From Notolepis coatsorum (lineage: Eukaryota; Chordata; Actinopteri; Aulopiformes; Paralepididae), in contig OZ020594.1 of assembly GCA_963971535.1 (NCBI GenBank), positions 112,248,251-112,312,250 on the forward strand: 64,000 bases of DNA, in the 5' to 3' direction. The translations under genes and the position numbers were made by a program. Shown piece by piece: positions 1 through 64,000 of this stretch (position 1 is its first letter; each line of letters opens with the position of its first letter). The notes beneath the pieces were generated by a model. That model made no database searches. It was given only the letters and a program-made list of their open reading frames with translations, and had not been told where the DNA came from.

Positions 1-869
1 CGCAACCTAAAACCCCTTCCTCTCCCAAACCGTTCCTGCAATTGTTTTATGTTGCATGATGATCATGCATACATTTATTATGTATTGTATTTTTTATGTT
101 TAAAAATATCAACATCATCTGTCCACCCTCAGTACATTTACTATCAATATAATATACTCGTCTGACTTCATCTGATCTTTTCAAACGCACACACACACAC
201 ACAGAGGGAGAATGCCCCCCCCTCCTTCCCAGTCCCCACTCTGCTGTTCTCTGTCGCTCTGAACAGGGCTTTAGCTTGTTGTTAGCTTATGCTAACGGGA
301 CGTTAATTCCGGTCTTAAACACGACGTGGTCATAAAGGAATGGCGAGGATTGCAAAGCATGTTATATTCATTTGACCCGTTGCGGAATAAAACAGCAGGG
401 ATTTGTTTTGGGTCACGAAAACACTATCCTTGCTCTGTTGCAATGTCCGCGTTCCAGACGCTACTGCTACTGAGACGCTACTGCTGTGTGCTGTAGAGCG
501 GATATGAGTCACGACACACAGGATTTTCAAAATAAGAGTATCGAAACGAACTGAGCGTTGTTAGCTGTCGGAGCCTAGTTATTATAGCTGGAGCTGCGCT
601 TTGGCAGAACATTTTCAAAATAAGAGTATCTATATGAACCGAATGCCTATCGCACCAGTGCTACTGAAGTAAATCCATTCATCGCACAGACCGCTGTTGC
701 TGTAGCATGTGCGATATATATGTCGCACTGTATAGCCCTGCACTAGACTAGACAAATATCAAGATGTATCCATCAGTGGACCAATTGCATGCTTTTGCAG
801 AGGACAAGAAGCCTTCAGTCGACTCCTTCAGCCATTAAGCACCCCCCACAGCCCAAATGGAATGATAAA
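1..869. other. No gene recognised; AT-rich intergenic sequence
   Basis: I see no convincing coding region. There is a short (CA)n tract at about 187-204 and scattered stop-rich sequence on both strands. The short open frames here carry no recognisable motif. Confidence 0.6.
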
Positions 870-973
870 AAAAAAAAAATATATACTTTTTTTTAGTCGA
901 CTAATAGTCGACTAATGGCACATTTTGGCTAATCATAGTAGACTATCCAAATCCTTAGTCTGGGACAGCCCTA
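870..973. mobile_element. One end of a hAT-type DNA transposon
   Basis: The stretch ends in AGCCCTA at 973; read on the minus strand it begins TAGGGCTGTCCCAGAC, the usual form of fish hAT-like termini. Subterminal palindromic TAGTCGACTA motifs lie at about 894-916. The partner end is not evident in 1-870, so the element is truncated, eroded, or begins outside the window. It abuts the RT fragment that follows. Confidence 0.45.
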
Positions 974-974
974 C

Positions 975-1174
975 CTTCTACATTCAGGAGGGATATAGTC
1001 AGAAACTGGCTTAACAGTGAGGACTCTTTCTCCTTGGGGATTAGGATTCCTTCTGCTCTAACCCAAGCTTTTGGTATAACCTGTTTATCCCATACTACTC
1101 TCAATAACCTCCACAAGAATCTGAGTACATCAGGTGCACTTTTATAAACCCGGTGGGGGACTCCATTCACCCCT
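975..1174 (-). pseudogene. Fragment of R2-like (RLE-type) reverse transcriptase
   Basis: About 65 codons on the minus strand read through NGVPHRVYKSAP, IPKAW and ILIPKEKE to SLLNVEG. The same string of motifs in the same order (NGVPYRLYKNSP, IPKAW, VVIPKEKD, NLLNVEG) occurs in the R2-like retrotransposon at 40296-42734, so this is a short relic of that family. It covers only the N-terminal part of the RT domain and lacks the catalytic aspartates. It is cut by a hAT end at 973. Confidence 0.7.
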
Positions 1175-1196
1175 GGGGCTTATATTCTGACTTTAC

Positions 1197-1417
1197 ATAG
1201 TCGGTCCAAAATTATTTGGACATTGACACAATTTTACTAATTCTGGCTCTGTACAACACCATAATGGACTTGAAATGAAATACAGGTGTGCTTCAAGTGC
1301 AGACTTCCAGCTTTAATTACATCTAAATCCGGTGAACAGTGTAGGAATTACAACAGTTGCCCCAACTCAAGTAAAAAAGGTAATTGGTCAAGCTAACAAT
1401 CCATAAGTATTTCAGCT
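1197..1417. repeat. Unclassified dispersed-repeat sequence, interrupted
   Basis: The stretch starting near AGTCGGTCCAAAA looks like a degraded DNA-transposon copy. It is interrupted by the hAT MITE at 1426-2471 and resumes at 2480, where the duplicated target ATCCATAG is found again. I cannot name the family and see no matching opposite end. Confidence 0.3.
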
Positions 1418-1885
1418 ATCCATAGTAGGGCTGGGCGATATGACGATATTATATAAATATCGGGTACAGTTCATTAACGATACACTTTTTCAACGTATCG
1501 TGGATATCGTGATGTTTTGCCCAAGAGGATTGTGTCGCGTCAATCTGTCCACACGTTACTCGTTCATATCTCAGCCCGTGCTGAGATATGCCCATTCCGC
1601 GCTCTGTTAATAAAGTTTTCAATCAGACAGATGTATGGAAAGGCTTTTATTATAACATTCGTTGTAGTAAAATCATTATGCCTCATTTAGTCATCCTGTG
1701 GAGCACTGGTCTCCTACTCGACGGCCGCGGGGAGCTAATGTAAGTAGCTTTGTTCAGCACACAGGACATTCAGGAAGTCAAAAACTAATAGCGCTTGCCG
1801 ATTGGTGCTAAGAACAGTGCGGGGGCAAGCGGTGTGACGTAATTGGCAGACTCGACTGTCAATCAAAATTATTATGTTTCCGTCA

Positions 1886-2024
1886 GAATGAATGAATGAA
1901 AACTTTATTAAAAGGTTGCAGAATGGGTACAATACAGTACAGGAGGATGAAGACCAGAAAAAGACTTTCAGCTTTTTTACATAAGGGTCCTCCATTTTCA
2001 ATTCATCAAAACATTTAGAGACAT
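1886..2024 (-). repeat. LINE 3'-tail fragment, copy 1
   Basis: On the minus strand this reads as a retroelement 3' end: AATAAAGTTTTCATTC followed by a short (ATTC)n tail. The same tail is found at 2063, 11240 and 17010, and in shorter form near 53390 and 59425. The 11240 copy is joined to a reverse-transcriptase C-terminus, which identifies it as LINE-derived. Confidence 0.6.
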
Positions 2025-2062
2025 ACATATATACAGTAGTTTCATAAAAATGCTAAAATGCT

Positions 2063-2202
2063 ATTGATTGATTTAAAACTTTATTAACATATTGCAGAAT
2101 GGGTACAGTACAGCTCAATACATACAATTTTTAAGGGGATGCAGACCAGAGAAAGACTTTAGTCTTGTTTACATCAGGGTCCCCCATTTTCAATTCATCA
2201 TA
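2063..2202 (-). repeat. LINE 3'-tail fragment, copy 2
   Basis: Second copy of the tail found at 1886-2024, in the same orientation, about 35 bp downstream. Both lie inside the hAT MITE, so they were captured by or inserted into it. Confidence 0.55.
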
Positions 2203-2712
2203 TTTCATATCTAAATCATATAATATCTCATTGCTAAATATATGCAATATATAATCTAATAATCTAAATCTAATATATAATATAAAAATGCTAAATGCAT
2301 GGGTATTTTATTTTGTCTTTAATGTTAGCTTGCAAACTCAAATACTGTCTTGGTAAGCCTCATAATGAATTGTTTGGGGTAAAAAAGAAAAACATTGTGA
2401 TGTGTATCGTGTATCGCCGAAAGGTCAGAAAATATCGTGATATCATATTTAGGCCATATCGCCCAGCCCTAATCCATAGTTGCCTTGTTTAGTTTGGAGA
2501 ACCTCAAGTCTCACTCTGTTTGTTTACATTTTCACCTCCTGACAACATCTGATCAACCTCCAAGTTGTGATTGACAGCGTGACGAGGTATGATTGAGATT
2601 ATCTGGTTTTGTAGCCAAACAATAATTGATCGATTGTGTTTCTACTTTCAGTTGCAGAGTTATCTACTGCATCTTTGTTTGTTATTCATATTATTATTAT
2701 TCCTCCCTCCAG

Positions 2713-3989
2713 ACCCCCCACAGCTCCCTGTCTGTGAAGAGGAGGTTCCCCCTGAGCAGCAGGAGAGGAGCCCCAGTCTGGTCCAGGAGGAGCCAGAGCT
2801 CCTACAGATGAAAGAGGAACAGGAGGAACTCTGGATCAGTCAGGAGGGAGAGGAGCTTCCTGTCTCTGTGAAGAGTGAACATGATGAAGAGAAACCTCAG
2901 TCCTCACAGCTCAGCCAAACCCAGGACACAGAGCCCCTCCAGATTAAAGAGGAACAGGGGGAACTGTGTCAAGATCTAGAGGAGGCTGATGGCTCCAAGA
3001 TGACCCTACAACCTATGAAATGTGAAAATGAAGGTGAGAACACTCTGTCCTCACAACTCAGCCAAAACCGGGACCCAGAGCAGATTAAAGATGAACTAGA
3101 TCAAGGGCTGGAAGAAGCTGATCTCTCCAAGATCACAGTAGACCCAGTGAAATGTGAAGATGGTCAAGAGAACGCTCTGTCCTTCCAGCCTCTTCAAACC
3201 CAAAGGGAGAAAAACAGAGAAGCATACTCTTTACCCAGCACCTCAACTGAACACATGAAAACAGAACCTGAAGGAGAGGACTGTGGAGTAGCAGAACTAA
3301 CCAGTAACTTAGATCCAGCTGGTGATTTAGAACCAACTAGAGATAGCCAGCCTCTCTCTTCAGACTGTTCTATAACTGAGACTGATGACAGTGATGATGA
3401 CAGTTCTGGAGCTGAGACTGATGATGGTGATGACAGTTCTGGAGCTGAGACTGATGACGGTGATGATGACCGTTCTGGAACTAAGACTGATGACGGTGAT
3501 GATTGGAAGGAGAGTGGAGGTCCAGGTTTGATGGCAGTAAAACAAAAGAAGACACAGAAAATACAAACGTTGTCTAACGGGCCTGGATTCAGCAAGAAGA
3601 GAGATCTGAAGATACACATAAGAAATCATACTGGAGAGAAATCATTTGGTTGTTCAGTTTGTGGGAAAGGGTTCAATGTTAAATCAAATATGAAGAAACA
3701 CACTAGAACTCACACTGGAGAGAAACCATTTAGTTGTTCAGTTTGTGGGAAAGGGCAAACGGATCTGAAGACACACATGAGAACTCATACCGGAGAGAAA
3801 CCATTTAGCTGTTCAGTTTGTGGGAAAGGGTTCATTCAGCAAACACATCTGAAGACACACATGAGAACACATACTGGAGAGAAACCATTTAGCTGTTCAG
3901 TTTGTGGGAAAGGGTTCAATGTTAAATCAAATATGAAGAAACACACTAGAACTCATACAGGAAAGAAACCATTTAGTTGTTCCGTTTAA
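2713..3989 (+). CDS. C2H2 zinc-finger protein, terminal exon, contracted copy
   Basis: This is the 3' exon of a teleost-type poly-zinc-finger gene, presumably a nuclear DNA-binding protein. The exon start is set by a pyrimidine-rich tract ending in AG at 2711-2712. An acidic, Glu/Gln-rich N-terminal half (EEEVPPEQQERSP, KEEQEELWISQEGEELPV) is followed by a Ser/Asp/Thr-rich repeat (ETDDGDD units), one degenerate finger, then TGEK-linked fingers. Three fingers have complete C-x2-C-x12-H-x3-H spacing; another is shortened between its second Cys and first His (CGKGQTDLKTH); the last stops after CSV. The paralogue at 35936-37974 has 13 fingers, so this copy has lost most of the array. The usual fish 5' exon is not seen. 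AATAAA follows at 4011. It may be an expressed short paralogue or a decaying copy. Confidence 0.8.
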
Positions 3990-4010
3990 GCTGAGAGTAG
4001 ACTTGAAAAG

Positions 4011-4016
4011 AATAAA
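4011..4016 (+). promoter_or_regulatory. Poly(A) signal of the left zinc-finger copy
   Basis: AATAAA lies 22 bases after the stop codon. The same hexamer is kept at the equivalent place in the right-hand copy (minus strand, near 35816), so it predates the duplication. Confidence 0.6.
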
Positions 4017-4079
4017 TAGAACAGGTCCCCAAACACAGTTTGCAGTATATTAAATAGAAACCCCATGTACTTTTTTAGA

Positions 4080-4335
4080 AGAAGAACACACACGCATGCG
4101 AGCTGGACGACACACAGGAACACTCACACACACATGCACTGATGAAATGTCTCTCTGCACTTTTCCCATCCCGTCGTCCTTCCCCCCCAAGGGCAGCCGG
4201 GAGCAGACATGGGCTGTGGCGTGGGCCGTGCCCGGGGACCAATCCAAGTGCTCCTGTCCGTCTTCGTCAGGGACGCGACATCGTTAGCCATCTGTTCTGC
4301 ATGTTTTTCCTTTGGGTTTATCTTATCTGGAGGGG
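4080..4335 (+). repeat. LINE-derived 3'-UTR segment in ZNF downstream region
   Basis: This segment recurs inverted at 35521-35765 and, in part, at 11395-11500. At 11240-11829 it lies between a LINE reverse-transcriptase C-terminus and a (AATC)n tail, so it is LINE 3' UTR. Its presence at the same place in both duplication arms shows that it inserted before the duplication. Confidence 0.6.
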
Positions 4336-4845
4336 GGAAATTCTGTTCCCATACCAAGCAGCATACTGAACCCCATGTACTTATACTATGTAGTATACTC
4401 AACAGGAATCCTTAGGACTTTTTTTTGTTTTGTGACTGATTTACGTTTATCTTCATTCATATCAAACACAAAGATTCTGTACCTCCTTTTTTGATTTAGT
4501 CAATAAAATATAATTATCTAATATGCTTGTTTTGACTCTTTCATTATGAGTGTTATAATTAAAAATGCTGTGTAGCCATTAGGACATGATATTTTACTTA
4601 AGCTAAAAGTAGAATACAGAAAATAGTTGCTAAATGAAATAGAAAGCTCTATAGACATTAATGTTGAGTTTTTCAAATGTATTATTTTGGCACAAACCCG
4701 GTGCCATTTAGCTCCATTGTATTGGAGTGACAGCGGACATCTCTACTGCAGATATGTCGTGCTCTAGTGGGCTTCACTCATAAGTAGTTCAAGGTAGCAG
4801 TCAGAAGACTGAGGTGTGACAGCAACAGTGTATTCCTTCAATAAC

Positions 4846-5175
4846 GTTAGGTTATGACTATAACCAAGTTCTGTTAACACTTAGTGAACGCTCAGCGTTC
4901 ATTGCATATATCTCATATGCATATGCATATATCTCATATATATATATTGCATATATACACTGAATAATTTCACAAATGTACCTTTAAATGCCAGCATTCA
5001 TCTGGCCACACCCCCATCCGCTTACCTATATAAGCAGGGGTGGTGCCACACACTCATCTCCTTCCCAACAAATTTCATCACAATGAATGAATGAAAGATC
5101 AAGGGCCTGCAGCGTCGTCTAAACGCTGAGCGTTCACTAAGTGTTGACAGAACTTGGTTATAGTCATAACCTAAC
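4846..5175. mobile_element. MITE with ~54-bp TIRs, related to the adjacent 5 kb element
   Basis: The left end GTTAGGTTATGACTATAACC and the right end GGTTATAGTCATAACCTAAC are exact inverted repeats, continuing to the palindromic core GAACGCTCAGCGTTC. Internal sequence from about 4900 to 5085 matches the right subterminal region of the neighbouring element (9975-10140), including the TATATAAG stretch. It is probably a deletion derivative of that family. It sits directly against the left end of the 5176-10163 element. Confidence 0.75.
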
Positions 5176-8100
5176 GTTCTGTTCCACACTAGCTCACGCT
5201 CAGCGTTCATTGCATAATAGGAGCTGAGCGGGAGCTAGAAGCTCGACAAATGTACCCCGCTAAGGCCCCCCACAACCATCAGACCAGGGAGGGCCGAGCC
5301 CCCCCGACCCACCCTAATGGAGGGCACCCCCCCTATTGGTGGCTTCACGGGAGGGCGACGGACCCGACCGTGCGAAGAGGCACTCAAGCAACTCAACGCA
5401 CAGGGTGAGCAGACCGTGGCTTGACCCCACGACTACACACACGCACAAACCGCATGCCACCCGGGAACGAACGGAGGGAAACAACCTCGTTACTGCCCCC
5501 AGAATCACAGGGTCAAGGGCAAACCCAACCCCGTAGCAGCGGAGCGCGAAGGAAGACCCAGACCCACCAAAAGGACTGGACTCCCTGGAACGGGGGCCCG
5601 GAGAAGTCCATGATGCCAGCATCAAGACCCCACCAGGTGGGCACGTAGTGCCGCGCCCCCCACATCGCCAGCGTATTCGGACAAAAGCCCCTCAGCCGAG
5701 CGGGCCCTGTCCCCCCAATAGTACACCGCCTGGCACACTGACCCTGCAAAAGGCAGTCAGCATGGCCGTAAGCACACAAAAAAGGTTAACCAACGGAAGC
5801 AGGCAGCGCACCGGGGAAAAACCAGGCAACAGGCTATTAACCCTAGCCTGGAGACTGCGGACGAGACAGGCGCCAGAGGGGACAGCTGAACACAGCCGCC
5901 CCGGCGGAAGGAGCGGAAGCTGGCGGCGTTGCATGACCAAGCCTCCATTCAAAAACCCCCACCCAGAGGGGTTGAGGCAGAGAAGGCTGACACGATTGGC
6001 AGACGTCATGAACGTGCAGGGGCACCCTCAACCGGTGAACCCGAGAGTTGACACTGCTCCAACACACCAGGGAATCAACCACCTTGGCGTTACCCAAAGC
6101 GGTCGTTGTTCCTATAACCCCTCAAGAAAAAACTCAAACACACCTGCGGGTATACACCGGCTATACCGCAGTACAAGTGTTTCAGTTTTCAAAAAAGGGT
6201 TAACCCAGGCCTACGGGTCGACGAAACATTACCTCGGACCGGGCCTGGCGATACGGGAAGCACAGGGTCACCAGAGGAGGTCAAAGACCACCCCAACAGG
6301 CCCCTCTTCGCCATGCGTGAGAGAGGAGCGAAAAAGAATGAAGAACCAGCCCCTAAGCACACCGTACTTGGTATTCCCAGGCGGTCTCCCAACCAAGTAC
6401 TAACCAGGACCAACCTGTGTAGCGGCCGAGATCCGACGAGATCGAGCGTGTACAGGTTGGCATGGCCGTAAGCCATTACGACAGTGCTGAGTAAAACGTA
6501 CCCAACCAGGGTCTCCATAGCGCTTAACCCTGTGACACCCGGACCGACCTGGCATTTTTCCCCCTGAAAAAAGCCCAAGTCCCTCAGGGTACCAGAACAG
6601 CAGATCTGCATCCCCGGCGGACAACGGGTTCAACTGATCCGGACCAGCGTGACCAGAACCAGTCCCGTGCCCTAACCACGCGGACATGCCTACTCCAGGA
6701 GAAAGGGCAGATATGCGTGTCGATCTTAACATGAAAAGAAGGCGCCACCCAGACGTTCGGGCGAACCGCGCCTGGTGGCCCACCCCAAGGGCGTGAGACC
6801 CCTCTACATATGTTCAGATCCATTCCGTCATCATCCCCCAGACATGAACGAGAATCCGTCGATAACCAACCCAGGTCGTGGGATGTGGTCGTCGGAAGAG
6901 GAAAAACCCCCATCTCAGTCGCTTTATAAAAACGCCGTTTTAACCACAAGCAACCAAGGCGTGCCAGTCAGTCGCCTGTTTACAGCGAGCTAGCACTATA
7001 CGTGCGTCGGGACACACCCCCATCAATGAACAGGCTATTTAGACCTGTCATTGAATCCCCAAGGCGCCCAGGGGAACGACAAGAGGGGTGTGACACTTCC
7101 TAACTCCAACACTTTTTGAATAGAAAAGAAGGAAGCATCAACAGTATGTATCCCAGACTACACAGCCGGGGGTAAAAAAAATTCACATTTTTACATCCCA
7201 CCACCCTCCCATAGGAAGGAGACGGGGATCCCCAGAGAGACTTCCCACGCGAGCTGTACAGATTGAAAAGAATATATTGCACCTTGAGCCATGTAAAAAA
7301 TTGGTTTTAGGGCTCTCCGGGGAAGAGGCACTGAACCCATACACACTCAATAATCGAATTGAATCGAATACATATACAATAGAATAGGACACCTTCTAGA
7401 GGGTCCACTCACTTTGAAAATCTGAGGAGGAAGGCTCTGTACTCTGATGGAGGCTCCCTCACATGGAAGAAGGAGTCCGAACTCACAGAAGGCCCGAATA
7501 GGCGCTTGGTGAGGAGGAGCCCTGACCACCCCCCTGAAACAGATCCATCACATGGACCTGAACAGCACACGGAAGTCCTACCAACAGAGACGCGCACGGT
7601 GACGTACTCTATGGCGGGGGAATTTCTGCGGTGCACACGCCCAATATACCAGGCCGTGGGACCAGGAAACTCCCTCCCCCCCCCCCCCGTAACGTGCCGA
7701 ACCGCCACGTGACGGGAACCTTGAAGGACAGGGGGTGTACCCCTGACCGACAGAAACAAGGGGGAGAGGAAAGGTTACCAGTTCACCCCTTTACGACACC
7801 CATGATACGATGTAATGACAAAAAGAGAATATGACACAGTCATAGTCAGCTCCATAAAGCGTTTGACAGCTCCACACAGCGCATGAGCTAACCTGCTATC
7901 TGATTTTTACTAAGGAAAAAACACAGAATAGAGAGGGCTCTAAGAGCCCCGGTCCAACATACACATGTGCTTCTGTGGCCAGTCTAACCCAGTTGTAGGT
8001 CACATGACACACACAACCCATCATCACCTACAAAAAATGGCAAAAACACTCTACAGAGGAACGCCGTTTTTCATAATGAGAGAATACATAATTCTCGATT

Positions 8101-10163
8101 AGTATCGGCCACAGGCCTTGCTAAGCACACACGACAGCGACCAAACAATTTTTTCTTTTAGGAAAATAAAGTTTCTCCAGCAGTTTTAGCACAACCTCAG
8201 CAATCAAGCTAAGGGTTACATCGCATCCCTACCACACAAAAAACACAACGTAGTGCAACATGTCTGATAGGAGGATGAAAAAGTACCACACAATCCTCTT
8301 ATTTTACCCTTAATACGGCCAGTTAAAACAGGAAAACCTGTTAATATGTGAACACTGTTCATTGTCATCACAGGCTGAGAAAAGAACATTCTTTTACTCA
8401 CTTGTCACTAAGCATAGCTTCATAGGTTAGTTACCTTAGTTGTGAGTACACGGTACATAACAACACACATGATGTTTCTCACACAACAACCAGATCATTT
8501 TCACATCTGTAACAACCCGATTTGCACGGAGAAGCAAAGACAGTTCACACATAACTCGCGTCGTATCCTAAATGCATTGCAGCAACACACGTTTTGGGAA
8601 AACATCGTCATTCACAAAACATTTAGAAAAGTAAAACCAGAAGACGTGTTATAAGGTCTGGTCAAACCTTGTCCTACCCGGAACGTAGATCAGCGAAGTG
8701 CAGTCACAAGACACCGCAGAACACAGCCGTCCTGTGTTGTTCGATCCGGGCAGCGTCGCCGCTCCAACCAGTCGCTACAGTCCTCTTTGTTGACGCAATC
8801 CCCGTCCAGGCTCAGGGCAGGGTCGACGAACATCCCCTGTCAAGGATGACGTCGTAGTCAAGAGTGTAAAACATGTTACAATCAAAGCACGTACAACAGA
8901 GTAGCATTAAGCTAACGGCCGCTCCAACCGTCGGTCGCTATTACCCCTGCTCGCGAGACGCCGAGCGAACGGCGCACGCGAGTAGCAGAAGCTACCTCGC
9001 GCTGGCCTTGTCCGATAGCAGCAAGCTAACGTTTCCTAGTGATCACAACAGCTAGCGCCGCAGCTAACAGCTGACTGGCTAACAGTAGGCCCACCTCTGT
9101 AGGCCACGCAGTGATCCCAGCAGGCTAACGCCGCAGCTAACAGCTGACTGGCTAACCGTAAGCTAAGCAGCTATCACCTGAACATTGTACACAATGACAT
9201 AACACTCACCCAGACAGGCCGCCGTTCTGAAACTCTCCTCACTTTTTAAGCGAAAAGAGAAACAAGATGTCACACAGCTTTACAACGGTGATTTTACCAA
9301 CACCCGACGGAATCAGCACAATACCAAACTGGCTTGTGTAGCTGACTTGAACATGGATCTGCCGCTATCGCACATCCATGCACATATCTCCTCGTGAAGG
9401 AATACTCTCATTCGGATATGAAAGAAGGGGCTTAACACGGGACAGAGATATCCACTCGTCCAGAACACACAGGGATCACCAGTGTTAATTGTCGCGGCCC
9501 ACTAGTTAAAACTACAATGGTCTTCAGACCAAGGTCTTCTGTCGCCTAGGTGGCTGAACAAAGGACCCTAGCCTGGGGCCGGTTTCCATAAACATTGTCA
9601 AGTAGCCCCCATAGCACTAACAGACAAGTGAAGCCCGCCAGCAACAGTACTCACCCAACCTGAAACCCACCGCTTCTCACAACAGCGGCGCGTCCGACAG
9701 TTCAGCTGTGGCCTGACAGGTTTCACCCCAACAAACACAGCAAGGAACTGCAGTTGAGAAGCATGCAGCGGCGTGCTCCCAATACGAAAACCGGTGGAGG
9801 GTTTTTAGAATGATCACCATCTTCCAGACACTCCAGTGACGAAGACAACATTGCCGTATTTTCTCGAAAAAAGTGAGAGAGAAAATAAAGATATGATGTC
9901 AACGCATCTCCTTGTTCTTCCTTTCCTTGTAAACAATATTTTTCTCCACGTCAAGTGGGCATATGAGCAACACGTTGCTTGTGATGAAATTTGAGAAGGA
10001 GATGAGTGTGTGGCATCACCCCTGCTTATATAGGTAAGCGGATGGGGGTGTGGCCAGATGAATGCTGGCATTTAAAGGTACATTTGTGAAATTATTCAGT
10101 GTATATATGCTGAAGCGAGATATATGCAATGAACGCTGAGCGTGAGCTAGTGTGGAACAGAAC
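5176..10163. mobile_element. ~5 kb TIR element, unclassified, no transposase seen
   Basis: The ends are inverted repeats: GTTCTGTTCCACACTAGCTC on the left and its complement ending GTGGAACAGAAC on the right, followed inward by the palindrome GCTCAGCGTTC and ATTGCAT. The right duplication arm has the uninterrupted target (near 34708), proving insertion. The target shows at most a 3-bp duplication (AAC), and the flanks also fit no duplication at all. About 5200-7800 is GC-rich, with open frames on both strands that carry no motif and look like composition artefacts. On the minus strand, GGGTGAGT donor-like sites occur near 9210 and 9650. About 8700-9200 is CpG-rich and could be a promoter. I do not recognise the superfamily. 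Confidence 0.7.
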
Positions 10164-11235
10164 TGGTGGCGCCAGAGAGCATCTGACAAAACCTCAGAGC
10201 CTGTTTCACCACAGAACTGGTCACGTGCTTGAAGCTCTGATCCCTAGGAAGACTTCAGTGTTCAATGTTGAAAGACGGACACATCACATTGGACCTGGAC
10301 TTCAATTTAAAAACAGAAATGGACTTCCATAATGTTATTACTGTATATATTATATATTATGTTGGATGTATCAATGTTGTAGAATGTGGCTGCAATATTA
10401 TCATTCATTGATAATTGTTCCACGGTAACAATTAGGGATTGGAAATGTAGCAGCCAGAATAGGGATTTTGTGTTCATGAAGTTTTTATATTAATTTATTC
10501 TCATTTACACTAATCTAATTTGATTTAATATAAAGATTTAGTTTTTGTTATGATGGTATGGCTATATTATTAATTTGTGAGAAATATCTTAATGTTGTGA
10601 GTTTAACCTATTAGCTTCTCCCCGTAATATAAGGAACAGGAAGTGATTTCTTTGTCAGTAAGAGTTTAGAGATGTAACCTAGGCAGAAAAATAATTGTTT
10701 AATTTAAAACAAATGTCTCATTCTCTGTTGCTACTTTACTCTTTGTTGGATACCATTCCCCCACATATAGATGCATGTTGGTTTAGTGCCTCTACACTAT
10801 ATATAATATAATAATTATCTCCATCAGGTCGGTTCTGTCCACCTGTCTATCTCTGTCCCCAGCTAACCTCACAATAGGGCAGTTTTGGACAAGTATTTTA
10901 AGTTAATTAATTTCCATCATTGAAATGCATATTCAGTATAAAGTTACAGCTTTTCACCACAAGAGGGTGATATTACACAGGTTTTCTGGTAATCAGCTCT
11001 CTGGCACCTGTTAACAATATATAGACATGCCATAGTGAACCTATTGTCATTGATATACATGCATTACAAATATTTATGAATAAATTATTTGTCCATTGCA
11101 ATAAGCCCCGCCCCTTTCATATTTCATGAACCATTCATCGTACAGACTTGTGGCAGGGGTTAATGAGTGGTGGGGGCTTCCCCTGGAAGGTTGGTGGTAC
11201 CGTTTAAAATGGGCGTAAAAGCTGTTCAGCTCATC
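10164..11235. other. Non-coding inner arm sequence of the inverted duplication
   Basis: No gene is seen. In reverse complement the sequence matches 34319-34712 (outer part) and 24785-25668 (inner part). It gives the empty sites for the L2 at 25669-34318 and the V-SINE at 25145-25410 of the other arm. A private stretch at about 10805-10895 is missing from the right arm. Confidence 0.7.
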
Positions 11236-11239
11236 CGGT

Positions 11240-11829
11240 AGGGATTGATTGATTGATTGAAAACTTTATTAACAGATTGCAGAATGGGTACAATACAGTT
11301 CGGCTCAATACAAAACAACTAAGAGGATGCAGACCAGAAAAAGACCTTTGTCTTGTTTACATCGGGGTCCCCCATTTTCAATTCATCAGGACATGTATGA
11401 CATACACACAACTCACGCCACAGCCCTCGTCTGCTCCCGGCTGCCCTTGGGGGGAAGGAAGGACGACGGGATGGGTTAAGCGCAGAGGAGTATCGCATCG
11501 GCGATCCTAAAGACAATGCATGCGTGTGTGTTCCGGTGTGTGTGTGCCGCTAACATTGAGTGTCGTCTGCATGCCAATTAAAGACCTCTGCGACAGGTCC
11601 TGCATTATTATTATTATAGATATACAGAACTGTAATAAAAAGAGATCATAAAAAATATTTACATCCGAAGGGGAAGAAACTGTACATTGGTGGGGGGGGG
11701 ATTTGGACATTTACCAGGGCCAGTTTCTAATTGCAGCCTCCCGTAGGTGCTCTTTGAGAGTGGTTTTGAAGGAGGGTAGGGATTCACCTTCCTTCACGGT
11801 TGTGAGTAGGGCGTTCCACATTATTGTGC
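11240..11829 (-). mobile_element. LINE 3' end with reverse-transcriptase C-terminus
   Basis: Minus-strand codons from 11829 down to the stop at 11711 read IMWNALLTTV, then SLPSFKTTLKEHL, REAAIRNWPW and stop. This WN...SFKxxLKxHL pattern closes the RT-C-terminal region of CR1/L2-group LINEs. The 3' UTR follows, with AATAAAG and a (AATC)n tail at 11243-11260. The tail matches the copies at 1886, 2063 and 17010. It is 5'-truncated, and the catalytic RT core is absent. Confidence 0.7.
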
Positions 11830-11852
11830 CATAATAGGGAGGTGTAGTGGTT

Positions 11853-12187
11853 GCGTGATTTTTTCCTGTAGCCTATGTTTGCGAAGACGCTCTCTGATTG
11901 GCTAGCCGCGTACAGCGAAGACCCTCTCTGATTGGTTTAGCGCCGAAGGGTCTCTTCCGCATATTCAACAACAATTGATATGTTGTTCCCTAACCCTAAC
12001 CTTAACCCTAACTCTAAGCATAACTCACTTCGAAAGAGGGCCAAAGCATAACCACTTTGAAGCAGAGAATATGTACAAGGCGGAAGAGACCCTTCGGCGC
12101 TAAACCAATCAGAGAGGGTCTTCGCTGTACGCGGCTAGCCAATCAGAGAGCGTCTTAGCAAACATAGGTTACGGGGAAAAATCATGC
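11853..12187. mobile_element. Palindromic MITE, 9-bp TSD GTAGTGGTT (Mutator-like?)
   Basis: The two halves (about 11853-11960 and 12080-12187) are near-perfect inverted repeats, with termini GCGTGATTTTTTCC and its counterpart ending ATCATGC. GTAGTGGTT is repeated at 11844-11852 and 12188-12196. The other duplication arm (about 24556-24564) holds one uninterrupted copy of that target, confirming the insertion and its limits. A 9-bp TSD with long TIRs points to Mutator-like elements, but no transposase is present. The centre contains a few TAACCC units. Confidence 0.85.
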
Positions 12188-12713
12188 GTAGTGGTTACGT
12201 CAAGCATGAACATTTACATGGTGTACCTTTCTGTGCGTATTCATCCACAATCTATAGCTCAACATGAAAATATTCGCAATTAATCGTAAAAGTAGCAAAA
12301 TGACAACGTTTTTGTTTTCGTTCACTGAGAAACTACACTGGAATTTGGCGCTGCTGACTGACGTCACCACAGCGTAGACTCCTGGCTTTAGTCGCAGACC
12401 TAGGATCAGACTTCCTTTACATTCCATAAGCTTAACAATTCGTACAATGGGAAAATAACTGACCCTGAATCTGTGGCTAGTATCTGTTTCATAAAACAAA
12501 GCGGGGCTCGCAACTCACTTGTTGTTCCAAGGTGTTTTAATTGACAAAAAAGCAGTAGATACGACGTTTTCGACCGACCTTTCCGGTCTTCTACTAGCCA
12601 CAGATTCAGGGTCAGGTATTTTACCATTGTACAATTTTTTTTATTTTTTTTTATAAATGTTTTTATTAAAAATTTTCCAACATAGAACAAGACATCACAA
12701 TACAATAACATTA

Positions 12714-12839
<126 letters not shown>

Positions 12840-12889
12840 GTGACACTAACAACAATAATAACAGCACAAGACAGGCAAACAAGAAAGTA

Positions 12890-14216
12890 AAATAATAAAA
12901 AATTTATAAAAAATAGGTGTGGCTCTCATGTGTGTGCATTATCTGTGTGTGCTATATATATGCGTGTTCTACCTACCCATGTGTGCGTGTGCCTTACCTA
13001 TGTGCGTGTTTTATGTGTGAATGTTTGATATGCCTGTGTAATTTGCGCTTGCATGTTGCATGTGTGTGAGTGACGTGTGTTCTATGTGTGTGCATGCGTG
13101 TATGTGTGGTGTGAGCGTGTGCATGTGTCCGTGTATATGCAAGTGTAACCGATAGATTATGCTTGCGTTGTGTTCTTGTGTGGTGTGTGGCGACAGTAAC
13201 CAGGCAGGAGGCAGCACTGCATCTCAGGCTCTTTAATGTTAAGCCAGATACAAAACAGGGTTAATGTCTTGTCTTGTTTTATCTTGGCCACAAGATGACG
13301 CCCTCAGTTCACAGGCTCTTCAAGCACACAGTATAGACTCCATTTTGAATCACATTGAAATAACACATGGAATAAACAGTACAATAAACCAATACAAAAT
13401 AAACAATATGGGTCACTCATTTACCTGTTAAAACAGATACATTAAAATAATACAAAACCACTAATAAGATTGACTCATTTACCTGTTAAGCCAGATACAA
13501 AACAGGGTTAATGTCTTGTCTTGTTTTATCTTGGCCACAAGATGGCGCCCTCAGTTCACACGCTACAATGGGAAAATATATCACACAGTCAGGTTGAGGC
13601 CTACACAACATGTGTCACACACAAAAGATCGTCACCACTACTAAATAGCTTCACAAAAAGTGCACAACTGCTCATCTTTAACATAGATACTTATTATATA
13701 CAACTGGGTCATTGCCCGGCAACTTATCCACACATTTAAACCATCATAACGTTCCCCTAGACCAAAGATACGTTCAGAGATGATGAGCGACTACCTTACC
13801 TCTTCAAGCACACAGTATAGACTAGCGTGAAGAGGGACGCGCAAGGGGAAATACGTCACTTCGGCAGGAAGTGACGATTTCAAAATAAAAGACCCTGAGA
13901 ATAAAAATAACAATGAACAAATTAAAATAAAACGTGAAGGAAGGATTATTGGTGGAATACACAACAGTATATTACATATATACCTGCTACACGTTCAGCA
14001 TCCAACCCAAAACAAAGGTAGGAGATTCCAACAAACCAATGAAAAAGGGTGTTTTTGCGAAATTCACAAGGGGAACATATTAACCTGTTACATAAGCACC
14101 TTCGCATCAGTTATGGTTCCCTCGGCAACAATGCCAGCACAATCAGACAAAACAAGGCAGCATTGGTCTATTGGGAGGTTATGGGTAATGGGGAAATCCG
14201 GCGAGTACAGTGGTAA

Positions 14217-14217
<1 letters not shown>
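12890..14217. other. Central spacer between inverted-duplication arms; no gene
   Basis: About 12910-13170 is TG-rich simple sequence (imperfect TGTGTGCG runs). The rest is non-coding. It holds a direct repeat (see 13238-13560) and a repeated CTTCAAGCACACAGTATAGA at about 13318 and 13802. There is no arm counterpart, so this is the turning point of the inverted duplication or a later insertion at it. Confidence 0.6.
13238..13560. repeat. Direct repeat pair, about 77 bp
   Basis: GTTAAGCCAGATACAAAACA, with the following sequence through to GCCCTCAGTTCACA, occurs at 13238-13315 and again at 13483-13560 with very few differences. The roughly 170 bp between them is AT-rich and unrelated. The cause is not evident; local duplication is the simplest reading. 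Confidence 0.7.
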
Positions 14218-14271
<54 letters not shown>

Positions 14272-14272
14272 G
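14218..14272. repeat. (ATT)n microsatellite
   Basis: About 18 ATT units, mirror image of the (AAT)n array at 12714-12838 in the opposite duplication arm. Confidence 0.95.
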
Positions 14273-14779
14273 TTAATGTTATTGTATTGTGATGTCTTGT
14301 TCTATGTTGGAAAATTTTTAATAAAAACATGTATAAAAAAAAATAAAAAAATTGTACAATGGTAAAATACCTGACCCTGAATCTGTGGCTAGTAGAAGAC
14401 CGGAAAGGTCGGTCGAAAACGTCGTATCTACTGCTTTTTTGTCAATTAAAACACCTTGGAACAACAAGTGAGTTGCGAGCCCCGCTTTGTTTTATGAAAC
14501 AGATACTAGCCACAGATTCAGGGTCAGTTATTTTCCCATTGTACGAATTGTTAAGCTTATGGAATAATAATAAGTACAAAATACGTACCAATCCGTGAGC
14601 CGTGAAGAGGCCGTGCAGAGGGTCGAAAAAACAGGAGAATCCCGGTAAAACCGTGAGAGTTGACAGCTATGTGGACAGCGCAGGTCCAATATGTGACAGA
14701 TAAGGGTCCCAGATTTCATAAAAAGTGTCCAACTTGGAATGCAGCATGCATGTGATATACTCACAGAGAATGCATTCCA

Positions 14780-15269
14780 TTATGATATTGTGCCATGACC
14801 TCTTTCACGGGACCTCATCCTTGATCCAAAACAATAGGATGTTCTTCCTAGCAGCAAATTGAACAGTCTCTTATGTTTGAAATTGGCAATATGAATATCT
14901 GGGAGGCCCAGTAAAAGGCAGAGGGGATCCAGCTCGATGGGGGTGTGAAATATGTCAGATAGTTCCTCTACAATGTCGGACCAATAGCTCTGAAGCTTTA
15001 CACAGGTCCAAAAAAACAGTGGACGTGGTTTCCAGTCTCTATCTTGCATTTAAAGCAAAGTGGGGATGTATTGGGGTCCATTTGACTCTTAAGGGCGGGG
15101 GTAATATGAATGCGGTGCAAGATTCTAACTTGAATAGCCTTGGAGCGGTTGCAAACAGATTTTTTTTTGCGTAGGTCCATGCGTCCTGCCAGTCTACATC
15201 TGTGATCTCTATGTCCAGGTCTTTTTCCCAGGACTGTTTAGTAACAAGGGAAGAGGGGGAGACAGACAC
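14780..15269 (-). pseudogene. L1 ORF2 C-terminal segment
   Basis: In two overlapping frames the minus strand reads SLVTKQSWEKDLDIEITD, then HRIHITPALKSQMD and a Cys/His cluster CFKCKIETGNHVHCFF (C-x2-C-x7-H-x3-C pattern), the zinc-knuckle-like end of L1 ORF2. It continues with LLLGLPD and ends near 14780. At least one frameshift occurs. The upstream half of ORF2 is separated from it by the insertion at 15255-17516. Confidence 0.75.
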
Positions 15270-17516
15270 AAGTTACTATTGCAACGGGACTTGTTGCAAT
15301 AGTTTTAACCTGTTTCCTGTCTCGTCCCCCCCTGCTTCAAAACAGCCTCCGTCACCCCCATCATTAAGAAACCCGGCCTCGACCCAGACGAGCTAAACAA
15401 CTTCCGTCCGATCTCCAACCTTCCTTTCCTTAGCAAAATCTTGGAAAGAGCAGTGGCCGCCCAACTCCAACAATACATGTCCAACCATGAGCTCTATGAG
15501 CCTTTTCAATCCGGCTTCAGAACTCAACACAGCACAGAGACCGCCCTCATCAAAATTACCAACGACCTCCTCCTTGCAGCTGACTCTGGCCACATTAGCA
15601 TCCTCATCCTCCTTGACCTTTCTGCAGCATTCGACACAGTCTCCCACTCCATCCTCCTCAACCGCCTATCCAACAACCTCGGCATCACTGGCTCAGCACT
15701 CTCCTGGTTTCAATCCTACCTCACCACCCGGACACAGTTCATCACCATCGGCGACTCCAGTTCCACCCCGGCCCCAGTCAACCAAGGCGTCCCCCAAGGC
15801 TCCGTACTTGGCCCAATCCTATTCACCATCTACATGCTCCCCCTCGGTCAGATCATCCGCCGCCATGGCCTCAACTTCCACTCCTATGCCGACGACACTC
15901 AACTCTACCTCTCCACCAAACCATCCACCCATCTCCCCCACACTCCCTTATCAACTGCCTGCACGAAATAAAAACCTGGATGTCATCTAATTTCCTCAAG
16001 CTCAACAACAATAAAACCGAGCTCATGGTTGTGGCACCCAAGGCCCTGCTCCGGAAGGTTGGGGATCTCACCCTCAACATTGACGGCTGCTCCATCTCCC
16101 CATCCCCTAAGGTCCGCAACCTGGGCGTTATCCTGGACTCCACCCTTTCCTATCAATCCCATGTAAATTCCCTCACCAAATCCGCCTTCTTTCACCTCCG
16201 AAACATTTCCAGACTCCGACCATCACTTTCCGACACCACAGCTGAGACCCTCATCCACGCCTTCGTCACCTCCCGCCTGGACTACTGCAACGGGGTCCTG
16301 TCCGGGGTCCCAAGCAAAACCCTGGACAGGCTCCAGTATGTTCAAAATTCAGCTGCCAGGGTTCTAACCCGCACCAAACCCTGGCAGCACATCACCCCCA
16401 TCCTCATCCACCTCCACTGGCTCCCCATCAAATCCCGCATCACCTACAAAACCCTCCTGCTCACCTACAAATCCCTTCACGCCCTGGCACCTCAGTACCT
16501 CACCGACCTCCTCCACCCCTACACTCAGTCACGGTCCCTGCGATCCACGGACACTGGTCAGCTCTCCATCCCCCGAACCAGACTACGGACGTTCGGGGAC
16601 AGAGCTTTCAGTGTGGCAGCTCCCACCCCCTGGAACTCCCTCCCCGCAGAACTCCGCACCACCCCAACTCTGGACTCATTTAAAAAACTGCTCAAAACCC
16701 ACCTCTTCAACCTGACCTTCAACCCCTAACTTTCTCACTTTATATGTATATGTTGTGTCTGTCCACTATGTTTGTCAATTTGTTATCCCCCCCCCCCCCC
16801 TTATGTAAAGCGACCTTGGGTCCTCTGAAAGGCGCTATATAAAACGAAGTATTATTATTATTATTATTTAAGCACCTTTTACCTATAATATTATTATTTT
16901 GGTTTAATTCAAGTGGTTGTTTTCAAGCATGAGGTATGTTTTTCCTATGATTCTCAATAGAGAATATTTAAATAAGTAAAGGGGCTCAATTAGCCCTAGA
17001 ATGAATGAATGAATGAATGAAAACTTTATTTAACAGATTGCAGAATGGGTACAATACAGTACGGCTCAATACATACAATTGTTAAGGGGATGCAGACCTG
17101 AGAAAGACGTTTGTCTTGTTTCCATCAGGGTCCCCCATTTTCAATTCATATAGGAACTATATGAATTCATATAGAAACTACGGGCATGTTACATATCAAG
17201 TTTCTGGTAATGTAATGTATTTTTGCTTTTGTTTATATATGTCTAATTTGTGTATTTACGAATAGACTCTATTTTGATAGGTCTTTCCTTTGGTCATTGT
17301 GGACCAATAGACTCAGGCACACCTGCGCCGTGATGCCATTTCCTGCCAAGTCATTAACCACCAGGTGTATATAACCACCATCTTGACTGTAATTTCATTG
17401 CTAGCCATAACACTGATGAAGGAACAAGAGTTCCGAAACATGTTTGTTTCCACTTCAGGCTGCTATTAAATACTTGAACCTGAGAGTGCTGGTCCAGCTT
17501 CCCTGCTTCTTTTTAT
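15255..17516 (+). mobile_element. Retroelement insertion in L1, containing an L2 copy
   Basis: GTAACAAGGGAAGA occurs at 15241-15254 and 17517-17530, a 14-bp TSD inside L1 ORF2. Between the copies lie a 5'-truncated L2 (about 15312-16868), a LINE 3'-tail fragment (about 17010-17160), and about 350 bp ending CTTCCCTGCTTCTTTTTAT. The L2 has its own (ATT)n tail in the middle, so the block is a composite: probably one element that later received the L2 and the tail fragment. I cannot name the outer element. Confidence 0.65.
15441..16729 (+). pseudogene. L2-clade LINE reverse transcriptase (5'-truncated, one frameshift)
   Basis: Two open segments, 15441-15971 and 15965-16729, together encode the RT of an L2 (CR1 group) LINE. 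They carry ALIKITNDLL, the catalytic LLDLSAAFDTV, GVPQGSVLGPIL, YADDTQLY, then LKLNNNKTELM, LGVILDS, SRLDYCNGVL, NSAARVLTRT and LHWLPIKSRITYK. They end TPWNSLPAELR...LLKTHLF and stop. A single-base frame change falls between about 15925 and 15960, just after the YADD box. The 3' UTR ends GCGACCTTGGGTCCTCTGAA...GGCGCTATATAAA with a (ATT)n tail at about 16850-16868, the classic L2/UnaL2-type 3' end. Apart from the frameshift this copy is well preserved, which suggests a fairly recent insertion. The endonuclease domain is missing. Confidence 0.9.
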
Positions 17517-17572
17517 GTAACAAGGGAAGATAAAGATGAATTAAGGTTTAGAGTACTATAGAAGATAGATAT

Positions 17573-18340
17573 TTATTTGTTGGGGATCTGCAAGGAGAGG
17601 GCTTTCTCCACCTGCGAGGTGGAGCTGTTAGTTAAAAGTGAGGTGTCCTTGGTGATAAACTGCCTAATTTGTAGGTATCTAAAAAAATCCGCTTTCAATA
17701 GGCCATACCGCTGCTGCAGCTGTGTAAAGGACATTAGGGTCTGGCCATCAAACAGGTGGCCAAGATCAGTTATGCCCTGCTTATGCCAGGTCTTGAAGCC
17801 GCCGCCAATTTGGTCTGGCTTAAAGTCAGGATTGCCTACGATCGGGGTAAGAGGAGAGGTCAGCTTGGCTCGGCCCTCCACCTTACGGACAGTCTTCCAG
17901 GCCTTGACGGAGCATAGTGTGATGGGGTTGGAGCATATTTTCCTAACAGACTTAAAGTCTTTGATAAATAGTAGGTTCCATAGGGGGGACTTAGATTGCG
18001 AGGATTCAATGTCCAGCCAGATTGACAGTGGGTCTGATCTGAACCAGCCGACAAGTACCCTAAGGTGTGCTGCTAGTTGGTAATGTCTAATATTAGGTAG
18101 GTCTAGACCCCCATCTTCACTATCCATCTGTAATTTGGCCATTTTCAGACGCGGTTTCTTCCCATTCCAAATGAATGAGCTTAGCCAGCCTTCTAGCACC
18201 TTGATAACCGTGTTTGTCAGCAGCACTGGGATCATTTGGAGAGGGTATAATAGTCTGGGGAGTACGTTCATTTTGACGAGGGCTATCCTACCCAGCCAGG
18301 AGATTGGTAAAGGGGCCCATCTAACTAGGTCTGCCCTCAT
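17573..18340 (-). pseudogene. L1 ORF2, region after the RT core
   Basis: An open frame of 255 codons reads PISWLGRIALVKMNVLPRLL, FIWNGKKPRLK, DGGLDLPNIRHYQLAAHLR and later GHLFDGQTLMSFTQLQQRYGL. This is the typical thumb/connection region of fish L1 ORF2, between the RT and the Cys/His end. Its upstream neighbour in the same protein is at 19528-20184, separated by a piggyBac-like insertion. Its downstream continuation (14780-15269) lies beyond the L2-containing insertion. The frame stops at 17573 and the downstream sequence is in another frame. Confidence 0.85.
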
Positions 18341-18372
18341 GGTGTCTAAGAGGGGGGGAAAGTTGGCCTTAA

Positions 18373-19113
18373 CCCTTAGAAGTCAACGGGGCCTATTGCT
18401 CCCGTGGGCGGAGAACAAAAGAATTAGAATCTCTCACAAATGCTCAGGAAGTCCCGTTTTTCAAAAATCTGTAAAAATAGCACAAAGACAATTTCGAGTG
18501 CATAATAGTGTAATCTATATGTATCCTTACTTGCTAAACATAATACGACTTGTAAATATGTTTAATTCTTGCTCAATTGTATAGTTCTAAATATCCCTGT
18601 ATTCCCCCGAAACTACAACGCGTCACGTACATGCACGCGCGCACACACACAGCGCATAGGTGTTAATCACTGAGTGATCTAATATGCATATTCTTCAGCG
18701 CGAGAGGGGGGGAGGGGGGGTTGTGTTTCTCACTGTCTGTCGTTGATAATAATAGTCCTGCAGTTCGCAGTTCATTCATTCACGGTGATGACAGCTCTCT
18801 AGTCTAGAGTAGAGAGGTGGCCTGTTACTGTTCCATGATTTTCATTCGGCGCTTCAGCTCACCTCGCAGAGCAGCGGTCCCGCGCTACTGCGGTCCGTTC
18901 TTGACGAGTTCGAATCCCATTCAATCTTTTTTTTTAACGTGATTTTTTTTTTACACGTGTATTCTTTACTGTACTGATACAATAGTGCATATTCAGAGAG
19001 AGATATAGGGAGAGGCAGCGTCGAGACGAAACTTGTGTCGAGTCTGCTTCTATGTGCAACAGAAACTCCTGAACGAGTATACCGAGGCGCTTTGTGAAGG
19101 AAAGATGACGTCG

Positions 19114-19150
<37 letters not shown>

Positions 19151-19492
19151 GGCTAGGCCTCCTGCTGGGTCCATTCACTGGAATAACAAAGGAATGACTG
19201 GGCCTTTGCTCAGGTGTGAAATGGTGCTAGTGACAATGATCACATTGAATTCTGGGAGTGTAGTTCTCTCATCAGATAGCTGAATGAACTTGGATCTAGT
19301 TCAAAGTCCTATACTGAAAAGGTGTTAGGATTTTACCAGAATGTTTGATAGGACATTGATTGAAAACTATCGTCTCAAATTTGACAATTGATGGCTTATT
19401 TTGAAGGTATGAATCTGTAATTTTATATTATGTAACAAAAAAAAGGGGGAAATTCTCAGGAGGAGGAGCTATTTAGGTTAGACTTCTAAGGG
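18373..19492. mobile_element. piggyBac-like non-autonomous element (TTAA target)
   Basis: The termini are CCCTTAGAAGTC and GACTTCTAAGGG, a perfect 12-bp inverted repeat. They are flanked on the left by TTAA (18369-18372) and on the right by TTAC (19493-19496), a one-base decay of the TTAA duplication. CCC...GGG ends at TTAA are the piggyBac signature. The 1120-bp interior has no transposase; it includes a (TC)n run at about 19117-19140 followed by CACACA. It interrupts L1 ORF2 just downstream of the RT domain. Confidence 0.85.
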
Positions 19493-19527
19493 TTACAATG
19501 TATCATAGGTGGGTGTCACAAATACTC

Positions 19528-20537
19528 CTATAGGTAAACAAAGCCGGAGGGCGACCAGCGAAATGGGAAGGGCTCGGGCAGGATCGGAATGGATTTGAGT
19601 GTCCCAAGTGGCATTGCTTCGGATTTGGAAAAGTTAATTTTGTACCCCGAGAAGGTTCCAAATGTGGAAATCATGCGGGTTAGACATGGAATTGAAGAGT
19701 CAGGTTTAGATATAAAGATCAGTATGTCGTCCGCGTAAAGAGTGATTTTGTGTTCCCTCTCGCCCACTCTAATACCTGAGATCTCGGCTGACTGCCTTAT
19801 GGCCTGCGCAAGTGGTTCTATGGCCATGTCAAATAGTAAAGGGCTAAGAGGATCCCCTTGGGGGTTCCCCCGTTGTAGAGGAAAGTTGTTAGACCTAAGT
19901 CCGTTAGTCAGGACCGCCGACATCCGTGAGTTGTAAAGAACCTTGACCCAATCAATAAAAGTATCTCCTAGGCCAAATTCAGCGAGGGTTAGAAACAAAT
20001 ACGGCCATTCTACACGGTCGAATGCCTTCTCCGCGTCGAGAGACAGAACCACCGCGTGGTCTGTCTCACGAGTCATTTGGATGATATTAAGGAGCCGTCT
20101 CATGTTGTCGGTAGAGTTCCTACCCTTAATAAAACCAGTCTGATCTTCGTTAATAATAAAAGGGAGTACTTTTTCTAGGCGCATGGACAGGAGAGCAATT
20201 TTTGGTCCGAATTAAGTAGGGCTATAGGCCTATAGGAGGCGCACTTTTCAGGGCATTTACCCTTCTTAAGGAGAAGGCAAATATTAGCTTCCCGTAGGGA
20301 CTGGGGTAATATCCCCACCTCAGAGGAGTGATTAAGCATTGCCAGCAGGGGATCCAAAAGAATATGACCGAATTCCTTATAGAACTCGCATCCGAAACCG
20401 TCCGGGCCCGGAGCCTTACCAGATGGCATAGCCTTAAGGGCGCCCAGAGCTTCTTCCTTCGTAATTGGGCCGTTAAGGAGCAAGTTCTGATCTTTCGATA
20501 CCTTAGGGAGGTGCAAGTCAGCGAAAAAAGCTTGCAT
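19528..20537 (-). pseudogene. L1 ORF2 reverse-transcriptase core
   Basis: Two minus-strand frames cover the RT domain. 20175-20537 gives PSGKAPGPDGFGCEFYK, PQSLREANICLLLKKGK and SYRPIALLNSD. 19528-20184 gives DQTGFIKGRNSTDNMRRLL, LSLDAEKAFDRVEW (first catalytic Asp), QRGNPQGDPLSPLLFDMAIE, YADDILIF (catalytic DD) and GYKINFSKSEA. The frame changes near 20180, and the RT is also out of frame with the endonuclease near 20550-20740. All RT motifs are intact at residue level. The protein continues downstream after the piggyBac-like insertion. Confidence 0.9.
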
Positions 20538-20743
20538 GTCAGAGAGAGCACCGTCGGGTCGAAAGAGGCAAACTCTTTATTAATAGTTTTGGTGTCAAAG
20601 GACCTGACCCCATTGGAGTCCGAGATTGAGGCTATTACTTGGGTGTCAGCCCTTTTTTTTGCCAAGTTAGCTAGGCACCTACCAGGCTTGTCACCGTGTT
20701 CGTACATTCTCTGTCTGGCAAATTTAAGAGAGTATTCGGCATC

Positions 20744-21874
20744 CTAGATCAGAAGAGTGTTTAACGCCGTTCTGGTGGCCGTAAGCTCTATAAGCACAGC
20801 CGGAGCTAGGTTTGAAACATGTTGATTATCAAGGTCGGCTAGTTTGGATTCAAGAAGTTTGCATTGTTCATTTTTCTTGCGTTTCTTGGATGATACGTAA
20901 GACATAATCAGTCCGCGAGAAAATACCTTGGATGCTTCCCAGAGCAGAGACGGGTTATCCGTAGAATGCGAGTTAATTGAGTAGAACATTTTAAATTCCG
21001 ATTCAAAATAGGAGACAAACATATCATCCTTGAGGAGGTATGGGTTGAGGCGCCAACGCCTCGACAGCCCCCTCTCTTCTGACAGGGAGTAGACAAGGTA
21101 TATAGGGGCGTGATCCGATAAAACAATACTTCCGATTGTGCAGGACGATATTAGAAAGAGCTTAGAGGAAGGGATGAAGAAATAGTCTATTCTACTGTTG
21201 CTCTTGTGTGGGCCGCTAAAAAAGGTGAACTTCAGTTCGGATGGGCAAAGGGTTCTCCAGACATCTGAGAATCCAGTGTCTTTGCATAGGGAGGTGAGCA
21301 TCTTTGCTTGCCTAGAGGGGGGAGCCAAACTGGGTGGGAGTTTGTCAAGAGACGGTATAAGGTGACAGTTAAAGTCTCCGCCCACAAAAGCATTCTCAGA
21401 GGCCAGGCCATTAAATTCAGTAAATATTTTGGATAGAAAGTCAGGGGAGTAGCCTGGGGGACAGTATACATTCATAAATGTCATTTCTTTACCCTTAAGA
21501 ACCCCTTTGATAATCACATAGCGGCCTTGGCTATCTAAAGAGGAAGTTATGAGTCTAAAGAGGAGATTTTTGTTGATCAATATGGCCACTCCCCTACTGA
21601 ATGTAGAATAGTTTGTGGCGAAGACCTGTCCCACCCAACTCTTTTGGAGTTTAGCGGTGTCGTTGGGCCCCATATGGGTTTCTTGTAAAAAAGCAATAGA
21701 GACATTCTCCTTCTTTAAAAAGGTCAGAATCGCCTTCCTCTTAGCTAATTTCTGAAGACCTCGAACATTCCAGGAGCAGAGCTTAAAGCTCTCAGAGTTA
21801 GCCGTAGCGATAGAACATTGAAGGGCGTGTAGGTGGGGCAGACCTGGACAAGCCTGTGGGCATGCAGAATTCAC
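20744..21874 (-). pseudogene. L1 ORF2 endonuclease domain (APE type)
   Basis: A 376-codon frame encodes an apurinic-type endonuclease. From about residue 30 it reads FKLCSWNVRGL, then IAFLQETHMG (catalytic Glu), FMNVYCPPG, FVGGDFNCHL (Asp/Asn), SRIDYFFIP and VLSDHAPIYL (SDH box at the active site). It would nick the target for target-primed reverse transcription. The start lies close to the SINE insertion at 21866-21876, so the true ORF2 start may be disturbed. The frame is lost at 20744 before the RT domain. Confidence 0.9.
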
Positions 21875-21876
21875 TT

Positions 21877-22318
21877 TTTTTTTTTATCTTTCTTCCCCTC
21901 CTTTTTCCCGATTTTTCTCTCATCCCACCCTTCCTGGTTGTTGCGTACTTTCCCCTACTGTTGGTCCGGGAGACCGGAGACTGTCACATGCTTTCCTCCG
22001 ACGCATGTGCAGCCTGGGGCAGGCCAACCTGGCCGCGCAGGTTCTCACCGGGGAGAGTGTAGCGTGTGGGAGGCCACACTATCTCTCCTCAGTTCCAACC
22101 CTCGCTGAGCAGGCGCCCCGACCGAACTGTAGGGGTCGCTGTCCACAACGCCCAGGACCCACCCTTCAGCTTTCCCACCCCCTGATACAGCCAATTGTAT
22201 CAGTGTGAGAGGACAGCCAAGCTGATAGCAACGCCGGGAGCTGGATTCGAACAGGCGAATCCTAGTGTCTCCCGGTGTTGGTGATGAACGTAATCTCCGT
22301 GCGCCACCTGCCCCCCCT
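21877..22318 (-). mobile_element. tRNA-derived SINE inside L1, TSD AGAATTCACTT
   Basis: AGAATTCACTT is duplicated at 21866-21876 and 22319-22329. On the minus strand the 5' end has Pol III boxes: TGGCGCACGGAG (A-like) and GTTCGAATCC (B). The 3' end is A-rich (poly-T on the plus strand at about 21877-21890). A related copy is at 62340-62630. The body contains TGAGCAGGCGCCCCGACCGA on the plus strand, shared by both copies. The length of 442 bp is long for a SINE. Confidence 0.85.
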
Positions 22319-23358
22319 AGAATTCACTTATCTTAAACACTATGCACACATACTTTGAGCCATACATAAAACAAATATTAATGACCACATTCCCCTGTAT
22401 ACAAAAGTGCCTCAAAGTGTAAAGTAAACAAGAAAATTCAAATTGAACCATAAGCCATTAGTGAGGTCAACGGCTGGAGCCCAGAACTATTGGTAAAGGG
22501 GGGGGGGGGGTTGTATCTTCCAGGCATGCTGCGATAGAACAGGCGTGCAGTACATCCACCAGGCCGGGAGGGGGCGATACTTTGTCCGAGGGTCTGTTAT
22601 CTCCCCTGACGCTGGTTTGACCTCATACAATTAGGCCTCCCCGCCAGAGGAGGATGCTGTGCAGGGGGCCGTCTGCCGCTCCAGCGAGCACGTTGTCAGC
22701 AGCAGATATTGACGGGAGCCATGCGGGTCGCATGAACCGGTTGGGATTCGAATAGCCGCGGCCCGGCTGGCGCAGCCACGATACCCCAGTTTGTTCAATG
22801 TGCAAGCAACAGTAAACGCATCCCGGTGGCAATGAACCAAAACACGGCTGGGCGCTGGTATAGCGCGTAAAAGTTATAGGCGTGGCAGATATATCCGAAA
22901 CAAAATAGGTCCTGCTCCCTCCGAAACGGAACGTTAGCACTTAGCATCCTAGCCTGTGGCTATAGTCGTGCAACAGTACAACAGTCATATACAACAGAAT
23001 TGTCCCCCTCCTCCCCTTATGTCAGATAGCGAGAGAAAAGAAAAAGATAACCTTCCAGGCGAAGCCTAACGTCATAACCACATATGTAATAAAATATTAA
23101 ATGCAACCCCTCTCTGTGTGATAGCCGTAGCAGGATGCTAATGGCCCAGAGTCATGCTACCACCGTGTCTGGATCTGATGAAGCCGGCATCGGGTCCGTC
23201 GGGTCCGGGTCTGGTGGTGCCGGAGTTGGGGTCTGGGTTTCTCTGGGCCGGGTCCTCAGGAAGTCCACGGCGTCCTTGGGCAACGTTAGATATATATATG
23301 TATATTTGTGCCATCCTTGGCTCTGATGATGAGCTTCGCGGGGAACTGGAGCGATGGT

Positions 23359-24114
23359 TTAAATCCATGCTTGTATAGGGGCCATGACATCTCGGTAGTG
23401 TGATCGCTGCTCGACCACCTCGGGGCTGTAGTCTTCGAAGATTGAAACTGGTTTCCCTCTGTATGTCAGATTCCCTCTCCGTTTGCGAGCTTCCAGGATA
23501 ATAGTCTCCTTGATCTTGTAGTGGTGCAAGCGGGCGATTACGGCCCTGGGCCTGGAGCCGGGCGCTGGCTTGGGTGTCAGTGTCCTGTGGCATCGGTCGA
23601 GCTCCGGTGGTGTAGCGAGGACGTCTTTCCCCATGATTTCCACCAGGACCTCTGCGAAAAAGACACTAGGACGGTTGCTGTGTAGGGATTCATCCAGGCC
23701 CAGGATGCGTATATTAGAACGCAGACTGCGTGATTCGACATCAATTAGCTTGTTTTTTAGCTTGCCGATGACTTCGTCTTGAGCTGTGCATCTGGCCTCC
23801 AGCTCCACCACCCTACCAGACCATGTATCCATGCCGTCTTCCACGGAGGCCAGGCGTTGGGTATGGTCTGCGACCACCAGTTGGAATCCGTCGAGTCTGG
23901 TTTCGAGCGAGGCTGCACACGCTCTGAACTCCGTTCTGAACTCCGTGGTGAAAGCCAGCCTGAGTTCCTCCATCAGTTCAGCCATGGTAGCTCCGTCCAC
24001 GGGGCCGGCCCCGCTTCTCAAGGTTCGCTCAGCCATCACGCTCGTTCTTATTTTTTCTTTTTTCTGGTCGAATAATACAGGCAGAGATATGGATGACGTA
24101 TAGTGGTGGTTCAA
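23359..24114 (-). CDS. L1 ORF1 protein (RNA-binding chaperone type)
   Basis: An intact 251-codon frame at the 5' end of the L1. A second Met (codon 27, near 24036, MAERTLRSG) is a plausible alternative start. Residues about 65-130 are a heptad-like coiled coil (RLASVEDGMD, VVELEARCTAQDEVIGKLKN). An RRM-like segment begins SNIRILGLDES (about 137), followed by LDRCHRTLTPKP, RAVIARLHHYKIKETIL and LTYRGKPVSIFEDYSPEV, the conserved C-terminal domain of L1 ORF1p. By family knowledge it trimerises and coats the L1 RNA. ORF2 begins about 1.5 kb downstream, a gap that includes the SINE. This is the only undamaged L1 reading frame here. Confidence 0.9.
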   Translation of the reverse strand: MNHHYTSSISLPVLFDQKKEKIRTSVMAERTLRSGAGPVDGATMAELMEELRLAFTTEFRTEFRACAASLETRLDGFQLVVADHTQRLASVEDGMDTWSGRVVELEARCTAQDEVIGKLKNKLIDVESRSLRSNIRILGLDESLHSNRPSVFFAEVLVEIMGKDVLATPPELDRCHRTLTPKPAPGSRPRAVIARLHHYKIKETIILEARKRRGNLTYRGKPVSIFEDYSPEVVEQRSHYRDVMAPIQAWI

Positions 24115-24243
24115 TTATCTTGAAATAAAAAAAAATAGGCTTTTTAAAGTAAAATAAAAGTTCGGGAGTGGCAGCGTGGCTCAGAGACGTCTACCCCATT
24201 CTCCACCCGGAACCGGAACCATGAAATGTTAAGCTTATGGAAT

Positions 24244-25139
24244 GTAAGGGAAATCTGATCCTAGGTCTGCGACTAAAGCCAGGAGTCTACGCTGTGGTGA
24301 CGTCAGTCAGCAGCGCCAAATTCCAGTGTAGTTTCTCAGTGAACGAAAACATAAACGTTGTCATTTTGCTACCTTTACGATTAATTGCGAATATTTTCAT
24401 GTTGAGCTATAGATTGTGGATGAATACGCACAGAAAGGTACACCATGTAAATGTTCATGCTTTATTTGTTTTAAACGAGACGATTTAGAAATGGGCAATG
24501 GGGAAATACATTGCGTTTTCAAGATGGTGGACCGGCCGGAAACAGCAATGACGTAACCACTACACCTCCCTATTATGCCACATCTATAGGGAGGTGTAGT
24601 CTGACCGTCTGACGTCACTGGTTGTTCCACCCATATAGGGTTTTATCATTGGGAAAATGGATTATCGGCTATTGTAACAATTCTGCCGCATAGAAATTGA
24701 AAAGCTTTCCATTTTTGCACAAAATTAGTTGCCTTCTATCACTAACATTATTTTGTAAGCATTTTTTTTTTAAATAAAATGTCCCCGTTTTTAACGGTAC
24801 CACCAACCTTCCAGGGGAAGCCCCCACAATTAACCCCTCCCACAAGTCTGTACGATGAACGGTTCATGAGCTATGAAAGGGGCGGGGCTTATTGCAATGG
24901 TCAATAATTAATTCATAAATATTTGTAATGCATGTATATCAATGACAATAGGTTCACTATGGCATGTCTATAATATTGTTAACAGGTGCCAGAGAGCTGA
25001 TTACCAGCGAACCTGTATAATATCACCCTCTTGTGGTGAAAAGCTGTAACTTCATACTGAATATGCATTTCAATGATGGAAATGAATTAATTTAAAATAC
25101 TTAATTTAAAATATATATATATTATATATAGTGTAGAGG
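24244..25139. other. Non-coding right-arm sequence
   Basis: 24244-24590 pairs in reverse complement with 12197-12430 and the left flank of the MITE at 11853. It contains the empty target for that MITE near 24556-24564. 24785-25139 pairs with 10900-11200. The stretch between (about 24600-24785) has no left-arm partner. No gene was found. Confidence 0.65.
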
Positions 25140-25144
25140 CACTA

Positions 25145-25410
25145 CACTACAGTGACAGTGGCTCAGGTGGTAGAGCAGTCGTCTGGCAATCCGGAGGTTC
25201 CCGGTTCGATTCCCGCTCCTCCTGGGCAGCGTGTCGATGTGTCCTTGAGCAAGACACTTGACCCCTAATTGCTCCCGATGAGCAGGTTGGCACCTTGCAT
25301 GGTTGCCTCCGCCGTCTGTGTGTGAATGAATGGGTAAAATGTGAGTAACAAATTGTAAAGCGCTTTGGATAAAAGCGCTATATAAAAAAAACCAGCCATG
25401 GCTGCGTTCA
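25145..25410 (+). mobile_element. tRNA-derived SINE with L2-type tail
   Basis: The 5' part has A-box TGGCTCAGGTGG and B-box GGTTCGATTCC. It is followed by the GTGTCCTTGAGCAAGACACTT block and a 3' tail, GTAAAGCGCTTTGGATAAAAGCGCTATATAAA-like, shared with L2 LINEs that would mobilise it. CACTA is duplicated at 25140-25144 and 25411-25415. The left arm (near 10780) has the empty site GAGGCACTAAACC in reverse complement. A few extra bases follow the A-tract. Confidence 0.85.
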
Positions 25411-25675
25411 CACTAAACCAACATTCATCTCTATGTGGGGGAATGGTATCCAATAAACAGTAAAGTAGCAACGGAGAATGAGACACTTGTTTTAAATTAA
25501 ACCATTATTTTATTTGTCTGCCTAGGTTACGTCTTTAAACTCTTACTGACATAAAGAAATCACTTCCTGTTCCTTATATTACGGGGAGAGGGGGAGGGGT
25601 TAATAGGTTAAACTCACAACATTAAGAGATTTCTCACAAATTAATAATATAGCCATACCATCATCTACCCTCCAA

Positions 25676-26323
25676 CCCTGCAGCAGCTAGCTACCAGCAG
25701 CTACCCACCAGCCCTGCAGCAGCTAGCTACCAGCAGCTACCCACCAGCCCTGCAGCAGCTAGCTACCAGCAGCTACCCACCAGCCCTGCAGCAGCTAGCT
25801 ACCAGCAGCTACCCACCAGCCCTGCAGCAGCTAGCTACCAGCAGCTACCCACCAGCCCTGCAGCAGCTAGCTACCAGCAGCTACCCACCAGCCCTGCAGC
25901 AGCTAGCTACCAGCAGCTACCCACCAGCCCTGCAGCAGCTAGCTACCAGCAGCTACCCACCAGCCCTGCAGCAGCTAGCTACCAGCAGCTACCCACCAGC
26001 CCTGCAGCAGCTAGCTACCAGCAGCTACCCACCAGCCCTGCAGCAGCTAGCTACCAGCAGCTACCCACCAGCCCTGCAGCAGCTAGCTACCAGCAGCTAC
26101 CCACCAGCCCTGCAGCAGCTAGCTACCAGCAGCTACCCACCAGCCCTGCAGCAGCTAGCTACCAGCAGCTACCCACCAGCCCTGCAGCAGCTAGCTACCA
26201 GCAGCTACCCACCAACCCTGCAGCAGCTAGCTACCAGCAGCTACCCACCAGCCCTGCAGCAGCTAGCTACCAGCAGCTACCCACCAGCCCTGCAGCAGCT
26301 TGCTACCAGCAGCTACCTGAGGG
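25676..26323. repeat. 36-bp minisatellite, 18 units, at the L2 5' end
   Basis: The unit CCCTGCAGCAGCTAGCTACC plus AGCAGCTACCCACCAG repeats with exact 36-bp periodicity from 25676, the last unit starting at 26288. Units are almost identical: one has CCAACC and the last has GCTTGC. It is not coding (TAG in frame). It lies directly upstream of the L2 ORF1, where tandem 5' units could act as promoter repeats. Confidence 0.95.
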
Positions 26324-26416
26324 AACCTGTGTCTGGCCTGTTGGTCTCCTGCCTGCCTGCCTGCTTACTACCAGTCTGGGTCAGCCTTCCTGGGACTGCT
26401 TCACTGCCTCGGTCCT

Positions 26417-28990
26417 GTGGACTGCAAGGTAGGGCACTATGCCTACCTCACCTCCCAGATGCGATGGATGCCTCCGCCTGACCCAGAGAGTGTCCATGCT
26501 GGAAGGGAGAATATCCATGCTCTACACAGTATCAAAGAAGATGAGCACCTCTTGTTTGAGGCATCAAAAATCCTTCGACATGACCTGAGTGTAGGGATGC
26601 CCCGATCACGTTTTTTGCCACCGATACCGATCACAGATCGTCGTGAGCCATATCGGCCGATACCGATCCGATACCGATCGTTTTTGATTAAAAAGAAATT
26701 AAAAATTATTTTATATAAATTTTTTTTTTTTTTTTTTAATAAAATATATATATTATATAATTAGACTTGTACTTGTATTATCTGCGAGACATCGCCACCA
26801 CGCAACAAGTCAAAATGCTCGCTATCTCCACTGTCTGTGTGTACATACTCTGCTTTGATCAAATCACATTCGGCTCTGCAGATTTACCCTAGGCTCTGCA
26901 GATATACCCTACTCCCTCAGCTATCCCCGTTAATGACTGCGACGCAAGCCGGGCTTCGAATATGCATCGAATGAGTGTTATAAGACATTGATATCAGGAG
27001 CTGTCTGTAGCTACTGCTAGCCGGAAATATAACGTTAAGACAACGCCTCAGTGAACTATTTAGTTGAATGGGACATTTCGTTTTGAACAGTGAGCTAAGC
27101 TAACGTGAGCTAACAGAGGTAACATACACTAGTACTAGATAACTAGACTATTGCTGGAGCATTTGTTGATATCAGGAGCTATCAGTAGCTAGCCGGCTAG
27201 ATACCGTTCAGTTAGACAATGCCTCATCATGTATTAAACTAAAAGTGAATAGTTGACTGGGTCATTTTGTAGCGGTAGCTAACGTTAGCTCATGGAGGTC
27301 CCGTCCCACTAGACTAGACTAGACCCGTGTTTACATGCGTGCGGGAGGAGCTGGAGGAGGAGCAGACGCGCAGCACTGTGTGCAGCTCCCGGTGTCTGAG
27401 ACAGAACTCAGCGAGTGAGATCTGTTTTGACGATCGGCGAAAATAAAACAGTAACGATAGCTAGGTAGCTAACGTTAGCTCAGGTCGAATGCACTATCTA
27501 GACTCAGCTACAAACTCTACACGGGGGCGGGCGGGGCTAGGGAGGAGGAGCAGTTTGCAGGTCCTGTGCGTCTGAGACAAGCGAGTGAGATATCCACTTG
27601 ATCAGTTTCCGCGATCGGCGAATATGACTCATTATCGGAATTCCCCGATCGCATATTTATACTGATTATCGGCCGATAACGATCGATGGCCGATCGATCG
27701 GGGCATCCCTACCTGAGTGACTCAATCATCCCTGAGGAACCAGCCCCAGGAGACGCAGATCCAACCCCCTCAGCTCCACCCCCTGCAGGTGCCGATTCAT
27801 CTGACCCAGAGGTTCTTCTGGGTTGTGTAGCTGGTACCTCAGTTATGGAGGAGTTGGGTAAGACAGTACTGTACACACAGCCTGAAGAGCGATGGACCCG
27901 AGAGGGAGCTAAGTCCAAGCGGCCCCCCACAAGCTCCACCCCGGACCCGTGGTCTTTGGCTGGTCGGGGCCATCCCCGGGGAAACCGTATCCCCCATGTT
28001 CACCAGTCCTCCCCTCCGGTATTCACTGCCAATCCCTTCTCTGTCCTGGATGATGACTTCCCCTCGATCACCTCGGCCGTTGCCCAGTCCTCCAGTAAAA
28101 GTAGTGAGCGACGTCATCTGTTAAGATTAGCAGTTAAAAAACACTCTGGTCGTTCTTTCTCTCCCAAGTCAGCCGAGGTCTCCCAGCCAGTTTTGCCACG
28201 ACCATCCGGTCCCCCAAGGCCTCGCCTGGCCTCAAAACTGTCCCCGTCTCCACCAGTGACAATCATAATAGGCGACTCGATAGTCAGACGCGTCTCAGTA
28301 AAAAATGCACACACTGTGGTTTTTCCAGGTGCCACAGTGGCGGTCATCACGGATCAAATCCAAGAGGTTATGACATCCTTCCCCGCTGCTGATTGGCTCA
28401 TAGTGCTCGCAGGTACAAATGACGTTAGGAAACAGCAGTCTGAGCTGTTAAAGCGTGATTTTATTCCGCTGTTTGGTGTACTGAAACATCTTCACTACAG
28501 CGTCAGTATCTCCGGCCCCACCCCCTCTCCTGGCCGTGGCCTCGGCCGCTTCTCCAGACTGCTAAGCCTAAACACCTGGCTCCAGTCCGCTTGTCGTACC
28601 CACAACGTGAACTTTATAAATAACTTTGACCTCTTCTGGCAGCGTAGCAATCTCTTTGCAGTAGATGGTCTCCATTTAATTAAACTTTGCAGGCGCCCGA
28701 GCACTTTCCTCCAACCTATCCTACAGCATCCATCACTGTTCTCCTCCCTCACTATGTCTCACAGCAGACCCAGACTGTGGCACTACTCGCCCACGCTCTG
28801 CCTGGTGCTGACAGGTCCCTCAACCATTGACGTCCCCCTGATCCCAGCCCCTACCACAATAGTTCCTCCATGTACTATAGTATTGCAATTGGGCCAGGAT
28901 CACATAATAATAGTGTCAAAAACACCCCTGTCAGAATTAGTAGGCCCACTAAATGGAAAGAGAGAGGAAAGAGAGAGGAACGAAGCCTAG
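26417..28990 (+). pseudogene. L2 ORF1 with SGNH/GDSL hydrolase-like domain, split by a hAT
   Basis: The N-terminal part (26417-26591) reads RWMPPPDPESV, HSIKEDEHLLFEASK and ILRHDLS. After the hAT element and one TSD copy are skipped, it resumes at 27720 with DSIIPEEPAPGD. A Pro/Ser-rich linker follows. The SGNH hydrolase fold has block I GDSIVRR (catalytic Ser), AGTNDVRK (block III Asn) and VDGLHLIKLC (block V Asp-x-x-His). CR1/L2-group ORF1 proteins often carry such an esterase domain. The catalytic residues are retained. The reading frame is continuous apart from the hAT, so the insertion is the main lesion. The stop at 28990 precedes the endonuclease ORF. Confidence 0.85.
26592..27711. mobile_element. 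hAT-type MITE (1120 bp), TSD CCTGAGTG, in L2 ORF1
   Basis: The termini TAGGGATGCCCCGATC and GATCGGGGCATCCCTA are inverted repeats. CCTGAGTG is repeated exactly at 26584-26591 and 27712-27719. Subterminal CCGATACCGATC motifs occur at both ends and may be transposase-binding repeats. No transposase frame is present. Removing it rejoins L2 ORF1 in frame. Confidence 0.92.
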
Positions 28991-29249
28991 AAGAAGTCTT
29001 CAGCCCGAAAGGACTTCACTTTATGTCTTCACCTGGTCATTATGTTGACATCCCACTGTGAGTCCTGCTGATCACTACTCCCCCAATACTCCCACAGTAG
29101 TTAATATTACCCCCCCCCCCTCCTCTTCAGGCCTACCAATTTTCGAACTTGGACCTCATACAGTAAATAATATCCCGGTTTTACTCACAAACCGTTGTCC
29201 CACTATACCTGGTTATAGACATCGGTCTGTTGACCACAGTGTGCTGGCT

Positions 29250-30046
29250 AGTCTAGCCAGACCGGCTAACGTGAGTACTCAACCTGATAAAAACATTATC
29301 ATTGGGCTTTTTAACACACGATCGCTTACTGAGAAAGGTCTGCTACTACAGGGTCTGCTGACCGATCGTAAATTGGATTTCTTGTGTCTGACTGAAACTT
29401 GGCAGATACCTAATGACTTTCACAACTTAATGAGACTACTCCGCATGGGTATGTTTACATCTGTCAACCCCACCCCTCCGATAAGCGATTTTATAGATGA
29501 ACTCTCTGCCTTTTTAGCTTCACTAAACTTACTGTCTCCTAATATTTTACTGCTGGGGGATTTAATGTTCATATGGACAATATAAACAATTCTACTACCA
29601 AGGAGCTCACATCTTCCCTGGACAGCTGTGGATTTCAACAATATGTTGACTTCCCTACTCACTCCAAAGGACACACTTTGGACTCAGTGTGCTGCTCTGG
29701 TGTCGCAGCCCAAAACTGTACTGCGTCTGACCTGCCCATCTCTGATCACAAGTTCATATCTTTTAATGTCATCCTGAAGACACACAAAACAAACGTGTCA
29801 CGTTGCATCTCTTTCAGGAATATTTGGAACATCGATGTACCGGCTCTATCCAGTGAACTTATTAATAACCTTTCCTGTCATGACAACGAGTCAACCTGTG
29901 ATGAACTGGTCTCAATGTACAACAATGGACTCCATAACCTCTTAGGCACTTTTGCTCCACTTAAAACACGGACTGTCTCCTTCCCTCGCTCTGCACCCTG
30001 GTTTACACCTGAGCTACGCTGCTCAAAGCCAAAGGCCGCCGCCTAG
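29250..30046 (+). pseudogene. L2 ORF2 endonuclease domain, internally deleted
   Basis: The first frame reads IIIGLFNTRSLTEKG, then LDFLCLTETWQ (catalytic Glu), then jumps to ISDFIDELSAFLASL and NILLLGDLMF. The segment between the TETW and GDxN boxes is deleted. The second frame (29573-30046) gives LDSCGFQQYVDFPTHSKGH, LDSVCCSG, LPISDHKFISF (SDH box) and FRNIWNIDV, ending at SAPWFTPELR. The frame changes at about 29575, where the expected GDFN reads LMFIW. The endonuclease cannot be functional. Confidence 0.82.
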
Positions 30047-30430
30047 AGCGCCTCCAGACTAAGACTGGTCTTACTGTCCATAAAGAAATGTACTTTAACC
30101 ACATACTCCACTAGAAGGAAGCTCTCTCCAGAGCTAAAAGTACTCACTGTGCCAGTGTAATGAGCTCAGGCGCAGGAAGCACTCAAGCCCTGTTTTCCAC
30201 TGTTAAATCAACCTCACAGCCTCCTGACACTCTCACTCCACTAATGCACTCTGTTTCTCAATGCAATTTGTTCATGGACCTTTTCAATGCTAAGATCGCA
30301 AAAATACATCAGCAACTGTGTTCCTCATCTCATGTCACCTACAGTTCACCGTGTTCCTTCCCTGATGCTCCCATTCTCTCGTTCTAGTTTCCTACTCCCA
30401 TCTGTTAGTGACATATCAGACCTCATCCGA

Positions 30431-30745
30431 AAAGCTAACTCTTCTACATGTCAGTTAGAGCCCCTTCCCACCCACCTAGTTAAAGCTAACTCTTCTACAT
30501 GTCAGTTAAGAGCCCCTTCCCACCCACCTAGTTAAAGCTAACTCTTCTACATGTCAGTTAGAGCCCCTTCCCACCCACCTAGTTAAAGCTAACTCTTCTA
30601 CATGTCAGTTAAGAGCCCCTTCCCACCCACCTAGTTAAAGCTAACTCTTCTACATGTCAGTTAGAGCCCCTTCCCACCCACCTAGTTAAAGCTAACTCTT
30701 CTACATGTCAGTTAGAGCCCCTTCCCACCCACCTAGTTAAAGCTG
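30431..30745. repeat. 51/52-bp tandem array, 6 units, inside L2 ORF2
   Basis: AAAGCTAACTCTTCTACATG starts units at 30431, 30482, 30534, 30585, 30637 and 30688, and a divergent remnant begins at 30739. Unit length alternates 51, 52, 51, 52, 51, 51. The extra base is one A in CAGTTAAGAG versus CAGTTAGAG. It lies between the endonuclease and RT regions and destroys the frame. Confidence 0.95.
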
Positions 30746-31449
30746 CCTACCATCCTCGTCTTCTACAATAACTGCCATCATACACTCCTCCCTGACCTCT
30801 GCTCTCGTTCCCTCTGCCCTCAAAACAGCCGCTATTACTCCCAGATTGAAGAAACCTGGTGCAGACACCAATATCCTAAATCATTTCCGGCCTATTTCAA
30901 ATCTTCCATTTCTTGCCAAAATACTGGGAAAAAACGGTGGCAGCCCAGGTTCACACTCACCTCTCCAGCAACAATCTGTTTGAGCAATTTCAACCTGGTT
31001 TTGGATCTCTCCATAGCACTGAAACAGCCCTAATTAAAATCACAAACGACTTACTAGTGGCTGCCGATTCTGCTCTCCTCACTATACTCATACTTCTGGA
31101 TCTCTCTGCAGCATTTGACACCATTTCACATTCCATTCTTCTAGACCAGTGATTCCCAACCTGGGGTCCGCGGACCCCTGGGGGTCCGCCAGGGGGCGCA
31201 GGGGGTCCGCCAGACCACAGATGATTTGAGTTTTTTTTTTTTTTTTCATCAGAAGCATGAATAGTCTCTCCACTACAATAAAAAATAAAGATAAATAAAT
31301 AAACATCTAGACAAGATTTTTGAACGTTAACAGTAGGCTACCGGGTAGCCGCTAAAACGCTAATCAGTTGACTGTATCACTTTCTGTAGCTAGCCTAGCA
31401 CGCTAGTTAACTTTCTCGGCTCGTCTGCAGTCAGCCGCCAGAGGCGAAA

Positions 31450-32208
31450 ATGTGTGACAAACGAAAAGGAGATGACGGCAGCTCATCTGCAAAAAAAGTT
31501 AGGACCTACAGCAATCGCGAAAATTACATCACCATGGGCTTCACTGAGGGACCAGACAAACGACCTGAGTGTGTGATTTGTGGAGAAAAGTTGGCAAACT
31601 CGAGCCTGAAGCCCAGCAAGCTGAAGAGACATCAGGCGTCTAAGCACCCAGAAACCGTTGGGAAGGATCCAGACTTTTTTCGGAGGAAAGAACAGTCTCT
31701 CAAGGCGAACAAGCCTGTTGATGTTAGAGTAGCGTGGAGCAGGGGTGGCAGTGATTTACAGAAGGCTACCGAAGCCTCCTTTGAGTGTTCGCTTTTAATT
31801 GCAAAAGCAAAGAAACCGCACAATATTGGCGAGCAGCTCATCAAACCAGCCTGCATCAAAATGGTTTAGAAACTGTGCGGCCCACAGGTGGCGGATAAAC
31901 TAAAATCAGTACCACTCTCGAACAATGTAGTGAAAGACCGAATTGATAAGATGTCAAGTGATTGCGAGCAGCAGCTGTCAGAAAAGCTTAGAAAGGGTCC
32001 ATTTGCCATACAACTTGATGAAACTACAACTGTCGCAGACGAGGCTGTGCTCATCGTTTATGTGCAATATATTGAAAATGAGGATCTGAACCAGGACATT
32101 CTCATGTCAGTCAACCTTACTACCACCACTCGAGGTGAGGATATTTTTACTGCAGTGGATTCTTACTTCATTCAACATAAATGCAAACCGTTCACCATTA
32201 GGGCCTGA
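31450..32208 (+). pseudogene. hAT transposase N-terminus with BED zinc finger
   Basis: The first frame (31450-31869) has an N-terminal nuclear-type basic patch, then GFTEGPDKRPECVICGEKL and PSKLKRHQASKHPE, a C-x2-C...H-x4-H BED-type finger. Next come FFRRKEQSL and VAWSRGGSDLQKATEASFECSLLIAKAKKPHN; it stops at VKMV. The second frame (31888-32208) has KDRIDKMSSDCEQQL, FAIQLDETTTVADEA (first catalytic Asp of the RNase H-like fold) and SVNLTTTTRGEDIF, and stops at TIRA. ZBED5/SCAND3-like host genes derive from this transposase family. The later catalytic residues and the dimerisation domain are absent. Confidence 0.85.
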
Positions 32209-32960
32209 TTTGAGAGGATGAATACAGGATTTGAATATTGGCCAAAATTTTGAAATACATATGGTGCAAGATTAGATTTGTTGATTGAAGGCACAAGTCA
32301 AAGAAGCATAGTGGGTCTAATTATGATGCATATGCCTGTGTATAAGCAGTTTGTTATTAAAATGACAAAAAAAAGGTATTAAACCCAGCTAGGACAGATT
32401 CTCTCTGCTACTGATTGGAATTTCCTGTCTCATATTTAGTTTAATTTGTTGCATTGATTTGTTCCATAAATGCAAACCGTTCACCATTAGGGACTGATTT
32501 GAGAGGATGAATACAGGATTTGAATATTGGCCAAACATTTTGAAATGCATATGGTGCAAGATGAGATTTGTTGATTGAAGGCACAAGTTAAAGAAGCATA
32601 GTGGGTCTAATTGTGATGCATATGCCTGTGTATAAGCAGTTTGTTATTAAAATGACAAAAAAAAGGTATTAAACCCAGCTAGGACAGATTCTCTCTGCTA
32701 CTGATTGGAATTTCCTGTCTCATATTTAGTTTAATTTGTTGCATTGATTTGTTCCATAAATGCAAACCGTTCACCATTAGGGCCTGATTTGAGAGGATGA
32801 ATACAGCATTTGAATATTGGCCAAACATTTTGAAATGCATATGGTGCAAGATGAGATTTGTTGATTGAAGGCACAAGTCAAAGAAGCATAGTGGGTCTAA
32901 TTGTGATGCATATGCCTGTGTATAAGCAGTTTGTTATTAAAATGAAAAAAAAAAAGTATT
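32181..32960. repeat. 290-bp tandem triplication inside the hAT element
   Basis: ATGCAAACCGTTCACCATTA begins copies at 32181, 32470 and 32760, a period of 289-290 bp; the third copy is incomplete. Copies differ at only a few positions. The first begins within the transposase frame, so the unit starts in coding sequence and ends in former 3' sequence. Confidence 0.92.
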
Positions 32961-33712
32961 TTATGGTATCTTATTAGGAGGGGGTCCGCGAATTTCATCA
33001 GAGATGTTTGGGGGTCCCTGGGGGGAAAAAGGTTGGGAACCACTGTTCTAGACAGACTAACCTCCATTGGCATCACTGGCACCCCTCTTCACTGGTTCAA
33101 CTCATACCTCACAGGCCGCACTCAATATGTACAACTGAGAGATGTTACATCACACTGCACTTCAGTTACCACCGGTGTCCCCCAGGGTTCTGTTCTGGGC
33201 CCTCTCCTTGGCAACATCTTCAGAACATCTGCTCTACAGTTTCACTGCTACGCGGATGACACCGCTCTATTTCCCCACCAAACCTGACTGCACTCCCCAC
33301 CACCTCCCTTACTGAATGCTTAAAGGAAATTCATTTATGGTTCACACTCAACTACCTAAAACTAAACAATGATAAAACCGAGGTACTCCTCATTGGTTCC
33401 AAATCCACCATAGCCAAATCCCACAGTTTCCCCCTCACCTCAGGTTAAGAGTTTGGGTGTCATCCTCGATAGCACGGTCATTCAAATCCCACATAAATAA
33501 CATCACACGGTCCGCTTACTTCCACCTACGCAACATTAATCGTCTCCGCCCCTCACTTACACCCACCAGCACCGCTACTCTTGTTCACGCCCTGCTCACA
33601 TCCCGCCCGGATTACTGTAACTCCCTCCTCATTGGTCTCCCACACAAGTACCTCCATAAACTCCAACTGGTCCAAAACTCAGCCGCCCGAATTATCACCA
33701 GAACGCCCTCCT

Positions 33713-33896
33713 CCAACCACATCACTCCTGTTCTCCACCAACCACATCACTCCTGTTCTCCACCAACCACATCACTCCTGTTCTCCACCAACCACATCAC
33801 TCCTGTTCTCCACCAACCACATCACTCCTGTTCTCCACCAACCACATCACTCCTGTTCTCCACCAACCACATCACTCCTGTTCTCCACCAACTCCA
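33713..33896. repeat. 25-bp tandem array, 7 units, in L2 RT
   Basis: ATCACTCCTGTTCTCCACCA plus AACCAC repeats with exact 25-bp spacing from 33721 to 33871. The ancestral single unit encodes the [13 protein letters not shown] motif. Six extra units add 150 bp, so the reading frame survives and the protein gains 50 residues read through all three frames of the unit. Confidence 0.95.
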
Positions 33897-34318
33897 CTGG
33901 CTGCCTGTCAAGTCCCGCACTGACTACAAAGTATTACTACTCACTTTCAAGGCCCTCCATAACCTAGCCCCTCCTTATCTCACAGAACTTCTCCAGTCCT
34001 ACACTCTCTCGGTCACTCAGATCCTCCTCTTCCTTCCAACTTGTCACTCCCCCTTCCTGTCTGACTACCATGGGATCCAGAGCCTTCTCCCCCCCCCCCC
34101 CCCCGCCTATGGAATTCCCCCACAAGAAATCCATGAAATAGATAACCTCCCCACCTTTGTTTCCCGTCTCAAAACCCATCTGTTCATTCTGGCATATTCA
34201 CTTTCATTTTAAGTTTATTACAACTGCTCCCCTATGTAACTCTGTAATACTGTGTTTTTACTGTGTGAAATTGTATTTATTTTTAACCCTGTACGGCGAC
34301 CTTGGGTGCTCAGAAATT

Positions 34319-35055
34319 AGATTAGTGTAAATATTTCAATTCAATAATGTAAATGAGAATAAATTAATATAAAATCTTCATGAACACAAAATCACTATTC
34401 TGGCTGCTACATTTCCAATCCCTAATTGTTACCGTGGAACAATTATCAATGAATGATAATATTGCAGCCACAATCTACAACATTATATTGATACATACAA
34501 CATAATATATAATATATACAGTAATAACATTATAGAAGTCCATTTCTGTTTTTAAATTGAAGTCCAGGTCCAATGTGATGTGTCCGTCTGTCAACATTGA
34601 ACACTGAAGTCTTCCTAGGGATCAGAGCTTCAAGCACGTGACCCACCAGTTCTGTGGTGAAACAGGCTCTGAGGTTCTGTCAGATGCTCTCTGGCGCCAC
34701 CAGTTATTGAAGGAATACACTGTTGCTGTCACACCTCAGTCTTCTGACTGCTACCTTGAACTACTTATGAGTGAAGCCCACTAGGGCACGACATATCTGC
34801 AGTAGAGATGTCCGCTGTCACTCCAATACAATGGAGCTAAATGGCACCGGGTTTGTGCCAAAATATTACATTTGAAAAACTCAACATTAATGTCTATAGA
34901 GCTTTTTATTTAATTTAGCAACTATTTTCTGTAGAGTAGTCTACTTTTAACTTCAGTAAAATATCATGTCCTAATGGCTACACAGCATTTTAAATTATAA
35001 CACTCATAATGAAAGAGTCAAAACAAGCATATTAGATATATTTTATTGACTAAAT
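34319..35055. other. Non-coding right-arm sequence
   Basis: Reverse complement of 10164-10540 joined directly to 4420-4845. The junction GCCACCAGTTATTGAAGG near 34700-34715 is the uninterrupted target for the MITE and the 5 kb element of the left arm. No gene was found. Confidence 0.75.
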
Positions 35056-35321
35056 ACATGGGGTTCCTGTTGAGTATACTACTTAGTATAAGTACATGGG
35101 GTTCCTGTTGAGTATACTACTTAGTATAAGTACATGGGGTTCCTGTTGAGTATACTACATAGTACAAGTACATGGGGTTCCTGTTGAGTATACTACTTAG
35201 TATAAGTACATGGGGTTCCTGTTGAGTATACTACTTAGTATAAGTACATGGGGTTCCTGTTGAGTATACTACTTAGTATAAGTACATGGGGTTCCTGTTG
35301 AGTATACTACTTAGTATGGGA
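35056..35321. repeat. 38-bp tandem array, 7 units
   Basis: ACATGGGGTTCCTGTTGAGT starts units at 35056, 35094, 35132, 35170, 35208, 35246 and 35284. The left arm has essentially one copy (about 4361-4412, inverted), so the array expanded after the duplication. Confidence 0.95.
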
Positions 35322-35332
35322 ACAGAATATTT

Positions 35333-35497
35333 GGGCAGCACGGTGGTGTAGTGGTTAACACTGTCGCCTCACAGCTAGTAGGTCCTGGGTTCGATTCCCA
35401 CTTAGGGACCAGGTTGCCAGGTACCCAGGTGGGGTATCTCCCGGGCCTTTCTGTGTGGAGTTTGCATGTTCTGCCCGTACTCGCAAGGGTTTCCCCT
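35333..35497 (+). mobile_element. V-SINE (tRNA head plus conserved core), 3'-truncated
   Basis: GGCAGCACGGTGGTGTAGTG with B-box GGTTCGATTCC is the familiar tRNA-derived head of fish V-SINEs. The core contains TTTCTGTGTGGAGTTTGCAT followed by GTTCTGCCCGT. It ends GGGTTTCCCCTCC, short of the usual tail. The equivalent left-arm site (about 4335-4350) lacks it. Confidence 0.88.
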
Positions 35498-35520
35498 CCA
35501 GATAAGATAAACCCAAAGGA

Positions 35521-35765
35521 AAAACATGCAGAACAGATGGCTAACGCTGTCGCGTCCCTGACGAAGATGGACAGGAGCACTTGGATTGGTCCCCGGGCGC
35601 GGCCCACGCCACAGCCCATGTCTGCTCCCGGCTGCCCTTGGGGGGGAAGGACGACGGGATGGGAAAAGTGCAGAGAGACATTTCATCAGTGCATGTGTTT
35701 GTGAGTGTTCCTGTGTGTCGCCCATCTCGCATGCGTGTGTGTTCTTCTTCTAAAAAAGTACATGG
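35521..35765 (-). repeat. LINE-derived 3'-UTR segment, right-arm copy
   Basis: Reverse complement of 4080-4335 with few differences. It lies just downstream of the zinc-finger 3' UTR in both arms. Confidence 0.6.
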
Positions 35766-35935
35766 GGTTTCTATTTAATATACTGCAAACTGTGTTTGGG
35801 GACCTGTTCTCTTTATTCTTTTCAAGTCTACTTTCAGCTTAAACAGAAGAACTAACTGGTTTCTTTCCTGTATGAGTTCTAGTGTGTTTCTTCAGATGTG
35901 TTTGGTGATTGAACCCTTTCCCGCAAACTGAACAG

Positions 35936-37974
35936 CTAAATAAATGGTTTCTCTCCAGTGTGAGTCATCATGTGTCTCTTCAGTTGTGCCTTCCTACCGA
36001 ACCCTTTCCCACAAACTGAACAACTAAATGGTTTCTCTCCAGTATGAGTTATCATATGTCTCTTCAGAAGTGTTTGCTGACTGAACCCTTTCCCACAAAC
36101 TGAACAGCTAAAAGGTTTCTCTCCAGTATGAGTTCTCATGTGTGTCTTCAGATGTGTTTGCTGACTGAACCCTTTCCCACAAACTGAACAGCTAAATGGT
36201 TTCTCTCCGGTATGAGTTATCATGTGTGTCTTCAGACGTGTTTGTCGACTGAACCCTTTCCCACAAACTGAACAGCTAAATGGTTTCTCTCCGGTATGAG
36301 TTCTCATGTGTGTCTTCAGATGTGTTTGCTGACTGAACCCTTTCCCACAAACTGAACAGCTAAAAGGTTTCTCTCCAGTATGAGTTCTCATGTGTGTCTT
36401 CAGATGTGTTTGCTGACTGAACCCTTTCCCACAAACTGAACAGCTAAAAGGTTTCTCTCCAGTATGAGTTATCATGTGTGTCTTCAGATCTCCCTTTGCA
36501 CTGAACCCTTTCCCACAAACTGAACAACAAATTGGTTTCTCTCCAGTATGAGTTATCCTGTGACGCTTCAGAACTTCCTTCCTACTGAACCCTTTCCCAC
36601 AAACTGAACAACTAAATGGTTTCTCTCCAGTGTGAGTTCTCATGTGATTCTTCAGATCTGTTTGCTGACTGAACCCTTTCCCACAAACTGAACAACTAAA
36701 TGGTTTCTCTCCAGTATGAGTTCTCATGTGTCTCTTCAGTTCCGTTTGCTGACTGAACCCTTTCCCACAAACTGAACAGCTAAATGCTTTCTCTCCAGTA
36801 TGAGTCATCATGTGGCTCTTCAGTTGTGTTTGCCTAGTGAACCCTTTCCCACAAACTGAACAACTAAATGGTTTCTCTCCAGTATGAGTTATCATGTGTC
36901 TCTTACGTGATTGCAGACTGAACCCTTTCCCACAAACTGAACAAACAAAAGGTTTCTCTCCAGTATGTGTTATCATGTGTCTCTTCAGATCTCCCTTCCT
37001 ACTGAACCCTTTCCCACAAACTGAACAGCTAAATGGTTTCACTCCGGTATGATTTTTTATGTGTATCTTCAGATCTCTCTTCTTGCTGAACCCAGGCCTA
37101 TTAGACAACGTTTGTATTTTCTGTGTCTTCTTTTGTTTTACTGCCCTCAAACCTGGACCTCCACTCTCCTTCCATTCATCACAGTCATCAGTCTCAGCTC
37201 CAGAACTGTCATCATCACCGTCATCAGTCTCAACTCCAGAACTGTCATCATCACCGTCATCAGTCTCAGCTCCAGAACGGTCATCATCACTGTCATCAGT
37301 CTCAGTTAGAGAACAGTCTGAAGAGAGAGGCTGGCTATCTCTAGTTGGTTCTAAATCACCAGCTGGATCTAAGTTACTGGCTAGTTCTGCTACTCCACAG
37401 TCCTCTCCTTCAGGTTCTGTTTTCATGTGTTCAGTTGAGGTGCTGGGTAAAGAGTATGCTTCTCTGTTTTTCTCCCTTTGGGTTTGAAGAGGCTGGAAGG
37501 ACAGAGCGTTCTCTTGACCATCTTCACATTTCACTGGGTCTACTGTGATCTTGGAGAGATCAGCTTCTTCCAGCCCTTGATCTAGTTCATCTTTAATCTG
37601 CTCTGGGTCCCGGTTTTGGCTGAGTTGTGAGGACAGAGTGTTCTCACCTTCATTTTCACATTTCATAGGTTGTAGGGTCATCTTGGAGCCATCAGCCTCC
37701 TCTAGATCTTGACACAGTTCCTCCTGTTCCTCTTTAATCTGGAGGGGCTCTGTGTCCTGGGTTTGGCTGAGCTGTGAGGACTGAGGTTTCTCTTCATCAT
37801 GTTCACTCTTCACAGAGACAGGAAGCTCCTCTCCCTCCTGACTGATCCAGAGTTCCTCCTGTTCCTCTTTCATCTGTAGGAGCTCTGGCTCCTCCTGGAC
37901 CAGACTGGGGCTCCTCTCCTGCTGCTCAGGGGGAACCTCCTCTTCACAGATAAACAGCTGTAAGGCCATGGAGT
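35936..37974 (-). CDS. C2H2 zinc-finger protein, terminal exon, 13-finger copy
   Basis: This is probably a nuclear sequence-specific DNA-binding protein of the large fish poly-ZNF class. The exon start is set by the acceptor TTCTAG at 37975-37980; the frame also extends upstream through the intron, so the N-terminus shown there is unlikely. The acidic N-terminal part (CEEEVPPEQQERSP, KEEQEELWISQEGEELPV, QDLEEADGSKM) and ETDDGDDDSSG repeats precede 13 TGEK-linked fingers. Twelve have C-x2-C-x12-H-x3-H spacing; finger 2 is one residue short (FSLQSRKRH). Helix contact positions vary (for example SQQTHLKT, SRKGDLKR, TRQTQLKS). It ends KPFI because a TTTA duplication near 35936 shifts the frame; a 14th finger lies out of frame downstream. 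No 5' exon is visible. Confidence 0.85.
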
Positions 37975-38365
37975 CTAGAAAGAAGGGCATACAATCATTT
38001 AAATGTAATTTGTTGTAACCATTGCTTTTGAAAGTAACAAAGGGACAGGTCACTATTTCACACTACTCTCTTAACAGGAAAGTAACAACACGCTGAACCA
38101 ATATATAGGGATGCACAGATCCTATACCCAACACCACTATCAGGCTGATACTAGCTACATGTGATCAGTATCGACTACAGGTGGTCTGATCCATTACCAC
38201 GTTGTCATAAAGCATCCTCCTCCACTAACATCCCAGCAGCAGTGCATGGTGGAGAGGAAGAAGGACAATGTTCCTGCTGATTCTGCTTGATGAGATGTTG
38301 GACAAAGGTTTGGACTTTTTATTATATAAGGCTATAAAATAACAAGTGGACATGTTATTCAAGTG
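37975..38365. other. Sequence upstream of the ZNF exon; no gene seen
   Basis: Presumptive intron sequence of the right-hand zinc-finger gene. It has no counterpart upstream of the left copy. A TAGGGATGCACAGATCC stretch near 38109 resembles a hAT terminus, but I found no partner end. Confidence 0.5.
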
Positions 38366-39249
38366 GACACTCATTCAGAACGCAGCGGCCCGCCTGATCT
38401 CAAATAGAGATGTTCCGATACCATTTTTTCCTTCCCGACCCGATTCCGATACCTAAGCTTTGGGTATCGGCCGATACCGATATTGATCCGATACCAGTGC
38501 ATACATTAAAAAAAAAAATTATATAAATTATTATTTTTTTTTATTTTTTTTTACACGGTTAGTTTTATATATACTGTTTTTTAGTAATAACTATAAAGTA
38601 ATGGTATTTATTCAACAACAGGTGATTGTATAGATTAGTATTAGTATCAGTAATTGAAAACTATCTCAATGAGTTCACCCACTAATGAGTTCAACATTAG
38701 TTCCACACGGACATTATTCGTTGCTGCACTTGCTTCCACAAGGCTCCGTTTTTTTGTTGTGATTTTTGCACAATAAATATTCAACATTCTCTTTTGAGAC
38801 TCCGCCTCAGACTCTTATCATTTGGCACTAAAAGCTAAACATTGTCACCGATATGGCTGTCCGCAACATGTCATTAATTGTGTACGCGAGGTGGTCGATC
38901 AGTGACGACGTTAACGTGAGCTAACGTTAGGTTAGCTAGCATGAGCTACCGGTAGATGGAAAGACTAACGTTACTGGTGAAAATGTGATTTAACTTGGAA
39001 TACTCATTTGCCAACTTGCTGTACTTTGCTTGCAGGTCAGCAGCCATTATTGCTGGATTATGAATAGCCCCAACTTTAGCCAAGGTAACGTTAAAGCTAA
39101 AACTTTAACGTTAGTCAACGCTAGCTTTCGGTTAGCTGTTCAATGCTAATAACACCACCAAGCGAACCCATCAGAGCTCCCCGTCAACAGCGCTCTGTCG
39201 GGACGATGGCAACGTATCTGGAAAGTATCTGCTGTTAAAATGACAAATG

Positions 39250-39773
39250 TTCACGCTTCATCTATTTGTGCGAGACACAGGCTTATTCAATTTAAGATTG
39301 TACATCGGCTACATATATCCAAACTCAAACTGTCAAAAATGTTCCCTGAGGTTAGTCCTACTTGTAACAGATGCAAACAAGCCCCGGCCGGACTGCACCA
39401 CACATTTTGGACATGTCCTAGCTTAGCAGACTTCTGGTCGTCCATATTTAAGCTCTACTCAGACCTGGCAGGTCGGGTACTGGAACCGTGTCACTTCCTG
39501 GGTTTTTCTGGTGTTCTCTCCGACGACTTACATCGACCAAAAGCACAACTGAACTGCATCGCTTACTCCTCCCTTCTAGCAAGACGTCTCATTCTTATGA
39601 ACTGGAAAGATGAACATCCTCCCTCATTTGGCAGGTGGATTTGCGATGTAATGTACCATTTAAAAGTTGAAAAGATTAAATATACTTTACGGGGATCAAG
39701 TGGGAAATTTGATGTGGTGTGGCGACCCTTTATCTCGTATGTGGAACGGTTGACTACGTCTCTCACCTCCTGA
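39250..39773 (+). pseudogene. L1 ORF2 C-terminal fragment
   Basis: The reading frame gives ARHRLIQFKIVHRLHISK, then CNRCKQAPAGLHHTFWTC (C-x2-C-x8-H-x4-C type Cys/His cluster) and LADFWSSIFKLYSDL, typical of the end of L1 ORF2. It has the same architecture as the segment at 14780-15269 of the other L1 but clearly different sequence, so it belongs to another L1 subfamily. 5' truncation explains the missing RT. Confidence 0.85.
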
Positions 39774-42700
39774 AACAAGGACACTGTATAGGAACGACTC
39801 TGTAACACGAAACTTTTAATTTAAATTTTTTATCTTTTCTTTTATTCATATATATATATATATCCTATATACATATCTTTTTTAATTTATTTTTAAATCT
39901 AATTATTATTATTATTATTATTATATATAATGATATATATTATTAGATATTATGTTATGTATATTATTATTATATATATATATTTCTTTCTACAATTTTT
40001 TTGGTGTTGATCTGGTTTATTTTTTTAATTTTTAATTTTTGTATGTCTTTTGTTCTAGTCCTATAAGCTCAACTGACCATGTGACGGCTTGGAAAGACAG
40101 CTGACAGGAAGGAAAGACCCCAACGGGGCTGTCATGGACTAGCTATCCATGATGGCAGGCTCCGTCGCTTAATTAAGTGCACAAAAGCCACCCCTCATTG
40201 CTACGAAAAGTCTAAAGAGAAAAACACCCCTAGAGTCTGCGAGAGCGGGGGCGGAAGATGACTCATCGGCTGACCACCCGGTAACTGACCCTGGAATGAA
40301 CATGACGACGAACCAGATAATCGGCACATCAACTGAAGGACGGGAGCACAGAGTATGTAGCTGTGGCTGGTCCAAGGTAACATCCATCAGAGGCCTACGA
40401 ATACATCAAGGCCGGATGAAGTGCTTGAAGAAAGTGAGGCCGGGACCTCGCATTGACCATTATCTTCTGAGAGAAAGGTCAAGTCAGGCGAGTGAAGCTC
40501 AGCGGCAGGATTTACCCCACAGTCCACCGAGCATCAGTACCCCAGTGGCTGAAAGTAATTCAAGCACATCAGAGAACTTGGAACCAAGTCACTTGCAACC
40601 TTCTTTGGAGAAGAACATGCAAGGCCACAGACCTCATGTGAAGTGGCCAAAGTCCAGCAGCAAGAAAGAGTGGGCGACAATCGATGCAGACCTGATAAAA
40701 ATCCTGGACGGAATCAAAGGAACAGTGGAAAAGAAACTGGATAAAATGGGAGATCTGATCTACTTCTATGGAGCAGAAAGGTTCGGAACAAAAGAGACAG
40801 GAAAGAAGGACATGACACCAACAACCCCTCCCAAGTCCAGAAGGCAGCAAGAAATCCAGCGCCTTGTCAAAGAGAGAAGGGACTTGAGGAAGCAATGGAA
40901 GAGAGCCTCATTGGAGGAAAGAGTGGGCATCGACCTCCTGCAAACAGACCTGAAGGGACGCCTGGGAAGACTGCGGAGAGCTGAAAACCTCAGGACTCGA
41001 CGCAAGAGGAAGGAAAGAGCGAGAACATCCTTCAGATTTGTGAAAGGACTCTTCACAAAGGAACAGAGCGGGTCACTTAAGGTGCCAAAGAGGGAGTTTG
41101 AGGACCATCTGAAAACTCACACAGACAGCAAAAGATATGAACAGAGGGAACTACCACCAGACATGCCACCAATTCCTCAACCAGAACACCAGCTGGATGA
41201 CTGTCCTCCAAGGTGGAGGGAGGTTGAGGAAGCAGTGAGGAAGGCAAGGGCAGCTTCAGCTCCAGGACCAAATGGAGTTCCATACCGGCTGTATAAAAAC
41301 TCCCCAAATATCTTATGCTATCTGTGGAGGAAAATGAAGGTGATGTGGACAAAGCAAACCATCCCAAAAGCGTGGCGAAGAGCAGGGGGAGTAGTAATCC
41401 CCAAGGAGAAGGATGCCTCAAACATTGATCAATTCCGGCAGATCAACCTGCTGAATGTTGAAGGGAAGGTCTTCTTTAGCATTGTTTCTAAAAGGATAAC
41501 AACATACCTGAAGCAAAACAACTTGATTGACACATCTGTGCAGAAGGCCGGCATTCCTGGTTTCTCAGGATGCTTGGAACATACAAGCATGATATGGCAC
41601 CAAATCCAATCTGCCAAAAGGGAAGGAAGAGACCTGCACGTCTTATTCCTGGACCTAGCCAACGCTTTTGGATCCGTCCCCCATTCTCTCATCTGGACAG
41701 CCTTCAACTTCTTCCACATCTCAAATACCATCACAAACCTGGTGAGAAATTACTTCCAAGATCTGCAATTCTGTATCAAAACAACAGAATACACAACATC
41801 ATGGCAATCTTTGGAAGTGGGAATAATGGCTGGATGTACCATCTCCCCACTAGCCTTCACCATGGCAATGGAAGTGGTCATTCGAGCTTCCAAGTGGGTT
41901 GTGGGAGGAGAACGTCTGCAATCTGGACAGCGTCTACCTCCTATTTGTGCCTACATGGATGACATGACCACCTTGACCTCAACCATAGCATGCACCAAAC
42001 GTCTGCTGGGAAAGCTTCATGCCAACATTACATGGGCACGGATGAAGTTCAAACCCAGCAAATCCAGGAGCATATCCATTGTCAAGGGAAAACTCGTGGA
42101 CCAGAGGTTCCACATCAAGGATACACCCATTCCTTTGGTGTCAGAACTGCCAGTCAAGAGCCTAGGGCGATGGTACAACGTGAGCCTCAAAGACTCAGAC
42201 CAGAGTGATCAGCTGAGGGAAGAAACCATCAAAGGCCTTGTCAGCATAGACAAGACCTTGCTTCCTGGAAAGCTGAAACTCCGGTGCCTGCAGTTTGGAT
42301 TGCTCCCCCGCCTGATGTGGCCTCTAACGGTCTACGAGATCCCCATGACCAAAGTCGAGAAGCTGGAGAGGACAGTCAGTTCATACATCAAGAAGTGGCT
42401 TGGCCTCCCGCGTTGCCTCAGCAACATCGGCTTGTATGGACACGGGGCCCTGGAATTGCCTGTCTCTAGCCTCATAGAGGAGTTTAAATGCACCAAAGTG
42501 AGGCTGAACATGACCCTGACCGAGTCTCAAGATGAAGTGATCCGAGCGACTGCTCCCAGACTGGCAACTGGGAGGAAATGGATCCCATCTGAGGCCGTAC
42601 AGCAAGCAAAATCTGCTCTCAGGCATAGAGACATTGTAGGACAGGTGCAGCATGGAAGAGGTGGGTTTGGACTTGGGACAAGTCGACCCACATGGCACAA

Positions 42701-44093
42701 GGCAACATCAACCCAGAGGAGAAAGCTGGTGGTGCAGGCCTGTACACTGCGATGATCTCGTCGCAAATTGCCCCTTAATTTGGCCGTTGCGAGTTGGAAA
42801 TATTATTTGGGAGCAACGCTGCGAGTTGTGATTTCAACCCTTCATTCGCATTTCACTCCTAAATTAATCCATACAAATTGGATAAATTTTTTAAAAAACA
42901 TTAGCCTACAACCAAGGCTGTATAGTGCGACACAATGTTGTGGTGCTATGAAAGAATCTGTCGGCAATGAATGAACTTACTGCGATCACCGATAGCCTGA
43001 GTGAAAAAAAAGATTTGCGTGTGGAGTGAATCTGGGTCACGCTATATACTTGGTACTTGTAGTCTATCGTGCGATTAAAGACCATGTCCCTATCTGCGTA
43101 GTCTATACATCCAACACCAAATCCCATAATTCCTAGCAAAACTAAACTGAATGTGGCCTCTCTTCCTTTCAATATGGACTATTGTATCGCCAAAGAAGCA
43201 CCTCATTTCAATACATTTAAGACGCAAATTTTGCTCTGCAAGAACAACGGAGTGGATATCAGTCCATCTTATGACAACCACGTCCGATGTGGAGAGATGA
43301 TAAGATGATGATGATTGACGTGATGATGTTATGATTGATTGACGGGGAGTCGGACACGGACACGTCTAACGTTCAGGTTCAGCCATCGATTTGGTGAGTA
43401 CTAGTAGCCCACTATTAGGACGTGAAATACTGTCTACTTAAATTTATAAAATATCAACCTATCTATCTATCTAATAATGAGACAATATGCAAATAAGATA
43501 ATACTAATAATTGTCACGGTGTCCCCGTATATGAAATGAAAGTGGCTTGCAACTTTACTGCTGGTAAAATCACTGTTTATTTCTCGTTTAGCATAGTATT
43601 ACATTCCACTTCTATAAACAATCAAAGTCCTACCGTAAGAGCCTCATACGGGTCAATTAAACCTTTTTGATTAGTCTTTCCTTCGAGCTAAGTTGGACTG
43701 AACATTTCACTGTCAAAAGCGCAAATGTAAATAAGGTTGCGTCGCAACACGGTTTTCAAAATAAAGGTCACATATACAAATACCTCTCAATTCTTACTAA
43801 AAAAAGTCCCGGATATACAGAAACATTAATTGGCATAGATCTCTATAAACGGCCCAACACATTGATCACTTTAGGCACACACTGAAACCAGTAACATCAC
43901 AAATATGAAGCAGGTAATTACCCATACAAATAATAAACCTTTCATGGGGTTATTTACAATAATAATTCATTTGATTTCTAAAGCACTTTTCATTGTGAAA
44001 CAAATGTATGCAGAGTTTCTTGTCCTCCTGATTAATGCAATGGTGTGTGTGTTGTGGTGATCTCATTCAAGGAGCACTACACAAGCGCGCACA

Positions 44094-44305
44094 TATAACG
44101 GGTACGTCCTAGTACCCGTCACGAAACTTCGACCATGCCTCGAGTGGGAGTCGAACCCCGAGCGTCTGCTCCGGGGCCAGTATAGCAAACCGCTGCGCCA
44201 AGAAGGGAATTCCCCTCTAAGCGCTCGGTTTATCTGCCTCTGGGGAGTGAGTTTTACACACTTCTATGTGCCGTAGTCACACTATCGCGGCACATATCCG
44301 TTACA
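44094..44305 (-). repeat. TRIM 3' LTR (212 bp)
   Basis: On the minus strand this is the downstream LTR, next to the polypurine tract. The tRNA-like region lies at about 44145-44210. Identity with the other LTR implies a recent insertion. Confidence 0.75.
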
Positions 44306-44357
44306 TTCACCCCCCCTAAACTCACACCACCCAAGGCATCCGGGTCAACGGCACCAG

Positions 44358-44569
44358 TATAACGGGTACGTCCTAGTACCCGTCACGAAACTTCGACCAT
44401 GCCTCGAGTGGGAGTCGAACCCCGAGCGTCTGCTCCGGGGCCAGTATAGCAAACCGCTGCGCCAAGAAGGGAATTCCCCTCTAAGCGCTCGGTTTATCTG
44501 CCTCTGGGGAGTGAGTTTTACACACTTCTATGTGCCGTAGTCACACTATCGCGGCACATATCCGTTACA
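44358..44569 (-). repeat. TRIM 5' LTR (212 bp)
   Basis: On the minus strand this is the upstream LTR; the putative primer-binding site begins one base beyond it. A (CA)n run abuts its outer edge at 44570-44585. Confidence 0.75.
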
Positions 44570-46815
44570 CACACACACACACACAGTTTGTTGTTTTTGT
44601 TCTATTAGTGATTTACACACTTTCTCGGTTGGTTCATTATAAAAGATACAAACCTGAAAACAAACGCACTTAAATGTTAAATAAAAGGACCACAGTAATG
44701 AGGCAGGAACATATTTTTTTAATAATGGTAAAATTGTTATTTAAAAATGTGCCCCTAAAAAATATTTTTTGCCCCTAAATTTCTCATTTAGGGGCAAGTG
44801 TGCCCCTAGTGAAAAAGCTTAGCGTACAGCCCTGTGGTGGCTCAGATTCAGCAACAAGAGGAGGCAGACAGATGCGCAAAGGCAGTCTCACAGTCCAAAC
44901 AGGGCCAATGGACTAGCTGGGAAAACCTGGAGCATCGTAAGCTCACATGGAAGGATCTTTGGGAGATGGAAGGAAGCCAAATCAGCTTCATCATCAGAGC
45001 CACCTATGATGTTCTCCCCACGCCCAAGAACCTAAACCAGTGGTTTGGAGAAGATCCTTCTTGTGTGCTTTGCCAAACCCCCGCAACACTGAGGCACATC
45101 CTCACCGGCTGCAAAACCAGTTTGTCCCAAGGGCGCTACACCTGGAGACACAACCAGGTCCTAAGACAACTGGCAATCACCCTGGAAGGAAGGAGAACTA
45201 CCAACAATGCCCTCCCTCCCCCAATGCCTAGACACTCAAACACCACTTCTTTTGTAAGAGCAGGACAGCTCCCAGCAAAGCCATCTGCAAGAGTGGAGGC
45301 AACCCTCCTGGACACTGCCCGGGATTGGAGAATGCAGGTTGACTTGGACCAGAAACTAATCTTTCCGCCTGAGATAATTACAACTAACCTCAGGCCGGAC
45401 CTGGTCTTGTGGTCAACCTCCCAGAAGTCTGTATTCATTGTGGAACTAACTGTACCATGGGAGGCTGCAGTTGGTGAAGCATATGAACGCAAACGACTGA
45501 AGTACTCCGACATAGCAGCCGAGGCAGAACAATGCGGCTGGCGTGCCCAGGTGCTTCCGGTGGAGGTTGGTTCTAGAGGATTTGTTGCCATGTCCACAAC
45601 CAAGCTTCTTAAGGGGATGGGAGTGCGAGGACAGGCATTCCGACAAGCTGTCAAAACACTGTCAGAGGCTGCCGAACGAAGCAGCAGATGGCTATGGATT
45701 AAGAGAAAGGACCCCAATTGGGCTGCAAAATGACCATCGAGGGGTAAAAGCAGAGGGGGGCACACCTGGGACGCCAGGTGTTGCCGTTGAGCCCTTCGGA
45801 GGTGTCGTGGGCCTGTCAACGAAACACCAATGAAGGAGGGTGCCCACCTGAAGACCCCAGTGAAGCTTTTACCACTACCCCATTCAAAAAAGTGCTGATT
45901 ATCTAAGGGATTGTAATATCTAGTCCTATAAGCTCAACTGTTTGTTTTGTCGATAAGTGTATGTATGTCACGTTTGTATTGTCTACTGTAATGTCTAAAA
46001 AAAACTAATAAAAATATAAAAAATAAAAAAATAAAATGACAAATGGCATTGACACTTTAATTCACGGTTGGTTAAAAACACGTTTGTTTTATAATGCTCA
46101 CTCAGCAGACTGCAGTGTTGTTGATAAATTACGTCATATGGTATCGGAGCGCAGAATTAGAGGGTACTCGCCGATACCGATACCAGCATTTTAGGCAGTA
46201 TCGGCGGCATTTCCGATACTGGTATCGGTATCGGAACAACTCTAATCTCAAACCTACCGAAGTCGGCCCATGTAACCCCACTTCTCAGGGACTGGCTCCT
46301 CATTGCTGCACGAATCCGCTTCAAGGCCCTCGACCTGGCATACCGTGGGGCAAAGGGAACAGCTCCCGCCTACCTCCGGTCAATGGTCTCTAACTACATA
46401 CCCTCAAGACCCCTACGCTCTGCATCTTCTGGCCGCCTCAGACCTACTCCTATCCGAGCTCCGGGAGGGTCATCAAAGAGAAGTCGCCTATTCTCAGTCC
46501 TTGCCCCACAATGGTGGAATTAACTACCCACCCCAGTTAGGACAGCCGAAACCTGTCCAATCTTTCACCGTCGACTAAAGACGCACTTCTTCAACCATTA
46601 TCTGAAAAAAATTATAATAATAATAATAAATCAATAAAATCTAACCCTAATTAACCTTACCGTCATGCACTTGTCCTAATAAACTAACATACACTGTAGC
46701 ACTCAACACTTTGATGAACATTGTTACTCAGCTGATAGAGTTGTACCCTTCCTGATGACTTGTCGTACAGAACTTGTAAGTCGCTTTGGATAAAAGTGTC
46801 AGCTAAATTACTAAA

Positions 46816-47989
<1,174 letters not shown>

Positions 47990-48849
47990 TAGGCTTGGGC
48001 GGTATGACGGTATTATAATATACCGGGGTATTTAGAAATACCGACGGTATTGAAAATCAATACCGTCGTCACCGTCAAAATCACAGATGCGCTTCAGCTT
48101 CTATTACAGTGAAACTGAGTTTTGAGTGTAGTGCACACACTGAGTGTAGTGCACACACGCGCCAGCAGAGGGCGAGACCAGTCTAGTGGAGCGAGTGGGT
48201 CTTTTTACGGTAATGTTGCGACAGTGCTGTGAAAATACCGTAAAGCGTTGTGACGAGAGTTGATGTGTGTTGTTGTGGAGTGGTGCGCTGGTGGAGCAAG
48301 CAAATACTCTGTCTATTATATGTGAACTAAAGAGTACAAGGTTTACACAACAGCCCCCACCCGCCTTTTTATTGTATTTGTATCGTCCTGTACTATCCGC
48401 TGTCAGCTGTTTATCGCTCTCTGTGAGATACTGAGCTTGATTAGATAGCGTTAGCTCACGCTAACTAGCGTTAGCTCTGCGGCTAATCTTAGATTACCCT
48501 GAACTAAATCAATGGCTAGGTTATAAAGCATTCGAGTCGTTTTCACTGCACATAGAAGTAGCCAAACAACGGGAGCATTTCGGGAGCATATGGCCAAAAC
48601 TCATGCAATTTCGAGCCCTTAACGAATCAAATAGTCTGCCAAGGCTAGATGCTAACGCAGTAACGCTAACGGTGCGGGCTTCCGACTACCAATCTGAGAG
48701 CTGACGATGATTTGTTTACTTGGTAACACGCGTTGCCACCCCCCCCCCCCCACTGATGAAAAAGAAAGTCATACCGTCAAATACCGTGCACCGGGGTATG
48801 ATGTGATAAAGGTATAACGGTGTGAAAAAAAGGATACCGCCCAAGCCTA
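47990..48849. mobile_element. hAT-type MITE (860 bp), TSD ATGGGTTC
   Basis: The termini TAGGCTTGGGCGGTAT and TACCGCCCAAGCCTA are inverted repeats. ATGGGTTC is duplicated exactly at 47982-47989 and 48850-48857. Subterminal ACCGTC/GACGGT motifs are rich near both ends. No transposase is present. Confidence 0.93.
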
Positions 48850-49099
48850 ATGGGTTCTTACCTATCTCGATGTGATTTATCTAGAGATATCCACTGCACG
48901 AATTTTAGGTGTTAATGAAGCCAGCATAGCAGTCTGGGTAGCTGTGGTGGAGAAGATAAAGGGAAGCATATAAACTTGTAATTTTCTGATGTTAAATGAA
49001 ATAGTGGATGTATAGTCCAAGTGGGGGTCCTGAGGGGGGGGGGTGGAGGGGGAGGGAAGGGGAAGGAAAGAGCGAGGAAGAGCGAGCATGTATTGTATT

Positions 49100-50427
49100 T
49101 GTAACTGAGGGGTACAATTCCCTGACTGTATTGATAAGTATGGTATCATTAAACCACTACCGTCTTATGTACATTCCTACTGGCCATACAGTACACAGGT
49201 ATCTAATGATGAACACTTCCCACAATGACTCGGTTCCACACAAAACTGGATTTAAGTATTTATTAGCAGTAATGATAGTACATAATATACTTTACTTTAC
49301 TTTGGATGCGCTTATAAGGCAAAGGAATGTGCGTAGGCAAATCAATAACGTATGTCCATTCTCATATTACGCAGGAGATAATAATACAACCTGAATCTTA
49401 GGAATTATATCTATGGTACACTAGTAATATAGCGGGAGATACTGGTAGGGTCCCCCCGGTTGTAAGCCAGCAAGGGTAGAGGATTTGTCGGTAGTAGAGT
49501 CTGGGTCAACGATGATAAGGAGACTCCAAGTACAGGAGACGGTGCAATAAGATCTTGATCCGCAGACGAATACAGCTGTTCTCCGTAGCATGCAGCTCAG
49601 CATGGAAGAAAGCTAGCCGGCCTCAAGCTTCTGAGAGGCAGACTCGACGTGGCTCCTCACAGGGTAAATCCCACACAATTGTGGGTGTCGGCGATTCTCC
49701 GCTCCATCAATTACAGGACCAAAAGCAAATATAATCCAGCCGAAAAGGGCTATGCAGTCGTCGGTAGGTTATCCAGTGTGCATAATCCACACGGTCCTCG
49801 TCTAGGGCCCCTCGGGTGAAAGCGCCATGGTAAGCAGCCCAGCCTGGATAAGCACTCTAGCTGGTACGAGGAAACGTTGGTGATGCTGGTCACTGTAGAA
49901 CTTTAGCCGCACGATACACTATACACAAATAGACTATTACTGACTTAATAGAATCGGTCGAACTCGACGGTACAGCGTTAAACTCTGATACTTCAGTTAT
50001 TAATTCGCACGCGGTCTCAATGCTCTATTTGGGGCCAAACAGGCCATACTTCACCACACGTTGTATCGTGGGTGAGGCTTCAACTTATTGGTAACTCTAC
50101 TTCTGTATTCACCTGCGCCGTATTTATACGTTTAGGTGAACAAACTAGTACCAGCTTTATTCCTGTCTCATATCCTTGCGCAGAACCGTTCATGTCCAGG
50201 CAAGTCCCCGGCGGTGACTTTGAACCAGACCTTGGAGGTATGGCTATGGCGCCTGTGGACCGCTGTCCAATAGGAGAATGAAATATTATGGTCTGTACTA
50301 GGCTAAAGGGATATTCCGTGTATATGTACAAGGAATATACAAGGGATATCAAACGATATACAAATATTATGCAATATATATCAATCAATAAATATATATA
50401 TTCGGTTTAATCTGATCCTTCGTAACA
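49100..50427 (-). mobile_element. Solo LTR (1328 bp), TSD GTATT
   Basis: On the minus strand it begins TGTTACGAAGG and ends CTCAGTTACA, the TG...CA form of an LTR. GTATT flanks it at 49095-49099 and 50428-50432, a 5-bp TSD. A second copy in the other orientation is at 59580-60928. No internal coding region is attached, so LTR-LTR recombination probably removed it. The superfamily cannot be told from the LTR alone. Confidence 0.88.
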
Positions 50428-50599
50428 GTATTTATTATTTTTATGTCTTTTAATCTACATTTATTTTGATTTAATTACTGGACTGTCATTATTGTTATTA
50501 TTATTTCTGTCATTGTCCTGTGATTTATGATCGATTATTACTGTTACTGTATTGTTTGTCTAGTTTCATGTTAAAAAAAAAAAAAAAAAACATTTGGTA

Positions 50600-51481
50600 A
50601 AAAAAATGTAATGGTACACAGAAGCCACGGTTCGGTACGTACCTCGGTATTGGTGTCACGGTTTGGTATGAGTTCGGTACAACAGGAAAAAAATATTTAT
50701 AATTATTATTATAAATTTATAATAATAATAATAATTATTATTATTATTAAATAGAATCATATTCTATAGGCTTGCCGTGGTAGTCAGTGATACTGGTGTC
50801 ATTCTGTGTTCAGGCATCCAGTAAATTAATTGCCTACTGCCCCCTTAACAACTTATGCAACAACTTAGTTTCCTTAGTTTAACTTAACGTGAAGCTGAGA
50901 CTGAAGAAGACTAGAGAACAGATGACATGTTACACAACAATGGCAGAGGATTTATCTTTTTTCTTTTTTGATCGGCTGTGCCTGTGAGACTAAGTCTGCG
51001 AGAGAAAGAAGCGTGTGTGTTTGTGTGTCCATTGGTTAACATTATTGGGCGAACAAGAAAACTAAAGGAAACTGTAAAATTGCAATGACCCTGCTGTGTT
51101 ACAATAAACATTAATAATTCATGCATGGTTTTGTTTTAGGGACACCTCGCTGTACTAGACTAGTAAACGGGAGGGGAGGAGGGCAGAAGCGACCCAGTGC
51201 AGTGTCAGTGTTGTTCTGTCCACTTGTCATCGATCGTGCCTTCTTTACAAGCTTCAACGTTTTATTCATCATCTACATTTGGCCATACAAGCTTAATATT
51301 CAACGTTAAAGATCAGTGTAAGCCAGTGTAAAGTAAAGATATTGAGCATAGATTTGTAAAATGTGCTCCCCCTAGTTTCACCTAGTGGTATGAGACGTAT
51401 TCTTCGTATGGCTGCGCGTGCCGCATCGTGACGCACGTACCGTAAATTTGCGGGACGAATACACGTACCGTTACACCCCTA
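50600..51481. mobile_element. hAT-type element, left end eroded
   Basis: The right end reads CCGTTACACCCCTA (minus strand TAGGGGTGTAACGGTACGTG). The left end AATGTAATGGTACACAGAAG, with following GGTACG motifs, is the degraded counterpart. GGTACGT/ACGTACC motifs fill both subterminal regions. I found no clean TSD. AT-rich sequence and poly-A precede it. Confidence 0.6.
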
Positions 51482-51482
51482 G

Positions 51483-51655
51483 TACATGTACACCTCCAAT
51501 ACTGTACATGTACACACATGTATACCTCTGATACTGTACATTTACACACAACTACAGGTACACCTCCAATACTGTACATGTACACAACTACAGGTACACC
51601 TCCAATACTGTACATGTACACACAACTACACGTACACCTCCAATACTGTACATGT
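51483..51655. repeat. Short tandem repeat, ~32-42-bp units
   Basis: GTACACCTCCAATACTGTAC recurs about five times, joined by ATGTACACACAAC-type spacers of varying length. Not coding. Confidence 0.85.
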
Positions 51656-51729
51656 AGCTAAGAAAAGGCAAGGGTATCTAGAAAGGAAAACTGAGGATTT
51701 CGAGGTAAGGAGACTAAGGAGGAGAAAGA

Positions 51730-52212
51730 GACGTAAAGGAGGGGACAGGGACTGCTTACTCTTACAGAGAGAGAGACGTAAAGGAGGAGACGGGGACGTA
51801 AAGGAGGGGACAGGGACTGCTTACTCTCACAGAGAGACGTAAAGGAGGGGACAGGGACTGCTTACTCTTACAGAGAGAGACGTAAAGGAGGGGACAGGGA
51901 CTGCTTACTCTTACAGAGAGAGAGACGTAAAGGAGGGGACCGGGACTGCTTACTCTTACAGAGAGAGACGTAAAGGAGGGGACAGGGACTGCTTACTCTC
52001 ACAGAGAGACGTAAAGGAGGGGACAGGGACTGCTTACTCTTACAGAGAGAGACGTAAAGGAGGGGACAGGGACTGCTTACTCTTACAGAGAGAGACGTAA
52101 AGGAGGGGACAGGGACTGCTTACTCTTACAGAGAGAGAGACGTAAAGGAGGGGACAGGGACTGCTTACTCTTACAGAGAGAGAGACGTAAAGGAGGGGAC
52201 AGGGACTGCTTA
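51730..52212. repeat. ~43-bp minisatellite, first block
   Basis: The unit GACGTAAAGGAGGGGACAGG plus GACTGCTTACTCTTACAGAGA varies from 41 to 45 bp through the number of GA pairs, with one short 20-bp unit near 51775. There are about eleven units. The array is interrupted at 52213 and resumes as fragments at 52738, 53769 and 57261. Confidence 0.93.
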
Positions 52213-52433
52213 AGGTGCTCCCATAGTCGAGCAGACTGTACACAGAGCAGACTCCGCGCGGCTCTTTGAGCTTTCATAGTCGAGCAGATCTCAGCGGACG
52301 TCCGCGGTCTATTTCCTACATTTCTCGCACCAGTTTTACTACATTTCCCACAATTCTGTCTGTTCTACTGTACTGGCAGATCAGAGGGAACATTATCAGC
52401 GGGAGAGCAAGAGAGAGAGAGAGCAAGAGAGAG

Positions 52434-52466
<33 letters not shown>

Positions 52467-52737
52467 TAGAGCGAGAGAGAGATAGAGCTTTGGGCTCATC
52501 TCTCTCCTCGCGCCACCAATCGCTTGCGCAGTGTCACATTTAATGCAGTTCGATGTCAACCAAAACGCCGAGCAGCGTTTTGTGTGACACCAAGTCAGCG
52601 GCGCGGATGTCCGCGCGTCAGGAAATAGGAGCTTCGCACCTGTGGGTCTGCTGTCCGCTGAGATCAAAGCTCAAAGAGCCGCGCGGACCTCCGCGGAGTC
52701 TGCTCTGTGTACAGTCTGCTCGACTATGGGAGCGCCT
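52213..52737. mobile_element. Harbinger-type MITE (525 bp), TSD TTA
   Basis: AGGTGCTCCCATAGTCGAGC at the left pairs with the right end GCTCGACTATGGGAGCGCCT; the inverted repeat extends about 75 bp. TTA flanks both sides (52210-52212, 52738-52740), and joining the flanks restores a normal minisatellite unit. A 3-bp TTA/TAA target is characteristic of PIF/Harbinger. A (GA)n-rich stretch lies at about 52408-52490. Confidence 0.85.
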
Positions 52738-52753
52738 TTACTCTTACAGAGTG

Positions 52754-53768
52754 TAGGGATGCACCGATATGAAAATTTGCCACCGATACCGATTGTTCAA
52801 CTAACACAATCGGCCGATACCGATATTTGTGGCAAAAATCTTGAATTTTTAATTTTAATTTTTTTAATATATATATTTTTTTGTAATATATATATATATT
52901 TTTTTATGAAACTACTGTATATTTGTGTTACAAATTGTGCTCACCGATATGAACATAGGCCTCTTTACTTACTTAAAAAAAGGAAACATCAAGAAATAGC
53001 ACTATCTTTCTCCCAGTATGTTCTGCAGGGCTGCAGCTAGATACTAGTTCTCCCAGTATGGTCTACCGGCTGGGCTGCAGCTGGATACTATTGTCTCAAC
53101 CAGAGTCTCAACCAATGAAATTTTGATTGACAGTCGATTCTGCCAATTACGTCACACACCGCTTGCACCCGTCTCTGCTGTTACCACCAATCGGCAAGCG
53201 CGTATAAATTTTTTACTTCCGCTTTTGTCCGCCATTGATTTTGACGAGAGAGGTTTTCTAGAACAACAACAACGGCGGTGCGGCCGACGTTTAGCTTTTA
53301 GCTCCGCAGGATGACTTAAACGAGGCATAATGATTTTACTGCAACGATTGTTATAATAAAACAAAGCCTTTCTATACATGTGTCTGATTGAAAACTTTAT
53401 TAACAGATTGCAGAATGGGTAAAACTCAGGGCTCTATGATCAACGGAAGGAACTGAGCTAGTATGAACGCGGGCTTGCTACGTTCGGGTAAATAATATGC
53501 TGATGTTATTGAACGTGTAACACTAACTATATAAAGTTAATGCCACAAAACGAATGCCTCGTTAATCATTAGTAGTAACTTTGATGCAGTAGCTTGTGTG
53601 TGTGTGTGTGTGTGTGGGGGACTGGGGACCGTTGTGGAGGTCGCAAGTGAACCTTTTTTTGTCTTTTGACGCTACACAAATTGATGGATATTTATCGGCT
53701 ACTGCCATCGGCACATTCGAGCTTATCGGCCGATACAGATACCCGACCGATACATCGGTGCACCCCTA
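52754..53768. mobile_element. hAT-type MITE (1015 bp) in the minisatellite
   Basis: The termini TAGGGATGCACCGATAT and ATCGGTGCACCCCTA are inverted repeats. The flanks ACAGAGTG (52746-52753) and ACAAAGAG (53769-53776) match at six of eight bases, and both derive from the minisatellite's ACAGAGAG. It belongs to the same family as 58725-61587 and shares its interior with the MITE at 1426-2471. Confidence 0.87.
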
Positions 53769-54238
53769 ACAAAGAGACGTAAAGGAGGGGACAGGGATTG
53801 CTTACTCTTACATAGCGCTTTTAAACCGCCCGGGCTCCGGTTCAAGCTCCAGCTCCGTTCTGAACCCTCTGAACCCTGGTGCTCTCTGGCGAACCACCCG
53901 GCGTTTACACCCATTTAAGCAGAACCAACATTCCACCGTCTCCGTCATCAATGGGGGCGTTAACCAGGCGGAGGTAGAAATAATGCGTGGAGAGCGAGCC
54001 TCAACGCGCGAGCACACACAAAAGCACACACACGCACTGTATACGTTTGAAATGAATCGTTCCAGCAAAGTAGGCTTCTATTATTCTAATTACTGTTTTA
54101 ACAGTAGTAGTACAGTAGTAAGTCCTACTGTAGAACATGACATATTAGCATGACATCTGATTTACTAATGCCAATAATAAACAACAACCGCAATTGGCAC
54201 TTGAAAGGGTAAATAATGGTCAGTCGCAATTCATGGCA

Positions 54239-54306
54239 GCCCGTTTAGCTCAGCAGGTTAGTTTCCCTGCCTGTGGACCGAAAGGTCCCGAGTTCGAATC
54301 TTGGTA
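54239..54306 (+). repeat. tRNA-like sequence in the left fold-back arm
   Basis: GCCCGTTTAGCTCAGCAGGT begins a tRNA-like stretch with A-box TAGCTCAGCAGGTTAG and B-box GAGTTCGAATC. The acceptor stem does not close properly at the 3' side, so this is a tRNA relic or tRNA-derived Pol III promoter rather than a working tRNA gene. Confidence 0.65.
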
Positions 54307-54465
54307 ACTTTTTTTTCTTTTTCTGTAACGTTAATTAATTTATACACTGGTGTCCCAAAAAGGACACTAACACTACCTTATGCATACTGCACCTTATGTG
54401 AAAACTGTGATACTGTATATTTCAGTTAGTTAGATAGTAAATTATATTGATTTATTTGTTTACAC

Positions 54466-55327
54466 TAGGGATGTCCCGATCCGATCACGTGATCGGGATC
54501 GGCGTCGATCACGTGCTTTTCAGAGGATCGGGGATCGGGAAAAAATTATAATAAAAATCGGCAGTCAAAAAAAGAAAAATTTTATTCAATAAACATGACC
54601 ATGTCCACGTCTTAAACTCATACAGAGGCCTTAGTTTTGGTTTTAAATTACATATAATATATCATCATTAATGTATTTATTGTCACACAGAGCAGAATAA
54701 TTGTCCACAACAAACACATTCCCCTTTAATTTTCACCGTTGCAACAAACACCCCTTTAATTTAGACGCTACACGCTACACGCTCGACCACATCACAACAA
54801 CAGTACAACACGTCGCTCCCGAAACACGGTTAATATCCACTGACTTGAGCAGCTAGACTTAATGTCAGAGGTTTGGAACTAAGCATTTTAAAATAGAAAG
54901 TCAAGCCAGTTGCAATGTTTGCAAGGAGGACAGGCTGGAGGCGAAGTTTTCAGACTAACTTTTCACCTGGAGGATAACGTTACGTGACTGAGGATTATCG
55001 TCGGCGTTTCAGACCAGAATGGACCATTACGTAAGTCGAACACTGAATGTATACTAATGTGCAAACATATATTGAAACTTTTAATATTTCTCATATGAAG
55101 CAGAAGCACATTTCTCAGGGTGAATGTAATAACAAAAGCCTCCGCTCTCGCGCCCCGGACTATAGGCAACAGATGGGCTTGTCTCGCTCTGCCAGTTTCT
55201 GACAAAAATGCGTCAAAATTGATTACTAATGTGAAAGATCGGATCGGAAACGATCGGATCGATAGATATTTAAAATCACATGATCGGGATCGGATCGGAA
55301 GCAAAAAAGGCGATCGGGACATCCCTA
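54466..55327. mobile_element. hAT-type MITE (862 bp), TSD GTTTACAC
   Basis: The termini TAGGGATGTCCCGATC and GATCGGGACATCCCTA are inverted repeats. GTTTACAC is duplicated exactly at 54458-54465 and 55328-55335. GATCGGGATCGG motifs are dense near both ends. It is nested in the fold-back element core. Confidence 0.95.
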
Positions 55328-55441
55328 GTTTACACTGCTTGTATAGTTTTTACTACCTGTACCCCCCCCCCCCATGCTGCTATGATGCCTGCATTTCCCC
55401 AAGGGGATCAATAAAGGAATATCTTATCTTATCAACCAGAG

Positions 55442-56691
55442 CAGGGTTAGGAATTAACATTTTTTTTCAAGGGCTTTTTTTGCCCCCCTTAATTGATTTT
55501 CGGGGGCTTTTTTTATTTATTTTGGGGGCACAATTTTTATAATGAAAATTAACAAAGATTATAAAACATTGTTGACACTTTTTTTTACAGTCTTCGTCCC
55601 TATGTTTGATAACGTAATGTTAATGTCTCCATATATATAGGGCTCTACGCTAACCTTTTTACCAAGGAGCACATGTGCTCCTAAATAAAATGTTAATAAA
55701 TAAAATCTAAATACAAATTTAGGAGCACACAGAAATTTAGGAGCACAGTGACAATTGTTCAAGTAACACACACACACACACGCACACAATGTGTGACATC
55801 ATGGCTTGGTTTCATGTTTTGAGGTACCTTCAATTATCTGTAAATAATACAAACATACTCTATCTAAATAGATTAAATATGATTGTCCCTGAGGGCAAGT
55901 TGTGTTGTTGTCTTGATATATCTACAAATAGCAGATGAATAACCTGTTGCCTCTGGATCAATGAATGTCTAATATTGAATAATATTATTAGATATTTTAT
56001 TTTTAACATCCCTAATTCCAACAGTCAAGAGGCTTGTTTCAAATTGATGAAAAACCCCACCCCCGCAACGTTTGTGAGTATAGGCTCTGGCCAGATCGAT
56101 CAATGAAATACGTTGCGCGCTCAGCGCTGTGGAATGAAGGAAATGCGCATCGGGATCGGATTTGGATGTTATTCTTAATCTTTGGAGTTGTGTTACAAAT
56201 GGAACGGTCTTTCCCCGCCGAACACAAGTTACTTAACGTTACACAGGTCGCGCTATGCAGATGCTTAGCTTGCTAACGTTAAGATAGCAGTGTAATGCTT
56301 GAGGAGAGCAGAGCGCTCTGTCTGTGTTCGCATCCTCTGCCTGTAACACGCAGCGGGCCCCGCCTCCCTCCTCCTTGGAACAAACATTCCACCCAAAAAC
56401 TGAATTTCAGTCCAGTTTCAATCTGAACTATTAACAGCGGAGCTGTTTTGTAATCTTCACAATCACTCGTCTGTCTCGCACACTGCAAGTAAATGATTTT
56501 TCCGGTTTGCACACACACATTATTAGGGGCAAATACGAGGGAAATGCTCGCACTGTAGAGCATATATATAATTATATATATAATTAGTAAACTGTCTGGG
56601 GCTTTTTTTGCCTCCCTTAACTGATTTTCGAGGGCATTTGGTCAATTTTCGAGGGCATTTTGCCCCAAGCCCCCGTTAATTTCGAACCCTG
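55442..56691. mobile_element. hAT-type element (1250 bp), TSD AACCAGAG
   Basis: CAGGGTTAGGAATTAAC at the left and GTTAATTTCGAACCCTG at the right are inverted repeats. AACCAGAG is duplicated exactly at 55434-55441 and 56692-56699. GGGGGC/GAGGGC blocks with runs of T lie at both ends. A stretch starting GGGCTCTACGCTAACC near 55640 resembles another hAT end and may mark a further nested copy. There is no transposase. Confidence 0.93.
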
Positions 56692-56736
56692 AACCAGAGT
56701 GTATAAATTAATTAACGTTACAAAAAAAAAAAATTT

Positions 56737-56803
56737 ACCAAGATTGGAACTCGGGACCTTTCGGTCCACACACATGGAAACTAACCTCCCGAGCTAAACG
56801 GGC
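56737..56803 (-). repeat. tRNA-like sequence in the right fold-back arm
   Basis: Inverted partner of 54239-54306. The A-box region differs (GCTCGGGAGGTTAG), as does the B-box (GAGTTCCAATC), so it has decayed more than the left copy. Confidence 0.6.
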
Positions 56804-57260
56804 TGCCATGAATTGTGACTGACTAATCCATTATTTACCCTTTTCAAGTGCCAATTGCGGTTGTCGTTTATTATTGGCATTAGTAAATCAGATGTCATGC
56901 TAATATGTCATGTTCTACAGTAGGACTTACTACTGTGATACCCATTAAAACAGTAATTAGGATAATAGAAGCCTACTTTGCTGGAACGATTCATTTCAAA
57001 CGTATACAGTGTGTGTGCATGTATTCTTTTGTGTGTTGGCTCTCGCGCTGACTCGCTACTACTCGTCTTCACAGCCCACTATGACACGCCCACTGATGAT
57101 GTCACGGTTCGCGAGGAAAAAACAACTATTTTCCGGTGCCAGCTGAGCACCGATTTGTCACGTTCTGAACCAATTAATCCCGGTCTGAACACGCCGGCCG
57201 GTGCGAGATTACGTTCGGGAACCGGCTCCAGCACGGAGCCTTGCTGGTGTAAAAGGGCCA

Positions 57261-57862
57261 ACAGAGAGACGTAAAGGAGGGGACAGGGACTGCTTACTCT
57301 TACAGAGAGAGACGTAAAGGAGGGGACAGGGACTGCTTACTCTTACAGAGAGAGAGACGTAAAGGAGGGGACAGGGACTGCTTACTCTTACAGAGAGACG
57401 TAAAGGAGGGGACAGGGACTGCTTACTCTTACAGAGAGACGTAAAGGAGGGGACAGGGACTGCTTACTCTTACAGAGAGAGACGTAGAGGAGGGGACAGG
57501 GACTGCTTACTCTTACAGAGAGAGACGTAAAGGAGGGGACAGGGACTGCTTACTCTTACAGAGAGAGACGTAAAGGAGGGGACAGGGACTGCTTACTCTT
57601 ACAGAGAGAGACGTAAAGGAGGGGACAGGGACTGCTTACTCTTACAGAGAGAGACGTAAAGGAGGGGACAGGGACTGCTTACTCTTACAGAGAGAGACGT
57701 AAAGGAGGGGACAGGGACTGCTTACTCTTACAGAGAGACGTAGAGGAGGGGACAGGGACTGCTTACTCTTACAGAGAGACGTAAAGGAGGGGACAGGGAC
57801 TGTTTACTCTTACAGAGAGACGTAGAGGAGGGGACAGGGACTGCTTACTCTTACAGAGAGAC
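57261..57862. repeat. ~43-bp minisatellite, final block
   Basis: About fourteen units of the same repeat as at 51730-52212, with occasional GACGTAGAGG variants. Together with the fragments between the insertions this was one array. Confidence 0.93.
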
Positions 57863-58404
57863 ACGGTCTCATCAGAAAACGTAAATAAAGTACTTAATCG
57901 AAAAAAGGTACACAATGTACTTTATATATATAAGTAATTTACATTACATTTTGTATCGGCAAAAGTAAAAAAATAAATGTAAAAGCATGATTGAGAGTCA
58001 AACGAACAATGCTTGTCGTTGGGGGGCGAGTGCACTAGATCAAGCCACCCACCCCGATACAAACAGCAATAATATGATGATAGAAAGTTAAGGTAACGGT
58101 TGTGGTTAGCAGTGGTGCGTTGGTCATGGGACGGGGTTGCACGCAGAGCAACCGGCTCTGTGCACGGATGTGCACGCGCGTGCACACAGGAATGCGCCAA
58201 CTCGACTGATGCGCCAACTCGCCAAGTACCCACATGGCTACTTTGCATAACAATAGCTCAGGTCGTCAGGTGTGTTCAAATACGTCCTCCGATACATTCA
58301 CACAAAACTTGTGAATGAAATGTGTTACATTCCATTCCTAGAGGCAATTAGGCATTGTCTTTAGTCTGTGCGCACGCGAGGGAACATTTATGCACATTTA
58401 TGGA
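57863..58404. other. No gene recognised
   Basis: AT-rich at 57863-58000, then mixed sequence with GTGCACGCGCGTGCAC-type motifs near 58170. No motif-bearing frame and no clear repeat ends. Confidence 0.5.
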
Positions 58405-58406
58405 CA

Positions 58407-58530
58407 TTTACCGGGGCCAGTTTCGAATTGCAGCCTCCCATAGGTGCTCTTTGAGAGCGGTTTTGAAGGAGGCTAGGGATTCACATTATTTTATGGCTGT
58501 GGGTAGCGGGCGTTCCACATTGTTGGCATA
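58407..58530 (-). pseudogene. LINE reverse-transcriptase C-terminus fragment
   Basis: Minus-strand codons read SLASFKTALKEHL, WEAAIRNWPR and stop, clearly the same LINE family as 11711-11829. Upstream codons are frame-shifted (one base inserted in the GGGCGTTCC region). Confidence 0.7.
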
Positions 58531-58724
58531 ATTGCAAAATGTGTTTAGTCTAGCTAACTAATCGATGTGATTGGCTTAGACCGTATTGTGTACGGTTGGC
58601 TGGCTGGCTGACTTGTGTTGTGGATTGGGGGTGGCCAGCTGGCTATCTGGCAGTTCGTAGTACAGTAGCTGGCTGGATAGCTGTTGTATTGTGGGTTAAC
58701 ACATTAATTGCCAATGACAAGTAT

Positions 58725-61587
58725 TAGGGATGCACCGATATGAAAATTGGCCGCCGATACCGATACCGATTGTTCAACTAACACTATCGGCCGATACCGA
58801 TACCGATATTTGTATATTTGTATATAAGTATTTGTAATTTTTTTAATTTTTTTTAATTTTTATTTTTTTTATTTTAATTTTTTTAATTTTTATTTTTTTT
58901 AATGAAACTACTGTATATTTGTATGTGTATGTTTGTATTTGTAGGCCTCTTTACTTACTTAAAAAAAGGAAACATCAAGAAATATGTTTATGGTATCACT
59001 ATCTCTCTCCCAGTATCGTCTTGCGGCCTGCAGAGGGATACTATTTTCTCAACCAGAGCTTTCAACCAATGCAATGGAACCATTCTTGCGGCCTGCAGCG
59101 GGATACTATTCTCTCAACCAGAGCTTTCAACCAATGCAATGGAACCATTTTGATTGACAGTCGATTCGGCCAATTACGCCACACCGCTAGCACCCACCTC
59201 CTGCTGTCCTTACCACCAATCGGCAAGCGTTTATAAATTTTTCAACTTTCGGGCATGCCGCCATTGTTCTGTTTGCGAGAGCTGAACACACTTAACGTAG
59301 CTACGTTAGCTGCCCGGCCCGCCGACCGGCGCTCCACAGCATGGAGCGCCGGACCAAATGAGACATAATGATTTTACTGCAACAAATGTTATAATAAAAC
59401 AAAGCCTTTCTATACATTTGTCTGGTTGAAAACTTTATTAACAGATTGCAGAATGTGTAGTTGGGTACGGAATGAGCAACGGAATGGAACCGAGCTATGA
59501 ACGGACTAACGGAGTAATGCCTTGTTTACTGCTATCTTCGGGTAAATAATATGCTTGTTATTGAACGTGTAACACTAACTGTTACAAAGGGTCAGATTAA
59601 ACCGAATATATATATTTATTACTTGAGATATATTGTATAGTATTTGTATATCGTCTGATATCCCTTGTATATTCTTTGTACATATACACGGAATATCCCT
59701 TTACCTAGTACAGGCCAGACCATAATATTCGTTCTCCTATTGGACAGTGATCCCCTAGGCGCCACGGCCATACCCCCCAATGTCTAGTTCAAAGTCACCG
59801 CTAAGACATGCCTGAACATGCCCGGTTCTGCGCAGTAATATGAGACAGAAATAAGGCTGGTACTAGATTGTTCACCTTACGTATAAATACGTTGCAGGTG
59901 GATACAGCAGTTAGTTACCCGAAACGTGTTACCGTAACAAGTTGAAGCCTCACACCACGATACAACGTGCTGTGAAGTGGGCCCGTTTTGCCCCGAAATA
60001 GAGCCTTGAGACCGCGTGCGAATTGATAGCTGAAGTGTCAGAGTTTAACGCTGTATCGTCGAGTTCGACCTATTCTATTATTAAGTAATAGTCTATTATG
60101 TATAGTGTATCGTGCGGCTACCGTTCTACAGTGATCAGCATTACCAACGTTTCATCGTACCGAGCTAGTGTGCTTATCCAGGCTGGGCGGCCTAACCTTG
60201 TGCCGTCATCCGAGGAGCCCTAGACGAGAACCGTGTGGATATGTACACTGGATAACCTACACCGACGACTACAGAGCCCTTTTCGGCTGGATTATATTGC
60301 TTTGGTCCTGTGGCTGTTGGAGCAGAGAATCGTCTACCCCCACTACCGTGTGGGATTTACCCTGTGAGGAGCACCGTCGAGCCCGCCTCTAGGACTCTGA
60401 GGCTGGCTAGCTTTCCTCCATGCGGCACTGCACACCAGAGAATAGCTGTTGCTTTGTCTACGGATCAAGGGATTATTGCACTGTCTCCTGTACCTGGAGT
60501 CTCCTTATTCCTCGTTGATCCAGACTTCTGCTACCGACAAATCCTCTCCCCTGCTGGCTTACAACCGGAGGGAACCCCCTTAGTATCTCCAGCTGACCTA
60601 CTAGTGTACCATATATAATTCTTATGCTACAGGTGGTATTAATTATCCCCTTCGTAATATGCTCATGGACTTACGCTCTTGACCTATTCATGCACATTCT
60701 TCGCCTTACAAGCGCAACTCTCAATCTTAATAAATGTAAGATAATCTTGGTGCTCTTCTAATAAATATTATTATAAACAGTACTTTCTTGTTAAGCCGTG
60801 TTATTGTGTGGGTGTTCATCTCATATACATGTGTACTGTATGGCCAGTAGTAATGTACATAACTCAGTAGTGGTTTAATGATACCATACTTATTCAATAC
60901 AGTCAGGGAATTGTACCCCTCAGTTACACTAACGTTAATGCCACAAAACGAATGTTTGTGTCATTTTAACAGCAGATACTTTCTTAAATGCCACCTTCCC
61001 GAGAGAGGGTGTTGACGGGGAGTTGTGTTATTAATAGCATTGAACAGCTAACCAAAAACTAACGTTAACTATTGTTAAAGGTTTAGCCATAACGTTACCT
61101 TGGCTAAAGTTGGGGCTATTCATAATGCAGCAATAATGGCTGCAGACCTGCAAGCAAAGTACAGCAAGTTGGCAAAGGAGTATTCCAACGCAAATCACAT
61201 TTTCACCAGTAACGTTAGTCTTGCATCTCCCGGTAGCTAATGAACGGACTCGGAGTAATGCCTTGCTGCTATGGGTAATAATAATATGCTGATGTTATTG
61301 TCCGTGTAACACTAACTATATAACGTTAATGCCACAAAACGAATGCCTTGTTAATCATAAATAGTAACTTTGATGCAGTAGCTTGTGTGTGGGGGACGGC
61401 GGGCGTTGTGCAGGTAGGTCGCGAGTGAATTTTTTTTTTTTTGCCTTTTGACGCTACACAAATTGATGGGTATTTATCGGCGACTGCTATCGGCACATTT
61501 GAGCTTATCGGCCGATAGGCCGATAGCAGTCAACAAGGCACTTATCGGCCGATACCAATACCCGACCGATATATCGGTGCACCCCTA
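58725..61587. mobile_element. hAT-type element with solo LTR inside, TSD ACAAGTAT
   Basis: The termini TAGGGATGCACCGATATG and ATATATCGGTGCACCCCTA are inverted repeats. ACAAGTAT is duplicated exactly at 58717-58724 and 61588-61595. Excluding the solo LTR it is about 1.5 kb. Its interior resembles 52754-53768 over most of its length, with additional sequence (about 60960-61260) related in inverted form to the hAT at 38405-46244. No transposase is present. Confidence 0.92.
59580..60928 (+). mobile_element. Solo LTR (1349 bp), TSD CTAAC
   Basis: It begins TGTTACAAAGG and ends CTCAGTTACA. CTAAC flanks it at 59575-59579 and 60929-60933. It is the same family as 49100-50427 in the opposite orientation and is slightly longer. 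AATAAA-type motifs near 60730-60770 may be polyadenylation signals. It is nested in a hAT element. Confidence 0.88.
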
Positions 61588-61595
61588 ACAAGTAT

Positions 61596-62160
61596 ACTTG
61601 TTATTGGCCGCCATGCGTTGAGTGCCAACAACGAGTAAACTCGTTGTTATGATCGTTATTTCTTTTATTCGCTATTGGCATTCATAATTCATCCAGGAAG
61701 CCTCCGGGAGCCAGCTGGACCCTGTCTGATATTGCAACGCCTCAATACCGCCGCCTGGTGGATTTCGGGCGAGTTACACTCCACTCTAAACCGAAAGTGG
61801 CGCTCTGTGCATCGGGGAAAAAGCTCTGCCTTGTAATATCTTGAAACGTGGATCAATATACACACCTCGAGTGCATGGGATCGCTTTCGAGATGCAAGAA
61901 TCAATATGCTTTCGGCGTTTATTGTGTCATACAAACGGAAAATGGATCTAGCAGATCAACGTCAAATAATTGGAATTTTTTTTCTCCAGACGCATCGGCC
62001 ACAGGTAAGAGGAATCTAGCGTTATGTCCAGCTCGATTGTCCATTTCTTTCATTGCAATCTGTCCGATCAACGTATGGTGTATTACTAAAGGAAGTAGTT
62101 AGTGACAATCAAGGAATCATAAACCCTAACTCCCCCCCCCCTTTCCTTCACGCATGATGG
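61596..62160. other. No gene recognised
   Basis: Mixed sequence. ACAACGAGTAAACTCGTTGT at about 61629-61648 is a perfect palindrome. No recognisable coding motif on either strand. Confidence 0.5.
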
Positions 62161-62177
62161 AGCATAATGTATCATAA

Positions 62178-62290
62178 TTAAGGCTGTCAAAGTTAACGCG
62201 ATATTAACGCGTTAACTCCCGATTCTATTAATGCCACTAATTTTTTTAACTCAAGATTAACTAAAAAAATTTTTATAATTTTTTTTTTAC
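62178..62290. mobile_element. One end of a hAT-type element
   Basis: AAGGCTGTCAAAGTTAACGC followed by GATATTAACGCGTTAACTC matches the familiar fish hAT terminus with GTTAACGCG repeats. The other end is not evident before the SINE and LINE that follow. Confidence 0.45.
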
Positions 62291-62339
62291 TTTTACTTTT
62301 TCTCCGATACATGCAGAGTCAGCCAGCCACTTCTTTTCA

Positions 62340-62630
62340 CCTGACAGCGAGGACTCTCATTGGGGGAGCGTAACGTGTGGGAGGATCACACTACTTCCCG
62401 CAGATCCCTTCCTCGCTGAGCAGGCGCCCCGACCGACCTGTAGGAGTCGCTGTTTACAACGACCAGGATACCCACCGCACCGGCTTCCCACCCTCTGACA
62501 CTGCCAATCGTGTTAGTATGGCCGACCGACCAAGCAGGAGGTACTGCTGACAGCTGGATTCGATACCAGTGTCTCTGCAGTGGTAGGCAGATGCTTAGTC
62601 CGCTGCGCTACCCAGCCGCTCCTTATGAGT
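62340..62630 (-). mobile_element. tRNA-derived SINE, second copy
   Basis: It shares TGAGCAGGCGCCCCGACCGA and the following GTAGGAGTCGCTGT-type body with 21877-22318. On the minus strand the head has A-box TAGCGCAGCGGAC and a decayed B-box TATCGAATCC. No clear TSD was found. Confidence 0.75.
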
Positions 62631-62740
62631 TCCATTTCATAGGAAAATACTTTGACTATAATGGTCAGAAGTAAATTAACTTAGATGCTGTTATGCTTAA
62701 CACAGTAAGTACACTTTACTTAATTTCTAAGATTAGATTA

Positions 62741-64000
62741 GATCATTTACATTTACATTTAGTCATTTAGCTGATGCTTTTATCCAAAGCGACTTACAAG
62801 TTCTGTGCGACAAGACAGCAAGAAGGGTATAACTCTATCAGCTGAGTAACAATGTTCATCAAAGTGTTGCGTGTTACAGTGTAGGTTAGTTTATTAGGAC
62901 AAGTGCATGACAGTAAGGTTAGTCTGGGTTAGATTTTTTTTTTTTTTTTTTTATCATTTCAGATCATTGTTGAAGAAGTGAGTCTTTAGTCGACGGCGAA
63001 AGATTGGACGGGATTCGGCTGTCCTAACTGGGATGGGTAGTTCATTCCACCATTGTGGGGCAAGGACTGAGAATAGGCGGCTTCTCTTTGATGACCCTCC
63101 GGGAGCTTGGATAGGAGTAGATCTGAGGCGGCCAGAAGATGTAGAGCGTAGGGGTCTTGAGGGTGTGTAGTTAGAGACCATTGACCGGAGGTAGGCGGGA
63201 GCGGTTCCCTTTGCCGCACGGTATGCTAGGTCGAGGGCCTTGAAGCGGATACGTGCAGCAATGGGGAGCCAGTGCAGGTCCCTAAGAAGTGGGGTGACAT
63301 GGACCGACTTCGGTAGGTTTGAGATCAGGCGGGCCGCTGCGTTTTGAATGAGTTGAAGAGGCTTGGTGGCAGTGGCCGGGAGGCCAGCTAGCAGTGCGTT
63401 GCAGTAGTCGAGGCGGGAGATGACTGTTGATTGGACGAGGAGTTGGGTGGCTTCTTTTGTCAGGAATGGGCGTATCCTTCTGACGTTGCTCAGGAGGAAT
63501 CTGCAGGTTCTGGTTGTCGCTGCGATGTGAGCAGAGAAGTTCAACTGGTCGTCGAGGACAACACCAAGGTTCTTGGCGGTCGGGGATGCGGTCACAGCTG
63601 CATTCTCGACTGTGATGGAGAGGTCGGTCAGGGGGGAGGATTTGGCCGGCAGGTGGAGCAATTCTGTTTTGCTTAGGTTCAGTTTGAGGTGGTTGGTCGT
63701 CATCCAGGCGGAGATGTCGGACAGACAGGCCGAGATCCGCTCAGAGACGTGGATATCTGATGGAGGGAAGGAGAGAAAGAGTTGAGTATCATCGGCATAA
63801 CAATGATATGAGAAGCCATGAGACGTGATAATGTTACCCAGTGATTTAGTGTAGAGGGAGAAGAGAAGGGGTCCTAGGACCGAGCCCTGGGGGACACCCG
63901 TCCGGAGGGGGCGGGTGGCCGACAGAGTCCCTCTCCATGACACTTGGTAGGAGCGGTCATTGAGGTATGATGTCAGCCATGTCAGCGCAGATCCAGCCAC
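62741..64000 (-). mobile_element. RSg-1-like L2 LINE, running off the right edge
   Basis: The 3' end (minus strand) carries AAGTCGCTTTGGATAAAAGC, CTAAATGACTAAATGTAAA at 62745-62810. The RT frame is at 62954-64000. The 5' portion lies outside the window. It is the same family as 38366-46815. Confidence 0.92.
62954..64000 (-). CDS. L2 LINE reverse transcriptase, partial (5' end outside window)
   Basis: An uninterrupted frame of 348 codons reads LTWLTSYLNDRSYQV, TGVPQGSVLGPLLFSLY, YADDTQLFLSF (catalytic DD), HLKLNLSKTELLH, AKNLGVVLDDQL, ISRLDYCNALLAGL, QNAAARLISNLPKS, LHWLPIAARIRFKAL and SKRSRLFSVLAPQWWNELP, ending LKTHFFNNDLK and stop. The first catalytic Asp box lies upstream, outside the window. 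The frame is free of stops and motifs are intact, so this copy may be young and possibly active. It would copy RSg-1/HpaI-type RNAs sharing its tail. Confidence 0.93.
   Translation of the reverse strand: MAGSALTWLTSYLNDRSYQVSWRGTLSATRPLRTGVPQGSVLGPLLFSLYTKSLGNIITSHGFSYHCYADDTQLFLSFPPSDIHVSERISACLSDISAWMTTNHLKLNLSKTELLHLPAKSSPLTDLSITVENAAVTASPTAKNLGVVLDDQLNFSAHIAATTRTCRFLLSNVRRIRPFLTKEATQLLVQSTVISRLDYCNALLAGLPATATKPLQLIQNAAARLISNLPKSVHVTPLLRDLHWLPIAARIRFKALDLAYRAAKGTAPAYLRSMVSNYTPSRPLRSTSSGRLRSTPIQAPGGSSKRSRLFSVLAPQWWNELPIPVRTAESRPIFRRRLKTHFFNNDLK

Follow-up and report, generated by a model that had tools for sequence, protein, structure and literature searches.

A probable Helenus-type TRIM with a tRNA-like promoter in its LTRs in the fish Notolepis coatsorum

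The window analysed here, a 64,000-nucleotide stretch of the Notolepis coatsorum genome, carries on its minus strand a 476-bp repeat, very probably a Helenus-type TRIM that inserted recently. Such an element is a non-autonomous LTR retrotransposon, here with a type-2 (tRNA-like) Pol III promoter in its LTRs. A miniature LTR retrotransposon with such a promoter had been proposed at this place by an earlier sequence-only reading, and the proposal is now supported by copies elsewhere in the genome, solo LTRs and target-site duplications. The novelty which that reading implied for a fish TRIM with a tRNA-type LTR promoter does not hold. Such elements are already known as Helenus (TRIMp3), the tRNA-type TRIMs of fungi, of animals including fish, and of one plant, to which LTR-11_DR of zebrafish and its relatives in Ostariophysi belong (Kojima 2024, PMC10886601; this and the other papers are cited from parts of their text).

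Structure of the window copy

The element occupies positions 44094-44569 and consists of a 5' LTR (44358-44569), an internal part of 52 bp (44306-44357) and a 3' LTR (44094-44305). The direct repeats had been described as 212 bp each around 52 bp; this is exact to the base, with 0 differences between the two LTRs. The LTR termini, TGTAACGG and CCGTTATA, form an imperfect inverted pair, and termini of this TG...TA type are unusual. The internal part begins with C-TGGTGCCGTTGACCCGGAT, the TGG-initial sequence resembling a primer site that had been noted before, in which the putative primer-binding site TGGTGCCGTTGACCCGGA spans 44339-44356. It ends in the polypurine tract AGGGGGGGTGAA (44306-44317), which directly abuts the 3' LTR, again as claimed. 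Coding sequence is absent from the internal part and the whole element is shorter than 1000 bp; for Helenus, a TRIM is taken to be a noncoding LTR element of less than 1000 bp (PMC10886601). The flanks carry TGTG on both the 5' side (44570-44573) and the 3' side (44090-44093), a 4-bp target-site duplication absent from the earlier reading. On its own this duplication is weak because a (TG)n run adjoins it, and it is the family-wide evidence presented below that carries the duplication claim.

Other features were seen in the window. A reverse-transcriptase reading frame (Pfam RVT_1) lies at 40173-42755 (+), and 44813-45733 (+), which has no Pfam match, is apparently the C-terminal part of a LINE with that frame. 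The two LINE-like frames are parted by about 2 kb of other DNA with the Helenus copy inside it, and may belong to one and the same LINE. The sole window match at the Rfam gathering score is to 5S rRNA (6356-6473, minus strand, 67.2 bits), and may represent 5S rDNA, a pseudogene or a SINE derived from 5S. Tandem repeats with a common 43-bp unit occur at 51795-52212 and 57263-57865; a tandem repeat at 1627-2501 of locus L115 also has 43-bp spacing, with a unit that differs from that of the window arrays.

Genomic copies and subfamilies

A DNA search of the 3.42-Gb genome gave at least 51 matches among the 40 scored of 1546 candidates. The junction of polypurine tract and LTR occurs 360 times genome-wide with up to 2 mismatches (0 for the reversed-pattern control); for the LTR start, with up to 1 mismatch, the count is 783 (1 for the control). 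The genome thus carries hundreds of copies, and both solo LTRs and tandem arrays are among those read. Exact 4-bp duplications were present at the LTR ends in 28 of the 30 rows L001-L030, the misses being L026 and L029; after rows had been merged by shared locus or flanks, the duplication was present in 23 of 25 insertions. As a safeguard against best-copy bias, a second sample was drawn from the exact LTR-start matches listed on contigs C1 and C4 (38 loci). Here a script detected exact 4-bp duplications in 30 loci, among which L083 and L087 share flanks, the duplication of L038 spans two solo LTRs, and seven are solo LTRs (L031, L033, L036, L037, L040, L042, L043). The script missed L034, L035, L056, L082, L084, L085, L090 and L098; at L035 a TCAG duplication is visible by eye. 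A search for LTR-52 bp-LTR copies, solo LTRs and target-site duplications, which the sequence-only reading had recommended, therefore yielded many copies, solo LTRs and 4-bp duplications. The contrary outcome that it named, a 212-bp unit occurring only as a single SINE, is contradicted by the LTR pairs, the solo LTRs and the duplications.

Five copies at separate places are identical over 475 bp, a mark of recent spread by which the family looks recently active. Among 75 LTR-internal-LTR chains, which include neighbouring array units and composite copies, 17 LTR pairs are without difference. From loci L001-L100 we collected 88 distinct LTRs with a script requiring defined ends; 63 end in TACA and 24 in TATA, the window copy being of the TG...TA type. 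The subfamilies have the U3 head and the internal part in common and differ in the U5 end and the middle of U3. Four loci (L053, L059, L067, L072) contain extra modules of head, promoter and purine tract that lack U5 and the primer site. At L041, two LTRs of about 388 bp have two promoter units apiece (the boxes of the first unit were read by eye) and are flanked by TATA, so that an LTR with two promoters has transposed as such. A second, more diverged family is represented by L116 and L117, which have their 5' flank in common and a 5' LTR of 231 bp; L116 has a TGGG duplication. This family also carries a sequence close to the conserved block, and a primer word in which TAG replaces TGG.

Some loci had further rearrangements. 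At L006 and L024 (C21:144-145 Mb), a 555-bp segment comprising a cut Helenus copy plus flanks is repeated head to tail, and L015 shares these flanks; this repeat is a segmental amplification and not transposition. Within L044, between 951 and 1646, an insertion of about 700 bp lies inside the internal part and has, by eye, inverted ends and a tRNA-like piece. Two scans of viral contigs found nothing.

Insertion sites

Exact 4-bp duplications define 70 distinct target sites in a script search over L001-L100 and L103-L105. The second copy of the duplication was sought up to 1600 bases downstream; 39 sites have the length of a full element, 14 that of a solo LTR, and 17 are longer, a few of which may be chance matches. 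The site at L090 is probably one such match, since no duplication was found at its LTR ends in the C1/C4 sample. Over all 70 sites, the duplication is preceded by T (55 sites) and then G (35); it begins with Y in 65 and ends with R in 65, and is followed by C (40) and then A (52). The target reads TG-YWWR-CA, a palindrome with the duplication at its centre, and an integrase that cuts both strands symmetrically is expected to give such a pattern. The palindromic target and the exact duplications at 70 sites together indicate that these copies were inserted by an integrase and are not SINEs.

Targeting of tRNA genes was considered and rejected: with 1-1.5 kb scanned per side, ARAGORN predicted tRNAs at only one of 46 loci. 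At this locus, L026, a Helenus copy lies next to a predicted tRNA gene cluster (Cys, Arg and three Met).

LTR hairpins

The window LTR folds far more stably than shuffled versions of itself (z -5.4). Two predicted hairpins were followed through an alignment (A1) of 28 of the 30 non-redundant LTRs, which excludes the rearranged L029 and the truncated L086. The U3 hairpin, TATGTGCCG...CGGCACATA, pairs columns 10-18 with 54-62 and lies at 44529-44560 in the 5' LTR and 44265-44296 in the 3' LTR. The U5-end hairpin, ACGGGTAC...GTACCCGT, pairs columns 230-237 with 244-251; it lies at 44362-44383 in the 5' LTR, where it adjoins the primer site, and at 44098-44119 in the 3' LTR. Across the 28 LTRs, 94.5% of the cells of the two hairpins are paired, and 27 double changes were observed, where shuffles gave 8.8 and slid controls no more than 2. 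Most of these are carried by pairs 15-57 (AU 17, GC 11) and 236-245 (AU 14, UA 7, GC 5). Counted by pair, double changes do not exceed the shuffle level (4 pairs versus 3.0, with 4 reached in 109 of 500 shuffles), and pair 232-249 is unpaired in 20 of the 28 LTRs. Given these two results and the kinship of the sequences, the structure is supported, not proven; the double changes support covariation of both putative hairpins between subfamilies.

Tandem arrays

Five simple tandem arrays, spotted by spacing among the matches listed, were read (L005, L020, L103, L104 and L105). Each has one 4-bp duplication at its outer ends, and in L104 the first LTR base is altered. For the arrays of Cassandra, a plant TRIM, two origins have been proposed: LTR exchange after insertion, and template switching in reverse transcription (PMC7215508). 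Three of the five arrays have outer LTRs that are alike and an inner LTR that differs, which suggests that units of different genotype may have been joined prior to integration. In L103, four sites set LTR2 apart from LTR1 and LTR3, which have the same bases there; LTR3 has two private changes besides. Primer site and purine tract also vary between the two internal parts of this array. Along the five LTRs of L005, site 90 alternates A-G-A-G-A and the primer-site variant alternates 51-52-51-52. In L105 the difference is a single site, position 90, which is G in LTR1 and LTR3 and A in LTR2. Among window-type LTRs preceding a primer site in L001-L100, G90 accompanies the 52-base form in 21 of 22 cases and A90 the 51-base form in 19 of 23, in a table that includes array units and counts overlapping loci more than once.

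We tentatively propose, with somewhat less than even confidence, that Helenus arrays arise when two RNAs that differ in genotype are packaged together and reverse-transcribed, and that the LTR hairpins are conserved parts of these RNAs. Minus-strand DNA would jump from the 5' end of RNA 1 to the 3' LTR of RNA 2, synthesis would continue through the intact 5' LTR of RNA 2, and the DNA would then jump back. The product would be LTR-internal-LTR-internal-LTR with outer LTRs alike, a different inner LTR and a single 4-bp duplication. A long R region would be common to both RNAs, as the unit lacks a Pol III terminator; the hairpins would serve in packaging, priming or RNA-RNA pairing.

It is possible, though we regard it as rather doubtful, that the arrays formed only after insertion by unequal LTR exchange, with gene conversion or chance mutation producing the differences between units. 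This is one of the two mechanisms proposed for Cassandra (PMC7215508), and it fits L104, where a change common to the inner and 3' LTRs is absent from the 5' LTR, as after duplication of an inserted element; moreover, L020 is uninformative on array origin and L105 depends on one site. It is harder to reconcile with L103, whose outer LTRs agree against the inner one at four sites while the internal parts differ as well, and with the double alternation along L005. Mixed-genotype arrays with alike outer LTRs offer a direct test, by sequence only, between the two published array origins.

The LTR promoter

Each LTR contains the A box TGGCGCAGCGG (44464-44454 and 44200-44190) and the B box GGTTCGACTCC (44421-44411 and 44157-44147) that had been reported, identified here by pattern match. 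Their spacing is 43 bp from start to start, as in tRNA genes; in the A box of the window copy, the base following TRGC is G rather than Y. An A and B pair was found at three places in the window, the two LTRs and 35344 (+), and at none in 200 dinucleotide-matched simulated windows. The pair at 35344, the sole other one in the window, is a separate one in SINE-like sequence.

With a looser pattern, both boxes are retained in 77 of the 88 distinct LTRs, 11 being without the full pair; the classes printed account for 71 of the 77, and the spacing is 43 bp in all of them. By pattern, both boxes are present in 23 of the 28 aligned LTRs. Few parts of the LTR are as conserved as the B box, whose level is matched by 8% of 11-base stretches; for the less conserved A box the figure is 31%. 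Conservation is not confined to the boxes; the LTR head and the block AAAACTCACT equal them in the 28 aligned LTRs. LTR positions 51-64 (44519-44506 and 44255-44242), 42-55 bp upstream of the A box, read AAAACTCACTCCCC, of which the first ten bases are conserved at the level of the B box and which has a near match in the diverged family of L116. Sequences fitting the A and B box patterns are also present, by eye, in L116. No tRNA was found in the LTR promoter by Rfam (up to E=1) or by ARAGORN, and the basis for a possible descent of the promoter from a tRNA or SINE2 consists of the two boxes and their spacing. Weak Rfam matches of variants to mir-12 and Ms_IGR-5, both below the gathering score, were rejected, and two bacterial matches to an internal 19-mer were dismissed as chance.

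TTTT is absent from the sense strand of the 264-bp unit and is found in only 2 of the 88 LTRs. As proof of Pol III use this absence was rejected: 57% of dinucleotide shuffles are likewise without TTTT. The absence is what read-through by Pol III would allow, but it cannot count as evidence for it. Signals of the Pol II type are rare, with AATAAA in 1 and TATAWA in 3 of the 88 LTRs. We infer a cycle in which Pol III would start about 10-20 bases upstream of the A box of the 5' LTR and read across the internal part and the 3' LTR. Since the unit has no TTTT, transcription would terminate at a T-run in the flanking DNA. Gypsy (Ty3-type) proteins acting in trans would reverse-transcribe the RNA, with a tRNA primer at TGGTGCCGT...; the second strand would be primed at GGGGGGGTGAA, and the DNA would then be inserted by the Gypsy proteins.

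The boxes could be relics of an old SINE insertion in the LTR of an element that today uses Pol II, as ordinary TRIMs do, which we consider unlikely. Conservation beyond the boxes, the want of a TTTT terminator defining a Pol III end and the LTRs without a full pair would agree with such a history; against it stand the retention of both boxes at tRNA-like spacing in most distinct LTRs, the presence of fitting A and B sequences in the distant family, and the scarcity of poly(A) and TATA signals in LTRs whose candidate Gypsy-like helper does carry AATAAA in its own. For the Helenus-type element with a tRNA-like promoter, the likeness to tRNA-derived SINEs (SINE2) lies in the A and B boxes at tRNA spacing, whereas the 4-bp duplications, LTR pairs, primer site and purine tract set the window element apart; a single unit, an A-rich or LINE-like tail and longer duplications, the hallmarks of SINE2, were not seen at the insertion sites examined. 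That the repeat is a tandem SINE or satellite is very improbable and was rejected, since its head-to-tail arrays of the 264-bp unit and the 1.8-copy tandem repeat called by Tandem Repeats Finder in the window are outweighed by duplications at LTR ends, a palindromic integrase-type target, solo LTRs, and a primer site and purine tract at fixed places.

Primer site and candidate helper

We take the primer site of the window copy to be of the tRNA-His type, and TGGTGCCGTGAC of the commonest variant presumably fits tRNA-His as well. Elsewhere, base nine is followed by none, one or two additional bases: in the fetched loci, with overlapping loci counted repeatedly, TGGTGCCGT is followed before GACCCGG by no base in 46 cases, T in 35, A in 6 and TT in 5, with one other case. 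Variation limited to this position would agree with the copying of a short stretch of the tRNA. The word TGCCGTGACTCGGAT, presumably of the tRNA-His type, occurs at 7 places in the genome against 5 for the reversed-word control, a count at chance level, and ARAGORN found no tRNA gene among the 7. All 7 matches are preceded by TGG or TAG, and in 6 of them an LTR-like end comes before that; L106 follows a T-run.

One locus, L113, holds a Gypsy-like copy in which the primer site TGGTGCCGTGACTCGGATT follows an LTR end, CCGTTACA. Three features link it to the window family: the LTR ends in CCGTTA(C/T)A, the offset is likewise of one base, and the primer word TGGTGCCGTGAC occurs in both. It differs from it in a longer LTR, of about 502 bp if the possible start TGTAAC, placed by eye 502 bp upstream of the LTR end, is correct; in a poly(A) signal, AATAAA, between these points; and in its gag-like and pol-like frames. 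In the gag-like frame a zinc knuckle is the sole Pfam match. The pol-like frame has no Pfam match, and its end weakly matches the solved reverse transcriptase 4ol8 (E 0.006), which we take to be that of Ty3. A 3' LTR was not found within the stretch fetched for L113. This Gypsy-like element is a candidate helper, and the palindromic target together with a Gypsy-like copy bearing the same primer word makes the helper question testable.

Relation to known elements

The window family shares with Helenus a short LTR-primer site-purine tract-LTR layout without genes, the tRNA-like LTR promoter, 4-bp duplications, solo LTRs, arrays and high copy number, all of them described for Helenus, the 4-bp duplications for its animal members (PMC10886601). 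It is very probably a Helenus member, placed there by these features. According to the same source, vertebrate Helenus primer tRNAs are His, Leu or Lys, a Gypsy helper is probable, and Pol III transcription is expected, unproven (PMC10886601). Cassandra likewise combines a Pol III type of promoter in the LTR with tandem LTR-internal arrays and a structured RNA; its promoter is of the 5S type, whereas that described here is of the tRNA type, and its LTRs are said to carry Pol III terminators (PMC7215508), whereas the unit here is without TTTT. No differences were seen between Cassandra array units (PMC7215508), whereas three of our five arrays have units that differ, at sites common to other copies.

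Covarying hairpins, a palindromic target and mixed-genotype arrays do not appear in the cited parts of PMC10886601, PMC7215508 and PMC12859917, nor LTRs with two promoter units in those of PMC10886601. Relative to these portions of the Helenus text, the putatively covarying hairpins, the apparent mixed arrays, the palindromic target, the two-promoter LTR and the Gypsy-like candidate helper are new.

Because the family looks recently active, its transcripts could be sought in host RNA data. The Helenus copies in this genome add clues on how such elements are copied, joined and inserted, and the features of most interest are the mixed arrays, the LTR hairpins and the palindromic target.
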